A stretch of DNA of 64,000 bases from positions 1 through 64,000 of the forward strand of contig JAIOIH010000049.1 in assembly GCA_019912395.1 (NCBI GenBank). The letters are read 5' to 3'. Position numbers and translations under genes: made by a program. Position 1 is the first letter of the stretch. Each line of letters begins with the position of its first letter. A model generated the notes under the pieces. That model searched no databases. It saw nothing but the letters and a program-made list of their open reading frames with translations, and was not told the origin of the DNA. Below, in pieces: positions 1 to 64,000 of this stretch. Source of the DNA: Flavobacteriales bacterium (GTDB taxonomy: Bacteria > Bacteroidota > Bacteroidia > Flavobacteriales_F > PHOS-HE28).

Positions 1-123
1 ACCCTCCCCCCGGGTTCCCTGCACGAGCGATTGCGGCGCGAGGAAGATGAGGAAATGGTGGGTGGAGACCCCACACCCGTGGAGGACGACCCCGCTGCCA
101 CGCCGCCGAAAAAGGAGGAGTAG
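1..123 (+). CDS. C-terminal tail of an unidentified protein (5' truncated)
   Basis: The frame is open from base 1 to a TAG at 121-123. The last 40 residues are rich in Glu, Asp, Pro and Lys and end in PPKKEE, so this is probably a disordered acidic/proline tail of a gene that begins before the window. Nothing in it identifies the protein. Its stop codon directly abuts the stop of the convergent oxidoreductase gene (TAG then CTA), so the two genes are packed end to end without a gap. Confidence 0.55.
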   Translation, partial: TLPPGSLHERLRREEDEEMVGGDPTPVEDDPAATPPKKEE

Positions 124-1140
124 CTACCAGCGCACCGCCACCTTCCCGATGCTATTCCCGGAGCCGAGCAGTTCCACCGCTTGTGGAAGTTGATCGGCGG
201 GGAAGAGCGGATGGGCACGCGGTTTCAGCCAGCCTTCCGCCAAGGCCGCGAGTGCTTCTTTCATGCAGGTGGCCACCAAGTCCGGTTTGTGCTCGCTGAG
301 CCGGAGCATGTTCACGCCAAGGATGCTCTTGCTCCGCATCATCAGGAAGATGGGGATCACAAGGCCCATGTTCCACACGAAGCGCAGGGTGCCGAACGCT
401 CCGCCCGCACCCCGCTCGGCCCCGCCGAAGAGCACCAGCCTGCCACCGCTGCCGAGCAACTTCAGGTCCTTCTTGAAGGTGGTGCCGCCCACGGCATTGA
501 AGCTCGCGTCCAAGCGCTCCTTGCCCAGTAGCATGCCGATCCTTGCCGCATAGTCATCCGCTTTGCGATCGATGACGTGCTGCGCGCCCAGCTGCTTCAG
601 GTAGGCCATCTTCTCCGCACCATGCGCCACAGCGAAGACCTCGGCACCGTGCCGTAGCGCGATCTGCGTAAGCAACTGGCCCACGCCGCCGGCCGCGCTA
701 TGGACCAGCACGCGGTCGCGGCGCTGCACCGGGGCGGCCACCATGGCCATGTACCAGGCGGTGGCACCTTGGGTGGCCATGGACAAGGCTTCACCAAGCG
801 CCATGCCGTCCGGGACCTCGGCCACGGCGCGATGGTCGGTACAGGCGAGTTCGGCGTAGCCCCCGAAACGGGTCATGGCCAGTACACGCTTGCCCAGGAG
901 TTCGGCGGGAACACCCTCGCCGCAGCGCTCCACGCGGCCCAAGGTCTCGTAGCCGATCACGCAGGGTGGCGGCGGGGCATCGCGGTAGAGGCCCTTCACG
1001 GCCATCACGTCGGCGTAGTTCAGGCCGAAGCCTTCGCTGCGGATGAGGACTTCACGCGGCTTGGGTACCGGGTCGGGGAGTTCGCGCAGGGAGAGGACCT
1101 TCGATGGTTCGCCGTGGGCGGTGAGCTGCCATGCTTTCAT
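124..1140 (-). CDS. zinc-independent MDR-family NAD(P)H:quinone oxidoreductase-like protein
   Basis: A 338-aa medium-chain dehydrogenase/reductase of the quinone oxidoreductase/VAT-1 type. The N-terminal GroES-like half carries GFGLNYADVMAVKGLY (about residues 37-52) and the Rossmann nucleotide-binding motif VHSAAGGVGQLLTQIAL lies near residue 146, as in QOR enzymes. The cysteine/histidine set of zinc-dependent alcohol dehydrogenases is not apparent. Expected role is cytosolic NAD(P)H-dependent reduction of a quinone or enone; the substrate cannot be told. It is transcribed alone. A TAGCTTG box ends 5 nt before the ATG, so the mRNA may have almost no leader. Confidence 0.85.
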   Translation of the reverse strand: MKAWQLTAHGEPSKVLSLRELPDPVPKPREVLIRSEGFGLNYADVMAVKGLYRDAPPPPCVIGYETLGRVERCGEGVPAELLGKRVLAMTRFGGYAELACTDHRAVAEVPDGMALGEALSMATQGATAWYMAMVAAPVQRRDRVLVHSAAGGVGQLLTQIALRHGAEVFAVAHGAEKMAYLKQLGAQHVIDRKADDYAARIGMLLGKERLDASFNAVGGTTFKKDLKLLGSGGRLVLFGGAERGAGGAFGTLRFVWNMGLVIPIFLMMRSKSILGVNMLRLSEHKPDLVATCMKEALAALAEGWLKPRAHPLFPADQLPQAVELLGSGNSIGKVAVRW

Positions 1141-1145
1141 GGGTG

Positions 1146-1152
1146 CAAGCTA
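1146..1152 (-). promoter_or_regulatory. -7 box TAGCTTG for the MDR gene
   Basis: On the minus strand TAGCTTG is followed by CACCC and then the ATG. It fits the Bacteroidota -7 consensus TAnnTTTG loosely, and its distance would place the transcript start at or next to the start codon. Confidence 0.35.
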
Positions 1153-1419
1153 CCGGTGCTTGGTGTTGCCTCCGTTGTGAAAAACCGCCGATGGCGCAGA
1201 TGTACGCAGATGCGGCCTTCGGCCGGAATGCTTTTCTCCGGACCGACTGATCGACAGACCGCAGGTGGCGTTTCTTTTCTTAACCGCACCGACCGCAACG
1301 ACCGCAACGGGACGCAACGGATCTGGCCGGAAGTGTCGAGGGTAGACCGCCGAAGGCACGGATGAATGCCTTTCCGATTTTCAAACACGGACCGACACCG
1401 ATGTGTATTTGGGAATGCC

Positions 1420-2001
1420 TTACGGCCCCGCCACTTTTCCCTCCTCCACGGCCACTGCATAGTTCACCACGCACTGGCGTACGCTGTCCATGTCCGCGCC
1501 CTCGCCGATGCATTTCAGCAGGTCCGCGTAGGCCGGCCAAGCTTCCCTGAACTTGGCGGACGATGACTTGGTGTCGTCCGCTGTGAAAATGGCCGGGACG
1601 ATGGTGCTCTGCACTTCCCTGCTCAGGTAGGAAGCGTGGCCATATTCGAAGCTGGCCGCTTCGGTGGAGTCACGTTGGATCCGCAGGTGCGCGATGCCGT
1701 TCTCCCAATAGTAGACGGCCCCTTGGGCCATCAGGCGCACCGGCAGGTGGGCTTCCGGTTCGATCCGGTAGAGGAAACCGTTGTTGCGGAACCCCCAGAC
1801 CTTGCGGCTTGCGATGTGCTTTTTCCGGCCGTCCTTCACGTACTTCACCACGAAGCGGCCCATGTCGGGCACTACATCGATGGTGCCATCCACCGGTTCC
1901 CCCATATTTTCGGCATACTCGCCGTAGCTGCGGTAGATGACGCTTTGTGCCATGGCACCAACGGTGGTGCCGAGGGTGAGCAGGAGGATCAGGCTGCGCA
2001 T
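1420..2001 (-). CDS. exported protein of unknown function
   Basis: A 193-aa protein with a clear signal peptide (MRSLILLLTLGTTVGAMAQ) whose first Met I take as the start; an in-frame Met 13 codons upstream lacks signal character. The mature part has a beta-rich look (SVIYRSYGEYAEN, a KYVKDGRKKHIASRKVWGF stretch, then YRIEPEAHLPVRL) and one Cys pair near the C-terminus (LLKCIGEG ... VRQCVVNY). No CTD for type IX secretion is seen, so it is probably periplasmic. I do not recognise the family. Confidence 0.7.
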   Translation of the reverse strand: MRSLILLLTLGTTVGAMAQSVIYRSYGEYAENMGEPVDGTIDVVPDMGRFVVKYVKDGRKKHIASRKVWGFRNNGFLYRIEPEAHLPVRLMAQGAVYYWENGIAHLRIQRDSTEAASFEYGHASYLSREVQSTIVPAIFTADDTKSSSAKFREAWPAYADLLKCIGEGADMDSVRQCVVNYAVAVEEGKVAGP

Positions 2002-2211
2002 GGTTGCAGGGCTTGTCGAAAGATAGGAGACGACAGGCATGGGAGGCCATGGGCCGGATGGAGCTTCCCAACCGCGGATCGTGCGTTGTGATGGGAACAG
2101 GATGGTATGGACCGCGGATGAATGCCTGCTGCCGGGATGAAGAACCGCCGATAGCGCCGCGATGGGGCGGAGTGGCGGAGTTGATGCGGTGTTCGAGCCT
2201 TGCCAATGGAT

Positions 2212-2246
2212 GAAAAAAGGGCCGCTCTCGGAGAGGCGGCCCTTTT
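2212..2246 (-). terminator. intrinsic terminator of the Spy-like gene
   Basis: The arms AAAAGGGCCG-CTCT and AGAG-GCGGCCCTTTT pair with one bulged G around a CGG loop. On the minus strand the stem is followed by a run of six T. It lies about 40 bp beyond the stop of the 2289-2660 gene. Confidence 0.8.
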
Positions 2247-2288
2247 CGGGATCGGGTTTGGATGCTACTCCTTCGCTTTGTCCTACTT

Positions 2289-2660
2289 CTACTCCTTCGT
2301 TGCCTTCTTCTCGGCATCATGCTGGGCCTTTCGCTCGGCATGCAGGGCATTCATTTTATTGAACTGTTCCGTAGTGAGCACGGCCTTCAAGGCATTGTCG
2401 CGGTTGGCCTTTATCACCTCGCCTCGCTTTTCGCGGGCTGTTTTATCAGTGAGGCTGTTCACGTCCTTCATCGCGTTGGCATAGTCCAGGTTGATCTTGG
2501 ACACTTTATCCTTCTGCGTCGCGTCGAGGTCGAGTTCGGTTACCATACGCTCCGTGCGGCGTTCGGCCTTTTCGGCGGGTGTCTTCTTGGTGTTGTCCGC
2601 GTTCTGGGCAAATGCGCCCAAGCCCATGGCCAAGGCAAGGGTGATCAGGATGGTTCTCAT
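2289..2660 (-). CDS. small Spy/CpxP-like periplasmic protein
   Basis: A 123-aa protein with a signal peptide (MRTILITLALAMGLGAFAQ) and a charged, almost wholly helical mature domain (AEKAERRTERMVTELDLD ... LKAVLTTEQFNKMNALHAER). The repeated pattern of 'L-LT-EQ--K' helices resembles the LTxxQ motifs of Spy/CpxP-type periplasmic chaperones and the DUF4890-like proteins common in Bacteroidota; ATTEQF and LDATQKDKV are the two candidate motifs. A longer frame upstream was rejected because the signal peptide begins at the chosen Met. Monocistronic, with a strong terminator behind it and TACCTTTC about 27 nt upstream as a possible -7 box. Confidence 0.75.
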   Translation of the reverse strand: MRTILITLALAMGLGAFAQNADNTKKTPAEKAERRTERMVTELDLDATQKDKVSKINLDYANAMKDVNSLTDKTAREKRGEVIKANRDNALKAVLTTEQFNKMNALHAERKAQHDAEKKATKE

Positions 2661-2805
2661 GGGTTCGTCTTTACGTTTTGGGAGGGAAAGGTAATGTGGG
2701 ATTGACGCACGGCGGGACGGGAAGGTTGGCTGGAGGGTCAACACGGCACTTCTCCACGATCCATGCAGCTTTTCCACATTCCCGTCCCGCTGGCGGGGCG
2801 TGGGA

Positions 2806-2813
2806 TACCTTCG
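2806..2813 (+). promoter_or_regulatory. -7 box TACCTTCG for carB
   Basis: TACCTTCG lies 25 nt before the chosen carB ATG and fits the TAnnTTTG type -7 element. A convincing -33 TTG was not found. Confidence 0.4.
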
Positions 2814-2838
2814 CGACCCGGATACCTACCGTCCGGAC

Positions 2839-5649
<2,811 letters not shown>

Positions 5650-5683
5650 TCGAAACTCCAGTAATCCGACATTATCATAGCTC

Positions 5684-7375
5684 CTATTCACGAACGAACT
5701 TTCCCTTCACTACGTTTCCGTTACGTTTCAATTCGTACAAGTAGAGGCCTGCTGGTATTTCGGTGATGTCGATCGACGTCATGTCCGTGAATTGTCGCTC
5801 TAGAATTTTTCTTGAAGCCAGGTCATAGACTCGAATTTCCGTACGCCCTTTCGACAATACATTGATCTGGTCGTGAGCTGGATTCGGGTACAGCTTGACC
5901 TCAACATTTTCACCGATTGACTGTATGCTGTTCAAGGCAGCAAGGGGCATTTTCGCTAAGAAAATATCAAAGCTGCCTGAATTGGTTATAACTATACCCG
6001 AGAAGTCCAGTGTATAACTACCAAAGTATCCCGTGGAATAAAGCTCCCCTTCCGGGCTGGTGGCCACGCCCATCCCATACTCGTGTCCCGGACCACCTAT
6101 GCCGATTGCTCCGAGCGCATTGCCATCAGGGTCGTAACGAGCTACAAAGGCGTCGTTAAAACCGACATTAGCATTAATAACCGGATACCCTCCGAAGTTC
6201 AGGAAGGGGCTTTCATAATAGCCGGTGAAGATGACATTTCCTTCCGGGTCCGTGCACACGGACTTACCCAAGTCAGTGCCCGTACCTCCCGGACTTCTAC
6301 CCCACAGTGGATTTCCATCACTATCATATTTGGCGAGGAACAATCCATGGTTGCCCGCATTGGCCAACGTGTCATTACCGAAACTGAGTGAGTACTGGTA
6401 ATAGCCAGTAAGGTAGACATTCCCTAGCTGATCTGCAGTGATGCCCGTACCAGAAGCGTAGTTGCCAAAATAGGGAACAAGGGCGTAGTTGGCCCAAACG
6501 ATATTACCGTTGCTGTCATACTTGGCAACGAATATCTCCATATAGGCGTTGTTTGTACTGATCAGAGAAACACCGCCAAAATCTGCTGAGTTTATAAACC
6601 AGCCTGTGATATAGGAATTACCATTTGAGTCAACATGGATAGCTTGTGCCCCGTCGGTCTGATTGCCTCCCATACGGTTCGCCCACAGCACGTCGCCATC
6701 GGTGTCGTACTTGACCAGGAACATATCCAGCCCGCCATAGCCCTGAAGTGTATTCCCATCGAAGCTGACAGAGCCATATCCATAGTGACCTGTGATATAG
6801 ATGTTGCCGGATGCGTCTGAACCTATCCCATATGCACGAGCGTAATCTTGAGTCGGGCCAGCATCACCGCTCTTTCCCCAGACTGATGTGCCGTCTGGAT
6901 CATACTTGGCTACGAAGACATCCGGAGCATTCACGGACGTGGAAATGTTCACGAGGGTCGACGGTCCGATATCAAGAGAAGGGCTGTTGAAGTAACCGGT
7001 AATAAAGACGTTACCTGCAGGATCCACACAGATACCATACGCGTAGTCATCCTTTGTTCCGCCATCACTGACCGCCCATATTACATTCCCCTGCACGTCG
7101 TACTTCACTATGAAGAAATCTAGGAAGCCTTCGCTTGAATTCTGCAATACGTATGATCCAAATGTGATCGTTGAACCTTGAAAGGTTCCCGTGATGTAGA
7201 CGTTGCCATCCAGATCCGTGCAGACTGCATTGCTGTAGTCGTTGCTAACAGCTCCTGAGCTTCTCGCCCAAATCCAATCCGGTGTTTGGCCGAGAGTTGG
7301 TTGGATACATAACAGCATGGCAACTGTGAATAGAGTTGTTCCCGATGCGCGGATTCTTACTGTTATCGGTGGCAT
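5684..7375 (-). CDS. SBBP beta-propeller repeat protein with T9SS type A sorting domain
   Basis: A 563-aa exported protein. After the signal sequence (LFTVAMLLCIQPTLGQ) come about nine repeats of the SBBP type, each with a 'GNVYITG-F' strand and a 'DIFLAKYD-DGN-LW' strand, predicting a surface beta-propeller. The last 75 residues are a type A CTD (VKLYPNPAHDQINVLSKG ... YDLASRKILERQF ... GLYLYELKRNGNVVKGKFVRE), so it should be secreted by T9SS and anchored to the cell surface. A longer frame starting MKSEDFTDD reads through the interspersed repeat at 7453-7768 and is not believed. The gene is visibly richer in A+T than carB and lies between carB and a decayed second carB 3' end, suggesting it came in as a cassette. 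Confidence 0.88.
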   Translation of the reverse strand: MPPITVRIRASGTTLFTVAMLLCIQPTLGQTPDWIWARSSGAVSNDYSNAVCTDLDGNVYITGTFQGSTITFGSYVLQNSSEGFLDFFIVKYDVQGNVIWAVSDGGTKDDYAYGICVDPAGNVFITGYFNSPSLDIGPSTLVNISTSVNAPDVFVAKYDPDGTSVWGKSGDAGPTQDYARAYGIGSDASGNIYITGHYGYGSVSFDGNTLQGYGGLDMFLVKYDTDGDVLWANRMGGNQTDGAQAIHVDSNGNSYITGWFINSADFGGVSLISTNNAYMEIFVAKYDSNGNIVWANYALVPYFGNYASGTGITADQLGNVYLTGYYQYSLSFGNDTLANAGNHGLFLAKYDSDGNPLWGRSPGGTGTDLGKSVCTDPEGNVIFTGYYESPFLNFGGYPVINANVGFNDAFVARYDPDGNALGAIGIGGPGHEYGMGVATSPEGELYSTGYFGSYTLDFSGIVITNSGSFDIFLAKMPLAALNSIQSIGENVEVKLYPNPAHDQINVLSKGRTEIRVYDLASRKILERQFTDMTSIDITEIPAGLYLYELKRNGNVVKGKFVRE

Positions 7376-7452
7376 TGCCAATGCGGAATTAAGCTCCAAC
7401 ACTAAGGAGGGGACTGCCAATGTACGAAATGCTCGGCCCTCGCCCCCGCAAG

Positions 7453-7768
7453 CGTTCCAGCCATCCATAACGTTGTATTCAAGATTGGCTGGGCCACTTG
7501 TGGCAGCGAGCCCCAACAGGTCTCTTCGGTGATCATCCGTGAAGTCTTCGGACTTCATTCCTATGGTCCGAGCATCGGATGTACCTGACGCTTCAACCCG
7601 GTGTGTTGCAGGCAGCTCTGAGGTAGTTCCGTGCAGCAGTCCGAAGACTGCCGACAGCTTCCGAAGGCGATCTGCTTCATTGAAGATCTGAAGGAGGAGC
7701 CTGCCGCGCAGTTGATGCGGGGTTCTTCCGGCTGGTCTATGGAACCGAGCATATACCTTAGCCGATAG
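7453..7768 (+). repeat. carB-associated interspersed repeat, copy A
   Basis: Runs from GTTCCAGCC through GGCTGGGCCACTTGTGGCAG and the hairpin GAAGTC-TTCG-GACTTC (7541-7556) into a decayed carB 3' end with its own stop. It aligns nearly end to end with 9742-10117 (copy C), which has one extra insert of about 60 bp, and over its first part with 8581-8698 (copy B). All copies point the same way. Confidence 0.85.
7667..7768 (+). pseudogene. decayed carB 3'-end fragment, first scar
   Basis: GCGATCTGCTTCATTGAAGA matches the carB segment encoding AIYFIKD, and the end TACCTTAGCCGATAG encodes YLSR-stop as carB does. Between them is an insertion of about 24 bases relative to carB, shared in pattern with the second scar, and small indels break the frame, so only about 100 bases survive and nothing is coded upstream. 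Confidence 0.85.
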
Positions 7769-7773
7769 CCGAC

Positions 7774-8358
7774 ATGAAGTATGACGCGCCCGGAAATGAG
7801 GATGAAGTGCTACCGAACCTGCTTGGTCTATCGGATAGGCGGGCTATCGAACTGGCGGAGGCGGAAGGCTTCTTTCGGGCCGAACTCGTTCTCTACGGCG
7901 AGCTGAATGACGACACCGTCTTCGATGTGGCGTACATCAAGCGATTGCATCGCCTCGCACTTGAGCGTGTGTATGAATTCGCTGGCAAGTTTCGCGGGGT
8001 GAACATTTCGAAGGGCGGGTTCACGTTCCCTGCCGCGAAGTTCTTGGATGCATCCATGCAGGACTTCGAAGTGACGGTCTTGCGCAATGAACCATCTGTG
8101 CCATCGTCGCGCGAAGCATTGATCGCCCACATGGCCATTGTCCATGCCGAGCTGCTCTTCATTCATCCTTTCCGCGAAGGCAACGGTAGAGCCGCGCGAC
8201 TGCTACTTGATCTCTTGGCGCTGAAACATGGTTACGAAAAGCTCGACTTCAAGCCCATGAAAGATCGCTTTGATGACTACGTGGCCGCAGTTCAGCACGC
8301 CGCTTCAGGTGACTACGCAGCCATGGAACAGCTTATCCGTTCTGCTTTCCCAAGCTGA
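7774..8358 (+). CDS. Fic-domain AMP-transferase toxin
   Basis: A 194-aa Fic protein. The active-site loop HPFREGNGRAAR (residues 131-142) matches the HPFx[D/E]GNGRxxR consensus in full, with catalytic His131, and the flap region precedes it (FAGKFRGVNISKGGFTFPAA, residues 69-88). Such enzymes transfer AMP (or another nucleotide moiety) to a target protein hydroxyl. No inhibitory [S/T]xxxE[G/N] helix is found inside the chain, so this is a class I Fic that needs a separate antitoxin. A candidate antitoxin is encoded on the other strand, overlapping its last 26 bases. The ATG follows the first carB scar by only 5 bases. The target is unknown. Confidence 0.92.
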   Translation: MKYDAPGNEDEVLPNLLGLSDRRAIELAEAEGFFRAELVLYGELNDDTVFDVAYIKRLHRLALERVYEFAGKFRGVNISKGGFTFPAAKFLDASMQDFEVTVLRNEPSVPSSREALIAHMAIVHAELLFIHPFREGNGRAARLLLDLLALKHGYEKLDFKPMKDRFDDYVAAVQHAASGDYAAMEQLIRSAFPS

Positions 8359-8497
8359 GCTTGGCTTTACGCAGCAGGTCGCGGGCTTCCTCAATGGACA
8401 GCTTGATCCCTTCAATGCTGAACGACGCCATCAACGAGCGCAACATTTGCTCGTCCGTTACCTTGGGTTTGCGTGAAAGCTTCTTCTCCGGTGCCAT
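8333..8497 (-). CDS. VbhA-like Fic antitoxin, convergent with the toxin gene
   Basis: A 54-aa frame from ATG at 8497 to TAA at 8333. It contains SFSIEG (residues 25-30), which fits the Fic-inhibitory motif [S/T]xxxE[G/N], followed by IKLSIEEARDLLRKAKLS, a helix of the kind seen in VbhA-family antitoxins. In known class I systems the motif's Glu blocks ATP gamma-phosphate placement in the Fic pocket. The unusual point is position: the gene is antisense and convergent, with its 3' end overlapping the fic 3' end by 26 bp, rather than being the upstream gene of one operon. Identification rests on motif, size and location; no search was run. Confidence 0.75.
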   Translation of the reverse strand: MAPEKKLSRKPKVTDEQMLRSLMASFSIEGIKLSIEEARDLLRKAKLSLGKQNG

Positions 8498-8880
8498 GCT
8501 GCTAAGATACTATATGCCTGTGGGCTTTGCATTCGGATAGAATAGTTCAGGTGCGGCCAAGCCACTTGTACCAGCAACTATTCCAGCCTTCCAAAACGGT
8601 GCGCCTGTCTGCCGCAGGCATGGCTCTTGGCGGGCTGGGCCACTTGTGGCAGCGAGTCCAACAGGTCTGTTCACACCTATGGTCCAAACACGAGCCGTTC
8701 ATCGGCTGCACTTGGTGTGGCTTGGACAGCTCAGGTGGACAGGGTGGTCGCTTGCAGATCTTCAATCGGTGATACACTCGTTTCAGATCCATTAAGGGAA
8801 AAATACCAGTACTGGAATGCAAAGAGAGTTTGATTAACTTCGAACTTGGTTCCAGATCATCTTTCACAAGAACGATCACC
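8498..8880. other. intergenic stretch with repeat copy B
   Basis: Between the antitoxin start and the next T9SS gene. It contains the truncated interspersed repeat at 8581-8698; the rest holds no frame I would call. Promoters for both flanking genes should lie here, but no clear box was picked out. Confidence 0.5.
8581..8698 (+). repeat. carB-associated interspersed repeat, truncated copy B
   Basis: TTCCAGCCTTCCAAAACGG, then GGGCTGGGCCACTTGTGGCAG and CCTATGGTCC are shared with copies A and C. The stretch of about 35 bases holding the GACTTC hairpin is deleted, and the copy stops before the carB 3'-end part. Confidence 0.75.
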
Positions 8881-9723
8881 ATGCGCCTCGGTCATTTACT
8901 ATCCATGCTTCCCTTGCTGTTCAGTGCCACGTTGGTGAACGCACAGATAACCGAGGTGGCCACAATGTCCGGACGATTTAGTTCCGTCCAGTCACTTGAG
9001 TTGGCTGGTCCCAAGTTCATCCAGTTGACCCAGACCGGTTTCCAGTTGTTCGACCCGGATCTTACGCCATTCCAGCAAGCGGTGTATCCTACAATTCCTG
9101 CCGGATGTACGATGTTCTCTTTGACCATACCATCCTATATCACCGAATCACTTTTTGATCAAGATCCATCCTCGATCGAATACATGTTCATCGTCCAATG
9201 CGCCCCAGCAGATTCAACTTCGGCTTCTAACACAGGCACGGTCGTCGCTCGTATGGATGGGACCATCCTGCTTATGGACACCATGTTCGGTCCAAGTGGG
9301 TGGAACGGTCCTGATCAATTCAGTAGCACTTCTACCATCTTCAATACTCCGCTTGGGCCACGGCTCGTGCTTGGCCAAGGCTATGGAGCAACCTCTCGGA
9401 TCTATGCCCTGCCCGGCACTTTGCCATGCATTGCATGCGACGGCGGGATCGGTATGCAAGTGGCTCCGGGAGATGAGCGGATCGCAGAAGTCTCACTGTT
9501 CCCAAACCCTGGGACCGACATCATTGATCTGAGGATCAAGGGTGGAGGTGGTTATTTGTTGTCCCTCCATGATGCCACGGGCCGATCAGTTAGAAAATTC
9601 GGTCTGGTGAGCGGGGAAGAAATCGAATTCTCTGTGGAAGGACTTCAGTCGGGTTATTATCAGGTTGTACTTACTGATGCCATGGGGCGGATCTTCAAGA
9701 CACTGCCTTTGATCGTGGATTGA
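8881..9723 (+). CDS. T9SS type A cargo protein of unknown function
   Basis: A 280-aa exported protein with signal peptide MRLGHLLSMLPLLFSATLVNA; an in-frame Met 17 codons upstream has no signal character. The middle (residues 30-190) is beta-rich and unfamiliar, with isolated cysteines including a CIACDGG motif. The C-terminus is a type A sorting domain (VSLFPNPGTDIIDLRIKG, SLHDATGRSVRKFGL, SGYYQVVLTDAMGRIFKTL), so it should reach the cell surface. It is bounded by repeat copies B and C and looks more A+T-rich than the chromosomal neighbours, consistent with a transferred cassette. Confidence 0.82.
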   Translation: MRLGHLLSMLPLLFSATLVNAQITEVATMSGRFSSVQSLELAGPKFIQLTQTGFQLFDPDLTPFQQAVYPTIPAGCTMFSLTIPSYITESLFDQDPSSIEYMFIVQCAPADSTSASNTGTVVARMDGTILLMDTMFGPSGWNGPDQFSSTSTIFNTPLGPRLVLGQGYGATSRIYALPGTLPCIACDGGIGMQVAPGDERIAEVSLFPNPGTDIIDLRIKGGGGYLLSLHDATGRSVRKFGLVSGEEIEFSVEGLQSGYYQVVLTDAMGRIFKTLPLIVD

Positions 9724-9741
9724 CCCCTTCGCTACCGCCAG

Positions 9742-10117
9742 TGTTCCAGCCTTCCAAAGCTTTGCGTTCCTGTTGGGCTGGGCCACTTGTGGCAGCGAGC
9801 CCAATAGGTCTGTTCGGGGATCATCGGTGTAGTCTTCGGACTTCAACCCTATGGGCCGAGCATCGGATGTTCCTAAAGCTTTAGCCCGGTGTATTGCCGG
9901 CCACTCCGAAGTAATTCCGTGCAGCAGTCTGGATCCTTCGCATCTCTTCGCACTGCTTCAGCGAGCAAGACAAGGCTTCGGTTTCCAAGGAAGACTGCCG
10001 ACAGCTTCCGGAGACGATCTACTTCATTGAAGATCTGAAGAAGGAGCATGGCCAGCAATTGATGCAGGGTTCTTCCGGCAGGTGTATGGGGAGCGGAGCA
10101 TGTATTTGAGCCGCTAA
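9742..10117 (+). repeat. carB-associated interspersed repeat, copy C
   Basis: Same order as copy A: GTTCCAGCC, GGCTGGGCCACTTGTGGCAG, GTCTTCGGACTTC, GAGCATCGGATGT, TTCCGTGCAGCAGT, GACTGCCGACAGCTTCCG, then a carB 3' end. It differs by an extra segment of about 60 bases near 9930-9990. Confidence 0.85.
10011..10117 (+). pseudogene. decayed carB 3'-end fragment, second scar
   Basis: GATCTACTTCATTGAAGATC matches carB, and from 10071 the bases TTCTTCCGGCAGGTGTATGG onward still encode FFRQVYGERSMYLSR-stop, identical in protein to true carB but with several synonymous differences and a different stop codon (TAA, not TAG). An insertion of about 24 bases shifts the frame in between. The synonymous pattern suggests this end was once part of a working carB allele. 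Confidence 0.87.
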
Positions 10118-10278
10118 TACCATTTCGCAATAGAATATCATCCGATCTACTTGCTCCTTTTCCGCATTACTTCTCCAAGGAGGTTGCCCCGTAGCTATGG
10201 CTACGCGGCAACCTCCTTGGATCGTCCTGCGAAAAAATAGCGGCGCATCTTTGGACGACCTTCTATTGCGAAGTGGTA
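10118..10278. repeat. 161-bp imperfect palindrome behind the last carB scar
   Basis: Outer arms TACCATTTCGCAATAGAA (10118-10135) and TTCTATTGCGAAGTGGTA (10261-10278) pair with one mismatch. The core CCAAGGAGGTTGCC (10175-10188) pairs perfectly with GGCAACCTCCTTGG (10207-10220) around a further GTAGC/GCTAC stem. It sits between carB-type sequence and the convergent gene ending at 10330, so it may act as a two-way terminator; it also has the form of a short palindromic or MITE-like element. Confidence 0.75.
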
Positions 10279-10329
10279 TAAGCTGTCACATCGAGCGGAG
10301 TTGAGATGTGGGGCGTGCGGAGCGAACAG

Positions 10330-11208
10330 CTAGTACAGCGCGATGCCAACAGTTGTCCGCCCTTGCTCGGTGTAGCATGACACCCATACCACACCGCGGC
10401 TCTGGAGATGCATTGAATAGGCAGTGCCCACATTGCGGGCTTCATGCACAATGCGACCGAGCGCGTCGGTGACCACCAGACGATCCATGGCCTGATCACT
10501 GTACACGAGCACTTGGTCGCTTCCGGGCACGGGGCGCACTGAAAGGCTCGGGTCGGATACGATGCTGCTGATCCCTGTATGGTCCACTTCGACAAGGCTG
10601 AGGCTATCGATAAAGATGTATTGCTCGCAAGAGGGAATGGAGCCGATGGTCAATAGGAGATGGGCCACTGTATCGGGTATGGTGAGCGCGATCTCCTTTA
10701 ATTGCCAGTTCGCGTTCAGGACGGCCCCTGACTCACCCAAAAGCATGGCACCCGGAAGGTTCGATGCGTGTGTGTAGGAGGATGATGGATCCAAGCCGGA
10801 CTTGAAACCGTACACCGCTACGCCGCCGCAATTGTTCGTGTAGTCGCCGGACTCAGGGATCTTGGCGGCCAATTGCAGGCGGTAATCACGTCCCGGAAGG
10901 AGTGGTGCATTCAGGTGTTGAGCAAGGGCTTCCGCTTTGGTGGGAGAGACGGCCGAGCAGAGGAAGCCGACCCAACCTTGGCCGGAATAAGCTTGTGTGG
11001 ATGTCGGGAAAGGAGTTAGTTCAAGGAAGGAACAATTGTAGAAGTCCGGTGTGATGATCGCCGTAAACCAACCTTCGGCCAAGTCCACTTGGCCGTGGCC
11101 GGTGGGGCATTGGATGTAGTTCTCGAAGTCCCCATTGATAAGTCCGACCTGGGCGTGCAGTCCGGAACCGGTCAACAGCGCTGTCGCCAAGAATAGTGTG
11201 TATTTCAT
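10330..11208 (-). CDS. T9SS type A cargo protein with N-terminal lectin-like domain
   Basis: A 292-aa exported protein; signal peptide MKYTLFLATALLTGSGLHA. The mature protein opens LINGDFENYIQCPTGHGQVD and continues AEGWFTAIITPDFYNCS, the jelly-roll-like N-terminal module often found in Bacteroidota surface proteins ('N-x-FE-Y--CP ... A-GW ... TPD-F--C'). A type A CTD follows (LSVRPVPGSDQVLVYS, VTDALGRIVHEA, VVWVSCYTEQGRTTVGIAL). The very long frame that extends upstream to 11925 is an artefact; the signal peptide fixes the start. TACCTTTC lies about 20 nt upstream as a possible -7 box. Confidence 0.83.
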   Translation of the reverse strand: MKYTLFLATALLTGSGLHAQVGLINGDFENYIQCPTGHGQVDLAEGWFTAIITPDFYNCSFLELTPFPTSTQAYSGQGWVGFLCSAVSPTKAEALAQHLNAPLLPGRDYRLQLAAKIPESGDYTNNCGGVAVYGFKSGLDPSSSYTHASNLPGAMLLGESGAVLNANWQLKEIALTIPDTVAHLLLTIGSIPSCEQYIFIDSLSLVEVDHTGISSIVSDPSLSVRPVPGSDQVLVYSDQAMDRLVVTDALGRIVHEARNVGTAYSMHLQSRGVVWVSCYTEQGRTTVGIALY

Positions 11209-11351
11209 GTGGTGGTTTGTGAAGGAAAGGTAAGCATGGATCCCGTTGACAACGGCCCAGCTGGTGTGTTCCCCTACCACCTGCGCTCGGCTTTCTGGCG
11301 AGGGAGCAGGGGGAAATGGGCCTCCCGTCCCCCATGAGCATCGATGCACCC

Positions 11352-12494
11352 TCACGGCTCTATCTCCACCTCCTGCCACTGCTGGTTGTTGAGCGCGGGG
11401 TCGGTGTTGGGGTCGTACAACGCGTTGTTGCTGGGCACGTATTCGCCGTTGCTGTTCATCCAGTACTGATCGGCGCCGGACTCCACTTGGTATCTTTTGC
11501 CGTCCTCGGGATTGGTCACGGTATTCTCGTCCATGATGTAGTTGTTGAACCGGTTCTGGATGCGGTCGTTGGACTCTTGCCGGGAATTGTACGCGTCCAT
11601 ACTGCTCTTGTTGATGGCGTCCTGCGTTTCCCGGTGTGTCCGCTGTTGCTGATCGAAGTTGCGCTGGTTCTGCTGCATGCGTGCATTGTGCTGGCTCCAG
11701 CTCTGGTTCGTCTTCTGTTGTTCGTTCGCGTTGTACGCGGCGATCTGTTGGGGATTGTCCTGCGTGTTGATGATGCCGTTCAGCAAGGAGCGCTTGGCAT
11801 TCGCGAAGCGGCTTTCCTCCGCCTCCAGCAGTTGGAAACTCGTGAACCAGTACACGTCGTTCTGCCCTTGGCTCACGCTCATGTTCACGATCATGAACAC
11901 GGGTTTGCCCTCCTTGCTTTTCCACTCGGTTCCCAATGCGCTGTGTTGCTCCTGCGATGGGGCGGACTTGAACAGCTTTGCGCTGTACGCCCGGTTCCGT
12001 TCAGCCACTTGCGGCAAGGGATACTGCTTCAGGAGCTGGAAACCGTTGCTGGTCATCTGGGGGAGGATATCCTGCTGCAGGTAGGCGTCCACGGGCATGG
12101 GCCGGCGCATGGCTTGCCCGGACATCTGGTAGACCTGCTGCATGTTCGGGTCGTTGCTGAACATGTTCGTGGATCCGCTCCGGTAGTAGACCTTCACCCC
12201 GCCCGGACCAACGATGTGCGGTTCTTCCGCGGTCTGCGGGGTCATGATCTTCCAACTCTCGGGCAGGGGCATGCGATAGCTGACCATGCCTGTCTTGGCA
12301 TCCATCACCGGGTGCAGGGTCAGCTTTTCGGAACTTCCGGAATTGTTCGACCGGTCCCCCGGTGAGGCTTGGGACATCGGGTCCAGGGCATCCGGGGTGC
12401 CCGAGCCATACGCATCCGCTCCGTTGTTCTGCGCATTGGTGCAGGATGCGAGCGCTGCGAAGAGGGTCGTGTAGAGGAGGAGTGCGGGTTTCAT
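11352..12494 (-). CDS. lipoprotein of unknown function
   Basis: A 380-aa protein whose signal ends in a lipobox (LFAALASC, Cys17-18 region), so it should be lipid-anchored. After a Gly/Ser/Asp-rich linker a compact domain starts LTLHPVMDAKTGMVSYRMPLP and continues with W-K-I and 'GPGGVKVYY'. The second half is very rich in Gln and Asn (NEQQKTNQSW, RMQQNQRNFDQQQRTH) and helical, perhaps extended. An alternative Met five codons upstream exists. I do not recognise the family; DUF-type envelope proteins with a Gln-rich tail are common in this phylum. Confidence 0.75.
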   Translation of the reverse strand: MKPALLLYTTLFAALASCTNAQNNGADAYGSGTPDALDPMSQASPGDRSNNSGSSEKLTLHPVMDAKTGMVSYRMPLPESWKIMTPQTAEEPHIVGPGGVKVYYRSGSTNMFSNDPNMQQVYQMSGQAMRRPMPVDAYLQQDILPQMTSNGFQLLKQYPLPQVAERNRAYSAKLFKSAPSQEQHSALGTEWKSKEGKPVFMIVNMSVSQGQNDVYWFTSFQLLEAEESRFANAKRSLLNGIINTQDNPQQIAAYNANEQQKTNQSWSQHNARMQQNQRNFDQQQRTHRETQDAINKSSMDAYNSRQESNDRIQNRFNNYIMDENTVTNPEDGKRYQVESGADQYWMNSNGEYVPSNNALYDPNTDPALNNQQWQEVEIEP

Positions 12495-12687
12495 GAGCTG
12501 TGGGATCATCGATGGGGTACCACGAATTTATCGGGAATTTGCCGTGGAAAGGGCGTTTCTCCCCCGAATTGGGGAGGCTGAAGAGAACGATGTGGGCTTT
12601 CGTTGATCGGCTCAGCTCAGCGTTCATCAACCCGCCGGCGCCGGACCACGGCACCTGATCGCCGTCCGATCATCGCCTGAACCGGCT

Positions 12688-13215
12688 TTAGGAACCGGGC
12701 AATGGACCAAGGGTGAGGGCCCCTCTGGCGGTTCGGTCCCGGAGATGATCCGAACGACGGTAGAACACCAATGACACCGAGCTATACCTGCGTCCCGTGG
12801 TGATCGGGAATGCGAAAAGCAGGATAAGCCGCAAGCCGTTCGGCACGGGTTGGAACAACAGTTCCTGGTAGTGCCCGTCGTTGCCATGGATCCAATTGTT
12901 CAGTAGTGCATTCGGAAGGAGCGCGAGCACGATGCTCAAGACGGCGAGCCCCATGAACAGGAAGGCGTGTCGTTTCCATTGGTCCCAACTGGTGCGGAAA
13001 AGGGCCGTGTAGGAGGTGCCTTCACCTTTCAGCAGGAGCATCAGCATGATGATCGAAACGATGTTCATCAGCGTAGCAGTGAGCATCCAAAAGCGGACCG
13101 AGCCCGACCAGGACCCTACAGCCCAAGCGATCACTGCCTGGAAGAAAAGAAAGAGCAGTGAACGGCTGAAGAGCACCACGATAGGCCGCTTCGCAGTACT
13201 AGCTGCCCACGTCAT
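12688..13215 (-). CDS. CPBP-like membrane protein, probably truncated
   Basis: A 175-aa membrane protein with four predicted spans (about RPIVVLFSRSLLFLFFQAVI, WMLTATLMNIVSIIMLMLLL, AFLFMGLAVLSIVLALLPNA, LRLILLFAFPITTG). The stretch LKGEGTSYTALFRTSWDQWK and the run up to FPITTG resemble the N-terminal two thirds of a Bacteroidota CPBP-like family that usually continues with a GIAELPTYFGYVMPRL-type segment. Here that segment is missing and the last 35 residues look unrelated, so the gene is probably broken at its 3' end. It overlaps the stop of the DUF6544 gene by 17 bp, which suggests translational coupling. Confidence 0.55.
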   Translation of the reverse strand: MTWAASTAKRPIVVLFSRSLLFLFFQAVIAWAVGSWSGSVRFWMLTATLMNIVSIIMLMLLLKGEGTSYTALFRTSWDQWKRHAFLFMGLAVLSIVLALLPNALLNNWIHGNDGHYQELLFQPVPNGLRLILLFAFPITTGRRYSSVSLVFYRRSDHLRDRTARGALTLGPLPGS

Positions 13216-14293
13216 ACCGAACCGAGGTGACCGTGAATTGCCCGTAGGAAAACGGACCATCGGGCATGTGCCAGACGCCTTCACCATAGCCAACGAGGAG
13301 GATGCCATTGAATTCGCGATGATCGCGAGCAGGGGTGCTGAAGCGTCGCTTGGCCGGTGGACGCTCGGAAACGGAATAGCGATCATCACTGATGAAATCG
13401 ACGATGCGATCCTGATGATCGAAGATCAGTACAGCGTTTATGGTGATCCCCTTGTTCGTGAACGAAGCCTGTGCCGAACGGTCATCCACCGCTGTCCACG
13501 TGATGCGCGGATCGATCAGCGCGCCCGGCGCGAAGAGGCACAGGTCGTTGAACCAGGTCACCGTTTCGGCGGTGTCCAGCATGGGGCCATTTGCTTTGGC
13601 CACGGGCACCAGCCCCAGCAACTTCACCAGCATGTTTGCCTTGCCGTCCGTGAAGGCGTGCAGCCCCTTGACGGGCAACCCTTTCATTTGCGCGTCCATC
13701 CAGAAGAAGCGCGAGGGTTCCCCGAAGCTGTTGGTCTGCACGGTGGTGAACGGCATCCAGGGGCCATCGAACTCGCGAATGGCGCCTGTGAAGGTCAGTT
13801 GCATGTTGCGCGGGCGAAGCGTACCGACCACGCCGGCCTTGCGCAGGAAGCGTTGGACCGGCGATGGGAGCGGGAGGAGGTCTTCTTCCGAAATGCGGTG
13901 TGCGGGCAGCGTCAACGAATGGTTCATCGTTTCCGATGCGGCTTCCAAGTAGTGCTTCCTGAAGTTCCACATGGCAGCGGCGGAGATCACGGCCAGCAGC
14001 AGGATCACGTTCGCCCATGTGCCGTAGCTTGCCTCCTGCCAGCTCCGGAAGATGATGAACTGCGAGAGCACAATGGCCGGGATCGCCAGGGTCCACCATT
14101 TCTCGATCCGCAGGATCAACAGCAAAGCGGACAGGAGGAACAGGGCGGCGCACAGCAACCAGGCCATGCCCATTGCTCGGCTGATCGGTTGGAGCAGCAA
14201 GCTGGACCGCCCGATCGCAAAGGCCTTGGTGAAGCCCATGATGTGGATGGAACCATGGATGGCCAACACGGTGATCACCAGGATCCGAAGCAT
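13199..14293 (-). CDS. DUF6544 family membrane protein
   Basis: A 364-aa protein with four N-terminal membrane spans within residues 1-115 (MLRILVITVLAIHGSIHIMG; MAWLLCAALFLLSALLLILR; TLAIPAIVLSQFIIF; NVILLLAVISAAAMW) and a soluble C-terminal domain from about residue 145 (LPSPVQRFLRKAGVVG, MQLTFTGAIREFDGPWMPF, SRFFWMDAQMKGLPVKGLHAF, ETVTWFNDLCLFAPGALID). That soluble domain is characteristic of the DUF6544 family, whose function is unknown. It is the first gene of a two-gene unit with the CPBP-like gene behind it. Confidence 0.85.
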   Translation of the reverse strand: MLRILVITVLAIHGSIHIMGFTKAFAIGRSSLLLQPISRAMGMAWLLCAALFLLSALLLILRIEKWWTLAIPAIVLSQFIIFRSWQEASYGTWANVILLLAVISAAAMWNFRKHYLEAASETMNHSLTLPAHRISEEDLLPLPSPVQRFLRKAGVVGTLRPRNMQLTFTGAIREFDGPWMPFTTVQTNSFGEPSRFFWMDAQMKGLPVKGLHAFTDGKANMLVKLLGLVPVAKANGPMLDTAETVTWFNDLCLFAPGALIDPRITWTAVDDRSAQASFTNKGITINAVLIFDHQDRIVDFISDDRYSVSERPPAKRRFSTPARDHREFNGILLVGYGEGVWHMPDGPFSYGQFTVTSVRYDVGS

Positions 14294-14722
14294 GCGGGCG
14301 GAAGGATTTTCGCTGGGTTCATCGCACTGACATCCGCATCGGCAAGTGGTTCAGAGGGTGGTGACCGAACCCATGCCAAGACCAACAATGGAGCACGAAT
14401 TTCCTCGAACGCGGGTGAGTACACACTGATCGCGGTCAGGTTCCGGGGACGGGCCGTGGCTCTCGTCGCACTTGGGGGACGCTCCGTTGCTTGCACGTGG
14501 TGGAAAGCGTACCCGCACCATGCATGGAACTTGTACGTTCACACGGCATCCGCTCCCGTGTCCACCTGCCGTACTCGCCCCACTTGTGTCATGGTGGTGT
14601 GTTCGGGGACCTCTAGCCCGTCTTGTTCCTGTGCACGCATGACAATGATGGAAATGGTAGAGCCCGGTAAAAATGAACCTGCGAAGGGGTGGGACCACGG
14701 CGGTTCCGGTCCGTCGCAACGC
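14294..14722. other. 429-bp intergenic region
   Basis: Lies upstream of the DUF6544 gene and downstream of the DUF389 gene, both on the minus strand. Short open frames occur on both strands but have biased, low-complexity translations (Arg/Pro/His) and no start context. Nothing else stands out. Confidence 0.5.
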
Positions 14723-15700
14723 TTACGTGCCCAGCCCCGCATGGGTGATCAATGGGATCACCTCCACGGTGATGTTGCTGCGGCACCCCGTGGCTTTCTC
14801 CACGTCCGCCGCGATGGTACCGGCCAAGGCCTTGGGAACCTCTCCGCCGAAATGCCGGCGCACGATCACATTGATCAGTGCATCGGTCTTGTTCAGCAAG
14901 GTCACATTGATGGTGCTTCCCTCATCGATGAAGCCCGGTACGCGCTCGATCGTTGCGGCGGTGGTTCCGCGGATCGCCTTTTCCTGGTCGAGGTGGTGCC
15001 TGCGGATCCCCCGGAGGAAGAGGATGAGGCCGCTGCCGAGGATGTTCAATCCGAGGATGTTCAGCGACATGAGCACCAGGGCATTCAGGGCGACGTCCAT
15101 GTTCCCGAATGCCAGGCCGATACCGACGACCGCGGCGGGTGGCATCAGGGAAACGGCGATCTGCACGCCGATCACGGCGTCCAGCACCTGGCCCCAAGGT
15201 GATTCCACACGCCTTGGCTCGGCGGTGAGCGCGAGTGCCGCCGCCGCACCCGCGCTGATGGCGATGATGATGTTCAGCGCAAGGTCCTGGGAGGTCGGGA
15301 TCGCCCGCAGCGCGATCTCCGACGTGAAGGTGTAGCCACCGATGTAGTGCTGGAGGAACAGGGTGAGCCCGTAGGCGATGCTGCTGCCGATGAGCAGCAG
15401 GCCGACCACTTGCTTCAATAGGCCGCGGGCCACCACTCCGGGTTTCCGGTAGATCGCTCCGATGCATACCGCGCGGGACGGTGCCATGAAGGGTGCCACG
15501 CACATGGACCCGATGACCACGGCCGGGCTGTTGAGCAGCAATCCGGCCGTGGCCAGTCCGGCCGCGGCGATAGCCATCGAAATATAGCCGGGTGAGATCA
15601 CGGCACCGGCGAGGGCGCGTTGCTCCAGCGTCGTGTAGTAGTTGCGGATACCCCAGATGCCGGGTCGGAGGTCCCAAACATTATCGGACGAATGTGCCAT
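14723..15700 (-). CDS. DUF389 family membrane protein
   Basis: A 325-aa integral membrane protein of the DUF389/TIGR00341 type. Several spans are visible (GYISMAIAAAGLATAGLLL, AVVIGSMCVAPFMAPSRAV, KQVVGLLLIGSSIAYGLTLF, LALNIIIAISAGAAAALAL, VIGVQIAVSLMPPAAVVGIG, LNALVLMSLNILGLNILGSG), with the family-typical core 'SPAVVIGSM-VAPFM-P' and 'ALMPPAAV-GIG'. The soluble C-terminal domain (about residues 250-325) has alternating strands. Function of the family is unknown. The start MAHSSDNVWDL is preferred over an upstream Met with no homology-like sequence. Confidence 0.88.
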   Translation of the reverse strand: MAHSSDNVWDLRPGIWGIRNYYTTLEQRALAGAVISPGYISMAIAAAGLATAGLLLNSPAVVIGSMCVAPFMAPSRAVCIGAIYRKPGVVARGLLKQVVGLLLIGSSIAYGLTLFLQHYIGGYTFTSEIALRAIPTSQDLALNIIIAISAGAAAALALTAEPRRVESPWGQVLDAVIGVQIAVSLMPPAAVVGIGLAFGNMDVALNALVLMSLNILGLNILGSGLILFLRGIRRHHLDQEKAIRGTTAATIERVPGFIDEGSTINVTLLNKTDALINVIVRRHFGGEVPKALAGTIAADVEKATGCRSNITVEVIPLITHAGLGT

Positions 15701-15925
15701 GGTGAAGTGTGCAGGTGAGGACGGGACGGATCGACAGCCAAGATCGATCTTATCGAAAACGCTTTCTTCAGCAGAAGTTCTCCAGACCAAGGAAGTGCTG
15801 TCGACCGAAGCGGTAGGTGAGGAATATCAGTAGGCAAGAAGGACCATCAAGAATAATTGCACCGAGGACGGGTCCTGGATCCGCCAGCCCCCCGCACTCG
15901 CTCGTGTATCCGCCGCCGCCTGTCC

Positions 15926-17593
15926 TTACTCCCGCACGATCATCGCTTGGGCCTGTGTCCCCAGGCCCTCGAAGCGGGCGATGTAGTGGCCCGGTGCAAG
16001 CCGGGAGATATCGATCGTGCCATCCGTGCCTTGCGGTCCGCTGGCCAGCAGCACTTCGCGACCGGCCAAGTCCAACACTCGCACCCGCATCACGGGGAAC
16101 GACGCACGGAAGTTGACCGCCGCGGTGGAGGGCACCGGGTATACCAAGGGCCGATCCTCCATCACCGTTTCCGCCGTGGAGGCCGTGGGGTCCACGATGA
16201 TGAACTGCCACATCATCTGGCTGATGTGCATGAGGTTGTGGCAATGGTACATCAACGGCCATCCGTCGGTGGTGTACTCGGCGAAGCGCATGATCACGCG
16301 CACCGTGTCGTCCACATCCACGTTCACCACGGACTTGGGTCCGCGTTCCCATTCGGGTGGTTCTTCACCGTTACGGTCCAGCACATAGAATGATCCGGCG
16401 TGCATGGTCATCGGATGGGCCATGTTCGAGTGGTTGATGTAGGTCCAGATCTCGGTGTCGCCCAGCATGATGGTGTCATTGATCACGTTCATGTCCCACG
16501 CTAAGCCGTTGAGCCGGAAATTGCCGATGCCGCTCACCATGCCCGTGCCCGTGATCTCCTTGATGCGTGTGCGGGCCGCTGTTGCTTCGGGGTAGGGCTG
16601 CACGTCCACCAGGGTGGTGGGTATCGTTGTGATCGGATCGCTCGTTTGCGGCCCCACGCGGATCCGCAGGATCGGGAAGTCGATACCGTTCAGCGGACTG
16701 GTTTCCCACAGGATGTTGTTCGACCCCGGAGCGGTCATGGGCAATTCGCTGCCGTAGCTCATCAGCATCAGGCTGTCCCCTTCCAGGCCGGTGAGGTCCA
16801 CGAGGATCTCGGCGCGTTCACCGCTGGAAAGCATGAGCCGCGTCATGGTCACCGGGGCGGAAAGCAGACCTCCTTCGCTGGCGATGACATGGAACGGGAT
16901 GTTGCCTTCAAAGCCGAACGGATAGTAGCGCGCGGTGGAAGCGTTCGCGATCCGCAGGCGCACCACTTGCGCAGGGCATTCCAAATAAGGGTGCGGGGTG
17001 CCGTTCACCAGGATCGAATCGCCGTAGGGTGCGAAGATGAACTGTCCGGCGGACGAGAATTTCTTGTCCTGCACGGCCACGGGAAAGTCGTCCACGCCAT
17101 ACGTGCGCGGCAACGGTAGTTGGGCCTCTTCATCATCCTGCACGATGATCAGACCGGCCGCGCCCTTGTTCACCTGCTGGCCAATGAGGCCCATGGTGTG
17201 CGGGTGGTACACATAGACGCTGGCCTTGTCGATCACTTTGTACTTCACGTCCCATACTTCGCCGGGCTGCAACACCAGGGGCGGGCTGCCGTCGAACTCG
17301 GGTGGCACCTCCATGCCGTTCCAGTGCATGCCGGAGATCTCCGAAAGCTGGTTGGTCACCCGGAAGCGGGCGGTATCCCCCTTGTGCAAGATCAACGTGG
17401 CACCGAGGAACGGTGAGCTGATGCCGTACGTCTCCGTCACCACACCCGGATAGAATTCATGGGTGCTCTCGTTCAGGACCAAATTGAAGGTGTCCATGTC
17501 CAGCGCCGGGGGTATGGCCAGCGGGTTCTGCGCATGGGCCGTGGAGACGGCAAGGAGGAAGCAGGCAACGGGCAAGGTGTATTGGTTCTGCAT
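15926..17593 (-). CDS. multicopper oxidase with T9SS type A sorting domain; trinuclear site looks incomplete
   Basis: A 555-aa exported three-cupredoxin protein with signal peptide (QYTLPVACFLLAVSTAHA). Copper-site motifs are HWNG (residue 90), YHPHTMG (130), HPMTMH (about 400) and HCHNLMHISQMM near 455, then a CTD (VYPVPSTAAVNFRASFPV ... GHYIARFEGLGTQAQAMIVRE). The last motif keeps the type 1 copper Cys, His and Met. However, typical enzymes have HWHG and HPxHxH, so two ligand histidines of the type 2/3 cluster appear replaced by Asn and Thr. It may be an electron-transfer or binding protein rather than an oxidase. A minus-strand ATACTTTG box lies 43 nt upstream. Confidence 0.88.
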   Translation of the reverse strand: MQNQYTLPVACFLLAVSTAHAQNPLAIPPALDMDTFNLVLNESTHEFYPGVVTETYGISSPFLGATLILHKGDTARFRVTNQLSEISGMHWNGMEVPPEFDGSPPLVLQPGEVWDVKYKVIDKASVYVYHPHTMGLIGQQVNKGAAGLIIVQDDEEAQLPLPRTYGVDDFPVAVQDKKFSSAGQFIFAPYGDSILVNGTPHPYLECPAQVVRLRIANASTARYYPFGFEGNIPFHVIASEGGLLSAPVTMTRLMLSSGERAEILVDLTGLEGDSLMLMSYGSELPMTAPGSNNILWETSPLNGIDFPILRIRVGPQTSDPITTIPTTLVDVQPYPEATAARTRIKEITGTGMVSGIGNFRLNGLAWDMNVINDTIMLGDTEIWTYINHSNMAHPMTMHAGSFYVLDRNGEEPPEWERGPKSVVNVDVDDTVRVIMRFAEYTTDGWPLMYHCHNLMHISQMMWQFIIVDPTASTAETVMEDRPLVYPVPSTAAVNFRASFPVMRVRVLDLAGREVLLASGPQGTDGTIDISRLAPGHYIARFEGLGTQAQAMIVRE

Positions 17594-17636
17594 GGACCGA
17601 GGTTTGGTGGATCAAGCTTAGAAGATCCGCGAAGAC

Positions 17637-17644
17637 CAAAGTAT
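17637..17644 (-). promoter_or_regulatory. -7 box ATACTTTG for the multicopper oxidase gene
   Basis: Minus-strand ATACTTTG, 43 nt before the ATG, fits the TAnnTTTG type with a one-base shift. Confidence 0.3.
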
Positions 17645-17835
17645 GATCGAAGTCAGATAACTGGATGTCTTGATCTTGGCGGGCCTGTTACTTCCGGATA
17701 TTCCCATGGCTCGAAGGACATGAATGATCTGTATACCTCCAAAGGCTCCAAGTTTGTCCCATGCTGAGGACCGGCTTCCTTTTTCGAGTGATGGATCCCT
17801 GGAGGGCACAGGGCCGGTCCTTGGGTGAGCCGGGG

Positions 17836-20001
17836 TCATTCGCGCACCATCCGCCCGATCACCGCTCCTGTACCGCTGTCCTGCAGCCAGTAGCTTCCCG
17901 GCACCAAACAGCTTGCATCGATCACTTGCGGTGCGGGGCCTCGCAATACGGTGGAGAGCACCACGCGGCCCACGGCATCACGCACCACCAGGCGTTGCCC
18001 GGTGCCATCCAGCGCCAGGTGTACAAGCCCGGTGGTGGGCACGGGCCAGAGCATGACGGACTGGTGTGTTGATGCATTCGGGAGGCCGGTGGTAAGGTCG
18101 GCCTCCACGCAGATGGTGAACTGCCCGGCATCCGCTCCTCCCGCATTCCAAACGCGAAGAAGGTGATCGGTGTCCGGAGGGAGGCCCGGCAGGGTGAGCG
18201 CTCCCACCACCCCCATGGTGCAGCTGATCTGCGTGCCTCCACAGGCCGTGTACAGCGCCGTGTTCAGCGGTTGGCCATCCGTTGCCGCGAGCACTACCTG
18301 ATGGTCTACGGCCTGGCCGCTGTTGAACCTGAACCAGACATCAACGATGGGCGCATACGGGTTGCAGCTCGGGTTGGGCGTTGGTTGTGCGTATGCGCAC
18401 ACGTTCGTTGCCGTGACCGTGGTGCAGGTGCCAAGCGGTTGGAGGGTCAGCAGCACGGCATCCGCACATTGGTCGCCTTCGGCCAAGGGGCTGCAGGCCG
18501 GAGCGCAGGACATGGACAGGTTGAATTCACCTTCCGCCGCGCTGTAGCCATGCACAAGGATCAGATAGTCCGTGCCCGTCACGGTGGGGAACACCACGCG
18601 TGATCGAGTGCCGCAACCGGGGGCGTCGTCATTGCCTGCCACACATAGGGGCGCACTGCACGATCCGGTGAACACGCTGATCTTCGAATCATAGGCCGTC
18701 CCGGTACAAGTGCTCAAGGTCACCTCATCGCCTGTACCGGTGAAGGTGTACCACAGGCCCTTGCTGGTGATGTTCGCCGGGCCGCAGGTGGGTCCGCTCG
18801 TGAACAGCCCCGTGGCCGTGCTCGCCGTGATGGTGTACCCGCACGTGATCGGCAGCGCTCCGGCGCAGATGGCGTTCGCTGGCATCGGCCCCAAGGTGGT
18901 GAAGGCAACGGGCCCGGTTACGTAACTGCTGTCCGTGGCGCATTGCTCATGGAGGTACAAGGCGTATTCCGTCTCCTCGGTGAGCCCGCTGATCGTTACC
19001 GGCGGGCCGTCCACCCCGTTCTGGCCGGTGACGGTGGTGCCCGTGCCCGGCGTGAAATTGGCAGGCCCGTACTCGATCACGAACTGGGCGGTCGGGTTGG
19101 CGGTGGTCCATTGCACCACCGCCTGCGTTCCGGTGGTGGTGATGCCCAGATTGGTCGGTGCCGGGCAAGTGGTGCAATGCACGCCCAGGCTGAACGATCC
19201 GCTGGCCGATCCCACGCCGTGGACCTGGAAGAAATAGGTCTCGCCGGGCTGGGCATCGAATTGCACCGTGGAGCATGTGCCCACGCCCGGTGTATTGTTG
19301 TTGCCGACCACGCAAGGGAGCGTGCCACAGCTTCCGCGGTACACGCTCAATTGGGTGTCGTACGCTGGATCGGGGCACGTGGTGGCCACCACATTGCCCA
19401 CCAGGTCGGTGGCCACGTACCACACGGCGGGCGCGGTAAGCGAGGTCTGGCAAGGGATGACATCGTCCGGTGTCGCGCCCGCCGTGGAGCCGTCCAAGGT
19501 CTCACCGCAGCTGATGGGAAATGCTCCGGAACACTCGTCGTTCAGGATCTCCTGACAATCGACGGTGAGCGTGAAGGTCCCGGTGGCGCCGTTGTACCCC
19601 TGAACCAGCACCAGGTATTCGCCTCCTTCCCAGGTGGCGAAGGTCAGCTGCGATCCCAGCCCACAAGCTCCGCCATCGTCGTTCCCGCCGATGCACTGCA
19701 GACCGTCGCAACTGCCTTGGTACACATTGATCTTGGTATCGAAGTTATTCTGTGCGCAGGTGGAAACGGTGATGGAACCGCTTACCCCCAGCACCGTGTA
19801 CCAGATCCCCGGTGCGCTGACAGACGTGACGCAGGTGGGGGCGGCATCCAGGGTTGCGGCCACCGTGGAGCCGGTCACGCTCGTTCCGCAGGCCACGGGT
19901 ATCGGGTTCGCGCAATCGTCATTGGCCGGAGCTTGTGCGGTGGCTTGGAGAACGGCCATGGTGAACACTGCGAGAAGGAGTTGGCGTGCGAATGGGCGCA
20001 T
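17836..20001 (-). CDS. large T9SS type A surface protein with repeated NDDC domains and an Fn3 domain
   Basis: A 721-aa exported protein; signal peptide MRPFARQLLLAVFTMAVLQATA. It has four related modules, three of them opening 'NDDCANPIPVACG', 'NDECSGAFPISCG' and 'NAICAGALPITCG' and each carrying WYT(V/F), 'DTKINVYQGSC' type strands and a 'CIGGNDDGG-CG' loop; a later one begins GDQCADAVLLTL. A fibronectin type III-like domain (PAPTNLGITTTGTQAVVQWT) sits between the second and third modules. The end is a CTD (VMLWPVPTTGLVHLALDG ... DSGTGAVIGRMVRE). Such modules occur in adhesin-like cell-surface proteins of the phylum; binding partner unknown. Paired cysteines suggest disulfides. Confidence 0.85.
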   Translation of the reverse strand: MRPFARQLLLAVFTMAVLQATAQAPANDDCANPIPVACGTSVTGSTVAATLDAAPTCVTSVSAPGIWYTVLGVSGSITVSTCAQNNFDTKINVYQGSCDGLQCIGGNDDGGACGLGSQLTFATWEGGEYLVLVQGYNGATGTFTLTVDCQEILNDECSGAFPISCGETLDGSTAGATPDDVIPCQTSLTAPAVWYVATDLVGNVVATTCPDPAYDTQLSVYRGSCGTLPCVVGNNNTPGVGTCSTVQFDAQPGETYFFQVHGVGSASGSFSLGVHCTTCPAPTNLGITTTGTQAVVQWTTANPTAQFVIEYGPANFTPGTGTTVTGQNGVDGPPVTISGLTEETEYALYLHEQCATDSSYVTGPVAFTTLGPMPANAICAGALPITCGYTITASTATGLFTSGPTCGPANITSKGLWYTFTGTGDEVTLSTCTGTAYDSKISVFTGSCSAPLCVAGNDDAPGCGTRSRVVFPTVTGTDYLILVHGYSAAEGEFNLSMSCAPACSPLAEGDQCADAVLLTLQPLGTCTTVTATNVCAYAQPTPNPSCNPYAPIVDVWFRFNSGQAVDHQVVLAATDGQPLNTALYTACGGTQISCTMGVVGALTLPGLPPDTDHLLRVWNAGGADAGQFTICVEADLTTGLPNASTHQSVMLWPVPTTGLVHLALDGTGQRLVVRDAVGRVVLSTVLRGPAPQVIDASCLVPGSYWLQDSGTGAVIGRMVRE

Positions 20002-20130
20002 GGAGCGGAGGGTTGGAACAGCACAAGGAAAGGCGGGGAGGACCCTCGAAACCTGATGATCGTCAACTTGGTCGGCCACCTTTGCGCGTGCTGGCTCATG
20101 TCGGTCCGCGGAAGGCGCAGACCTTTGCGT

Positions 20131-20745
20131 TCAAGCACGCTTCACCTGCAACCGTGGACGGAGATAGCTCAAATAGGTCATCAATCCGGTAAAGCCCATG
20201 AGGTAGAGCGGCCAAAGCATGTGCAGCCAGGAGAAGTTGAACAGGATGCTTGTTGCGGTGAGTGTCCATGCCAAGAGGACGATGGGCCATGCATCGGTCC
20301 GGTGACCCGCGGGGTCCTTGAAGGCGCGTTCCAGCATGGGTATGGCCACCAACAGGTCCGCGATGATGGCGAGCACCGTGGTGATCCAGGGATCGGAGAA
20401 GAGGAAAAAGACCCCCATGCAGGTCAGCCCGGCCACCAGGCAAAGCACGTCACCCTTCCCCCGTGAGTAGTTGCCGGTCCAGAAACCGGTGATGCCGATG
20501 AGCAAGCAGCCCGTGGCCGAGAGCAGCACGCTGAAGAGGTTCCAGTCCCAGACCCATGCATGGGCCTGCAGCTGGGCCACCACGCTGATGCCCATCAGCA
20601 TGGACCAGCCGAGCCAGGAGAGCACCACGGCCTTCAAGCGGCCCATGGCCACCCGGCTGATCATCCGGTATTGCGCGAAAACGACCAGTGCATAGGCTGT
20701 GATCTTGATCATCCAGATCAGTGTGGCCGGGCCTGTCGCATTCAT
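20131..20745 (-). CDS. six- or seven-span membrane protein of unknown function
   Basis: A 204-aa very hydrophobic protein. Spans are seen at about residues 5-25, 38-58, 68-88, 97-115, 118-138, 152-172 and 174-192. No catalytic motif is visible; the Trp-rich sequence (AHAWVWDWNLFSV, ITGFWTGNYS) has the look of a small sensor or transporter relative. The minus-strand box TAGCTTCG ends 7 nt before its ATG. Confidence 0.7.
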   Translation of the reverse strand: MNATGPATLIWMIKITAYALVVFAQYRMISRVAMGRLKAVVLSWLGWSMLMGISVVAQLQAHAWVWDWNLFSVLLSATGCLLIGITGFWTGNYSRGKGDVLCLVAGLTCMGVFFLFSDPWITTVLAIIADLLVAIPMLERAFKDPAGHRTDAWPIVLLAWTLTATSILFNFSWLHMLWPLYLMGFTGLMTYLSYLRPRLQVKRA

Positions 20746-20752
20746 TGAGCGG

Positions 20753-20760
20753 CGAAGCTA
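20753..20760 (-). promoter_or_regulatory. -7 box TAGCTTCG next to a start codon
   Basis: Minus strand TAGCTTCG, then CCGCTCA, then ATG. Predicted transcript start would fall almost on the start codon of the 20131-20745 gene. Confidence 0.4.
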
Positions 20761-20872
20761 CTGGGTCGGAGGGCCAGGTCGATGAACCCGTCAACTATCT
20801 GAACGGAAGTAGGAAGCGGAGGAAAGGGGGAGGGCCGTCACAAGGGCTTTCGGGCTCCTATTTTCGGATAGC

Positions 20873-20880
20873 TACTTTCG
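20873..20880 (+). promoter_or_regulatory. -7 box TACTTTCG for the beta-helix gene
   Basis: TACTTTCG lies 23 nt before the ATG of the 20904 gene; this gives a normal short leader. Confidence 0.45.
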
Positions 20881-20903
20881 CGGCCGAACAATCAAACCAT
20901 AGG

Positions 20904-22139
20904 ATGAAAGCACTTTTCACGCTGGTCGCATTCACTGCTTCCTTATCTCTTTTTGCAACGGACCGTATTGTTGAGGAATTCGGCCAAGCCCCTGCCTATG
21001 CGAGCATCACTGCGGCGGTGGCGGCCGCTTCGGACGGCGACCGCATCATCGTGAAGAACCGTGCGGGCAACATACCCTGGATCGAGGATATCACAGTGAA
21101 CAAGAGCCTACAGTTCTTGAGCTTCATCAACGATGGTTTCTTCTATGTGCAAGGCACCTACACCATCACTGGTGCGGCAGGTCGGACGGTCACTGTCATC
21201 GGCATGCGCAACACCTCCGGCGGTTTCGCCTTCACCAGCGGGGGCAGTGTGCGGGGCACAACGGTTCGGATCCTGGACAGCTACTTCGTGAACGGAAGCA
21301 TCAACTTCAACAACAACAACTTCCAAGCGGACATCATAGGCTGCACCCTTGCCAAGGGCAGGGTGAACATCAATTTCGGCAACGTGGTGGGCTGCGATAT
21401 CGATGGCTCCACAGTATCCGGAGATGTGATCTCCATTACGGGAAGCACCGCCAGTGCAGTGCTGGATACCTGTGCGGTCATTGGTAACAACGTGAAGGCC
21501 GGCTCGGGTTACGATGGAGTCTCCTTCAACTCCACCGGACAGGTGGCGCACATCCGCAACAACTTCATCCAACATGGCTGGATGGGTATCAATATCTACG
21601 CTGGGAACAACAGTGGGGTGCAGAACCTGGTCTGGAACAATACGGTGACTGCATACACCGGATCGGGCACCACCTACGGGATCAGCTTGGCGAACACCAC
21701 CAGCGGCAGCGTATGGGAAGTGATGAACAATGCTGTCACCCGAACTTGGACCGGAAGTAATAACATAGGCATCCACAAGAACAGTGGCAACTCGGGGCAG
21801 ATCAACGTGTACTTCAACCACGTTTCAAGTAACGTGAGCGGAGGTGTTTCAACCGGATTCACCTTCGAGTCGGACAATACCACGGACCAAGTGATCACCT
21901 TGAACGCGGACGGTACGTTCAATACCCCTGGAGGCTGCATCGATGGAGGTAACCCAGCAGCAGTGTTGAGCGACCTTGATCTTTCCACCGGCGATGCGGG
22001 TGCTTTTGGAGGCTCGTATACGCTCAACAATTTCCATCCCTTGCACACGGGTTCCGCTCGGGTCTATCTCACCGGCCACCCCTTCAATGTGCGTTCCGGT
22101 TCCACCCTGCGTGTGAAGGCTGTGGCCTTCGATCGCTAA
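20904..22139 (+). CDS. exported parallel beta-helix protein
   Basis: A 411-aa protein with a signal peptide (MKALFTLVAFTASLSLFA). The opening (VEEFGQAPAYASITAAVAAA, GDRIIVKNRAG) is that of a right-handed beta-helix of the pectin-lyase type, followed by strands rich in Asn, Gly and Thr (GSINFNNNNFQADIIGCTLA, GRVNINFGNVVGCDI, TAYTGSGTTYGISLANT). No catalytic Asp/Arg set can be assigned and there is no recognisable sorting domain, although it is co-directional with a T9SS cargo gene whose start overlaps its stop (TAATG). A scaffold, adhesin or glycan-binding role is possible. Confidence 0.8.
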   Translation: MKALFTLVAFTASLSLFATDRIVEEFGQAPAYASITAAVAAASDGDRIIVKNRAGNIPWIEDITVNKSLQFLSFINDGFFYVQGTYTITGAAGRTVTVIGMRNTSGGFAFTSGGSVRGTTVRILDSYFVNGSINFNNNNFQADIIGCTLAKGRVNINFGNVVGCDIDGSTVSGDVISITGSTASAVLDTCAVIGNNVKAGSGYDGVSFNSTGQVAHIRNNFIQHGWMGINIYAGNNSGVQNLVWNNTVTAYTGSGTTYGISLANTTSGSVWEVMNNAVTRTWTGSNNIGIHKNSGNSGQINVYFNHVSSNVSGGVSTGFTFESDNTTDQVITLNADGTFNTPGGCIDGGNPAAVLSDLDLSTGDAGAFGGSYTLNNFHPLHTGSARVYLTGHPFNVRSGSTLRVKAVAFDR

Positions 22140-23206
22140 TGCTGGTTCCCATGTGCATCCGCCGGATATTTATTTCGATGCTGCTGCTTTTGGGCACGCA
22201 GCTTTACGGCCAGACCGGGCTCTTGAACACCGAGTATTTCTGGGACGCGGACCCCGGTGAAGGCAACGGCACTGCCTTGGTCGCTGTGGACGGCAGCTAT
22301 GGCCAAGCCTTGGAGCATGTGCTTGCCACGACCAGCACACTTCCAGATCCGGGTGAGCATACCTTTTCCATTCGTGCACTTGACGAGGACGGCAACTGGG
22401 GTCCTGTGTTCAGCACACTGATCCAGGTGCTGCCGAGTGCGGTATCCTTCCCGGATATCCATGTGAACCAAGGCGAATACTTCTGGGATTCCGACCCGGG
22501 AGAAGGCAGTGGAAGCACCCTCTTCGCATTGGATGGCCTCTATGATGACGCTCTGGAGGCGGTAGGTGTGGACATCAACCAATTGCCCGCTCCGGGCATG
22601 CATGTGTTGAGCATGCGCATGCTCGATGTGAACAACAACTGGGGTGCGCCTTTCAGCATTCTGGTCGAAGTGTTGGCTGGCAGCGTCAGCTTTCCCGATA
22701 TCCATGTATCCGCAGCGGAATATTGGTTCGATAGCGATCCCGGAGAAGGAGCTGGTATGCCCATGTTGGCCAGCGACGGTTCCTTCGATGGTGCACTTGA
22801 GGCCATCAAGGGGGGCGCCATACCACCGGTGGAAGAAGGCATCAACGTATTGTGGATGCGCGCTCAGGATGATGATGGAGGCTGGGGTCCCCCCTTCGGT
22901 GTGGTGGTGAACGTGGATACCACCATCACCGGTACGGTGCAAGTGCCGGACCTTGCGCATTCATCCGCTGTGATCGTGGCACCCAATCCGACCACGTCCG
23001 ATGCCGGTTTCTGGATCGAACAGCAAGGTGAAGTGCAGCGCATCCAGGTCAAGGTAGTGGACAGCCACGGCCGCTTGGTGTTGGAGCAGGACTTCGGCGC
23101 CCAGCCCCGGGTGGATGTTGCGCTCGAGGGCCTTGCTCCAGGCCTGTATCCCGTCGGCGTGTATCGCGGCGGCACGGTGACTTGGCATTCGATCGTTGTG
23201 CGCTAA
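22139..23206 (+). CDS. three-repeat T9SS type A surface protein
   Basis: A 355-aa protein with a signal (RIFISMLLLLGTQLYG). It has three tandem repeats of about 85 residues, each opening with 'EYFWDADPGEGNG', 'EYFWDSDPGEGSG' or 'EYWFDSDPGEGAG' and closing with 'IRALDEDGNWGPVFS'-type segments; repeats are about half identical. The C-terminus is a type A CTD (VIVAPNPTTSDAGFWIEQ ... DSHGRLVLEQDF ... GLYPVGVYRGGTVTWHSIVVR). The Asp/Gly-rich loops may bind calcium. Its ATG overlaps the TAA of the beta-helix gene by one base; ATG at 22151 is an alternative start. The two genes are probably co-translated. Confidence 0.85.
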   Translation: MLVPMCIRRIFISMLLLLGTQLYGQTGLLNTEYFWDADPGEGNGTALVAVDGSYGQALEHVLATTSTLPDPGEHTFSIRALDEDGNWGPVFSTLIQVLPSAVSFPDIHVNQGEYFWDSDPGEGSGSTLFALDGLYDDALEAVGVDINQLPAPGMHVLSMRMLDVNNNWGAPFSILVEVLAGSVSFPDIHVSAAEYWFDSDPGEGAGMPMLASDGSFDGALEAIKGGAIPPVEEGINVLWMRAQDDDGGWGPPFGVVVNVDTTITGTVQVPDLAHSSAVIVAPNPTTSDAGFWIEQQGEVQRIQVKVVDSHGRLVLEQDFGAQPRVDVALEGLAPGLYPVGVYRGGTVTWHSIVVR

Positions 23207-23337
23207 GCACGCTGCGGAGACAGGCTTTTCCCGTAGTCCTTCTATCGGCACTTCGGTGGTGCAGCGGTAGTAAGAACTACTTGACCGCCGGATACGAATG
23301 CTGAAGGAACCCGCGTTGGAACCGGGAAACCTTCGGA

Positions 23338-24828
23338 ATGAAACGCACCACCCTGCTGTTCCTCCTGTGCCTGTTGATGGCCGGGTTGTACGTGTTCCTT
23401 TTCCATGGAATGGGCATCGGGCTGAACCTGCTCCTGTTCGAAATGGCCGTGTTGGCGGTGCTTTGGCGCACGCGTCCCGGACCGTTCGCGCCACCAGCCC
23501 GCTTGGTCTTGGGTGGCATGCTTCTGACGGCGATCATGGTGCTGATGCACGGGTCCCTGCTGACGGTGGCGGTGAACCTGATCTCCGCGGGACTGGCCGT
23601 CGGCGTGCTATTGGCCCCTGAACTGAACGCCTTGAACCGCTCCGCCGTGCTCGCTGTGGCGCACTTGGCCGCAGTGCCGTTGGCTTTGTTCCGCACCATC
23701 CCTTTGCCGCAGCGGCATTCTACCGGGGTGGGCATCACGCCGAAGGGTGTGCTCTCCGTTACGCTGGTTCCTTTGGTATTGCTCCTCTTTATCGCCATGT
23801 ACCGGGCTTCCAATCCGCACTTCGATCAGTTCATGGTCAAGTTCTTCGCGTTGTTCGAACATTGGGATATCTCCTTGTTCATTAGCTTCCTGATCGGCCT
23901 TCTGATCAGCGGATTCTTGCTTCTGACCACGCGGAACGAAAGCCTCTTGCAATGGGCGGCTTCCGGCAAGGATCAACTGTTGCCTTCGAATTCCATGGAC
24001 CCGAAGGTGCGCGGCGAACTCCTCACAGGCGCGGTGCTGCTCGGCGGGCTGAACGTACTGCTGCTCATTGCCAATGTGCTCGACATCAAGTACGTCTGGA
24101 CCGGATTCCAGTTCGATGGGCAGTACCTGAAACAGTTCGTGCATGAAGGCACTTATTTGCTGCTGTTGTCCATCCTATTGGGCGCGGCGATCGTGCTGTA
24201 TTATTTCCGGGGCGACCTGAATTTCCATCGGCGGAACCGTGTGGCGAAGCTGTTGAGCTATGCGTGGCTGGCGCAGAATGTGGTGCTTGCACTCTCGGTG
24301 GGTATGCGCAACTTCTGGTACATCCATTACTATGCGCTGGCCTACAAGCGCATCGGGGTCATCTTTTTCCTGGTGGCCTTGTGCATCGCCTTGGTGCTGG
24401 TGATGATCAAGGTGCAGCGGGGCCGCACGAACCATTTTCTCCTGCGTACGAATTCAGTTGCGGTGTATGGCATCGCCCTGGTGATGGCCCTGTTCAATTG
24501 GGACGGCATCATCGCCCGTTATAACATGGACCACCGCGAACAGGCCTTCGTACACCTGGATTTCCTGAGCACGCTCTCGGACAAGGCCCTGCCGTACCTG
24601 GTCCGTTCACCGGAAGAACTGGAGAATATCGCCGTGCACAACAAGGAGCTGATCGGCGGCGAAGAGCGTTATTCAAGGCATCTGTACATGACCCCGGAAA
24701 GCTACCGGCAGGTCATTGACCAGCGAGTGCAGGATCTCGTGGAGACCTATCCGGAGCGCTCGTGGAAGGAATGGAACCTGGCGGATGCTTGGGCCTACGA
24801 AGCGTTGCATGCATCCGCGAAGGAATAG
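23338..24828 (+). CDS. DUF4173/DUF4153-type membrane protein
   Basis: A 496-aa membrane protein with about ten hydrophobic spans in residues 5-385, ending in a soluble region of about 100 residues. Family-typical features are the 'RNFWYIHYYALAYKRIGV' loop and the tail with NRDHREQAF-like (YNMDHREQAFVHLDFLSTLS) and YPERSWKEWNLADAW motifs, which are characteristic of DUF4173 proteins. Function is unknown; members often lie next to regulators or sensors. It is transcribed alone after the surface-protein pair. Confidence 0.85.
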   Translation: MKRTTLLFLLCLLMAGLYVFLFHGMGIGLNLLLFEMAVLAVLWRTRPGPFAPPARLVLGGMLLTAIMVLMHGSLLTVAVNLISAGLAVGVLLAPELNALNRSAVLAVAHLAAVPLALFRTIPLPQRHSTGVGITPKGVLSVTLVPLVLLLFIAMYRASNPHFDQFMVKFFALFEHWDISLFISFLIGLLISGFLLLTTRNESLLQWAASGKDQLLPSNSMDPKVRGELLTGAVLLGGLNVLLLIANVLDIKYVWTGFQFDGQYLKQFVHEGTYLLLLSILLGAAIVLYYFRGDLNFHRRNRVAKLLSYAWLAQNVVLALSVGMRNFWYIHYYALAYKRIGVIFFLVALCIALVLVMIKVQRGRTNHFLLRTNSVAVYGIALVMALFNWDGIIARYNMDHREQAFVHLDFLSTLSDKALPYLVRSPEELENIAVHNKELIGGEERYSRHLYMTPESYRQVIDQRVQDLVETYPERSWKEWNLADAWAYEALHASAKE

Positions 24829-24881
24829 CGCGCGCAACGGAACACCATGAACGAGCCATGCCAACAGCGGGTCCGGAATGC

Positions 24882-26366
24882 TCACCGGACCAGCGTCACG
24901 AAGCCCTGGCGCTTGATCTCCGCAGTGGGGTTGCATGAATCGCGCATGTTGATCACATACACGTACACCCCCACGGGCAGGTTGTCGCCGTCCCACTTTT
25001 CATCCGGATCCGTGGAGGCCCACAGGCTTCGGCCCCAGCGGTCGAATACCTGCACTTGGTAGTCGAGGTCCGGAATATCCAACGGACCCGGCCAAGTGTC
25101 ATTGATGTTGTCGCCGTTGGGGGTGAAGGAGTTCGGGATGAAGGCGGTGGGCGCGGTGCGCACATCGATATGCACGCTGGCGGTATCGTCGCAGTGATCG
25201 GGCCTGGTGGAGTAGAAGGTGAAGTCGTATTCGGCATAGCGCTCCAGGTCCACATTGGCGAAGCCGCTGCATTGGTTCAGCACAAGCCTGTCGCCCACGA
25301 AGACGGCACAGGAATCGGCATCGCTGGAGAATTCCACTACGATCCCAGGCGTACAGGGTACCTGCTCGGCCGTGAAGGTCGCGGGGAAGCGCGGCCGTAC
25401 GTACACACTGTCCGGGATCGGAGCACTTCCACAACCGAAGAGGTCAAAGCCTTGCAGCGTGATGGGCTGCCAGTACGGCTCATCAAAGGTGATGGTGGGA
25501 TAGGGTTCGTTGCTGAAGCCATCGCTTCCCCAATGCCACACCAGCGAATCCGCGTTGGAGGACAGCATAATGGCCGTGCCCGGCGAACGGAGGCAGAGAC
25601 TGTCCGGCGCGCTGAAGGTGACGGTGGGGGGATCGAGCATGGTGAGGAATAGCTCCGCCGTCGCCGTGCAGCCAATGCTGGTATCCGTGGCCATCACATC
25701 CACCAACCCCACAGTGCCAATGGCAGCGGTGATCGAAGTGGTGGTATCGCCGGTGCTCCAGACGTACTCATCCGGCTGAAACCCCCACCAAAGTTCGGTG
25801 GTGAGGTCGGGGGGATCGGCCGGGCAATAGCTGCTTTGCCCATCGATGGTGATCGCCGGGTCACCCAGTTCGGTAGCAACGAAGGAAGGGCAGGTCCCAC
25901 CGATTATCAGTACGCCGTATGGGCCGGGGCCCAGATCGGTCCGGGTGGAGGCCGTGATGGTGGGGTCGTCGATCCACTCCCAGGTATATGGACCTTGGTC
26001 CACGGTGAACGTCACGCTGCCATCGTTCATGCCGGCACAACTGATGTTCGTGGCGGTGATCGTTCCCAACGGAGCAAGGATGGGAGGCATCACCACCGTG
26101 TCGATCTCACTGAAACAACCCGAGGTATCGAAGACCTGAACAGTGTATGGCCCCACGGGCAACCCGGTGGCGGTGGCATCCTGCAAGGTGCCGTCATGGG
26201 ACCAGATGTAGAAATACTGGCTCGGGGTATTGGCCACCACCGTAATGGAACCATCCGCATCGTTGGGGCAGGTGGGTGATGTAATGGTGATGGAAACATC
26301 GCAGGGGAACTGACCGCGAGCGAACAGGGTAGCTCCGGAAAGGAGCACGAAAAGAAGGGAGCGCAT
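24882..26366 (-). CDS. exported protein with gliding-motility-type (type B) C-terminal sorting domain
   Basis: A 494-aa protein with signal peptide MRSLLFVLLSGATLFARG. The mature part has SprB-like short repeats (CDVSITITSPTCPNDADGSI; ATNISCAGMNDGSVTF) and Ig-like strands with Cys pairs. The C-terminus is a type B CTD: AFIPNSFTPNGDNINDTWPG, YQVQVFDRWGRSLWAS, KWDGDNLPVGVYVYVI. It should be exported by T9SS and attached at the surface, as for SprB-type adhesins. Its -7 box GATCTTTG ends 7 nt before the ATG. Confidence 0.87.
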   Translation of the reverse strand: MRSLLFVLLSGATLFARGQFPCDVSITITSPTCPNDADGSITVVANTPSQYFYIWSHDGTLQDATATGLPVGPYTVQVFDTSGCFSEIDTVVMPPILAPLGTITATNISCAGMNDGSVTFTVDQGPYTWEWIDDPTITASTRTDLGPGPYGVLIIGGTCPSFVATELGDPAITIDGQSSYCPADPPDLTTELWWGFQPDEYVWSTGDTTTSITAAIGTVGLVDVMATDTSIGCTATAELFLTMLDPPTVTFSAPDSLCLRSPGTAIMLSSNADSLVWHWGSDGFSNEPYPTITFDEPYWQPITLQGFDLFGCGSAPIPDSVYVRPRFPATFTAEQVPCTPGIVVEFSSDADSCAVFVGDRLVLNQCSGFANVDLERYAEYDFTFYSTRPDHCDDTASVHIDVRTAPTAFIPNSFTPNGDNINDTWPGPLDIPDLDYQVQVFDRWGRSLWASTDPDEKWDGDNLPVGVYVYVINMRDSCNPTAEIKRQGFVTLVR

Positions 26367-26373
26367 GAAGGGG

Positions 26374-26381
26374 CAAAGATC
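26374..26381 (-). promoter_or_regulatory. -7 box GATCTTTG next to a start codon
   Basis: Minus strand GATCTTTG, then CCCCTTC, then ATG of the type B CTD protein. First base differs from TAnnTTTG, but the TTTG core is intact. Confidence 0.35.
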
Positions 26382-26548
26382 GTGCGTGCCCGGTGTCCGC
26401 ACAATACGCCGGATACCCGAAGATTCCAGCCGAAGGATCGTGAAAGCACTCCCATCCTTGCCAAGGAGCATCAAAGCGGCGATGGAGGAAGTGAGATCGA
26501 ATACCAACCGGGGCCCACCTCTCCCACTCGGCTTTCCAGGAAGGCCAC

Positions 26549-27205
26549 CTACTTCAGCACCTCCGGCATCTTCGCCTTGAACCGCTCGAAACGCGGTTTG
26601 GACACACCGCGCACATAGCGGTCATCCGGATTCCGCTTCACGAAGTCCTGATGGTAGGCCTCCGCAGGCCAGAATTTCTCGAAGGGCACCACCTGCGTCA
26701 CGATGGGCCGATCATACTGGCCGGAAGCGTTCAATTGCTTGATGTAGGCTTCGATCTGCGCCTTCCGTTCCGGCGTGTTGAAGAACGCGATGGAGCGGTA
26801 CTGCGTTCCGGCATCGGGACCTTGGCGATCGGGTGTGGTGGGGTCCTGGCTGGCGAAGAAGACCTTGAGCAGCGTTGCATAGCTCACCACCTTCGGGTCG
26901 TAGTACACCTCCACCGCTTCCGCATGGCTCGTTTGTCCGCGGCTCACCGCTTCGTAGGTCGGGTTGGATTCCGTGCCGCCGGAATAGCCGGAGACAACCT
27001 CCTTCACCCCCTTCACGCTCTCGAACACTTCCTCCACGCACCAGAAACATCCGGCGGCAAAGTGGGCGGTGCTCAGCCCGGCAAGGTCCTGTTTTTGCCC
27101 GATCCGGACAGTTGCGGGCTGTTCATCAGCAGACAACGATGAGCTGTTGCTGCCGCATGCCACCAAGAGGACCAGGGGAAGAAGGATCGCGGTTCGGGTG
27201 TTCAT
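26549..27205 (-). CDS. msrA: lipoprotein peptide-methionine (S)-S-oxide reductase
   Basis: A 218-aa MsrA. The active site GCFWC (about residues 52-56, in HFAAGCFWCVEEVF) and the motifs GYSGGTESNPTYEAVSRGQTSHAEAV and 'SQDPTTPDRQGPDAGTQYRS' (adjacent conserved stretches) are diagnostic. It repairs oxidised methionine in proteins. The N-terminus is a lipobox signal (LLPLVLLVAC), so this version is exported and lipid-anchored, working in the periplasm rather than the cytosol. It ends the minus-strand unit methyltransferase - HEAT-like - msrA (gaps of 14 and 44 bp). Start Met18 was chosen as it begins the signal. Confidence 0.95.
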   Translation of the reverse strand: MNTRTAILLPLVLLVACGSNSSSLSADEQPATVRIGQKQDLAGLSTAHFAAGCFWCVEEVFESVKGVKEVVSGYSGGTESNPTYEAVSRGQTSHAEAVEVYYDPKVVSYATLLKVFFASQDPTTPDRQGPDAGTQYRSIAFFNTPERKAQIEAYIKQLNASGQYDRPIVTQVVPFEKFWPAEAYHQDFVKRNPDDRYVRGVSKPRFERFKAKMPEVLK

Positions 27206-27249
27206 GGAATGGTGTTGGCCTGGGTGGATCGTTGCCGTGCCACGGACGA

Positions 27250-27795
27250 TCACCATGTGGTCGTCGGGTCGATGAATTCCTGACGGGCCAGCAACTTCAA
27301 CGCTTTTGAGCTCCTTGAGCGGACTGCGGGTCCGGGGTCCTTGCGCAGCGCATCCTCCAGCAGCAGCCTGAATTCGGAGGTGAGTCCCGGATATTGGCCC
27401 ACCATGCGCATGGCCACGGTAATGCTGAACGCACGGGAGGCAATGGGCTGTGCAGGGTCCGGAATGATGGAGAACACCCGTTCGGTGATCCTGCCGTGAA
27501 GAGGCTTGGGCAGCGGACAGAACTGCAACGCCCGGATCACATTGCGGTGAACGCCCGGATGCATGGGGCGGTCAAGCACGTCGAGCATCTTCTTCACCCA
27601 CGGTGTACCCAGCTCCGGATGGGCCTCGCACGCAATGGACATCGGCCACGATGCCAATTGAGCTTCCCGATCCGTTCCGTGAAGCACAAGGTCCACCAGC
27701 AATGCAAAGCGCTTCGGTTGTTTACCGATGTGGTCAGCGACCCGTTGGATATTGGTCTTGCTCGGGTCGTGCAGGAGAGCTGAGCGATAGTCCAT
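27250..27795 (-). CDS. alpha-helical (HEAT-like) protein of unknown function
   Basis: A 181-aa cytosolic protein of short amphipathic helices (IQRVADHIGKQPKRFALLVD, VHRNVIRALQFCPLPKPLHG, RAFSITVAMRMVGQYPG, EDALRKDPGPAVRSRSSKAL), spaced like HEAT repeats. No catalytic residues can be proposed. It lies 14 bp behind the methyltransferase gene and 44 bp before msrA, so it is likely the middle gene of a three-gene operon. Confidence 0.7.
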   Translation of the reverse strand: MDYRSALLHDPSKTNIQRVADHIGKQPKRFALLVDLVLHGTDREAQLASWPMSIACEAHPELGTPWVKKMLDVLDRPMHPGVHRNVIRALQFCPLPKPLHGRITERVFSIIPDPAQPIASRAFSITVAMRMVGQYPGLTSEFRLLLEDALRKDPGPAVRSRSSKALKLLARQEFIDPTTTW

Positions 27796-27809
27796 GGACG
27801 CTCAAAACA

Positions 27810-28508
27810 TTACTGTTTCGGGGTTCCGGATGCTGGCTTGTGAAGGATGGCGATCACATGTGTGCGCAGGAAGGGAAAGAGGTTGAAGAGCGGGTACAAG
27901 CGCTGCACCCGGCGCCCGATCGGAGGTGCCAATGTCACCCTGCTGAATCGAGTGTCACAGGCTTCCGGGAACAAGTCCATGACCTCCCTTGGTTTCACCC
28001 CCTTTACGTCGGGATTGCGAGGATTGTCGAAGGTGAAATCGTACCAGAGCACGATGCCGCCGGGACGGGTGAGTTCCCACATTCGTTGGGCTACGCGTCG
28101 TTTGAGATCGGTATCGAGGATGGAAGTGAAGACGGTGGATTGGAACACTACATCAAAGCTGGCGTTCAGTTCCTGTGTGATCGCGATCGCATCACCCGGA
28201 TGAACAGTGATATTCGGGTGGTTTTCCCTCAGTTCCCCCAACCGATCCGGGAGCAGCTCGTTGGCGTGTAGTTGTTCAGGCCGGAAACCAAGTTCCAGAA
28301 AGAACGGAATGTTGCCTCCTGTCCCGGCGCCGATCTCCAAAAGACGCATCTCGGCAGGGTCGCCCAGGTGCCGGATGATCCGTGCATAAAGCGTTTGGCG
28401 TTCGGCGGTAAGATGCCGTTGGTAGGCACTGGGAGCGTACAGGCCGCTCAGTCGCGGATCGTTCTTGCGGCGTTCGTATTGCGCCTCTATTGCCTCGGAG
28501 GGATGCAT
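27810..28508 (-). CDS. class I SAM-dependent methyltransferase
   Basis: A 232-aa protein with motif I LLEIGAGTGGNIPFF (about residues 56-70), an acidic motif II position (HANELLPDRLGEL), and a later strand ending FDVVFQSTVFTSILD and GGIVLWYDFTFDNPRNP. Fold is the Rossmann methyltransferase of the UbiE/Methyltransf_11 or _25 class. Substrate is unknown; the C-terminal half (PREVMDLFPEACDTRFSRV, RRVQRLYPLFNLFPFLRTH) suggests a small hydrophobic or glycan substrate as in lipid/polysaccharide methylation, but this is only a guess. First gene of an operon with the HEAT-like gene and msrA. Confidence 0.88.
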   Translation of the reverse strand: MHPSEAIEAQYERRKNDPRLSGLYAPSAYQRHLTAERQTLYARIIRHLGDPAEMRLLEIGAGTGGNIPFFLELGFRPEQLHANELLPDRLGELRENHPNITVHPGDAIAITQELNASFDVVFQSTVFTSILDTDLKRRVAQRMWELTRPGGIVLWYDFTFDNPRNPDVKGVKPREVMDLFPEACDTRFSRVTLAPPIGRRVQRLYPLFNLFPFLRTHVIAILHKPASGTPKQ

Positions 28509-28558
28509 GGTGTCGCTTCGTATCCGCCTCGAAGTAACATCACGAAGGCCTTGCCGTC

Positions 28559-30283
28559 CTACACAATGCCCGCGTAGCGCGCCTTGTTGAACTTCTTCTT
28601 GGTCACCTTGAAATCGCGAGCGCCGGTCGCTCCGCCGCTGCTTCCTTCGTCCACGCGGACCTTCCGGCCCTTGTAGTTGGCGGCCTTGAAATGGCCCATG
28701 GCCTCATCGAAGTGTTCGCTGTCGATATCGATGAAGCTGTACATGTCCTTCAGCAGGATGCGCCCGAAGTGCTGGCCGGTGAGGCCAGTGATACCGCAGA
28801 GGTAACCGAGCATCTTGCCCTTATCGAAGCCGTCCTTGGTGCCGATGTTGATGAACATGGAGCGCATCGGTCCGTCCGAGGAGCGACCGAAACCGCTCTT
28901 TTCACGAGGTTCGCGCGCTTGCCCTCCGGCGCGTGGATTGCGGTCCTTGCTCGCCATGTCCACGTTCAGGTCGCGGGCATCCTTGTACTGCTTCAGGAAA
29001 CGGTTGAACTCCAGGGAGACCACGCGCTTGATCAGCTCTTCGCGGTTGAGGTCGGCCAGGTCAAGTTCCACGGCGTCCAGGAAACGCGAGATGGCCTCTT
29101 CGTCCACTTGCACGCTCTTGATCTTACCGATGAGCGTGAGCAACTGCCGCTCACAGATCTCGGCCCCGTCCGGCACTCTCACATAGGTGAAATGAACCTT
29201 GAGCTGGCGTTCCAGGTTGCGCACCTTGAACACATCGCGCACGCCGATGATGCTGAGGGAGATGCCGGTCTTTCCAGCGCGGCCCGTGCGTCCGCTGCGG
29301 TGGGTGTAGCTCTCCACCTCGCCGGGCAGGTCGAAGTGGATCACATGGCTGACGTTGCTCACGTCGATCCCGCGTGCGGCCACGTCGGTGGCGATCAGCA
29401 GTTGCAGGCTCTTGCCGCGGTAGCGCTCCATCACGCGGTCGCGCTGTTGCTGGCTGAGGTCCCCATGGATGGCATCGGCATTGTAGCCGTCGCGTGTGAG
29501 GTTCTCGGCCAGTTCCTGTGTATCCTGCTTGGTGCGGCAGAAGACGATGGCGAACATGCCCGGGTCAGCGTCCACGAAGCGCTTGAGGGCGATGTACCGG
29601 TCGCGGGCCATCACCACGGCATACTCGTGGATGATGGCCTCGTTGGCCTTGTTGCCGCCGCCCATGCTCACCTCCTCGGCCGCACGCATGTAGTTCTTGG
29701 CGATGCGGCGCACCTCGTTGCTCATCGTGGCGCTGAACAGCCAGGTACGCTTTTCCTTGGGAGTGCGGTCGAGAATGGTGGTGAGGTCCTCCTGGAAGCC
29801 CATGTTGAGCATCTCGTCGGCCTCGTCCAGCACGGCCACCTGCACATGGCCCAGGTCGATGGCGCCCCGTTCGAGCAGGTCGATCAGGCGGCCGGGCGTG
29901 GCCACCACCACGTTGGCACCACGCTGGATGCCGCGGATCTGGTCGCGGATGTTCGCGCCGCCATATACCGCCACGCACTTGATCCCCGGGAGATGGGCCG
30001 CGAAATGCTCGATGTCCTTGGTGATCTGCACGCACAGCTCACGCGTGGGGGCGAGCACCAGGGCCTGCACCCTTTTCCCACCCGCGTCGATCCGCTCCAG
30101 CAGGGGGATCCCGAAAGCGGCGGTCTTGCCCGTGCCGGTCTGGGCCAGTGCCACCATGTCACCTTCACCGGTGAGCAACAAGGGGATCGTTTTTTCTTGT
30201 ACGGGCGTGGGTTTCTCAAAACCCAGATCGGTGAGGGCGCGCAGGATCTCGGCCCGGATACCGAGCGATTCGAAGGAGGACAT
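28559..30283 (-). CDS. DEAD-box ATP-dependent RNA helicase with DbpA-type RNA-binding C-terminus
   Basis: A 574-aa helicase. Visible motifs: Q motif GFEKPTPVQEKTIPLLL, motif I AQTGTGKT, Ia PTRELC, GG, TPGR, motif II DEAD, motif III SAT, motif IV CRTKQDTQELAEN, motif V ARGIDVSNV, motif VI HRSGRTGRAGKTG. The C-terminal region (from about residue 470) is a DbpA-type RNA-recognition fold (MFINIGTKDGFDKGKMLGYL, ITGLTGQHFGRILLKDMYSF), so it probably acts on structured rRNA during ribosome assembly or cold adaptation (CsdA/DbpA type). The start MSSFESLG is right; a longer frame continues upstream but is without family sequence. The -7 box TACATTTG lies 48 nt before the ATG. Confidence 0.95.
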   Translation of the reverse strand: MSSFESLGIRAEILRALTDLGFEKPTPVQEKTIPLLLTGEGDMVALAQTGTGKTAAFGIPLLERIDAGGKRVQALVLAPTRELCVQITKDIEHFAAHLPGIKCVAVYGGANIRDQIRGIQRGANVVVATPGRLIDLLERGAIDLGHVQVAVLDEADEMLNMGFQEDLTTILDRTPKEKRTWLFSATMSNEVRRIAKNYMRAAEEVSMGGGNKANEAIIHEYAVVMARDRYIALKRFVDADPGMFAIVFCRTKQDTQELAENLTRDGYNADAIHGDLSQQQRDRVMERYRGKSLQLLIATDVAARGIDVSNVSHVIHFDLPGEVESYTHRSGRTGRAGKTGISLSIIGVRDVFKVRNLERQLKVHFTYVRVPDGAEICERQLLTLIGKIKSVQVDEEAISRFLDAVELDLADLNREELIKRVVSLEFNRFLKQYKDARDLNVDMASKDRNPRAGGQAREPREKSGFGRSSDGPMRSMFINIGTKDGFDKGKMLGYLCGITGLTGQHFGRILLKDMYSFIDIDSEHFDEAMGHFKAANYKGRKVRVDEGSSGGATGARDFKVTKKKFNKARYAGIV

Positions 30284-30647
30284 GGGAGAGAAAAAAGGGG
30301 GAAAGCCGTGCCAGTCTCGGAAACGGGGGCGCAAATGTAAGGGTTTGGGAATGAACGGGGTTAGTCCACGGTTTGTGCCGCCAAAAGCACGGGGAAATGC
30401 ATCTGCGATCGTCTCTGAAAAACGCACCGACATCGCCGATGATTTTACCGAGGTGCCAGCGCACCATTTCGTTCTGGTGGACTCGGACCTGTCGGTAAGG
30501 ATGCGGGCGGTGAAGGCGTGAGCCCTACCCGGTACAGCCTGCATCCGTCCTTTTCCGGACCTATCCCCCGACTGGATCATTTTGTGAACAACCTGACACC
30601 TCCGCTTCCCAAAATAAGCAGACCTTTGCACCGCTTTTCCCCGGACC
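30284..30647. other. 364-bp divergent intergenic region
   Basis: Between the helicase (minus) and the aminotransferase (plus). It contains the helicase -7 box TACATTTG (30332-30339, minus) and GACCTTTG (30621-30628, plus) as the candidate -7 box for the aminotransferase. No gene, hairpin or repeat was seen in the remainder. Confidence 0.5.
30332..30339 (-). promoter_or_regulatory. -7 box TACATTTG for the DEAD-box helicase
   Basis: Minus-strand TACATTTG is a full match to TAnnTTTG, 48 nt before the ATG, which predicts a leader of roughly 40 nt. Confidence 0.55.
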
Positions 30648-31958
30648 ATGACCGAAGAATTGACCCGAAGCCAAGAGCTGATCTCCCGTCGCAAGGCCGC
30701 AGTGCCCAATGGTGTCGGCATGTTCAACACCGCCACCGCCGTGAAAGCGGAGGGTGCCATCATCACCGATGCGGACGGTCGCGAGCTGATCGACTTCGCC
30801 GGGGGCATCGGCGTGGTGAACGCGGGCCACTGCCCGCCACCCGTGGTGAAAGCCATCCAGGAGCAGGCCGCGAAATTCCTTCATGTCAGCTTCAACGTGG
30901 CCAGCTATGAACCGTACATCGCCCTCTGCGAAAAGCTGAATGCCCTGCTTCCGCACGGTGGACCCACCAAGACCTTGCTCGTGAGCACCGGTGCTGAAGC
31001 CGTTGAGAACGCCGTCAAGATCGCGCGGCAGGCCACCAAGCGACAAGGCGTACTTTGCTTCACCGATGCGTTCCACGGCCGCACGCTGATGGCCATGTCG
31101 CTCACCAGCAAGGTGGCCTACAAGCCGAACAGCGGGCCTTTTGCGCCGGAAGTCTATCGCACGCGGTTCCCGAATTTCTACCGGTACGCCGCGGGCCGCA
31201 GTGAAGCGGAGTTCGTGAAGGACGAGCTGCACGGCTTGCACGAGCTGGCGCTCTACACCGTGGCCCCGGAAAACCTTGCGGCCGTGATCGTGGAGCCGGT
31301 ACAGGGCGAAGGCGGCTTCAATGTGATCCCGAAGGACTACCTCAAGGGCTTGCGGAAGTGGTGCGACCAGCACGGCATCCTGCTGATCCTCGATGAGATC
31401 CAGAGCGGCTTTGGCCGCACCGGAGCATGGAGCGCGTTCGAGCAGATGGGGGTGATGCCGGACATCAGTACCTGGGCGAAGAGCCTGGGCAGCGGTCTGC
31501 CCATCGCAGCGGTGGTGGGCCGTGCGGAAGTGATGGACGCGGCGGGTCCCAGCAGCATTGGCGGCACCTATATTGGGAGCCCGGTGAGCTGTGCGGCGGC
31601 CCTGGCCACGGTCAACTACATGGAGGAGATCGACATCAACGCGAAGGGCCGGCACGTGGGCGAAGTGATCCGCAAACGCTTCGAGAAAATGAAGGACAAG
31701 TACTCCGTGATCGGTGATGTACGCGGTCTTGGTGCCATGATGGCCATGGAGTTCGTGAAGAACGGCGACCCGCAGAAGCCCGATGCCGACACCTGCGCCA
31801 AGCTGATGGCGGCCTGCTCCAAGCGCGACCTCATCGTGATCAATGCCGGCACCGAGAAGAACATCATCCGTGTGCTCTGCCCGCTAGTGATCAGCGACGA
31901 CCTGCTGAACAAGGGGCTGGACATCATGGAGGAGGAGCTTGGGAATATCTGCTCCTGA
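30648..31958 (+). CDS. gabT: class III aminotransferase, 4-aminobutyrate transaminase-like
   Basis: A 436-aa PLP enzyme of the acetylornithine/4-aminobutyrate family. Seen are the PLP-binding segment STGAEAVENAVKIAR, FHGRTLMAMSLTSK, the EPVQGEGGFNVIP substrate/cofactor strand, LDEIQSGFGRTGAW (Asp contacting the PLP pyridine N), and the Schiff-base lysine in TWAKSLGSGLPIAAV. The N-terminal GVGMFNTATAVKAEGAIITD and 'ANGHCPPPVV' (here NAGHCPPPVV) are typical of GabT rather than ArgD. Expected reaction: GABA + 2-oxoglutarate to succinate semialdehyde + glutamate, although related omega-amino acids are possible. It is upstream of and 114 bp from the nitrilase gene. Confidence 0.88.
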   Translation: MTEELTRSQELISRRKAAVPNGVGMFNTATAVKAEGAIITDADGRELIDFAGGIGVVNAGHCPPPVVKAIQEQAAKFLHVSFNVASYEPYIALCEKLNALLPHGGPTKTLLVSTGAEAVENAVKIARQATKRQGVLCFTDAFHGRTLMAMSLTSKVAYKPNSGPFAPEVYRTRFPNFYRYAAGRSEAEFVKDELHGLHELALYTVAPENLAAVIVEPVQGEGGFNVIPKDYLKGLRKWCDQHGILLILDEIQSGFGRTGAWSAFEQMGVMPDISTWAKSLGSGLPIAAVVGRAEVMDAAGPSSIGGTYIGSPVSCAAALATVNYMEEIDINAKGRHVGEVIRKRFEKMKDKYSVIGDVRGLGAMMAMEFVKNGDPQKPDADTCAKLMAACSKRDLIVINAGTEKNIIRVLCPLVISDDLLNKGLDIMEEELGNICS

Positions 31959-31963
31959 TGGAA

Positions 31964-32062
31964 AACCGCAACGGCGCAACGACGCGACGGTAACGCCACG
32001 CATGAAAAGGAAATCCAAGCCCAACGTTGCGACTTCGTTGCGTCGTAGCGTCGTGGCGGTAA
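31964..32062. repeat. imperfect inverted repeat between gabT and nitrilase genes
   Basis: ACCGCAACGGCGCAACGACG on the left is related to the reverse complement of CGTTGCGTCGTAGCGTCGTGG on the right, giving an interrupted long stem of CGCAACGACGCGAC-like units. It may be a terminator or attenuating structure; it ends about 10 nt before the downstream ATG. Confidence 0.45.
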
Positions 32063-32072
32063 AACCAGTCAC

Positions 32073-33029
32073 ATGAAACCCTTCTCCATAGCCGGTATCC
32101 AAATGCGCGTCAGCGCTTCCTACAGCAATGTGGAGGCCATGAAGATGAAGCTCAACATCCTCATGAACATCTACCCTTGGGTGGACATGGTGGTGTACAG
32201 CGAGCTCTGTGCGTACGGTCCCCTCACGCACCATGCGCTCACGCGCATTGAGGACTTCGAGGAACAGATGCAGGAACTGGCACAAAGGCACAAGGTGTGG
32301 CTGTTGCCGGGATCGGTGTTCCACAAGGTGGACGGGCTGATCTACAATACCGCGAGCGTGATCGACCCACAAGGCAACGTGGTGAAGCGCTACCGCAAGA
32401 TGTTCCCGTTCTACCCGTACGAGGTGGGGGTAACCCCCGGGCACGAGTTCTGCCTGTTCGATGTGCCGGAGGTGGGTCGTTTCGGTGTCAGCATTTGCTA
32501 CGACATGTGGTTCCCCGAGACCACGCGCACCTTGGCCGTGCATGGCGCGGAGGTGATCCTGCATCCCACGCTCACCGGTACCATCGACCGTGAGATCGAA
32601 TTGAGCATTGTAAGGGCCAGTGCAGCGATCAATCAGTGCTTTATCTTCGATATCAACGGGTTGGACACCGGCGGCAGCGGTCGCAGCATCATTTGTGGCC
32701 CTGACGGGCGGGTGACCTACCAAGCACAGAACAACGAGGAAATGATCCCGATCGAGATCAACATCGACCGGGTGCGGCGCAGCCGTGAGCTAGGCCTGTT
32801 GCGTCTGGGCCAACCGTTGAAGAGCTTCCGGGACCACCTTGGCGATTTCGATATTTACAGGAAGGAAGTTCCCAAGCCTTACCTTGATAGCCTCGGGCCG
32901 TTGATCAAGCCGCAGCGGGTGAAGGAACTGGGCGACCTCCAAATACTGGAGGAATCCGTGGTTCCGGGGAGGAATGTCTTCTCGTCCTCCATCCCTACGG
33001 ACAACACCGACCCGGGAGCAATTAGTTGA
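32073..33029 (+). CDS. nitrilase-superfamily carbon-nitrogen hydrolase
   Basis: A 318-aa CN hydrolase. The catalytic triad is visible: Glu in VVYSELCAYG (about residue 45), Lys in VVKRYRKMFPFYPY (about 110) and Cys in FGVSICYDMWFPETTR (about 145), all in the order of the superfamily. The oxyanion/AxAAxN region appears as SIVRASAAINQCFIFDINGL. The protein probably hydrolyses an amide or nitrile (predicted amidase); a role next to the GABA transaminase in amine or amino-acid catabolism is plausible but unproven. The start codon ATG follows the inverted repeat directly. The C-terminal 60 residues are an extra tail (PKPYLDSLGPLIKPQRVKE). Confidence 0.9.
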   Translation: MKPFSIAGIQMRVSASYSNVEAMKMKLNILMNIYPWVDMVVYSELCAYGPLTHHALTRIEDFEEQMQELAQRHKVWLLPGSVFHKVDGLIYNTASVIDPQGNVVKRYRKMFPFYPYEVGVTPGHEFCLFDVPEVGRFGVSICYDMWFPETTRTLAVHGAEVILHPTLTGTIDREIELSIVRASAAINQCFIFDINGLDTGGSGRSIICGPDGRVTYQAQNNEEMIPIEINIDRVRRSRELGLLRLGQPLKSFRDHLGDFDIYRKEVPKPYLDSLGPLIKPQRVKELGDLQILEESVVPGRNVFSSSIPTDNTDPGAIS

Positions 33030-33100
33030 ACCAACACCACCGTCCGGTCAGGACGGAAACGAGAATGGGTACCACTGCCAACACTGGAATAAGCGCGGCC

Positions 33101-33604
33101 ATGAAGAAATTCACGGCCCTCAAGGACTACGTCACCTGGTTTGAGATACCGGCCTACGACATGGAGCGCGCCAAGGCCTTCTACGACCACGTTTACGACA
33201 TCGACATGGAAACGTCGCGCTCGGCGGACTTTGCCATGGCCTACTTCCCTGCGGACAAAGGCATCGGCGGTGCGGTGGTGCAGGGTCCCGGCTGCCTGCC
33301 GAACGACACCGGCGCATTGATCTACCTGAACGCGGGGACGAACTTGGAAACGCTCTTGGGCCGTGTGGCCGAGGCGGGCGGGCGCATCATCATGGGCCGC
33401 ACCCTCATCAGCGAGGATTCCGGTTGGTTCGCCCTGTTCATCGACACGGAAGGCAATCGCCTGGCATTGCATGAGCGGCCTGCCCAAAAGGTTGCGGCCC
33501 CCAAGGCCAAGCGTTCGGCCAAGCCAGCGGCAAAAAAGATCGCCAAGAAAAAGGCCTCCGCGAAAAGGCCGGCGAAGCGTGCGGGTAAAAAGCAGGCGAA
33601 ATAG
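33101..33604 (+). CDS. VOC (glyoxalase/bleomycin-resistance-fold) protein with a lysine-rich, histone H1-like tail
   Basis: A 167-aa protein. The first 125 residues form a VOC fold (YVTWFEIPAYDMERAKAFYD, ADFAMAYFPADKGIGGAVVQ, GALIYLNAGTNLETLLGRV, GRTLISEDSGWFALFIDTEG, NRLALHERP). From about residue 128 the chain becomes Lys/Ala/Arg/Pro-rich (KVAAPKAKRSAKPAAKKIA and on to KKQAK), like a bacterial histone H1-like domain, which could bind DNA or RNA. ATG at 33101 fits the fold; upstream ATG at 33065 and a TTG at 33026 that overlaps the nitrilase stop would add unrelated residues. Ligand is unknown. Confidence 0.82.
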   Translation: MKKFTALKDYVTWFEIPAYDMERAKAFYDHVYDIDMETSRSADFAMAYFPADKGIGGAVVQGPGCLPNDTGALIYLNAGTNLETLLGRVAEAGGRIIMGRTLISEDSGWFALFIDTEGNRLALHERPAQKVAAPKAKRSAKPAAKKIAKKKASAKRPAKRAGKKQAK

Positions 33605-33965
33605 TTGTCAGTTGTGCGTCCTTAGTTGTCAGGCACCACAGATGAGTGCGGTGCCATGCTGCTTGTATGGTGGGTTCCAATCGCAGCACCGTGCCACCGA
33701 GCCACGGTCGGCGCGTACGTCCTGACTATCGGGAACTGACCCGGTTGTCAGGCACTCTTGGCTCGGTGTATCCTGCTCCGCTTTCGGTGCTTCCTCCATG
33801 GCGCTCGGACGACAGGCCGCAGCAAATTCCGATGGTACACGCCTTCGTTATGGGAAGGAAGCAGCCGCGTTGAATTTCAGACCAGGACTATCGGATCCAC
33901 GGATTACCGTGTACCTGCCGACAGGCAGGTACAACCCTGACAACTGAGGACGAACAACTGACTAC
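33604..33965. mobile_element. MITE-like 362-bp element with 30-bp terminal inverted repeats
   Basis: The left end GTTGTCAGTTGTGCGTCCTT (33604 on) and the right end, read from its own outer side GTAGTCAGTTGTTCGTCCTC (ending at 33965), match at 27 of 30 positions. No transposase frame lies between. Inside is a perfect 9-bp hairpin GTACCTGCC-GACA-GGCAGGTAC (33911-33932) and a direct repeat of TTGTCAGGCAC. It starts at the TAG stop of the VOC gene and ends 8 bp before the OmpA stop. Target-site duplication was not visible. Confidence 0.55.
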
Positions 33966-33972
33966 CGAACCG

Positions 33973-34929
33973 TCAGTGCTCCTTCACCAGCTCGTACAGC
34001 TGCTTGAGGTCCGGGGCCAGCACGATCTCGATCCGGCGGTTCTTGGCCTTGTCGTTGGGGTCGGCGGGGTCGTACTCGCCCTTGCCCGCGGCAGTAACGC
34101 GCAAGGGGTTGATCTTGGAGCTCTCCTGCAGGATGCGCACCACACTGGTGGCCCGCAGCACACTGAGGTCCCAATTGTCCTTGTAGGGCGCACCCGGTAG
34201 CACCTTGTCCGTATCCGTATGGCCCTCCACCATGATGTTGAGGTCCTTCTCGTTCTCGATCGCCTTGGCGAGGTTGCTCAACGCCTCGCGGCCTTTGGCA
34301 TCCACCGTGGTGCTGCCGCTGGGGAAGAGCAGTTTGTTCTCCAAGCTCACGTAGATCTGCCCGTCCTTCTGCGTCACGGTAAGTCCCTTGCCCTCGAAGC
34401 CGGTGAGCGCTTGGCTCACACGGTCCTTCAGCGATTTCATGGCTTGGTCCTTTTTATCCAGTTCGGCCTGCAGCGTGGCCAGTTTTGCCTCGCGGTCCTT
34501 CAATGAATTGGCCAGTACACCCAGTGAATCCTCCTTGTTCTGGAGCTTCAGGCGGTTGGCCTCCAGGTCCGTGAGCAGCTTGCGGTTCTCGGTGTTCCCC
34601 CCGGCCAGCAGCAAATTGTACTTGTCGAGCAGCTCGTTGTTCAGCGCATTGATCTTGTCATACTGCTTGGTCATGTGGCGCAAGCTGGTGCCCAGGGTAA
34701 GGGTGTCCCGCTCCAACATGTCCTTGCGGCGCGTAAGATCGTCCAAGGTCACTTGCTGGTCCTTCAGGGCAGCTTCGGCTTGCTGTGCCTTGGCGAGCGC
34801 GGAGCTCTCGTTCTCCTGCATGGCCTTGTAACGGGTATTCAGCTCCTCATACTTGCGGGCAGGTACGCAGGCGCTCAACAATGCAACCGTGACAAGTACG
34901 GGCAGGACTAAATTTTGTGTCTTGAGCAT
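33973..34929 (-). CDS. OmpA-family lipoprotein with a coiled-coil
   Basis: A 318-aa protein. A lipobox signal (LVTVALLSAC) begins at Met 28 of a longer frame; lipid anchoring in the outer membrane is predicted. Residues 25-180 are a long coiled coil (ALAKAQQAEAALKDQQV, NELLDKYNLLLAGGNTENRK, LGVLANSLKDREAKLATLQ). The C-terminal OmpA domain carries LLFPSGSTTVDAKGREALSN, MVEGHTDTDKVLPG and NPLRVTAAGKGEYDPADPND, the peptidoglycan-binding fold with the conserved TD...R/NRRIEI ending. A structural or Pal-like linking role fits. TACTTTG lies 11 nt before the ATG. Confidence 0.9.
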   Translation of the reverse strand: MLKTQNLVLPVLVTVALLSACVPARKYEELNTRYKAMQENESSALAKAQQAEAALKDQQVTLDDLTRRKDMLERDTLTLGTSLRHMTKQYDKINALNNELLDKYNLLLAGGNTENRKLLTDLEANRLKLQNKEDSLGVLANSLKDREAKLATLQAELDKKDQAMKSLKDRVSQALTGFEGKGLTVTQKDGQIYVSLENKLLFPSGSTTVDAKGREALSNLAKAIENEKDLNIMVEGHTDTDKVLPGAPYKDNWDLSVLRATSVVRILQESSKINPLRVTAAGKGEYDPADPNDKAKNRRIEIVLAPDLKQLYELVKEH

Positions 34930-34940
34930 GGCTATCTTTA

Positions 34941-34948
34941 CAAAGTAC
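34941..34948 (-). promoter_or_regulatory. -7 box GTACTTTG for the OmpA gene
   Basis: Minus strand GTACTTTG, then an 11-nt spacer to the ATG, so the leader would be only a few nucleotides long. Confidence 0.4.
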
Positions 34949-35028
34949 GCACCAAAGGTGCCTATCGACCGGGCCTGTTCCCCGGTGCATGCAACCTTAT
35001 TTATGAACATCGCGTTTCCCTTTCCGCC

Positions 35029-35757
35029 ATGGAACCCCTGAGCTGGACCGGACCATTCGACGATCGGATCATCACCGCCGCCTTGGACGATGAATTGGAG
35101 GAGTACCGCCTACTGGCCTATCTCCAACGCATGGATGAGCAGTACCGCGAACACAAGCTGTACCCTTGGCTTGATGATCTGGATCGGCGCATCGGGCAAT
35201 TACGCGGGCTGGTGCAGCGGGGCGAGGCGTTGAACGCGCAGTTGGCCGGGGAGGTGATCGGACTGGACTTCGTTCGGGGTGAACTGGTCCGTCGCCCAGC
35301 GGCCAAGCTGCAGCATTGGACCAGCGTGCAGCGTGTCCTGGAGCGGACCCTGCCGCCGCTGATCACGGCGCGGGAAAAGGGGCAGGAGCTCCGCGATTCG
35401 CTGAACGAGCGGATCCGGGTGGAGCCGGTGGGTGTGGTGCCATTGGATGCCCGCGAGGGATGGCTGCTGCTGCGCCAGCGGAACGAGGCAGTGGTCTATG
35501 CCTACTCCCTGCCCCTCGTCCGGGAGGTGGATCCACCCGATAGGCACCGGCTTGTGCGTACTCGCTACTTTGCCACTTGGACACTGGGATTGTCCAGCAC
35601 CTACGAGCACATCAAGGCCGAACTGGCCCGTACCGGACCGCTGCCCAATCCGGCCACATTTGCCTTTGAGTCGGACATCAGCCTGCCCCGCATCGAGACC
35701 TTCCTTCCGCTGGCCAAGTTGATCACCTATGAACTGGTGTCCCGCGAGCCGGTTTGA
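35029..35757 (+). CDS. hypothetical protein
   Basis: A 242-aa protein with no signal peptide or membrane span. N-terminal helices (DELEEYRLLAYLQRMDEQYR, LDDLDRRIGQLRGLVQRGEA, QHWTSVQRVLERTLPPLITA) precede a beta-rich half (EPVGVVPLDAREGWLLL, AVVYAYSLPLVREVDPP, YFATWTLGLSS). It ends on LAKLITYELVSREPV. The stop overlaps by 31 bp the convergent substrate-binding gene. Family not recognised; the neighbourhood gives no hint. Confidence 0.7.
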   Translation: MEPLSWTGPFDDRIITAALDDELEEYRLLAYLQRMDEQYREHKLYPWLDDLDRRIGQLRGLVQRGEALNAQLAGEVIGLDFVRGELVRRPAAKLQHWTSVQRVLERTLPPLITAREKGQELRDSLNERIRVEPVGVVPLDAREGWLLLRQRNEAVVYAYSLPLVREVDPPDRHRLVRTRYFATWTLGLSSTYEHIKAELARTGPLPNPATFAFESDISLPRIETFLPLAKLITYELVSREPV

Positions 35758-37451
35758 TCGGCCCCGTGGTCAAAATACACCCGGCTCAGGTCCAGCAGCT
35801 CCATGGGATTGATGGATAGTCCCCTCACGGTCGGTGCCGTGAGCAACATGTACCGCTCGTGGTACAACGGGATCAACGGGACTTCCTGCATGGCGAGCTT
35901 TTCCGCATCGGCCAGGTCCTTCATCCGGTCGGCCGCTTGCACCTTGGTCATTGAAAGACCGAACAAGGCATCGAAGCGGGGGTCCGCGAAGCGGGTGGTG
36001 TTCAGGCTGGAGGGAAGCGAGGTATCGGACACCGCGTTCTTGCCATAGATCAACGCCAGGAAGTTCTCCGGGTCCGGCAGGTCCGCCACCCATCCTTCCC
36101 GCCAGAAGAGAGCCTCACCGCGATCGATGCGCTCGTAGTATTCCTTGGGGGGAACCACGCTCACCGTGATCCCCACACCCAACTCCCTGCCCAGCATCTC
36201 CTGTACCTTGCTGGCCACGCTGCGGTAGCCGAAACCATAGTTGTTCACCTGCAACTGCACGCGCGGAAAACCCTTCCCGTCCGGATATCCGGCACTGGCC
36301 ATGAGTTTCCGTGCACTGTCCGGGTCGTAGGGGATCCCCGGGACCCGCTCGTAGGGATAGTCCGGAAGTCCGGGCGCCACGAGTCCGTGATCTGCCACTA
36401 CGGCCATTCCGTGGAGCACGCTGTCCACCAGTACACGGCGGTCCATTGCCAAGGCGAATGCCCGCCTTACGCGAACATCATGGAACGGTGGCTTGGAGGC
36501 GTTGAAGCCATAGAACTGTACCGCGAGTGCCGGCGAGGAAAGGATGTTGAAGCGCCGGGCTCCCGTCTCCCCGTCCACCGAATCGGCCAGTACCCCGATG
36601 CTTCGGATCGAGAGTTCGGTCACCATGCTCAGGCGACCCTTGAGGAATTCAGCGATCTCCTTTTCCTTGTCCGGTTCCAAGGTTACCCGCACCGCATCCA
36701 GGTAAGGCAGTTGGCGGCCTTCCGCATCGCGCCTCCAGTAGTGGTTGTTCCGTTCCAGCACAATGGCATCCTCGGGGCGGGCCACGTTCAGTTTGAACGG
36801 ACCGGTGCCGATGGCATGGCGGAACAGGTCGGTGCCGTAATTGTCGATGAGTTCCCGGGGCCAGATCCAGCACCCCGCACCGGCGATGCTCTGCAGGAAG
36901 TTGAGGCAGGGTCGGATCAAGGTGATGCGCACCGTGCGCTCATCCAATGCGGTGATGCCGCTCACGCTGCCGCCAACCGTACCCGAATCATGGTACGCAT
37001 CGGCACCGGCCACCTTGTCCTGAAAAAGCCAATAGGCCGCATCTCCTGTTCCTTTTTCACAGATCGCCGTGAAGCAGTACACCACATCCTTCGCCGTCAG
37101 TTCACGCCCCTCTCCATTGGGGAACGCGGCGTCATCATGGAAGCGGACATCGCGCCGAAGATGGAAGGTGTAAATGGTACGGCTGGCATCCACCTCCCAG
37201 CTCTCGGCCAAGGCGGGTTCCACCGATAGGTCGTGCGCATTGAAGCGTACCAGCCCCTCATAGATCTGCGAGGCCACATGCTGTTCGGACACCAAGGTGA
37301 TGTTGAGCGGGAAGATGCTCCGCACCACCTGGGTCTCGTTGAAGTTGAACACCCCGCCGTAGATCCCTCCTTCGCCGCGTGTCTTGGGCGTTGAGGATCC
37401 GCAACCGGAAATGAGCGCGATCAGGGCGACAAGGGGGAGATGACGGAACAT
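35727..37451 (-). CDS. peptide ABC transporter substrate-binding lipoprotein (DppA/OppA type)
   Basis: A 574-aa SBP_bac_5 protein. The signal carries a lipobox (LVALIALISGC), and the mature region has the family core: SEQHVASQIYEGLVRFN, SYTFHLRRDVRFHDD-type (RTIYTFHLRRDVRFHDDAAF), GTGPFKLNVARPEDAIVLER NHYW-type segment, and near the C-terminus FLALIYGKNAVSDTSLPSSL with LIPLYHERYMLL. It should bind peptides or nickel/glycoside-like ligands and hand them to an ABC permease, which is not in the window. It is an orphan here. The minus-strand -7 box TAGATTTG is 9 nt before the ATG. Start Met5 begins the lipoprotein signal. Confidence 0.92.
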   Translation of the reverse strand: MFRHLPLVALIALISGCGSSTPKTRGEGGIYGGVFNFNETQVVRSIFPLNITLVSEQHVASQIYEGLVRFNAHDLSVEPALAESWEVDASRTIYTFHLRRDVRFHDDAAFPNGEGRELTAKDVVYCFTAICEKGTGDAAYWLFQDKVAGADAYHDSGTVGGSVSGITALDERTVRITLIRPCLNFLQSIAGAGCWIWPRELIDNYGTDLFRHAIGTGPFKLNVARPEDAIVLERNNHYWRRDAEGRQLPYLDAVRVTLEPDKEKEIAEFLKGRLSMVTELSIRSIGVLADSVDGETGARRFNILSSPALAVQFYGFNASKPPFHDVRVRRAFALAMDRRVLVDSVLHGMAVVADHGLVAPGLPDYPYERVPGIPYDPDSARKLMASAGYPDGKGFPRVQLQVNNYGFGYRSVASKVQEMLGRELGVGITVSVVPPKEYYERIDRGEALFWREGWVADLPDPENFLALIYGKNAVSDTSLPSSLNTTRFADPRFDALFGLSMTKVQAADRMKDLADAEKLAMQEVPLIPLYHERYMLLTAPTVRGLSINPMELLDLSRVYFDHGADQTGSRDTSS

Positions 37452-37460
37452 GGTGGATGC

Positions 37461-37468
37461 CAAATCTA
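37461..37468 (-). promoter_or_regulatory. -7 box TAGATTTG next to a start codon
   Basis: Full TAnnTTTG match on the minus strand with a 9-nt spacer to the substrate-binding gene's ATG. Confidence 0.5.
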
Positions 37469-37685
37469 TCCGAACCGATCATCTGGCGATACGAAAGTTG
37501 CATGCATTACCAACAGGCCGCTCGTGATCATGCCCTCGGGAAGCACCCGGCCATGGCTTGAGGTCGCCGGAACGGATCGCAGGTCGAGGGGTGCTGCGGG
37601 GGCCCGGACCGGGCGGTAGTGGCCAAGAACCCCTTCAGGAACGATACTTTTCAGGCCGCTGCTGCGTACTCTTTTCGCTGACCTC

Positions 37686-40600
37686 GTGTTGGATCCAGGC
37701 CCCACCCCCTCATTGCTTCGCCCGTATTGGGTGTTGCTGCTGCTGATAGCGGCCGGAGCGCTGCATGCCCAACCCCAGGACAACCGGGTGGTACGCAGCG
37801 TAGTGCTGGACCGCGACACGGTGGTGCTGGACACATTGAGCATTGTTCCGGGCTCCTTCAGCCTTTGGAAGGACGGCGTGGAGGTGCCGACGGAGCGCTA
37901 TGGACTGGACCCCTTCCACAGCCTGATCCTGCGGAAGCCCGATTTCCCCACGGACACGCTTACCGCCCGGTACCGGGTGATGCCACTGATGTTGGGCGGA
38001 ACCTATCGGCATAAGGACCCCGATAAGCTGCTCAAGCCCTCGGGCGATCGGGAGGATCCCTTCAAGTACGTGCCCCCGAAGAACGATCAGGACATCTTCG
38101 GCATGGGCAACCTCAACAAGAGCGGAAGCATTTCCCGCGGCATCCTCTTCGGCAACAATCAGGACCTGTCCGTGAACAGTACCTTGAACCTGGAGCTGAA
38201 CGGGCAGCTTACCGACAAGATCGGGGTGCAGGCCTCCATCACGGACAACAACATCCCGATCCAGGCCGGGGGCAACACCCTGGAGCTGCAGGATTTCGAC
38301 CAGGTGTTCATCAAGCTCTTTGATGATCGGCAGGAGTTGATGGCAGGCGATCTCGTGATCCAGCGGCCTCAAAGCCACTTCCTCAACTATTACAAGAAGA
38401 CCAAGGGCCTCAGCTACACCACCCGCCTGGGTGATCCCGACGGGATCCGGGACGTGCTCGGTGTGACCGCGGCGATCAGCAAGGGCAACTTCTCCCGCAA
38501 CCAAGTACAGGGCATCGAGGGCGTGCAGGGTCCCTACCGGCTTACCGCGAGCGATGGCGGCACCTATATCATCGTGCTTTCGGGCACGGAGCGCGTCTAC
38601 TTGGACGGTCGGTTGCTCACGCGCGGGCTCGAGAACGATTACGTGATCGACTACAACACGGCCGAGGTCACCTTCACCCCCAAGCGCCCCATCACCAAGG
38701 ACCGGCGCATCACCGTGGAATTCCAGTACTCGGACAAGAACTACGCGCGCTCCCTGGTGCGCGTGGCCAATGAATTCACGGCCGGTGCCACCACCCTTCG
38801 CTTCAACCTGTACAGCGAGCAGGACCACAAGGGCCAACCCCTTCAACAATCCCTAACGGACGAGGAGAAGCAAGCCTTGGCCGATGCCGGGGACGATCCG
38901 CTGGCCGCAGTGGTCCCCGGAGCGGACAGCGTGGCCTTCTCGGCCGATGAGGTGCTCTACGCGCAAGTGGACTCCCTGGGGTGGTCTCCGGTGTACCGGT
39001 ACAGCATGAACGAGGACAGTGCGCACTACCGGGTCACCTTCAGCGCGGTGGGTGCCGGCAACGGCGATTATGTCCAGCAGGAGTTCACCCCCAATGGTCG
39101 GGTGTTCCGCTGGTTGGCACCGGAAATGGTGAACGGCGCCATCGTGCACAAGGGAAACTATGCGCCGGTACGGATACTGGTCCCCCCCCGCTACAAGCGC
39201 ATGGTCACGCTCGGTGCCGAACATCGGTTCTCCAAGCGCACCAAGGCCTGGGGGGAGGTGGCCGTGAGCGATGCGGACCGGAACACCTTCAGTTCCATTG
39301 ATGATGAGCACAACACCGGGCTCGCCGTGCGGGCGGGTGCCAGCCATGCGATCCCCATCTCAACGGCGGACAGCACCAAGCAACTGGTGATCGCCACGGA
39401 CAATGAATGGCGTTCCAAGGACCTTACAGTGGTGGAGCGCTACCGCCCCGTGGAATTCGATAGGGACTGGAATCTTGCCGGCGTGGTGCAGGACGGAGAC
39501 CAAGTACTGGCCAGTGCCAGTGTGGGCCTGCTCAATGGCAAGAACGGCCGGGTGGATCTTACCGGTTCGATCTTCCACATCGATCGGCGCTACGATGGAT
39601 TCCGGCAGGCGGTGACGGGAAAGATGCGGTTCGGGACCTTCGATGCGGCGCTGGACGGTAGCCTGCTCAGCACCGCCGCAGGTGCCAACTCCAGTGGTTT
39701 CCTCCGGAACAAGGCCGTGATCGCACGTCGCTTCAATTGGTTCACCTTGGGCGTATCGGATGAGATGGAGAGCAACCGCTTCCGGGACGAGAGGCTTGAT
39801 GCGCTCACGGCGGGAAGCTATCGCTACAATGAATGGGAGGTCTTCGTCCAAAGCCCTGACTCGGCCAAGGCCAAGTTCCGGCTGGCGGCCGGCCAGCGGG
39901 CCGATGAAGCCTTGCGGGCCGGATCACTTGCCCCCAGCACCGAGGCCACCAACTACAGCGCCACCATGGACCTGGCCGGGAAAAAAGCGCGGAAGCTCTC
40001 GGCCACCTTCAACTACCGCATACTCCGCATCCTGGACAGCACCTTGACGGCACAGCGGGCGGAGGATACCTATTTGGCACGTTTGGACTATGGGCACAGC
40101 GCCTTGAAGGGTGCGCTCAACTGGGACCTGTTCTACGAGTTCGGAAGCGGACTGGAACAACGGCGCGAATTCATCTATGTATTGGTGCCTGCAGGCCAGG
40201 GAACGTACGTGTGGAAGGACTACAACGGCAATGGAGTGAAGGAGCTCAACGAATTTGAACTGGCCAACTTCGGATATGAGGCGGACTACATCCGGGTCTT
40301 CGTGCAGAGCAACGAATCCGTGCGCGTGTACAGTAACCAGTTGAGCGCCTCGGGCGAGCTTCGGCCCTCGGCGGTGTGGCGCGACAAGGAGGGTCTTCGG
40401 GGCTTCCTCGGAAAGTGGAACGATGTGGCCAGCTTCCGAAGTGACCGCAAGACCGGCGATGAAGCCAATGGGAACGCCTTCAATCCCTTTATCATCGATC
40501 CGGCGGACACCTCCTTGATCGCGCTCAATAGTTCGGTGCGCAACACCATTTACTACGACCGGAGCAGCCGAACGTGGAGCATCGATCACACCTACCAGAG

Positions 40601-41171
40601 CGATCGGGGCAAAAGCCTCCTGCTGAACGGATCCGATTCGCGGGCGCGGGAGAGCAACCTGGTGCACCTGCGATGGAACACCACCAGCCAGTGGACCGTG
40701 GAGGCCGAATGGGGCTCGGGGCGAACCGTTAGCAGCAGCGATCTGCTAACGGGGCGCAACTATTCCATCGATGAACAGAGCGCTGCTCCAAAGCTCACGT
40801 GGCAGCCCAACACGCGTATGCGCGGGATGGTGAGCTTCAAATACACCGATAAGCGCAACACGGCTGAACTGGGTGGTGAGGCAGCGACCATCCGCGACCT
40901 GGGTACGGAGTTCCGGTTCAACGCGGCAGGGAAAGGGTCGCTGCAGATGACCGCCAACCTGGTGGACATCAGCTACGACGGCACGGTGGACTCCTCGCTC
41001 GGCACGGAAATGTTGAGCGGCCTGAAGCCCGGCACCAATATGACCTGGAGCCTGACGATCCAACGGCGGCTCAGCGACCACCTGCAGGTGGACCTCACCT
41101 ATAATGGCCGTTCAAGCCCCGCAACGCCAGTGGTGCATGTGGGCGGAGCGCAGGTGCGGGCCTTCTTCTAG
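37686..41171 (+). CDS. large SprA-related outer-membrane protein
   Basis: A 1161-aa protein with a signal region (YWVLLLLIAAGALHA) and, in residues 140-350, a conserved segment shared with SprA-type surface proteins of the phylum: SGSISRGILFGNNQDLSVN, NNIPIQAGGNTLELQDFDQV, LMAGDLVIQRPQSHFLNYYK, NFSRNQVQGIEGVQGPYRL, GTYIIVLSGTERVYLDG, YVIDYNTAEVTFTPK. The long rest (from 400) alternates strands such as SIDHTYQSDRGKSLLL and LQVDLTYNGRS, as in a large beta barrel. SprA is the T9SS translocon pore; this homologue is about half as long, so its role is uncertain. No ATG fits; GTG at 37686 (or TTG at 37689) is needed to keep the signal. Confidence 0.85.
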   Translation: MLDPGPTPSLLRPYWVLLLLIAAGALHAQPQDNRVVRSVVLDRDTVVLDTLSIVPGSFSLWKDGVEVPTERYGLDPFHSLILRKPDFPTDTLTARYRVMPLMLGGTYRHKDPDKLLKPSGDREDPFKYVPPKNDQDIFGMGNLNKSGSISRGILFGNNQDLSVNSTLNLELNGQLTDKIGVQASITDNNIPIQAGGNTLELQDFDQVFIKLFDDRQELMAGDLVIQRPQSHFLNYYKKTKGLSYTTRLGDPDGIRDVLGVTAAISKGNFSRNQVQGIEGVQGPYRLTASDGGTYIIVLSGTERVYLDGRLLTRGLENDYVIDYNTAEVTFTPKRPITKDRRITVEFQYSDKNYARSLVRVANEFTAGATTLRFNLYSEQDHKGQPLQQSLTDEEKQALADAGDDPLAAVVPGADSVAFSADEVLYAQVDSLGWSPVYRYSMNEDSAHYRVTFSAVGAGNGDYVQQEFTPNGRVFRWLAPEMVNGAIVHKGNYAPVRILVPPRYKRMVTLGAEHRFSKRTKAWGEVAVSDADRNTFSSIDDEHNTGLAVRAGASHAIPISTADSTKQLVIATDNEWRSKDLTVVERYRPVEFDRDWNLAGVVQDGDQVLASASVGLLNGKNGRVDLTGSIFHIDRRYDGFRQAVTGKMRFGTFDAALDGSLLSTAAGANSSGFLRNKAVIARRFNWFTLGVSDEMESNRFRDERLDALTAGSYRYNEWEVFVQSPDSAKAKFRLAAGQRADEALRAGSLAPSTEATNYSATMDLAGKKARKLSATFNYRILRILDSTLTAQRAEDTYLARLDYGHSALKGALNWDLFYEFGSGLEQRREFIYVLVPAGQGTYVWKDYNGNGVKELNEFELANFGYEADYIRVFVQSNESVRVYSNQLSASGELRPSAVWRDKEGLRGFLGKWNDVASFRSDRKTGDEANGNAFNPFIIDPADTSLIALNSSVRNTIYYDRSSRTWSIDHTYQSDRGKSLLLNGSDSRARESNLVHLRWNTTSQWTVEAEWGSGRTVSSSDLLTGRNYSIDEQSAAPKLTWQPNTRMRGMVSFKYTDKRNTAELGGEAATIRDLGTEFRFNAAGKGSLQMTANLVDISYDGTVDSSLGTEMLSGLKPGTNMTWSLTIQRRLSDHLQVDLTYNGRSSPATPVVHVGGAQVRAFF

Positions 41172-41252
41172 GCTCAAGTTCCGGGCACTCCCGCCGGTCC
41201 ACCTGTTAGCCATCATGCGCAATACCTGATCAACCTGTCGCGTAAAACAAGC

Positions 41253-41282
41253 CGCGAACTGCACGGTCCGTGGCAGTTCGGA
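41253..41282. terminator. hairpin behind the outer-membrane gene
   Basis: CGAACTGCACGG pairs with CCGTGGCAGTTCG with one bulged base around a single T. There is no T tract, so it could be a Rho-independent-like or merely stabilising 3' structure. Confidence 0.45.
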
Positions 41283-41337
41283 TCACCGGAAGTTGGCCAT
41301 CCATCGATCGCCGCCTCCGTGGATCGGTCGATCCCAT

Positions 41338-41505
41338 TCACGGCTCCTTCTTCTTGTGCTTGGTCTTCCGGGTGTAGGACTTCCTGCTCTTCTCCACCTT
41401 CTCACGGAAGCGACCATCCAACGCGCCTTGCTCCTTGCGTTCCTCACGCACGGCGGCCTGCTCGATCTTCAGCAGCTCCTTCTTGGTGATCCGCTTCTTG
41501 GCCAT
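41338..41505 (-). CDS. short, strongly basic protein
   Basis: A 55-aa frame from ATG at 41505 to TGA at 41338. It is built of Lys/Arg/Glu (MAKKRITKKELLKIEQAA near the start, KSRKSYTRKTKHKKKEP at the end), probably helical and possibly nucleic-acid or ribosome-associated. Codon use is like the neighbours and the gene sits convergent with the outer-membrane gene and divergent from the diheme cytochrome. No family recognised. Confidence 0.6.
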   Translation of the reverse strand: MAKKRITKKELLKIEQAAVREERKEQGALDGRFREKVEKSRKSYTRKTKHKKKEP

Positions 41506-41562
41506 GCGGAACAAAGATCGAAAAAACAGGAACCCGTAATTGCGGTTGAATTCAGCGGATCA

Positions 41563-41570
41563 TATTTTCG
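41563..41570 (+). promoter_or_regulatory. -7 box TATTTTCG for the diheme cytochrome
   Basis: TATTTTCG lies 20 nt upstream of the ATG at 41591; last bases deviate from TTTG by one C. Confidence 0.4.
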
Positions 41571-41590
41571 TTCCACAGATCCACCGTACC

Positions 41591-42592
41591 ATGAAAAAGC
41601 TCATGAAGATCGTCGGCGTCCTGCTGGTCGTCCTCGTGCTCGTCATCGTTGGCGGCATCACCTACATCACCCAAGCCCTGCCGAAGATCGCGGTGCCGGA
41701 GGACCTGCACGTGGAATTGACCCCGGAACGGGTGGCACGCGGTGAATATCTGGCCAACCATGTTGCCGTCTGCATGGATTGCCACAGCACCCGTGATTGG
41801 AACAAGCTATCGGCTCCCGTGGAGCCCGGAACGCTGGGCAAGGGCGGGGAGGTTTTTGACCAGAGCATGGGCTTCCCCGGGCGCTTCGTGTCGAAGAACA
41901 TCACGCCGTTCAACCTGAAGAACTGGAGCGACGGGGAGGTCTACCGTGCCATCACCAGCGGGATCAGTAAGGACGGGCATGTGTTCTTCCCCGTAATGCC
42001 CTATCCCTACTACAACAAGCTGGCAACGGAGGATGTGTACAGCATCATCGCCTACCTGCGCACATTGCCTTCCATCGAGAGCCACCTCGAAGCCTCGGAA
42101 GCGGAGTTCCCCATGAGCGTGATCCTGCACACCATTCCGGAGGAGCCACACCCGATGTCCTTACCCATGCCGACCGACCCCGACTATGGTGCGTACCTGG
42201 TGAATGCAGCAGGGTGCAAGGAATGCCATACAAAAATGGAGAACGGCAAGGCCGTAGGAGAGCCTTTCGCCGGTGGCTTCGAGTTCCAATTCCCTAACGG
42301 TGCTACAGTACGCTCCTCCAACATTACACCGGACAGCACCAGCGGCATCGGCTCATGGGACAGGGAGACCTTCATCCAAACCTTCAAGCAGTTCACGGAC
42401 AGCAGCTATGTGCCGCCGACCGTTGACTGGAAAGCACAGGATTACCAAACTGTAATGCCTTGGATCATGTATGGTGGCATGAGCGAGCAGGACCTGGGTG
42501 CCATCTACGATCATCTGCATACGCTTGAACCGGTAGTGAACAAGGTGGAATACTGGACACCGGCGGAGGAGGATCCCACGGAAGTGCCGTGA
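41591..42592 (+). CDS. diheme cytochrome c, membrane-anchored
   Basis: A 333-aa protein with one N-terminal membrane span (VGVLLVVLVLVIVGGITYI) and two CXXCH heme sites, CMDCH (about residue 62) and CKECH (about residue 210), in two class-I-like cytochrome domains. Candidate Met axial ligands follow (FPVMPYPYYN; TVMPWIMYGG). Domains and spacing resemble the cytochrome c subunits linked to periplasmic dehydrogenases or to terminal oxidases. It should face the periplasm. Start Met18 begins the membrane segment; an in-frame upstream Met has no such character. No oxidase genes lie next to it. Confidence 0.9.
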   Translation: MKKLMKIVGVLLVVLVLVIVGGITYITQALPKIAVPEDLHVELTPERVARGEYLANHVAVCMDCHSTRDWNKLSAPVEPGTLGKGGEVFDQSMGFPGRFVSKNITPFNLKNWSDGEVYRAITSGISKDGHVFFPVMPYPYYNKLATEDVYSIIAYLRTLPSIESHLEASEAEFPMSVILHTIPEEPHPMSLPMPTDPDYGAYLVNAAGCKECHTKMENGKAVGEPFAGGFEFQFPNGATVRSSNITPDSTSGIGSWDRETFIQTFKQFTDSSYVPPTVDWKAQDYQTVMPWIMYGGMSEQDLGAIYDHLHTLEPVVNKVEYWTPAEEDPTEVP

Positions 42593-42708
42593 TCCATTCC
42601 CCGCCAAGCATGCTCAGGGCCGGTATGGATCGGGCGCAATGCGAACCGTTCAGGTCAGCGTGATCCAATGCCCTTATTGACCCGCGATCATCACCGGGAG
42701 GTATTCCA

Positions 42709-43518
42709 TTATCCGATCATCTGATCGTCTGATCGAACAACATCCCCGACCCTCACCTCGCCCGATCCAACAAATACTGCGTTCATCCCGAAACGCACCT
42801 TGTTCCCCACGGAGCGGTACGTGGCCAGCGTCCGCAAGGGTTCCTGCGATCGTTCGCCGTTCTGTTGGTCGGTGTTGACGATCACGCAGCGCGCGCAAGG
42901 CTTTACGATCGCGAAGCGCACAGCGCCGATGGAGATCTCCTTCCAGTCATCCTCTTGGAAAGGCTTGCCTTCGGCGATCACGAAGTTGGGGCGGAAGCGT
43001 TCCATCGGGACGGGCGCTGCCAACCGTGCATTCAGATCATCCAGGGAGGTTTGCGAGATGATCAGCGCCGGGAAAGCATCATTGAGTGCTACGCGCGCAT
43101 CGGCGTAGCGTGGGTCCGTGGTTCGCACCGTCCTGTCCGGCATGTAGGCCAAGCGCACCGGACGTTCCAAGGCTTCACTGAACCATTCGTGCGCGTGTGC
43201 TGGCCCGAGCCTCAACTGCAGTGGATCATCCCACACGTGGGCCTGCACGTGCTCGCCAACAATCAATGTCCAAGGCAGGTTCACCGTGTTGCCGTTCCGC
43301 GTATCGGTTACGAGGAATCCTGTTCCATGCGGCATGCAATGCAGGCACGCCATGGCAGGCGCTTCCCGCTGGGAAAGAAAACGACCATCAGGACCGATGA
43401 GCATCCAACGGCGATCATGGTCCAAGCCGCGATCAGTCAACCGCACCTCCGGGACTGAAAAGCCGCCGAGGGACTTGACCGGATAGATGTGGATGGAAGC
43501 GAGGGCAATTGGTATCAT
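42709..43518 (-). CDS. MOSC-domain protein (YcbX-like)
   Basis: A 269-aa protein with the MOSC N-terminal barrel (ALASIHIYPVKSLGGFSVPE, DRGLDHDRRWMLIGPDGRFLSQR) and MOSC core with the conserved cysteine in FAIVKPCARCVIVNTDQQNG, plus FRPNFVI. MOSC proteins bind molybdenum cofactor sulfur; YcbX-type members reduce N-hydroxylated compounds with a ferredoxin or other electron donor. No ferredoxin domain is fused here. Its ATG overlaps by 4 bp (ATGA) the stop of the pentaheme cytochrome gene, so the two are likely co-translated. Confidence 0.92.
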   Translation of the reverse strand: MIPIALASIHIYPVKSLGGFSVPEVRLTDRGLDHDRRWMLIGPDGRFLSQREAPAMACLHCMPHGTGFLVTDTRNGNTVNLPWTLIVGEHVQAHVWDDPLQLRLGPAHAHEWFSEALERPVRLAYMPDRTVRTTDPRYADARVALNDAFPALIISQTSLDDLNARLAAPVPMERFRPNFVIAEGKPFQEDDWKEISIGAVRFAIVKPCARCVIVNTDQQNGERSQEPLRTLATYRSVGNKVRFGMNAVFVGSGEVRVGDVVRSDDQMIG

Positions 43519-45467
43519 GGTGACATCCGCACCACGCGCACCATGCGATCACCTTGGGGGGTTGAGATCACCAGGTGGTATATCCCCGTCTGCTCAGGTA
43601 GCTCACAGCGCCAGCCATTGCCTGCACGTGTGGTGTTAAGCGGCACACGTTTGCCCGCTGCATCATACGCCAGCACCTTGGTCGCTTCGGGTGAAGGAAT
43701 CGTTATGAAACCATCGCGCGTGGGATTGGGGAATGCCTGGAGTGCACTGCGTCGTACATCTTCCACACCCGTGCCGAGCACCATCATGGAATCGGCCATA
43801 ACGAGGTCCGGCGTGCCGTCGGCGGCGGCATACATGGCACGGAAGGCATCAATGCGCGGACCGTGGTGGCTGAACATTTCCCGGTTCCAGCGTGGAGGTA
43901 CTTGCTGGAAATACACTTTCGTTTTCACCTCCACCGCGCCATCGTAGCCATTGGTGGCAATGTGGTAGTGGATCACATCACCTCCATCTCCCTCGGTGCC
44001 GAGGGCATCGTGGTTGAAGTTCGGGTCGGTAAGGGCCAACCCGGCGATCCGCGTGGTATCGTAGCTGGGGTGGGAAGTGCTGAATCCGATCGGTGGAATA
44101 CGGTTATCCTTCAATCGGTAGACCGCGCGGAGCAGCGTGGTGGTCACATCTCCGTTCACGTCCCCCATCACGAACTCATAGATCTGCACCTGATCGCCAC
44201 GCGTGATCACATCGTGGTGCGGCTCGTAGATGGAGTCGTGCCCGTAGACCTCATACGTACTGTCCCAGCGACCGCTTTGGAAGAGCGTATCACCGCTGGC
44301 CGTGAGCGCGATCACCTGCACGAATGCGCGCCTGTTGGGGAAGCCGCTGGGGAATTTGTGGCCGATGATGTTGGTGAGGCCGACATCCATGTAGAGCGTG
44401 TCATCCGTACGGTCCATCACTTGGGTGGTCATCTCCAGGGAATGCCGAAGATGGTATTCGGTGCGCGCGATCGTGCTGTCGAACTGGACGGGCGTGGCCG
44501 GGATCCCCAGGGTATCGATCAGGTCCTTCATCAGCTTCAGCATGAAGGTGCCCCCTCCGGCGAGATGGTGCTTCCCGAAGGGGGATTGGCCCCCGAGGAA
44601 GATATATTCCGATGCCAGTTTTACGGAGTCCTGTATGCGTGGCATGTGGCAACTACGGCAGTTCTGCTCCGATCCGTAATAGATGGAGTTCTTGTACTCC
44701 TGCCACATGGTCTGCTCATAGAAGGATGCGCCGGTTGGATTTCCTTGCAGGTCCTGGCTTTGGTTGATGGCGGTGTGGCATCCTGCGCACACGCTGCCGT
44801 CAAGGATATGCGAGCCTTGGTCCGGCGTGAAGCCCACGAAGAATTCCATGATGGCCGGATTGATCTGTTCCTGGGTGTACGGCCCCCACACCCGGGCACT
44901 GTCGAAGTGGAGGTCCCCGGAAAAGAATACACTTGCGGAATCCGGGTTCTGCATGTGGCACGCCAAGCAGGAAACACCATCCTGTGCCATCACACTGGTG
45001 TCCAAATGGGCCATGGTGAAGGGCGGGTTCCCCAGCATCTTCTGCTCAAAGACCGCCAGCGGGGCATGGCACTTCAGGCAACTGTGTTCCAACTGTTCCT
45101 TATAGGCCGGGTTCACCAGCCCCTCGTGTTCCATTTTCGCAAGAAAGAAGGGGTCGCGCGCGCTGTTGGCCATCATGCTGCTGCGCCAGTCGTCCACCAC
45201 GTTCACATCCTCGCCTTCACCGGCCACCATGGCAATGCCGAGCGAATCGTGACCGTGGCAACCGGCACAGCGCCCAGCCGTAACGAAATAGGTGCCGAAC
45301 TGCACGGGAAGCCCTTGGATCTCTTCGCGCATGAATGCCAGCTCTATGGAACTGTGGGGACCCTTCACCGGTGTGGTGGCCGCGGACCAGCCCACCAGGA
45401 GGAATACCAGCGCCAAAAGCCCCGAGAGCACGCGGATCTTCTTTGGTATCAGGGACTTTCGCTGCAT
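43515..45467 (-). CDS. pentaheme cytochrome c with T9SS type A sorting domain
   Basis: A 650-aa exported protein (signal region RVLSGLLALVFLLVGWSAA). Five heme-binding CXXCH sites are seen: CAGCH (67), CLKCH (130), CLACH (167), CAGCH (227) and CRSCH (270), all in the first 280 residues. A beta-rich middle follows, with conserved VGLTNIIGHKFPSGFPNRRA, where one His is likely an axial ligand, then a type A CTD (LQAFPNPTRDGFITIPSPE ... AYDAAGKRVPLNTTRA ... GIYHLVISTPQGDRMVRVVRM). A T9SS CTD on a multiheme cytochrome points to surface electron transfer. Co-translated with MOSC gene (4-bp overlap). Confidence 0.92.
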   Translation of the reverse strand: MQRKSLIPKKIRVLSGLLALVFLLVGWSAATTPVKGPHSSIELAFMREEIQGLPVQFGTYFVTAGRCAGCHGHDSLGIAMVAGEGEDVNVVDDWRSSMMANSARDPFFLAKMEHEGLVNPAYKEQLEHSCLKCHAPLAVFEQKMLGNPPFTMAHLDTSVMAQDGVSCLACHMQNPDSASVFFSGDLHFDSARVWGPYTQEQINPAIMEFFVGFTPDQGSHILDGSVCAGCHTAINQSQDLQGNPTGASFYEQTMWQEYKNSIYYGSEQNCRSCHMPRIQDSVKLASEYIFLGGQSPFGKHHLAGGGTFMLKLMKDLIDTLGIPATPVQFDSTIARTEYHLRHSLEMTTQVMDRTDDTLYMDVGLTNIIGHKFPSGFPNRRAFVQVIALTASGDTLFQSGRWDSTYEVYGHDSIYEPHHDVITRGDQVQIYEFVMGDVNGDVTTTLLRAVYRLKDNRIPPIGFSTSHPSYDTTRIAGLALTDPNFNHDALGTEGDGGDVIHYHIATNGYDGAVEVKTKVYFQQVPPRWNREMFSHHGPRIDAFRAMYAAADGTPDLVMADSMMVLGTGVEDVRRSALQAFPNPTRDGFITIPSPEATKVLAYDAAGKRVPLNTTRAGNGWRCELPEQTGIYHLVISTPQGDRMVRVVRMSP

Positions 45468-45591
45468 TGGGAGGGCAAGTTATACGCAACGGAAGCGAAA
45501 ATGTGCGGAGCCGCTCCGATCGGACGTCCTTCACCACACACCATCGTTGATGCTTCCGCGTTCCTTTCGCAGTGCCACGGCTCTCTGCTTC

Positions 45592-45599
45592 TATTTTTG
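45592..45599 (+). promoter_or_regulatory. -7 box TATTTTTG for the MORN protein gene
   Basis: TATTTTTG (TAnnTTTG match) lies 41 nt before the ATG at 45641. Confidence 0.45.
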
Positions 45600-45640
45600 G
45601 CCGCATGCGAGCATCAAGGATCCTTCTTCCCGAAAAGGAA

Positions 45641-47263
45641 ATGCCCCACCGCTTTTTTACCATCACTCTTGGCATCTGCCTGCTCGCGCTCTTCCCGCTC
45701 AGCGGATCCGCACAAACGGTGCAGACCTACGTGGACCATTGGGACAGCCTGAAGGTGGTGAAGAAGAGCGAGGGCCTGATGGTGAATGGCCGTGAATGGG
45801 GCGAGTGGAAGTTCTGGGACCCGCAGGGCCGGATCACGGAGAGATCCGATTTCAAGAGCGGACAGCGCGATGGCCACGTGGTGATCTATTACGACAATGG
45901 CCAGGTGCAGCACGACGGATGGATCCACCAGGGCAAGCAGGACAGTACGATGCACAGCTACTACCGCAGTGGCCAGCTGATGGAGGAGGGCAGTTATGTG
46001 CAGGATGTGAAGGACAGCCTTTGGAGCTACTTCTATCCGGATGGACGGCCAATGCTCACCGAACGCTGGAGCAAGGGGGTCTGCCTGAGCATCGATGCGT
46101 GGGACCGCGATGGCGCCCAAACACTGAAGAAAGGCGAGGGCCTGGTCCGAACCTATTATCCTTCCGGCGATACCGCTGAAGTGAGCCTTTACCACTGGGG
46201 TGTACGCAGCGGAGTGCAAAGGGAATACTGGCCTGCGGGAAACCTGAAGGCCAAAGGCAATTGGTTGGGCGGTGTGAGGCATGGCCTGTGGGAGTATTGG
46301 TACTCCACCGCTGTGCCGGAGCGCACGGAGACCTGGAGCATGGGGAAGCTGGATGGGCCCTTCACCTCCTGGTTCACCACCGGCAAGGTGAATGTGACGG
46401 GCTTCCATGCCGAAGGCCTGAAGGACAGCACCTGGACCTGGTACACAACCGCTGGTGACCGGGACATGCTTGGGCACTTCAGGAACGACCTGCAGGATGG
46501 CCTCTGGAAATACTGGTACCCCAATGGACAGCTCAGTTCCACCGGGCTATACCGGGCCGGCAAGCAGGAAGGGGAATGGGTGTACTACTACGAAGGTGGC
46601 CAGAACTGGAAGCGTGGCAATTGGAAAAATGGCGAGAAGGACGGCCTGTGGACCACGTGGTTCGAAAGCGGGAAAAAGCTCCAGGAAGGGAGTTATGTGA
46701 ACGGCAAGGAGGAAGGGATGTGGTACAGTTGGTTCGAGAACGGGCAGCAGAAGGACAAGGGCTCCTTCAAGCTGGGACAAATGGACGGCATTTGGCAGGG
46801 ATGGCTACCGGACGGCACGCAGAGCTATATGGCCACCTGGGAGAACAACGTAAAGAACGGACCTTGGAAGAGCTGGTATGACAATGGCAAACCGAACGAG
46901 GAGGGAAGTTTTGCGAACGGACTGAAGAGCGGCCGATGGGTGGTGTACAACGAGCGGGGGATCGAGATGAGCGAAGGCATGTATACCAACGGCATGCCCA
47001 CGGGCCCCTGGACCTACTTCGATGATGCCGGAGTGAAACAGCGCGAACAATCCTTTTTGAACGGGGCACCCGATGGCAAGTGCATCGTCTACAACCGGCG
47101 TGGACGGGTCGTTCAGGAGATGAACTACAAGAACGGTAGGCTGGAAGGGACCATGACCACTTACGATGGCACCGGCAACGTGGTATCAAAGGTGGAATAT
47201 GAGAACGGAGCCGTGAAACGCTCGCCCCCACCCACCATGAAGAAGACCCCCAAGCGACGCTGA
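45641..47263 (+). CDS. MORN-variant (YwqK-like) repeat protein, exported
   Basis: A 540-aa protein with signal peptide (FTITLGICLLALFPLSGSAQ). It is almost entirely tandem repeats of 20-24 residues of the form 'G-W-YW--NG-----G-Y--G---G', for example GLWKYWYPNGQLSSTGLY and GEWVYYYEGGQNWKRGNWKN, about twenty in all, forming an extended beta-hairpin rod. Database names of 'antitoxin YwqK' for this family are inherited from an unrelated system. No toxin neighbour and no lipobox is seen. A surface or periplasmic scaffold or binding role is likely. The gene has a normal promoter box and a terminator-like hairpin. Confidence 0.88.
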   Translation: MPHRFFTITLGICLLALFPLSGSAQTVQTYVDHWDSLKVVKKSEGLMVNGREWGEWKFWDPQGRITERSDFKSGQRDGHVVIYYDNGQVQHDGWIHQGKQDSTMHSYYRSGQLMEEGSYVQDVKDSLWSYFYPDGRPMLTERWSKGVCLSIDAWDRDGAQTLKKGEGLVRTYYPSGDTAEVSLYHWGVRSGVQREYWPAGNLKAKGNWLGGVRHGLWEYWYSTAVPERTETWSMGKLDGPFTSWFTTGKVNVTGFHAEGLKDSTWTWYTTAGDRDMLGHFRNDLQDGLWKYWYPNGQLSSTGLYRAGKQEGEWVYYYEGGQNWKRGNWKNGEKDGLWTTWFESGKKLQEGSYVNGKEEGMWYSWFENGQQKDKGSFKLGQMDGIWQGWLPDGTQSYMATWENNVKNGPWKSWYDNGKPNEEGSFANGLKSGRWVVYNERGIEMSEGMYTNGMPTGPWTYFDDAGVKQREQSFLNGAPDGKCIVYNRRGRVVQEMNYKNGRLEGTMTTYDGTGNVVSKVEYENGAVKRSPPPTMKKTPKRR

Positions 47264-47283
47264 CCGACCGGCCGAACGTGAGA

Positions 47284-47310
47284 AAGCCCCGACGTTTTCG
47301 CCGGGGCCTT
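47284..47310. terminator. hairpin behind the MORN gene
   Basis: AAGCCCCG pairs with CGGGGCCTT around ACGTTTTCGC. T tract is weak on the plus strand; on the minus strand the stem ends in CTTTC, so it may serve mainly as a plus-strand 3' structure. Confidence 0.5.
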
Positions 47311-47360
47311 GCCACCTGTCCGTTTAGAGCCCCGTCAGGAGGGCCTGCGCAGTACAGTGC

Positions 47361-47537
47361 TCATCGGTAGCCGTTGATGTAAGCGTTGGCGATCAGCTCG
47401 CTTTCCCTTACCAGCCCCTGCACGATCTCCCGGATCAGCTCGTCGAGCTGTTGGTCCGAGTACCGCTGCAGGTCGTTGTACACATGCGACTTGCGCTTGC
47501 TGCTCTTGATGAAGGCTATTTTGTCCTTCTTCGTCAT
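47361..47537 (-). CDS. hypothetical small helical protein
   Basis: A 58-aa protein (starts MTKKDKIAFIKSS) with a predicted two-helix core (DQQLDELIREIVQGLVRESE) and no signal. The ATG at 47537 is preferred to an upstream in-frame Met. Upstream lies a minus-strand TATTTTGA (47587 to 47580) framed by perfect 12-bp inverted repeats. Function unknown; similar small Lys-rich leaders are seen near envelope genes in the phylum, but no homologue can be named. Confidence 0.55.
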   Translation of the reverse strand: MTKKDKIAFIKSSKRKSHVYNDLQRYSDQQLDELIREIVQGLVRESELIANAYINGYR

Positions 47538-47539
47538 GC

Positions 47540-47619
47540 CACTTTCAACGGCGACATCGGGCAAAAGGATCCATTTCGGTCAAAATAATTCCTCGTCGGC
47601 TCGTATACCGTTGAAAGTG
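47540..47619. promoter_or_regulatory. perfect 12-bp inverted repeat around a -7 box
   Basis: CACTTTCAACGG (47540-47551) and CCGTTGAAAGTG (47608-47619) are exact inverse copies 56 bp apart, with minus-strand TATTTTGA between them. It could be a dimeric or looping operator for the 58-aa gene. Confidence 0.4.
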
Positions 47620-47686
47620 AACCCCTGGAGCGGTGGATCCCCCCACGCCCGGTATGGCTTTGCGCCAATTCGGTGATCACCAGTGA

Positions 47687-47824
47687 TCAAGCTGCGACCA
47701 TGGGCCGCGTTCGCATGGCGAAAAGCAGCCGCAACGCGTGGAGGTAGCGCTCCACATCGCCGGCCAACATCAAGCGTGTGGCGGTATCCATCAGTTTCCG
47801 GGCACGTTCCGCATTGGGTCTCAT
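47687..47824 (-). CDS. hypothetical 45-aa protein
   Basis: Frame from ATG at 47824 (MRPNAERARKLMDTATRLML) to TAA/TAG at 47687. Charged helix followed by AMRTRPMVAA. No signal or known motif; coding status is uncertain, although the codon pattern is consistent. It is divergent from uridine kinase. Confidence 0.4.
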   Translation of the reverse strand: MRPNAERARKLMDTATRLMLAGDVERYLHALRLLFAMRTRPMVAA

Positions 47825-47969
47825 GGTAGTGGATGTTTGGTGTTCCAGCCTGGGAACCAATGTCGTGCCAAACCCTTTACATCCCCGTCCATCAGGTGTT
47901 CCGGGGGAATCAGGAGGGGGAGTCCTCCACAATTCCCCAGTCCGCATCCCATCACTACATTCGCAGCCG

Positions 47970-48614
47970 ATGCATCGCGGAACCTACCTCGTCGGGGTGG
48001 CCGGAGGCAGCGGATCGGGGAAGACCACCTTGGTACGCGCGCTCCGCGATCTGCTCCCCCCCGAAAGTGTGTGCATCGTCTCCCAGGACGACTACTACCT
48101 GCCCATCGAACGACAGGTAAAGGACCGGAACGGCAAGGTGAACTTCGACCTGCCCACTGCGCTCGATCTGGACCTTCTGGTGGACGACCTGCGCTGCCTG
48201 GCCCAAGGGGAGACCGTGTACCGGCAGGAATACAATTTCAACATGGCCACCGAACCTCGGTGGATGGAGATCCGACCTGCACGGGTGATCCTGGTGGAGG
48301 GACTTTTTCTCTTGCAATACAAGGACCTGCGCGACCTGTTCGATCTGATGGTGTTCGTGGAAGCCAGTGAGGAGGTGCAACTGCATCGCCGGATCGCACG
48401 GGATGAGCGGGAGCGCGGTTATCCCTTGGAGGACGTGCTGTACCAGTGGGAAAACCATGTGATGCCGGCCTATCGCGAGCATTTATTGCCCTATCGCAGC
48501 CATTGCGACCTGCACGTGGTGAACGAATCCCGGTATGAACGCGCCCTGGGTGTGCTCAGGGACCACTTGTCCCACCACACCGGCGTGGAGGCCCGGTTGG
48601 CACAGTCCGTATAG
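47970..48614 (+). CDS. udk: uridine kinase
   Basis: A 214-aa P-loop kinase: GVAGGSGSGKTTLVRAL (residues 9-25) is the Walker A; CIVSQDDYYLPIERQ and the lid-adjacent VEGLFLLQYKDLRDLFD plus DERERGYPLEDVLYQW fit Udk. It phosphorylates uridine/cytidine for pyrimidine salvage using ATP or GTP. Start MHRGTYLVG chosen; a longer frame upstream overlaps the divergent 45-aa gene. It converges with nadD (12 bp between stops), so there is no room for a long terminator. Confidence 0.93.
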   Translation: MHRGTYLVGVAGGSGSGKTTLVRALRDLLPPESVCIVSQDDYYLPIERQVKDRNGKVNFDLPTALDLDLLVDDLRCLAQGETVYRQEYNFNMATEPRWMEIRPARVILVEGLFLLQYKDLRDLFDLMVFVEASEEVQLHRRIARDERERGYPLEDVLYQWENHVMPAYREHLLPYRSHCDLHVVNESRYERALGVLRDHLSHHTGVEARLAQSV

Positions 48615-48626
48615 CCTTCACCGGTT

Positions 48627-49217
48627 TCAGTCCGCGTAAAGGCCGTTCTGCCGGATATAGGCGAGCACCTTCGGGTCCAGCAGGCCGTCCACGGGTTTCC
48701 AGCTCCTTAACCGCACCCGTATGCCCGTTGAGGAAACCGGGGTTTGCGGCGCATCCGGCAGAACCGACACCGAAGGGTGGTAGAGCAGGTCCGCCTGGGC
48801 CAGGTGCTCCTCAAGGCCGGGGCGCGGATAAACGTGGACGGGTGTCTTCTCCAGCATCAGCGAGGCATCCTTCCATTGGTGCAACGTGGCCAGGTTATCA
48901 CTCCCGATGATGAGCGAGAACTGGTGCTGCGGCCAGCGCTCGCGCATGAAGGCCAAGGTATCCACCGTGTAGTTCGGCTGGGGCAGATCGAGCTCCAGAC
49001 CGCTGGCGCTGATGCCCTCCAGCCCCTGCACGGCCAAGTGCGTCATGGCCAAGCGGTGCTTTTCCGGGCTCAACTGACGGTGCTGCTTGAAGGGGTTCTG
49101 TGGGGTGACCACCAGCCACACTTGGTCGAGGCCACAGTGCTCCTTCACATATCTTGCCAAGAGCACATGGCCCAGGTGCGGAGGGTCGAACGAACCGAAA
49201 AGGCAACCGATCTTCAT
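48627..49217 (-). CDS. nadD: nicotinate-nucleotide adenylyltransferase
   Basis: A 196-aa nucleotidyltransferase: GCLFGSFDPPHLGHVLLA is the (T/H)xGH signature; SSTGIRVRL near the C-terminus is the ISSTxIR motif. It converts nicotinate mononucleotide plus ATP to deamido-NAD in NAD synthesis. Its ATG overlaps the gmk stop (ATGA), making it the last gene of the yicC-gmk-nadD operon. Confidence 0.95.
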   Translation of the reverse strand: MKIGCLFGSFDPPHLGHVLLARYVKEHCGLDQVWLVVTPQNPFKQHRQLSPEKHRLAMTHLAVQGLEGISASGLELDLPQPNYTVDTLAFMRERWPQHQFSLIIGSDNLATLHQWKDASLMLEKTPVHVYPRPGLEEHLAQADLLYHPSVSVLPDAPQTPVSSTGIRVRLRSWKPVDGLLDPKVLAYIRQNGLYAD

Positions 49218-49783
49218 GCGTGCAGGAAACCGCGCACCGCCTCGTATGCCTCTTCGCAGGCCTGGTGCATATCGTCGTTGATCACTACGTGATCGTAGTG
49301 CAGGGTGAAGGTGAGCTCGTGTGATGCCTTGTCCACCCGGATCCGGAGCGTTTCCGGGGTTTCGGTGCCGCGCAGGAGCAAACGCTGCTCCAAAGCGGCG
49401 ATGGTGGGGGGGGAAACGAAGAGCGAGAGCGCGCGGTCTCCGAAGATCTCCTTCAGGCGCAAGCCTCCCACCACGTCCACGTCGAAGATCGGGGAACGAC
49501 CAGCCTTCCAGATCCGCTCGATCTCACTGCGCAGGGTGCCATAGAACCGGCCGGGATACACCTCCTCCCATTCCACGAAGGCATCCTCGGCGATGCGTTG
49601 GCGGAACTCTTCCGCTGTTAGAAAGAAGTAATCGTGGCCATCGCGCTCGTATTCCCGTTTGGGGCGGCTGGTGGCGCTGATTGAAAAATCCAACCCGAGA
49701 TCACGACCCAGCAGATGGCGCACGATGGTGGTCTTGCCCGCACCTGAAGGTGCCGACACGATGATGCACTTGCCGCCTTCCAT
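49214..49783 (-). CDS. gmk: guanylate kinase
   Basis: A 189-aa enzyme: IIVSAPSGAGKTTIVRHLLG is the P-loop; SATSRPKREYERDGHDYFFL is the GMP-binding segment. It phosphorylates GMP to GDP. A GTG at 49798 that overlaps the yicC stop (GTGA) would add MSGPS; ATG 49783 (MEGGKCIIV) fits family length better and is 11 bp behind yicC's stop. Middle gene of the operon. Confidence 0.95.
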   Translation of the reverse strand: MEGGKCIIVSAPSGAGKTTIVRHLLGRDLGLDFSISATSRPKREYERDGHDYFFLTAEEFRQRIAEDAFVEWEEVYPGRFYGTLRSEIERIWKAGRSPIFDVDVVGGLRLKEIFGDRALSLFVSPPTIAALEQRLLLRGTETPETLRIRVDKASHELTFTLHYDHVVINDDMHQACEEAYEAVRGFLHA

Positions 49784-49794
49784 GGATGGCCCGC

Positions 49795-50664
49795 TCACAG
49801 CACGTTCAACATTTGTTCCTTGATCTTATCCAGCTCGTCCTTCATCAGTACCACGCATTTCTGCATGTCGGAATCATTGCTCTTGGAGCCGAGGGTATTG
49901 ATCTCGCGTCCCATTTCCTGTGAGATGAAGCCGAGCCTGCGGCCTTGGCATTCCTCGTTCGCCATGGTCTCCAGAAAATAATTGCAGTGCGTGGCAAGCC
50001 GCAGCTTCTCCTCCGTGACGTCCATCTTTTCCAGGTAGTACACGAGTTCCTGCTCGAAGCGGTCCTGGTCCACCTTGGCTTGCACTTCCTCCAGTCGCGC
50101 CAGGATGCGCTCGCGGGTGCGTGCCATGCGGTCGCCGTCCATGGAGTCCACCTCGGTCAGCAGGCGGATGATATTGTGGGTGCGTTCGTTCAGCTCGGCA
50201 TGCAATTTTTCACCTTCGGTGGTGCGGAACTCCTCGTAAGCGGACCACGCTTGATCGATCAATTTCAATAGGGCACTCCACTCGGTCGGGTCGAACTCCT
50301 CCTTGGCAGTTGACATCACGTCCGGCATGCGGAGCACCAGGGCGAGCAGGTCGGTGTTCGACTCGGGTGCCACCGCGCGCGCCACGTTGCGCAGTTCGTC
50401 GTAATAGGCTTGAATGAGCTCGGCGTTGAAAACGGTGCGCTTGGCAACTTGAGTGCCCTCCAAGCCCACTTGGAGGTCCGCCTTTCCGCGCACCACCCGC
50501 TCTCCCGCCCATTGGCGCAGTTCGATCTCCTTTGCGCGCCAAGGTGAAGGCAATTTCACCTGCAGGTCCAGTTGCTTGCTGTTCAGGGACCGCAGTTCAA
50601 CGGTTACCTTTTTCTCGCCGACCAAACCTTCGGCTCGGCCAAAGCCGGTCATGGAACGTAACAT
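49795..50664 (-). CDS. yicC: YicC-family endoribonuclease
   Basis: A 289-aa member of the YicC/YloC family. The N-terminus MLRSMTGFGRAEGLVGEKK, VELRSLNSKQLDLQVKLP and the C-terminal TEEKLRLATHCNYFLETMA, GRRLGFISQEMGREINTLGSK are its hallmarks. YicC cleaves RNA and helps sRNA decay. The -7 box TACATTTG ends 6 nt before the ATG, so the first operon transcript would be leaderless or nearly so. It heads the yicC-gmk-nadD operon. Confidence 0.95.
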   Translation of the reverse strand: MLRSMTGFGRAEGLVGEKKVTVELRSLNSKQLDLQVKLPSPWRAKEIELRQWAGERVVRGKADLQVGLEGTQVAKRTVFNAELIQAYYDELRNVARAVAPESNTDLLALVLRMPDVMSTAKEEFDPTEWSALLKLIDQAWSAYEEFRTTEGEKLHAELNERTHNIIRLLTEVDSMDGDRMARTRERILARLEEVQAKVDQDRFEQELVYYLEKMDVTEEKLRLATHCNYFLETMANEECQGRRLGFISQEMGREINTLGSKSNDSDMQKCVVLMKDELDKIKEQMLNVL

Positions 50665-50670
50665 GGGCCG

Positions 50671-50678
50671 CAAATGTA
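50671..50678 (-). promoter_or_regulatory. -7 box TACATTTG next to the yicC start
   Basis: Minus strand: TACATTTG, CGGCCC, ATG. Full TAnnTTTG match. Confidence 0.55.
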
Positions 50679-50722
50679 GCCGCATCCCAGCGTTGGGCAC
50701 GCCAGGAAATGTGCGGTCGGGA

Positions 50723-51619
50723 TCAATGCGCAACAGGCTTGCGCTCCTTCCTCCCCGCGAGCCATACCCCTGTGAAGATGCAGGCTGCACTTGACGCCTG
50801 CGCCCATCCCAGGCCGAGGTCGCCGGGCAACAGCACGTACGCAGCCAGCAAGGCCAGCACCGGCTGCAGATAGATGAAGGTGCCCGCCACGCTGGGCTGC
50901 ACCACCCGGAGCGCCCAGGTGTTCAGCAGGTAGGCCACGAAGGTGACCATCACCACCACGAAGGCCAGGCTCCAGGCATCGGGCGCCGTGAGCCCGTGCC
51001 AATCCACCTGCAGGAACTCGCTCAGGCCGAAGGGAACCACGATGATGCTCCCCACAAGGAAACACCACGACATCACGGTAACAGCGGAGTACTTCGACAT
51101 CAAGGGCTTCACCAGCACCAGGAAGATCGCGTACGAGCTGGCGTTGATGAAGATGAAGAGATCACCCAGCACGGAGGAGCCGCCACCTTCTCCCGAGCCG
51201 ACGAAGATGAGCACCAAGGCGCCGACGGCCCCCAGCGCTACGCCCATGGCCTTTGCGGGCGTGATGCGCTCGCCGATGAGCACGCCGCTGAGCACCAGCA
51301 CGAGGATCGGCGTGGCCACCATAATGATGCTGGCATGTACGGGCGAGGTCCGCATGAGGCCATGGAAGAACATCAACTGGTTGATGGCCACACCGGAGAT
51401 GCCGCACAGCACCAATCGCCCCGCATCGGACCAGGCCACCCGCTCGCGCTTGATGAGCCAGACCGGCCAAAAGAGCAGGTTGGCGCCGGCCACCCGCAGC
51501 AGGATGAAGCCGGACGGCCCGATCACCACGGGCATCAGCCCTTTGGCCACGACGTAGTTGATGCCGTAGAGCAGATTCACGATGAAGAGAGCCCAAAGCG
51601 CGAGGAAGCGTCGGTCCAT
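50723..51619 (-). CDS. EamA-type drug/metabolite transporter
   Basis: A 298-aa protein with ten predicted membrane spans in two EamA repeats (first about residues 5-140, second 150-285). Typical parts: ALFIVNLLYGINYVVAKGLM, PVHASIIMVATPILVLVLSG, GALGAVGALVLIFVG-like, and TFVAYLLNTWALRVVQPSVA, FIYLQPVLALLAAYVLLPG. It exports or imports a metabolite; the substrate cannot be told. Start Met is that with the -7 box CATCTTTG 22 nt upstream. Divergent from the flippase gene. Confidence 0.9.
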   Translation of the reverse strand: MDRRFLALWALFIVNLLYGINYVVAKGLMPVVIGPSGFILLRVAGANLLFWPVWLIKRERVAWSDAGRLVLCGISGVAINQLMFFHGLMRTSPVHASIIMVATPILVLVLSGVLIGERITPAKAMGVALGAVGALVLIFVGSGEGGGSSVLGDLFIFINASSYAIFLVLVKPLMSKYSAVTVMSWCFLVGSIIVVPFGLSEFLQVDWHGLTAPDAWSLAFVVVMVTFVAYLLNTWALRVVQPSVAGTFIYLQPVLALLAAYVLLPGDLGLGWAQASSAACIFTGVWLAGRKERKPVAH

Positions 51620-51641
51620 GAAAGTTGATCGGGGCTGTGGC

Positions 51642-51649
51642 CAAAGATG
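51642..51649 (-). promoter_or_regulatory. -7 box CATCTTTG for the EamA gene
   Basis: Minus strand CATCTTTG followed by 22 nt to the ATG. First base differs from TAnnTTTG. Confidence 0.35.
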
Positions 51650-51662
51650 GCGGCGGGACGAA

Positions 51663-51670
51663 TACCTTGG
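51663..51670 (+). promoter_or_regulatory. -7-like box TACCTTGG next to a GTG start
   Basis: TACCTTGG, TCCC, GTG on the plus strand. Fits the short-spacer pattern seen at other genes; core has TTGG in place of TTTG. Confidence 0.3.
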
Positions 51671-51674
51671 TCCC

Positions 51675-52898
51675 GTGGCAAAGGTGGTACAGGAGGAACT
51701 GGGCATTGATGCCGGGGAGGAGCAGGAAGTGCGTCGCTCGTTCCGGGCATGGCGCACGTTGCTCCCCATCGCCTTCGGCCTGCTTGCCGTTGGCTTCCTG
51801 TTGTGGCACGAACTGCGCGAGGAGGGATTTGAAAAGGTAGCCGAAGGCACCGGCAACTACGCTTGGGCGGATACGAACGGCAACGGCGAAGTGGACCTGG
51901 CGGATGCTGCGGAATTCGTGCCCGCGGAGCGCGGTGACTACAAGCTCATGAGCGGCACGGATCGGTTGCGTAGTGTGCGTTTGGCCCCCTGGGGGGTGTT
52001 GCTTTTGTTCGCGGCCCTGATCGCCAACGCATTGCGCGACTATGGCTACATCGTCCGGTTACGGATCCTTACCGATGGCGAGTTCGGCTGGAAGCGCTCC
52101 TTTCAAGTGGTCGCCCTGTGGGAATTCGCCACGGCGGTGGCACCAGCGGTGGTGGGCGGTACCAGTGTGGCCATCTACGTAATGGCCAAGGACGGCACGC
52201 CACTGGGGCGCAGCGCGGCGATCGTGCTGGTGACGGCGATGCTGGACGAGCTCTTCTTCCTGGTGTTCGCGCCGGCGGTGTTCTTTCTGGTGGGGATCGA
52301 CAAGCTGTTCCCCCCGGAACTGGACGAAGCGATGTGGGGGCTTCCCGTGCAGGCGCTCTTCTGGATCGGTTACGTGTTCATCGCCGTGATGAAGTTGACC
52401 GTGTTCTATTCGGTGTTTTTCCGGCCTCGGGCCATCAAGCTGCTGCTGGTGAGCCTGTTCAAGCACCGCTGGATCCGCCGGTTGCGGCCCCGCATGGCCG
52501 AAGCGGGCGATGACCTGATCGCGGCCAGCGATCAGTACAAGGGGCGGTCCTTGGCGTTCTGGCTGAAGGCGATCGCCGCCACTTGGTGCTCCTGGGGGGC
52601 TCGTTTTCTCGTACTGAACTTCATTGCGGCGGCATTCTTCCCGGTGAGCGACCACTTGCTGATGTATGCCCGACAGATCGTGCTGTGGGTGATCCTGCTC
52701 ATCAGTCCCACGCCCGGTGCAAGTGGAGCCGCCGAATTCGCGTTCGTGGGCTTCATGCGAGACCTGATGCCGGCCGGGGCCATGCTGGTGGTGGTAGCCC
52801 TTCTGTGGCGCTTGTTCACCTACTATTTTTATCTTTTTCTGGGGGCCATTGTGGCGCCAGGCTGGTTGCGGCGCACCGGAAAGGCCCGCCAACACTGA
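51675..52898 (+). CDS. lysylphosphatidylglycerol-synthase-like flippase with an EF-hand loop
   Basis: A 407-aa membrane protein of the LPG_synthase_TM/flippase-like class, with about eight spans (TLLPIAFGLLAVGFLLW near the start; WGVLLLFAALIANAL; AVVGGTSVAIYV; IVLVTAMLDELFFLVFAP; QALFWIGYVFIAVMKLTVFY; ARQIVLWVILLISPTPGASG; MLVVVALLWRLFTYYFYLFL). TPGASGAAEFAF is a family-typical loop. A periplasmic segment between spans 1 and 2 contains DTNGNGEVDLAD, a perfect EF-hand/dockerin-type calcium loop. The start is not certain: GTG 51675 fits a -7-like box 4 nt away; ATG 51618 overlaps the divergent EamA start and adds unlikely sequence. Confidence 0.85.
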   Translation: MAKVVQEELGIDAGEEQEVRRSFRAWRTLLPIAFGLLAVGFLLWHELREEGFEKVAEGTGNYAWADTNGNGEVDLADAAEFVPAERGDYKLMSGTDRLRSVRLAPWGVLLLFAALIANALRDYGYIVRLRILTDGEFGWKRSFQVVALWEFATAVAPAVVGGTSVAIYVMAKDGTPLGRSAAIVLVTAMLDELFFLVFAPAVFFLVGIDKLFPPELDEAMWGLPVQALFWIGYVFIAVMKLTVFYSVFFRPRAIKLLLVSLFKHRWIRRLRPRMAEAGDDLIAASDQYKGRSLAFWLKAIAATWCSWGARFLVLNFIAAAFFPVSDHLLMYARQIVLWVILLISPTPGASGAAEFAFVGFMRDLMPAGAMLVVVALLWRLFTYYFYLFLGAIVAPGWLRRTGKARQH

Positions 52899-52976
52899 TC
52901 CCGTGAGCCAACCGGCCCTGGCGTGGTTTTTTTGCGCCCGATCCACCAACTTTGACCCAGCGATCAGCCTCGGCCC

Positions 52977-53360
52977 ATGATGCCCTCCCGCCCAGCTTCC
53001 GATTCCATTCTTCGCGATCAGCTTCCCGTGGACGGGTCGGCCCTCCGATCGTTCGGCCAAGTGGAGGTGGTACGGTTGAAACGACGTTCCCGCAAGCACC
53101 CCGAACTGCTCCTGTTCAAGGGTGCTCCAGCGTCAAGGCATAGCTTGTCCAATAGCGTTCTCATTACCATCGTTGACGTGAACGGCGAAGTGCCTGCCCC
53201 GTGGATCGACAAGGAGAAGGGGCGGATCCACCTCTTCTACACCAGCATGGAACACCCGGAAGTGGTCGCGATCTTGGACGATCCCGGTGCGTTCCTGTGC
53301 TACCTCTGGACCAGTTCCGATGGGGCCAAGAGCCACGCCTGGCTGCTGAGGAGGCGCTGA
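52977..53360 (+). CDS. hypothetical protein
   Basis: A 127-aa cytosolic protein without recognisable motifs: strands VEVVRLKRRSRKHPELLLFKG and NSVLITIVDVNGEVPAPW, then IHLFYTSMEHPEVVAILDDPG and AFLCYLWTSSDG. ATG pair at 52977 and 52980. Upstream ACTTTGACC might be its -7 box. It converges with the hemerythrin gene (5 bp between stops). Confidence 0.65.
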   Translation: MMPSRPASDSILRDQLPVDGSALRSFGQVEVVRLKRRSRKHPELLLFKGAPASRHSLSNSVLITIVDVNGEVPAPWIDKEKGRIHLFYTSMEHPEVVAILDDPGAFLCYLWTSSDGAKSHAWLLRRR

Positions 53361-53365
53361 GCGCA

Positions 53366-53830
53366 CTATTCCCAGAACACGTCCTCGGGACGTCCGCTCA
53401 CGGTGGGTTGATGCGATTCCGCATGTGCTTTCCCCACTTCCGCAAGCTGGTCCGCAGTGGCCACCTTCTGGATGCGATCGAAAAGCCGACGCTCCTCAAA
53501 ACGGATATGCGCCTCCAGCTCCTCCTCGATCAGTGAAAGGGCCACCACCACATCGCTGCGACCGTTGATCAAGCGCTGCAGGCGCCGGTGCTCGGCCATG
53601 GCCCTGCGCACGTCGGGATGGTCATATCCCAGGATCGGGAAGAGCACGTTCTCCTCCAGATCGAAATGCGGCTTGAGATTCACCTTCAGGAATTGCCGAC
53701 AGTAGCGACGGATGCGGGAGGGCGCCACGCCTTTCGCGGTGCCCACCCTGATCTTCCAACACAGCAGGAGCCCGTCGTGATGCTCGCGGCTGATCCCTTG
53801 CAGCTCAGGAAGCCGATCAATTGGCGGCAT
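53366..53830 (-). CDS. hemerythrin-domain protein
   Basis: A 154-aa four-helix protein with hemerythrin-like iron ligands: ISREHHDGLLLC (His-His-Asp), LKPHFDLEENVLFP, MAEHRRLQRL and EAHIRFEERRLFDRI. Likely binds a di-iron site and O2 or NO, or buffers iron. It overlaps the ric gene by 14 bp, so it is the fourth gene of the NO/Fe-S stress operon. Confidence 0.85.
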   Translation of the reverse strand: MPPIDRLPELQGISREHHDGLLLCWKIRVGTAKGVAPSRIRRYCRQFLKVNLKPHFDLEENVLFPILGYDHPDVRRAMAEHRRLQRLINGRSDVVVALSLIEEELEAHIRFEERRLFDRIQKVATADQLAEVGKAHAESHQPTVSGRPEDVFWE

Positions 53831-54551
53831 GCGCTAAGCTCTTCTCCAGCGCGATCGCGCGGGGGAACATGATGTTGTTCTCCAAGTGGATGTGCAGGTG
53901 CAGGTCCTCCTCGAATTCCTTGAGCATGTTGAACGCGGTGGCGTAGGTGGCACAACCATCGGTCGGCATGGTGAAGCCATCGCTCACGGCCTTCATCCGC
54001 TCAAAGCGCTCACCCTCGGCGTTGTGATCCTCCATCATCATGTTCACGGGGTTCTCCACCGTTCCGAAGTGCGGAACCTTGAACGCCTCACCGGAGCGTT
54101 CGCTCCTGGCGAGGTTGCGCACGAAGGGGAACAGCACCAGCTCCTCCTTCTTCATGTGGGCGGCCATGGCCCCCACGCAAGCGTTGAACTCGTCGTAGAG
54201 GGTGAACAGCTCCGGATGGCGTTCGCCATGCACCTTGCAGAGCTTCGCCAAGTACTGCTGAATGATCGGTCCGCGCTCCTCCACATAGCGGTGATGCACG
54301 GTCTCCACATGGTCGGCGAGTTGATCCAAGGGCCAGGTGCGGGCATCCTCGCCGCTCTTGGCATCACGCGCCAGGAGCTTGGTGATATCCTCGGCCAGTT
54401 GGTTCTGATCGATGTTCTTATTTGCGCAGACCTCCTGCACGGAGCGACCTCCCTTGCAGCAGAAATCGATGCCGTATTTGGTGAGCACGGCGGCTGCGCG
54501 ATAGTCCTCAGCGACAATGGACCCCACGGTCCGTTCGGGTGTGATCTTCAT
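53817..54551 (-). CDS. ric: iron-sulfur cluster repair di-iron protein Ric/ScdA (YtfE)
   Basis: A 244-aa protein. The N-terminal ScdA-N/DUF542 region carries TVGSIVAEDYRAAAVLTKYG and IDFCCKGGRSVQEVC; the C-terminal hemerythrin domain has HVETVHHRYVEE-type (DHVETVHHRYVEER), HGERHPELFTLYDEF, AHMKKEELVLFPF and HLHIHLENNIMFPRA. Ric restores Fe-S clusters after nitrosative or oxidative damage. Its ATG overlaps the stop of the small membrane gene (ATGA), and its 3' end overlaps the hemerythrin gene. Confidence 0.93.
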   Translation of the reverse strand: MKITPERTVGSIVAEDYRAAAVLTKYGIDFCCKGGRSVQEVCANKNIDQNQLAEDITKLLARDAKSGEDARTWPLDQLADHVETVHHRYVEERGPIIQQYLAKLCKVHGERHPELFTLYDEFNACVGAMAAHMKKEELVLFPFVRNLARSERSGEAFKVPHFGTVENPVNMMMEDHNAEGERFERMKAVSDGFTMPTDGCATYATAFNMLKEFEEDLHLHIHLENNIMFPRAIALEKSLAHAAN

Positions 54552-54793
54552 GATCGTGTTGTTTGATTGTTGTTCGCCGTTTCACCGGCGAGGGTTGATG
54601 TGCGGTTGAACTGCCTGGTGCCAAGCACGATGAGCGCGGAAACCTGCAGTGCTTCCACTGCCGTGCCGGGGGTGCGGAAACCCATGCCCGCATAGCGATG
54701 GATCCGCCAAGAGGCCAGGTAGGCCATACCCACCAGAAGACCCGGCCATGTGAACACCTCGACCAAAGGGACAGGGTGGTTCACGATCAACAT
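54548..54793 (-). CDS. 81-aa small membrane-associated protein in the NO operon
   Basis: Frame MLIVNHPVPLVEVF ... to TGA at 54548. It has one hydrophobic segment (VFTWPGLLVGMAYLASWRI) and a second weak one (VEALQVSALIVLGTRQF). Both ends overlap neighbours by ATGA: its start overlaps the haemoglobin stop and its stop overlaps the ric start. That packing makes it very likely a real gene. Family not recognised; it could help localise or regulate the detoxifying proteins. Confidence 0.7.
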   Translation of the reverse strand: MLIVNHPVPLVEVFTWPGLLVGMAYLASWRIHRYAGMGFRTPGTAVEALQVSALIVLGTRQFNRTSTLAGETANNNQTTRS

Positions 54794-55227
54794 CAGCGGA
54801 TGGGTGTCGTACCGGCACGGGCATGCTCGGCCATTCTGAACTGGAACATCTGCGCCATCATCACCGAGCGCTGCTTGGCCTCCTCGGCCGTAGGGCCGGT
54901 AAAGAGCTCGTTCAGCGTGGTATGGAACAGTTGCAGCCAACGGTCGAAGTGGGCCTTCCCCAACGGGAGCATCGAGTGTGGCATGAAGGGGCTGCCGGTG
55001 TACGTATGCTGGCCCAGCAGGATGGTCTGCCAAAAGGTGTAGAGCTTGGCCAGATGCTCCGGCCAACGGTCCTGGATGGTAGCGTTGAAGATCGGTCCCA
55101 CCAACTCATCCAAGCGGGCCCGGCCATAGAACGTATCCACCAGCAGGCGCACGTCCTCAATGGTACGGATGTCCCCCTTCCGGTGCTGTTCTTCCGCAGG
55201 TTTCTCCGTCTTGGACCTCTCCATCAT
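54793..55227 (-). CDS. group III truncated haemoglobin
   Basis: A 144-aa globin: IEDVRLLVDTFYGRARLDEL, GPIFNATIQDRWPEHLAKL, FWQTILLGQHTYTGSPFMPH (the F-W and HxxL features of group III), and GKAHFDRWLQLFHTTLNELF with the proximal His. Group III globins bind O2/NO and are linked to NO defence. It is the first gene of a four-gene minus-strand operon, with the -7 box TAATTTG about 25 nt upstream and a dyad at 55281-55296. Confidence 0.9.
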   Translation of the reverse strand: MMERSKTEKPAEEQHRKGDIRTIEDVRLLVDTFYGRARLDELVGPIFNATIQDRWPEHLAKLYTFWQTILLGQHTYTGSPFMPHSMLPLGKAHFDRWLQLFHTTLNELFTGPTAEEAKQRSVMMAQMFQFRMAEHARAGTTPIR

Positions 55228-55252
55228 CTCCTATGCCTTCGAACGTGGATCG

Positions 55253-55260
55253 CAAATTAC
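55253..55260 (-). promoter_or_regulatory. -7 box GTAATTTG for the NO operon
   Basis: Minus strand GTAATTTG, 25 nt upstream of the haemoglobin ATG; TAnTTTG-like. Confidence 0.4.
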
Positions 55261-55280
55261 CGGCTCTTGCCACGACACGT

Positions 55281-55296
55281 CCTGACGAACGTCAGG
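55281..55296. promoter_or_regulatory. dyad operator candidate CCTGACGAACGTCAGG
   Basis: Two exact 7-bp half sites, CCTGACG and CGTCAGG, around AA. The CTGAC-N4-GTCAG shape is that of Crp/Fnr-family sites. Its centre (55288.5) is about 41 bp upstream of the start predicted from the -7 box, the usual class II activator place. It overlaps the fdhD stop codon. Confidence 0.5.
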
Positions 55297-56167
55297 CCAC
55301 CTGTCCCTCGGCTCCCGCCCCGCCGGCATAGAGGTTGAAGCGATCCCGTTGCAGGAAGCCGATGAGCGTGAGCCCACCTTCCTTCGCCAGCTGCACGGCC
55401 AACGATGAGGGGGCCCCTACCGCTGCCATCAATGGGATGCCGGCCATGAGGCATTTTTGCACGAGCTCGAATCCGGCGCGACCGCTCACCAATAATTGGT
55501 AATTGTCCGTTGTCCTTTGTCCGGGGGCGGTCACCGAGTTCGTGCCACCTGAAGTGAGCAGTGCTCCGATCACCTTGTCCACCGCGTTGTGGCGGCCCAC
55601 GTCCTCGCGCAGGAGGAGCAACTTCCCCTCGCCATCGAAAAGGGCCGCTGCATGGTTTCCACCGGTGTGCTTGAAGACCGTTTGGGCTTCGCGCATGCGG
55701 CCCGGCAAGGTGGTGATCACTTCCGCGTCGATGGGGCCGAAGGGTGTGATCTCCCTTGCGCATTGCGTGCGAACCGCGTCGATGCTGGTCTTTCCGCACA
55801 CACCGCAACTGCTGCTGGTGTAGAAATTGCGCTGCCACTTCGCCGGATCGAGCTCCACGGAGGGATGCAGTTCCGCGCGTACCACGTTGCCGCGCTCCTC
55901 TTTTTTCACGTTCTCACAATGCTCCACGCGCACCACTTGTGCCGGATCGGTGATGATGCCCTCGGTGAACAGGAAGCCGAGCACTAGTTCGGCATCGTGG
56001 CCCGGTGTGCGCATGGTGACGCTGAGGGGCACTTCCTTGCGGTGGTCAAGCGGGCCATGGCCAAGACGGATCTCCAATGGTTCCTCGGTGACGAGAATAT
56101 CATCCACCTCGGAGACCTTACCCTGGTCGACGCGTGAGATCTGGATCGGTGTGACCGGCGTTCTCAT
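55292..56167 (-). CDS. fdhD: formate dehydrogenase accessory sulfurtransferase FdhD
   Basis: A 291-aa protein. The signature cysteines are in SSSCGVCGKTSIDAV (Cys121 and Cys124); other conserved parts are VTMRTPGHDAELVLGFLFTEG, LFDGEGKLLLLREDVGRHNAVDK, and LLVSGRAGFELVQKC. FdhD passes sulfur from IscS to the Mo/W-bis-MGD cofactor so that formate dehydrogenase is active. No formate dehydrogenase genes are in the window. It starts 6 bp after the tag stop, so the two genes form one unit. Confidence 0.95.
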   Translation of the reverse strand: MRTPVTPIQISRVDQGKVSEVDDILVTEEPLEIRLGHGPLDHRKEVPLSVTMRTPGHDAELVLGFLFTEGIITDPAQVVRVEHCENVKKEERGNVVRAELHPSVELDPAKWQRNFYTSSSCGVCGKTSIDAVRTQCAREITPFGPIDAEVITTLPGRMREAQTVFKHTGGNHAAALFDGEGKLLLLREDVGRHNAVDKVIGALLTSGGTNSVTAPGQRTTDNYQLLVSGRAGFELVQKCLMAGIPLMAAVGAPSSLAVQLAKEGGLTLIGFLQRDRFNLYAGGAGAEGQVA

Positions 56168-56173
56168 TGGTTG

Positions 56174-56746
56174 TCAGGCTGTTCGCCGCCAGCAGGTCAC
56201 CAGATGGTCGTCCACCATGCCGCAGGCCTGCATGAACGCATGGACGATGGTGGTGCCGACGAATTTGAAGCCGTGCTGCTTGAGGTCCTTGCTCATGGCA
56301 TCGCTTTCCGGGGATGAGGCGGCCACGTCCACCGTCCTTTTAGGTCGGTTCACCTTGGTCTTGTGGCCGACGTGCTTCCAGAGGAATCCGTCGAAGGCTC
56401 CGGGACCGTTCTCCATGATCTTCAAGTAGGCCTGCGCGTTGCTGATGGAGGCTGCCACCTTGGCCCGGTTGCGGATGATACCGGGGTCGTTCAGCAACCG
56501 GGTAACATCCTTCTCTCCGTACCGCGCGATCTTCTCCACATCCCAGTTGTCGTATGCCTTCGCATAGCTCTCCGTACGGATCAGGATGGTGTACCAGCTC
56601 AATCCTGCTTGGGCCCCATCGAGGATCAGTTTCGCAAAGAGCTTGCGGTCATCGTGCTCCGGCACGCCCCAAACCTCATCGTGGTACCGCATGTAGATGT
56701 CATCCTTCAGGCACCACGGACAACGGATCTTTTCATCCGATTTCAT
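56174..56746 (-). CDS. tag: DNA-3-methyladenine glycosylase I
   Basis: A 190-aa enzyme. MKSDEKIRCPWCLKDDIYMRYHDEVWGVPEHDDRKLF-type N-terminus (zinc Cys pair CPWC), FAKLILDGAQAGLSWYTIL and KIARYGEKDVTRLLNDPGI are typical; HGFKFVGTTIVHAFMQACGMV and HLVTCW supply the rest of the zinc site. It excises 3-methyladenine from DNA. Met23 of a longer frame is used since E. coli Tag starts at the same place. Upstream of fdhD. Confidence 0.94.
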   Translation of the reverse strand: MKSDEKIRCPWCLKDDIYMRYHDEVWGVPEHDDRKLFAKLILDGAQAGLSWYTILIRTESYAKAYDNWDVEKIARYGEKDVTRLLNDPGIIRNRAKVAASISNAQAYLKIMENGPGAFDGFLWKHVGHKTKVNRPKRTVDVAASSPESDAMSKDLKQHGFKFVGTTIVHAFMQACGMVDDHLVTCWRRTA

Positions 56747-56936
56747 GCGTGCGAAGTTCGCCATAAGTTCATCAGGGTCCCCGCCGTGGGGCCGTAGATC
56801 ATCATCGAGCAATGGCCAAGGGGTGCGTCCGAACGGGACCCAACGTTTTCCGGAACCCCGTGATCGGCCGTTGGCTGTTGACCCAACATGCAGCAGGTCC
56901 TCCGGATGTCCCGGCCCCCTCGGTGGAATTCCACGC

Positions 56937-58409
56937 TCAGTACACGATCAATCGCGGCTCGCTCATTTCCTCCATCGCGTACTTCAGGCCTTCGCGGCCC
57001 AACCCGCTGTCCTTGATGCCGCCGTACGGCATGCTGTCGACGCGGAAGCCGGGAATGCCGTTGATGATGATGCCGCCGACCTCCAGTTCCTCATGCGCCA
57101 TTTTCACGTGGGCGAAATTGTTGGTGAAGACGCCTGCCTGCAACCCGTAGTTGCTGTCGTTGACGCGAGCGATGCCCGCGGCAAGGTCCTTTACGGGCTC
57201 CACGATGGTGATGGGACCGAATACCTCCGCACGATCCACTTTCATGGAATGCTTGGTGCCGGTGAGCAGGGTCGCGGCAAAGACATTGCGTTCGGCATCC
57301 ACGGGCTTTCCGCCGGCAAGCAGTTCGGCACCGCCCTTCACCGCTTCATCCAGCCAGGAGCTGATGCGCTCGAAGTGACCCTTGTCGATGATCGGGCCCA
57401 CGGAAACTGCGGGATCACTGGGGTCACCGGCCTTCAGCGCGTTGAACTCCTTCACCAGCAGGTCACGGAATTGCTCGAACTCCTTTTGCACCACGAAGAT
57501 GCGCTGGGTGCTGATGCAGGTTTGTCCGGCGTAGAGGTTGGCCCCCATGGCAACGCTCTTCGCGGCTGTGGCGAGGTCGGTGCCTTCGTCGATGATCACC
57601 GCCGCGTTCCCGCCCAGTTCAAGTGCCACTTTCTTCTTGCCGCAGATCGCTTTCAAATGCCAGCCCACCTTATCGCTTCCGGTGAAGCTGAGCATGGCCA
57701 CGCGCTCGTCCTTCACCAACAATTCAGCGATGGAATTGCCACAGAGCAGCACGTTGAACGCACCCTTCGGCCAGCCGATCTCCTCCATCATTTTCCCCAA
57801 TGCCAATGCGCTGAGCGGGGCTTGAGGCGCGGGCTTCAGCACTACGGGGCACCCCACGGCCATGGCCGGTGCCACCTTGTGCAGCACCAGGTTCAACGGG
57901 AAATTGAACGGTGTGATCGCGCCGATGACCCCGATGGGAAAGCGCTTGGTGAAGGCTGTTTTACCCGTACCGGCATCAAAGTCGATCGGTGTCATTTCGC
58001 CCGTGAAGCGCAGTGCTTCCGCAGCAGCGGTGCGAACGGTGGTGATGCAGCGCGCGATCTCGCCCTTGGCATAACCGATCGGTTTTCCACCTTCCTTCAC
58101 GATCAGCATCGCAAGGTCGTCCGCATGCTTTCCGATCAATTTGGCCAGTGCTTCCAGCTTTTCGCTACGGTCCCCGGCGCTCAGCTTATGCACGACGGCA
58201 CGGCTGGCATGGGCGGCTGCGATGGCCTCCTCCATTTGCGCCGCAGTGGCGTGCGGAATGCGGGCCAGCTCCGTGCCGTGGTACTTGTCCACCACGGAGT
58301 TGAAGCTGCCGTCACCTTCCTTGGTCCACGCGCCATTGATGAAGTTGGCGGGGCTGAACAAATGGTCCATGACTTGAACCTTTTTGGGGGATGCGAGGGA
58401 CTGGGACAT
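56937..58409 (-). CDS. NAD(P)-dependent aldehyde dehydrogenase
   Basis: A 490-aa ALDH. FNGA-like INGAWTKEGDGSFNSVV at the start, ITPFNFPLNLVLHKVAPAMAVG (NAD-binding), LSFTGSDKVG, catalytic Glu in KKVALELGGNAAVI and catalytic Cys in AGQTCISTQRIFV, then VEVGG-like LEVGGIIINGIPG. Likely oxidises a short or branched aldehyde; the family resembles semialdehyde/lactaldehyde dehydrogenases, substrate unclear. A possible link to GABA metabolism with gabT is remote (26 kb). The -7 box TAAATTTG ends 4 nt before the ATG. Confidence 0.94.
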   Translation of the reverse strand: MSQSLASPKKVQVMDHLFSPANFINGAWTKEGDGSFNSVVDKYHGTELARIPHATAAQMEEAIAAAHASRAVVHKLSAGDRSEKLEALAKLIGKHADDLAMLIVKEGGKPIGYAKGEIARCITTVRTAAAEALRFTGEMTPIDFDAGTGKTAFTKRFPIGVIGAITPFNFPLNLVLHKVAPAMAVGCPVVLKPAPQAPLSALALGKMMEEIGWPKGAFNVLLCGNSIAELLVKDERVAMLSFTGSDKVGWHLKAICGKKKVALELGGNAAVIIDEGTDLATAAKSVAMGANLYAGQTCISTQRIFVVQKEFEQFRDLLVKEFNALKAGDPSDPAVSVGPIIDKGHFERISSWLDEAVKGGAELLAGGKPVDAERNVFAATLLTGTKHSMKVDRAEVFGPITIVEPVKDLAAGIARVNDSNYGLQAGVFTNNFAHVKMAHEELEVGGIIINGIPGFRVDSMPYGGIKDSGLGREGLKYAMEEMSEPRLIVY

Positions 58410-58413
58410 GGTG

Positions 58414-58421
58414 CAAATTTA
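58414..58421 (-). promoter_or_regulatory. -7 box TAAATTTG next to the ALDH start
   Basis: Minus strand: TAAATTTG, CACC, ATG. Full TAnnTTTG match and the shortest spacer seen. Confidence 0.55.
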
Positions 58422-58479
58422 CCGTGAACTGAGGGGAAGGCTTTCAGTAAGCTGTGGTGGACCGGAACCACACATCCCC

Positions 58480-59178
58480 TCACGCGCAGGCGCAGGTGAG
58501 CACACTGATGCGGATGCCTGGCACGTTGGCCAAGGCCAGGGCGCAGCTCTCCAGGGTGGCACCGGTGGTCACCACATCATCCACCAGCAGCACGTGGGCA
58601 TCCTTCAAGGCATCGGGATCGGCCAGTTGGAAGGCCGCCTTCACGTTGCCCCAGCGGGCCAACCGGCCGCGTTTGGTCTGCGTGGAGGTGTGTACCACGC
58701 GCAGCAACCCGGTATCCACTGCACGCAACGGCCATGCCTCGCGCATGCCGTCCACCAGGACCTGTGCCTGGTTGTAGCCGCGCTGTTTTTCCTTCCGGCG
58801 GTGAAGGGGTACGGCCAAGAGCACGTCCACGTCGGCAAAGCGGGTACTGTGCATCACTTCCTCGGCCATTCTTCGTCCCAGCTCCAGCCCCACGGCGGGG
58901 TCGCCCCGGTATTTCAACCGATGGAGCATGTGCTGCACCATGCCATCCTTGGTGAATTGCAGAAAAGCGCTCGCGGCATGCAGCCGGAGGCGACCGCGGA
59001 AGACCTGTTCCACCTTGTTGTCGGGATCATCGTGCGACCGCAGCCGGGGAAGATCATCCACACAATCGCTGCAAATGCTCCGCTCATACCGCATCAATGC
59101 CTGGTCGCATCCCGCACAGCGCCGGGGCAGGAATACCCCCGCCAGGTCGTACAAAAGGTTGCTCTTACGGTCCTCCAT
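58480..59178 (-). CDS. ComF-family phosphoribosyltransferase-like protein
   Basis: A 232-aa protein. Zinc-finger Cys pairs RRCAGCDQ and ICSDCVDDLP at the N-terminus, MLHRLKYRGDPAVGLELGRR and PVPLHRRKEKQRGYNQAQVL-type (AVPLHRRKEKQRGYNQAQVL) in the middle, and the PRPP motif VLLVDDVVTTGATLESCA near the end. ComF helps late DNA uptake in competent bacteria; most non-naturally-competent lineages still carry it, so the role here is not settled. Confidence 0.9.
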   Translation of the reverse strand: MEDRKSNLLYDLAGVFLPRRCAGCDQALMRYERSICSDCVDDLPRLRSHDDPDNKVEQVFRGRLRLHAASAFLQFTKDGMVQHMLHRLKYRGDPAVGLELGRRMAEEVMHSTRFADVDVLLAVPLHRRKEKQRGYNQAQVLVDGMREAWPLRAVDTGLLRVVHTSTQTKRGRLARWGNVKAAFQLADPDALKDAHVLLVDDVVTTGATLESCALALANVPGIRISVLTCACA

Positions 59179-59237
59179 GGTTCATGGATCTGTTGACAAC
59201 TGGCGGATGGCACGCGGAATGCGACAGCGCCCGAAGA

Positions 59238-59245
59238 TAGTTTTG
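59238..59245 (+). promoter_or_regulatory. -7 box TAGTTTTG for the coiled-coil gene
   Basis: TAGTTTTG (TAnnTTTG match) 17 nt before the ATG at 59263. Confidence 0.5.
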
Positions 59246-59262
59246 CGCACTAGCCCAATACC

Positions 59263-60189
59263 ATGGACCCCATGACGGAGATCAAAGACCCGAGCACCAC
59301 GCCGCCCAAGAACCGCAACAATACCCTGCTGCTTGCCTTGGTGGTCCTGCTGTTGATCAGCAATGTGGTGTTACTGTTCCTCTGGTTCCAAAAGAAGGAC
59401 CAAGCCGTCGCTTCCGCCAATCAGGTCACTGCCATTACCAGTGAAAAGGAGAATGTGACCAAGTTGCTGGAGGACATGCTGGTGCAGTACGATACCCTTA
59501 GTACCAACAACGACCAACTGCGCACGGGCATGGATTCCCTGCAGAAGCAGATCGTCACCCTGATGGACAAGGTAAAGCGGGGGAACTACGACATTCACAA
59601 GGCCAAGAAGGAAGCCGAGACCCTGCGGAGGATCATGAAAGGCTACGTGGTGACCATCGACTCGCTCAATCAGGTGAACCAGGCCTTGATGGCCGAGAAT
59701 ATGACCACGAAGCAACAGCTCGGTGAGGTCACCGGACAAAAGGAAGCCTTGGAGAGCAAGACCGCCGAACAGCAGGCCCTGATCAAGAAGGGCTCAGTGC
59801 TGATGGCCACGGGCATGTCGGCCAATGCCCTCTTCGTGCGCAATAACGGAAAGCAGGTGAACACTGAGCGCAGCAGCAAAGCCGAAATGATCAAATGCTG
59901 CTTCACCCTGGGGGAGAACCGCATCACCACAGCGGGAACCAAGACCCTCTACATGCGGGTGATCGGGCCCGACGGCTCGGTGCTGCCGGCCAGCGAACAG
60001 GCCAACCGCTTCTTTTATGACGGGGTGGAGGGTGAGTTCAGCGTAAAACGTGACGTGAACTACCAGAACGAGCCCGTGGAGGTGTGCATGTTCTGGACGG
60101 CCACCGGTGAGCTCTCCGGTGGGGAGTACAAGGTGGACGTGTACGAGAGCGGGATGAAAGTGGGCCATACCACGTTCAACTTGAAGTGA
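59263..60189 (+). CDS. coiled-coil inner-membrane protein of unknown function
   Basis: A 308-aa protein: one N-terminal span (LLLALVVLLLISNVVLLFLWF), a coiled coil over about residues 50-170 (KENVTKLLEDMLVQYDTL, LQKQIVTLMDKVKRGNY, EAETLRRIMKGYVVTIDSLN) and a beta-rich C-terminal domain (KAEMIKCCFTLGENRITTAG, KTLYMRVIGPDGSVLP, CMFWTATGELSGGEYKVDVYE). Similar proteins are conserved in Flavobacteriales without a function. Second Met (59272) is an alternative start. Confidence 0.8.
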   Translation: MDPMTEIKDPSTTPPKNRNNTLLLALVVLLLISNVVLLFLWFQKKDQAVASANQVTAITSEKENVTKLLEDMLVQYDTLSTNNDQLRTGMDSLQKQIVTLMDKVKRGNYDIHKAKKEAETLRRIMKGYVVTIDSLNQVNQALMAENMTTKQQLGEVTGQKEALESKTAEQQALIKKGSVLMATGMSANALFVRNNGKQVNTERSSKAEMIKCCFTLGENRITTAGTKTLYMRVIGPDGSVLPASEQANRFFYDGVEGEFSVKRDVNYQNEPVEVCMFWTATGELSGGEYKVDVYESGMKVGHTTFNLK

Positions 60190-60272
60190 GGGCGGCGGGT
60201 GTTCTTCGGAATGGCCGCTGTGGGCGGATCACGTAGTTCGGTACGCCATGGGCTGATCCCCAATGGGCATGC

Positions 60273-61187
60273 TCAATGGAGGATCGCCTTCAACAATGCT
60301 GGAATATCGGAATACACATGCACCCGGTCCGGCAAGCTTGTTTCCGGGATCGAGCGGAGCACCGGACCGCAGAAATGGAAGCGGATGCGGGGTTCAGGGA
60401 GGTACTCCACGAGCCGGTTCAAATAGGTCATTTCATCACCCGTCCTGGGATAGATCGTGAGCACAGAACAGATGTCCAAGGGACCTGTCCATCGCGCCGC
60501 CAAGCCTCCGAGGTCCTCGATCGGTACGCTCTCGCCGAGGTAGATGCTGCGCCTTCCCTCGCGCCGTAGGTGATACTGGAGATAGAGCAAACCAAGTTCG
60601 TGGATCTCGTTCTCCGGCAGGTAAAGCACCGCCATGGGCCGTGTATCATCGCTTCCATAGGGCAGGGCATCGATGGCGCTGATCAATTTCTGGCGCACCA
60701 GATTGCTGGAGAAGTGCTCCTGTGCGGGGCAAATGGCTGAGGCTTGCCACAGCAGACCGAGCATGTTCAACAAGGGCAGGAAGAGGTTCTCCACCAAGGC
60801 CTCGAACCCATGGTCCACGCGATAGTTCCGCGAGGTGCGTTCGAAGAGGTCCTCGTCATAGGTCACCGTGGCCAGCTTCAGGGCGTTCAAGGCACTGTCC
60901 TTGTCCAGTTGCCTGCTGATCTCGTTCTTGATCTTCTCTTCGCGCTGCTTCCCGGTGAGGGCGGCAATTTCAGAGATGGACATCCCTTCCTTCAAGAGGA
61001 GGGAGGTATTGAGGATGGTCTTCAGGTCATCCATGTCGTAGGACCGGATGTTGGTCTTGCTGCGTGACGGCTTCAGCAGGCCGTGCCTTCGCTCCCACGC
61101 CCGTATGGTGTGCGCCTTGATGCCGGAGAAGAGCTCAAGGTCCTTGATGCTGAACCGTTCACTGTAGTAGACTGGTTGACGGGGCAT
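60273..61187 (-). CDS. CarH/LitR-like B12-binding MerR regulator
   Basis: A 304-aa protein. N-terminal MerR HTH (RFSIKDLELFSGIKAHTIRA, then WERRHGLLKPSRSKTNIRSY). The effector half has the B12-photoreceptor signature W147-x9-E157-H158 (in GLLWQASAICPAQEHFSSNL) and H196 in ENEIHELGLL, matching CarH's W-x9-EH and the ExHxxG cobalt ligand place. GESVPI follows. CarH binds DNA in the dark with adenosylcobalamin and lets go in light to allow carotenoid synthesis. It is separated from crtI by the DUF4397 gene. The D of the usual DxHxxG is E. Confidence 0.9.
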   Translation of the reverse strand: MPRQPVYYSERFSIKDLELFSGIKAHTIRAWERRHGLLKPSRSKTNIRSYDMDDLKTILNTSLLLKEGMSISEIAALTGKQREEKIKNEISRQLDKDSALNALKLATVTYDEDLFERTSRNYRVDHGFEALVENLFLPLLNMLGLLWQASAICPAQEHFSSNLVRQKLISAIDALPYGSDDTRPMAVLYLPENEIHELGLLYLQYHLRREGRRSIYLGESVPIEDLGGLAARWTGPLDICSVLTIYPRTGDEMTYLNRLVEYLPEPRIRFHFCGPVLRSIPETSLPDRVHVYSDIPALLKAILH

Positions 61188-61266
61188 TCAATCGGGCATC
61201 TCGGCAATGGAGAGGAGGCGGCCACCATGACCGCCTCCCACTCATCCTTGTGGGTATGTGCTGCGC

Positions 61267-62985
61267 TTAACGAAGAACGTGCAAAGGAAGTGAAGTAGCT
61301 GCATCGTTGGTTGAAACGATCAACCGGTAACTTCCCGGAGCCAGATCGCCCACGTTCACCGTTATTGCGTTCCCGGTAGCGGCATGTGTGCCAAGGTCCA
61401 TCACCATGCGGCCGGACATATCGGCAATCTGCAAGCTCATGCGCTCGGTCTTGGCACCTTGTATCTCCAACTGGGCGGAACTACTAGCCGGGTTCGGATA
61501 CAGTGAAAGGCGGTCAGCGACCTCGGAGATGGACGCGACACCGGTGGTGTTGGAGAGCGGTACCAAGGGGCCGCCGGTGGCCAAGGAGGCCCACAAACCG
61601 AAAGCTTCCCCGTTGCTGTTATTTGAAGGATCGAGGAATCCGCTGGCGAATACCGTGATGGCTTGTCCCTCAAGTCCCAAAGTTTCCAGCGGGGCATCAA
61701 AGGAAGCTACGGGTGTACCGTCCGCCATGCGTACTTGCAAGGTGTAATCACCCGTGGGTACTTCAAGGTATCCCGCAAATTCGCCATAGGAGAGGTCGTC
61801 CACCAAAGTGGCTCCTCCGAGCACTGCGGTCTCGGCGACATCCACCGTGGGTGCGTCGGTTGCGCCGTGGAATACCAGGATATCCGTGTTCATGGGTGCG
61901 GTAGCTGCTTCACGGGCATCACCGGCCACGTTGAGGTCGAAGGGTTGAACCGGAGCATAACCAGAGGTGCTCACGATGCCGTTGGCAACCACGATGTAAC
62001 TGCCGCCCTCTTCCAACTCGAACGTGTATTGAGCGATGGCGTTCATGGTGTCCATGCTCGTAGGTGCAGCGATGCTCACCACGAAGGGTACACCTGCTTG
62101 TGCGTCCACAAAGAGACTGGCTGTGCGGAAGGCGAAGTCGTCCAGTAGAAGTGTGTTGTTCAGCCACACATCAACGGTAGCTGCGGCGAGGTCGGCGGAG
62201 TTATGCACCACTTGCACACGGGCGGTCGGGATGACGGCGGAAGGCAATGGCACCAAAGGTCCACCTGTGGCCAGGGCCACAAAAAGACCGAATTCCGGGC
62301 CATTGCTGTTCGCTGCCGGATCCAGGAAGCCGCTGGCGAGCACAGTGATGGCCGCTCCTCCAAGACCCAAGGTGCTCAAGGGCGCCGAGTAAGCTGCAAC
62401 GATGGTGCTGTTCGTAGCATCGCGCACCTGAAGGGTATAGTCGGCAGTGGGCAACGGCAGGTATCCGGCGAATTCGCTGTAGGAGATATCGTTCACAGCC
62501 GTGGCGTTCAAAGCACTGCTCTCATACACGTCAACCGTGGGCGCATCGGTGCTACCATGATAGACCAACACGTCGGTGATTCCGCTTGGCGCGGCTTCCT
62601 CGGCCATGTCGTACACGGCTAGTTGGAATGGTTGTGCCGGGCTGTAGCCGGTAGGGCTAACAATTCCCGAGGCCACAATAAGGTACTTCGCTCCATCGGC
62701 CAAGGTGAAGGTTTGCTCGAAGATGGATTCGCTGGAACTCATACTGCTCGCGGGTGCGATGCCCACGGTCAAGTCCACGCCCACAGGAACGTCCACGAAG
62801 GGGGTGGCGGTCCTGAAGTCAAGGTCGTCCAAGAAGAGCGCGCCGTTCACATAAACGTCCACGGAGGCGGCGGCGGCGTCCGCGCAGTTGTGGATGATCT
62901 GCACGGTAGCGGTCGATCCGCCCGCCCAAGCTGTCGTGGACAGCGCAAGCCCGAAGGCCAGTAAGATGGTTTTGTTGAGTTGCAT
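61267..62985 (-). CDS. DUF4397 repeat protein with T9SS type A sorting domain
   Basis: A 572-aa exported protein; signal peptide NKTILLAFGLALSTTAWA. Two tandem DUF4397-like double modules of about 230 residues, each with 'VQIIHNCADAAAASVDVYVN / VQVVHNSADLAAATVDVWLN', 'LVYHGSTDAPTVDVYE / LVFHGATDAPTVDVAE' and 'TVLASGFLDPAANSNGPEFG / TVFASGFLDPSNNSNGEAFG'. The CTD reads LSLYPNPASSSAQLEIQG ... GSYRLIVSTNDAATSLPLHVL. It should be surface-attached. The promoter has TATGTTTG 22 nt upstream. It lies between carH-like regulator and crtI, facing away from the latter. Confidence 0.9.
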   Translation of the reverse strand: MQLNKTILLAFGLALSTTAWAGGSTATVQIIHNCADAAAASVDVYVNGALFLDDLDFRTATPFVDVPVGVDLTVGIAPASSMSSSESIFEQTFTLADGAKYLIVASGIVSPTGYSPAQPFQLAVYDMAEEAAPSGITDVLVYHGSTDAPTVDVYESSALNATAVNDISYSEFAGYLPLPTADYTLQVRDATNSTIVAAYSAPLSTLGLGGAAITVLASGFLDPAANSNGPEFGLFVALATGGPLVPLPSAVIPTARVQVVHNSADLAAATVDVWLNNTLLLDDFAFRTASLFVDAQAGVPFVVSIAAPTSMDTMNAIAQYTFELEEGGSYIVVANGIVSTSGYAPVQPFDLNVAGDAREAATAPMNTDILVFHGATDAPTVDVAETAVLGGATLVDDLSYGEFAGYLEVPTGDYTLQVRMADGTPVASFDAPLETLGLEGQAITVFASGFLDPSNNSNGEAFGLWASLATGGPLVPLSNTTGVASISEVADRLSLYPNPASSSAQLEIQGAKTERMSLQIADMSGRMVMDLGTHAATGNAITVNVGDLAPGSYRLIVSTNDAATSLPLHVLR

Positions 62986-63007
62986 GGTGTTGTTGGTTTT
63001 GAGGGTG

Positions 63008-63015
63008 CAAACATA
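63008..63015 (-). promoter_or_regulatory. -7 box TATGTTTG for the DUF4397 gene
   Basis: Minus strand TATGTTTG, 22 nt before the ATG. Confidence 0.5.
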
Positions 63016-63335
63016 ACGGACAAAATCGAATGATGTTCAAGAAAAAAAGAAAAAAAGTGAACATCGCCCAATTTGGGCACCTGGCGCATGGACGAAGGAT
63101 GAGCCGTTAATATGGGTACTGGTGAGGTGGAAAGGCCCATTGCATGAGTCGCCCCCAATGCCTTCTGGATGTTTTGCCCCATCGTGGGGGTTGACTGTCC
63201 GTAAAGGATCTGCGAGATACCGGTCAAGCATAGGACAGCTCCACATGGGCTTGGCTTGTCACTTGCGGTGTAGATGCCGATCAACTGGCATTTCGCACCG
63301 GGAAGGTGATGTTGCGGTAACTGAAAAAACGCACA

Positions 63336-63365
63336 TGTTTAACTTAGTACTATATTTGTCAAACA
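63336..63365 (+). promoter_or_regulatory. inverted repeat TGTTTAAC / GTCAAACA around the crtI -7 box
   Basis: The arms match in 7 of 8 positions when inverted and flank the -7 box TATATTTG; the spacing is 14 bp. A repressor bound here would block the promoter, which fits CarH-type dark repression. Confidence 0.45.
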
Positions 63366-63369
63366 TTCG

Positions 63370-64000
63370 ATGAAGGCTCAATCTTTCAAATCACCTACTG
63401 TGGTCATCATTGGCTCGGGTATCTCGGGCCTTGCAGCGGCGGCCATGTTGGCCCAGCAAGGGTGCAAGGTCACTGTGTTGGAGCGCAACGCGACAGTAGG
63501 TGGACGGGCCCGGACATGGACCCAGGATGGCTTCACCTTCGATATGGGTCCCAGCTTCTATTGGATGCCGGATGTCTTCGAGCGGTTCTTCTCACGCTTC
63601 GCCACATCTGCTTCGGATCATTACGAACTCTGCCGCCTCGACCCTTCCTATTCCGTGATCTTCGGGGAGAATGACCGATGGGGACTTCCAGCCGGGCGCG
63701 CGGCGGTCGCTGAACTGTTCGAGCGGGAGGAAAAGGGAGCAGGCAAGAAGTTGGACCTCTTCCTGGAGGAAGCTGCGATGAAGTACCGCTTGGGCATGCA
63801 GGACATCGTGTACAAGCCCTCGTTGAGCTGGATGGAATATGCGGATGCGCGCATCCTTAGCGGCCTATTGCGAACTTCCATACTCAACTCATTGCGGTCC
63901 CACGTGCGTAAGAATTTCTCCAGCGCACGCATCCGCCAAGTGATGGAATTCCCGGTGCTCTTTCTCGGTGCCACACCTCAGAACACCCCTGCCCTATATA
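63370..64000 (+). CDS. crtI: phytoene desaturase CrtI, 3' truncated by the window
   Basis: 210 complete codons are visible. FAD-binding dinucleotide fold VVIIGSGISGLAAAAMLAQQ near the N-terminus, VTVLERNATVGGRARTWTQD, then FDMGPSFYWMPDVFERFF, as in bacterial CrtI-type desaturases. It converts phytoene to neurosporene or lycopene in carotenoid synthesis. The -7 box TATATTTG ends 11 nt before the ATG, so its leader would be very short. crtB and others should follow beyond the window. Confidence 0.95.
   Translation, partial: MKAQSFKSPTVVIIGSGISGLAAAAMLAQQGCKVTVLERNATVGGRARTWTQDGFTFDMGPSFYWMPDVFERFFSRFATSASDHYELCRLDPSYSVIFGENDRWGLPAGRAAVAELFEREEKGAGKKLDLFLEEAAMKYRLGMQDIVYKPSLSWMEYADARILSGLLRTSILNSLRSHVRKNFSSARIRQVMEFPVLFLGATPQNTPALY

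Follow-up and report, generated by a model that had tools for sequence, protein, structure and literature searches.

FixJ is composed of a receiver and a LuxR-type HTH and is separate from FixK; HcpR, DNR and NnrR are single-component regulators, and FNR senses oxygen by its own Fe-S cluster. Removal of the greenhouse gas N2O is the work of clade II nosZ, which is carried by Bacteroidota, among others. In Bradyrhizobium, low oxygen leads FixK2 to activate nos through a box at −40.5 (PMC5582078), which is a close working analogue of the case described below. The motif is given, in the sections used of a further source, as wyTTGACnnnnGTCAArw for delta HcpR, as CTTGATnnnnATCAAG for DNR and as GTAACnnnnGTTAC for Bacteroides HcpR2, the last being listed as a difference from the motif found here (PMC1274295).

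The locus considered here belongs to a window of 64,000 nucleotides, the whole stretch of DNA that was analysed, from a Flavobacteriales genome of the PHOS-HE28 family. We consider it likely, from sequence comparisons, that a dyad in this window is a class II Crp/Fnr operator whose activator would most probably be a receiver-cNMP-HTH_Crp fusion protein, whose gene in this genome lies at C68:9561-10628. Like Bradyrhizobium FixL-FixJ-FixK2, this candidate system combines a PAS kinase related to FixL with a Crp/Fnr effector and TGA-N6-TCA half-sites. It differs in that receiver and effector form one 356-aa protein, the outer base of the box is mostly C or A and not T, the promoter has a Bacteroidota −7 box and the equivalent of FixL R220 is missing in most kinases of the family; because FixJ and FixK are one protein here, we do not file it as FixLJ-FixK. 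As with HcpR, DNR and NnrR, FNR-like dyads are located before NO genes (here globin-RIC, norC and nosC), but the best-linked protein has a receiver and a partner kinase, and the regulon is wider than NO; since this regulator is not single-component, we do not class the system with DNR or HcpR either. An anaerobic regulon and the N4 between TGAY and RTCA are shared with FNR, whereas the receiver domain suggests phosphorylation.

The dyad upstream of the globin-RIC operon

The features of the locus, all on the minus strand, are as follows.

55281..55296, minus strand: putative Crp/Fnr-type operator dyad, CCTGACGAACGTCAGG exact in the window, minus-strand reading CCTGACGTTCGTCAGG
55252..55260, minus strand: −7 box, TAATTTGC (55259-55252) overlapping GTAATTTG (55260-55253), 22-23 bp below the dyad core
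55247, minus strand: predicted transcription start, computed from the −7 box position
54793..55227, minus strand: globin, first gene of the operon (PF01152, 4.8e-9)
53817..54551, minus strand: RIC/ScdA-type protein, ScdA_N and Hemerythrin domains (PF04405, PF01814)
53366..53830, minus strand: hemerythrin-like protein (PF01814, 1.5e-10), overlapping the end of the RIC gene
55292..56167, minus strand: fdhD, the upstream gene (PF02634, 2.4e-60)

The dyad sits between fdhD and the globin, RIC and hemerythrin-like gene set, with the TGA stop codon of fdhD inside its left half-site. The exact CTGAC-N4-GTCAG form that had been read from the sequence alone is seen exactly at 55281-55296; its two TGAY half-sites are separated by N4, the core TGAC-N4-GTCA being at 55294-55283. 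The palindrome by itself is not significant: the window contains 10 16-mers with seven paired bases per arm and a 2-nt centre, while 20 mononucleotide shuffles give a mean of 4.9, so that such palindromes are not rarer than chance there. This chance-level count is a point against an operator, and the dyad is taken as real because of its conservation, not of its rarity.

Of 45 family genomes searched with the globin protein, 40 gave a match, and the nine globin loci with at least 67% identity, our own included, were defined as close orthologues. The dyad is present upstream of globin in all nine, with the full TGAY-N4-RTCA core in eight and one mismatch (TGAA in one half) in L009, and RIC follows globin in each of them. 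The gap between dyad and box is 23 bp in eight of these loci and 24 bp in L012. The fdhD gene lies upstream in six and was not found in L009, L012 and L013, where the dyad is kept, which makes it independent of the fdhD reading frame. Of nine further, more distant globin loci (L028-L036), the full dyad is present in seven and a version with one mismatch in L032, and L030 has none; in several of them the left half overlaps the stop codon of a different upstream gene. Judged by these comparisons, the dyad is a conserved promoter element. As for the 12 globin paralogues (L016-L027), the dyad is found only in L017 (TGACAATGATCA, 23 bp, TATTTTTG); most of the others, whose start follows directly on an upstream reading frame or overlaps it, may lack a separate promoter.

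The −7 box of sigma-A in Flavobacterium psychrophilum, TAnnTTTG, occupies −12 to −5; a box of the variant form TAnnTTGY, ascribed to an alternative sigma factor, is found at the same place (PMC9723704). This placement, combined with the 23-bp gap, gives a start at 55247 and puts the dyad centre (55288.5) at −41.5; computed from the −7 box and the predicted start, the centre is at −41.5 or −40.5. The start near 55247 and the centre at about −41.5 proposed in the sequence-only reading are thus recovered from the published box placement, and the predicted start would place the dyad at a class II activator position. The globin boxes (TACCTTGC in the orthologues, TAATTTGC in the window) fit the TAnnTTGY variant, and having TAnnTTGC instead of the canonical TAnnTTTG counts against the preferred explanation. 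The TAnnTTGC form, ascribed to SM5 in F. psychrophilum, is found in 9/9 globin-RIC loci (window 55252-55259 and L008-L015), unlike the boxes of nosC, norC and korA, which are TAnnTTTG-like. Neither a sigma-70-like promoter nor a terminator-like site was detected between 55000 and 55600, and there was no Rfam family match in 54000-57000.

Recurrence of the motif in the genome and the family

The exact CTGAC-N4-GTCAG form occurs at two places in the 4.13-Mb genome, as does its reversed-pattern control. A strict YTGACN4GTCAR search (two places, equal to the control) at first suggested that there was no regulon; it was dropped, the pattern being too tight. The second exact dyad, at C22:101734-101747, lies directly before korA, and TATCTTTA follows it at 22 bp. 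The motif arrangement used in the following is TGAY-N4-RTCA, 22-24 bp and a −7 box, searched in the own genome as TGAYNNNNRTCAN{21,25}ANNTTKG. With this pattern, 12 rows at 11 places were obtained, contig C68 accounting for six of the places, and the genes directly below are norC-norB, a cytochrome c gene followed by nosZ, two small membrane protein genes and the gene of a 627-aa protein. NosZ is of the Sec-dependent type (TIGR04246, 922.9 bits for a cut-off of 625), and the norB assignment is based on a COX1 match and the c-type cytochrome neighbour. Matches at malate dehydrogenase (C19) and a 126-aa ORF (C62) are possible further sites; those on C11, C14, C39 and at C68:83900, in ORFs or without a fitting gene, are probably due to chance. 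Two outcomes had been named beforehand as refuting the operator, namely that the motif occurs only once in the genome or that it lies in a transcribed non-promoter place. Neither applies: one more exact copy stands before korA, the degenerate motif is found again at promoters and, among the nor and cytochrome genes that had been suggested for a check, it precedes norC-norB and nosC-nosZ of this same genome.

The 627-aa protein (L052:4079-5962, corresponding to C68:102079-103962) has the dyad and box directly upstream of its gene and no Pfam or NCBIfam match. The two small membrane proteins on C68 (L053:627-1070 and 1734-2153), each with a dyad and box, have no family matches; similar sites are present in G023, and a relative of the first protein has one in G013.

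A reversed-pattern control of the gapped searches returned 0 matches per genome, for about 1 to 5 expected by hand estimate; it was not relied on, and half-site spacing and box distance were therefore taken as controls. The nosZ gene is present in 43 of the 45 genomes, and the motif with its box precedes the cytochrome gene upstream of nosZ (nosC) in 26 of the 30 loci fetched. Two of the four misses are cut by contig ends (L100, L118), and the other two have dyads without a standard box (L108, L113). When the half-site spacing was varied at the nosZ loci, 4 bp gave 26 loci and the other spacings 0-2. The motif was found in 12 of 19 norC-norB rows, with L070 and L077, among the seven misses, beginning at a contig end. 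The 9/9 conservation at globin and the norC and nosC motifs together support the Crp/Fnr site, at a predicted class II distance, that had been proposed before the NO operon.

Candidate regulators

Four proteins of this genome have a cNMP domain, and the one that is best linked to the motif is the fusion protein, which answers the suggestion of the sequence-only reading to look for a Crp/Fnr regulator. It consists of a receiver, a cNMP domain and HTH_Crp_2, and is present in 43 of the 45 family genomes (E of 1e-30 or better). Its recognition helix, TATESLIR, is invariant in the 39 genomes examined and has E at 181 and no R at 180, a combination expected to go with TGA without a preceding G, according to the sections used of PMC1274295. 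The acid, Asp and Lys motifs of the receiver are found in 39/39 fusions, and the Thr/Ser motif is unmatched in one (G043). Ahead of the gene are those of a cysteine-dioxygenase-like protein and a 402-aa histidine kinase. A dyad, a 23-bp gap and a box precede this operon, about 1.8 kb upstream of the fusion gene, in 36 of 39 genomes; the exceptions are L211, which is cut, L215, where the arrangement is absent, and L226, without a good box. Under the spacer test, the count at the fusion operon is 35/39, with at most 1 for other spacings.

The same arrangement extends beyond the family. At 69 loci of fusion relatives in other Bacteroidota (L243, taken as a family member, was omitted), 88 sites were found in 44 loci, compared with 0 to 8 for other half-site spacings and 17-32 sites for box-distance windows away from 18-25 bp. 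The 23-bp gap is seen in 69 of the 88 sites, many of which lie directly before the kinase gene. The helix class could be parsed in 53 of the 69 loci. Nine of them (L285, L288, L291, L296, L298, L299, L301, L305 and L306) have a helix ending in SR instead of IR, with three sites near the fusion gene; this scarcity of the motif is counted against the fusion as the activator. Two other findings are held against it as well: the fusion operon of this genome has an imperfect motif (TGATGAAGATCA, box TATCCTTG), and the fusion had no match in the drafts G015 (91% complete) and G031 (69% complete). The nosC motif is present in both drafts.

In our best reading of these sequences, the system would be autoregulated and FixL/FixJ-FixK-like, with the FixJ receiver and FixK fused, and would govern a low-oxygen regulon. 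Falling oxygen, the presumed signal, would lead the FixL-like kinase to phosphorylate the receiver of the fusion, and a fusion dimer would bind TGAY-N4-RTCA centred near −41.5 and touch RNA polymerase at a promoter that has a −7 box only. The targets switched on would be globin, RIC and hemerythrin, the NO and N2O reductases, korA and the kinase-fusion operon itself, whose promoter carries the same site and would thus be autoregulated. What the sequences show directly is the site with its spacing and conservation, the shared motif, the invariant recognition helix and the phosphorylation residues of the receiver; the identity of the binding protein and activation by it we infer.

The main rival to the fusion is a separate Crp/Fnr protein (C68:20327-21034, 235 aa, helix YESVIR), which would bind the dyad as a DNR-like sensor of NO or redox state. 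It belongs to the same superfamily, with E at 181 and no R at 180, its similar helix is compatible with the same sites, and its gene shares a contig with nos, nor and narGH-like genes. Its patchy distribution (at least 53% identity in 17 of 45 genomes) nevertheless makes this an unlikely choice: the nosC motif is kept in ten of 26 genomes without a 235-aa match above 30% identity (G007, G008, G009, G011, G015, G016, G021, G027, G038 and G041), and the globin site is also kept in G042 without such a match. The fusion was found in nine of these ten genomes, as fragments only in G016 and G021, and not in G015. Furthermore, dyad and box are absent from 19 of the 22 scanned loci of the 235-aa protein itself (L122-L143), and of the three positive ones, L137 and L138 have the hit at a locus end and L136 has a poor box. 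The earlier proposal of an NO-responsive regulator of the DNR/HcpR type is supported as to the Crp/Fnr superfamily and the NO genes below the motif, but less so as to a dedicated NO sensor, the best-linked protein being the receiver fusion with its FixL-like kinase.

We give little credence to binding by another cNMP-domain protein of this genome, whether the small Crp protein at C4:19954 (helix PESLSR), whose close orthologues (72% or more) occur in five of 45 genomes, or the CRP-like protein at C66:19009 (helix PREVVTR), whose R at 180 is expected to read TGTGA and not CTGA, according to the sections used of PMC1274295. It is hardly credible that the dyad instead terminates the fdhD transcript as an RNA hairpin or is a palindrome due to chance: its overlap with the stop of fdhD, the 6-pair stem folded by both strands and the ten palindromes of that size in the window speak for this, but the search at 55000-55600 found no terminator-like site, the dyad is conserved at a fixed distance from the −7 box even without fdhD, and the motif is found again at other promoters.

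Likely signal and putative regulon content

For the PAS domain of the kinase associated with the fusion, the top matches among solved structures are FixL haem PAS domains (1e-17 to 1e-15). The position corresponding to the haem-ligand histidine of FixL is kept in 38/38 family kinases and in 17/17 kinases parsed outside the family (17 of the 69 loci). The position that corresponds to R220 of FixL is Arg in only 9 of the 38, so that haem and oxygen sensing are not assured. Among the matches listed for other genomes, sampled in 20 regions and not counted by gene, the genes directly below the motif code for 2-oxoacid:acceptor oxidoreductase, pyruvate:ferredoxin oxidoreductase (PFOR), NadA and tyrosine phenol-lyase, and for CcoG, CcoI-like metal ATPases, universal stress proteins (Usp) and flavodoxin; CcoG has no match in the present genome. 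Together with korA in this genome, these genes resemble a low-oxygen regulon that takes in the NO and N2O genes, which makes oxygen the likelier signal, as we infer from gene content. NO acting on the same haem is a possible alternative.

No description of this system and no paper naming the nosZ switch in Bacteroidota was found in the open-licence literature, the former as judged by titles and abstracts. In a CRP/FNR study of an anammox reactor, a Flavobacteriales homologue is regarded as MalR-like, and nosZ goes unmentioned in the part used here (PMC8510549). We lean, by a modest degree, towards the broader view that a FixL-like kinase with a receiver-Crp fusion is a major autoregulated low-oxygen switch across Bacteroidota and that, in the PHOS-HE28 family, it directly activates clade II N2O reductase, NO reductase and globin-RIC, so that N2O removal there would answer to oxygen and not to a dedicated NO sensor. 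The fusion offers a FixK-like effector directly under receiver control and, with a defined motif, a promoter geometry and a candidate regulator, the control of clade II nosZ becomes testable in cultured relatives; those with the fusion include Chitinophaga, Fulvivirga and Winogradskyella. The gene that opens the fusion operon (L049:7804-8349, PF05995) is the cysteine-dioxygenase-like one, which places an oxygen-using thiol enzyme in the putative oxygen-switch operon.
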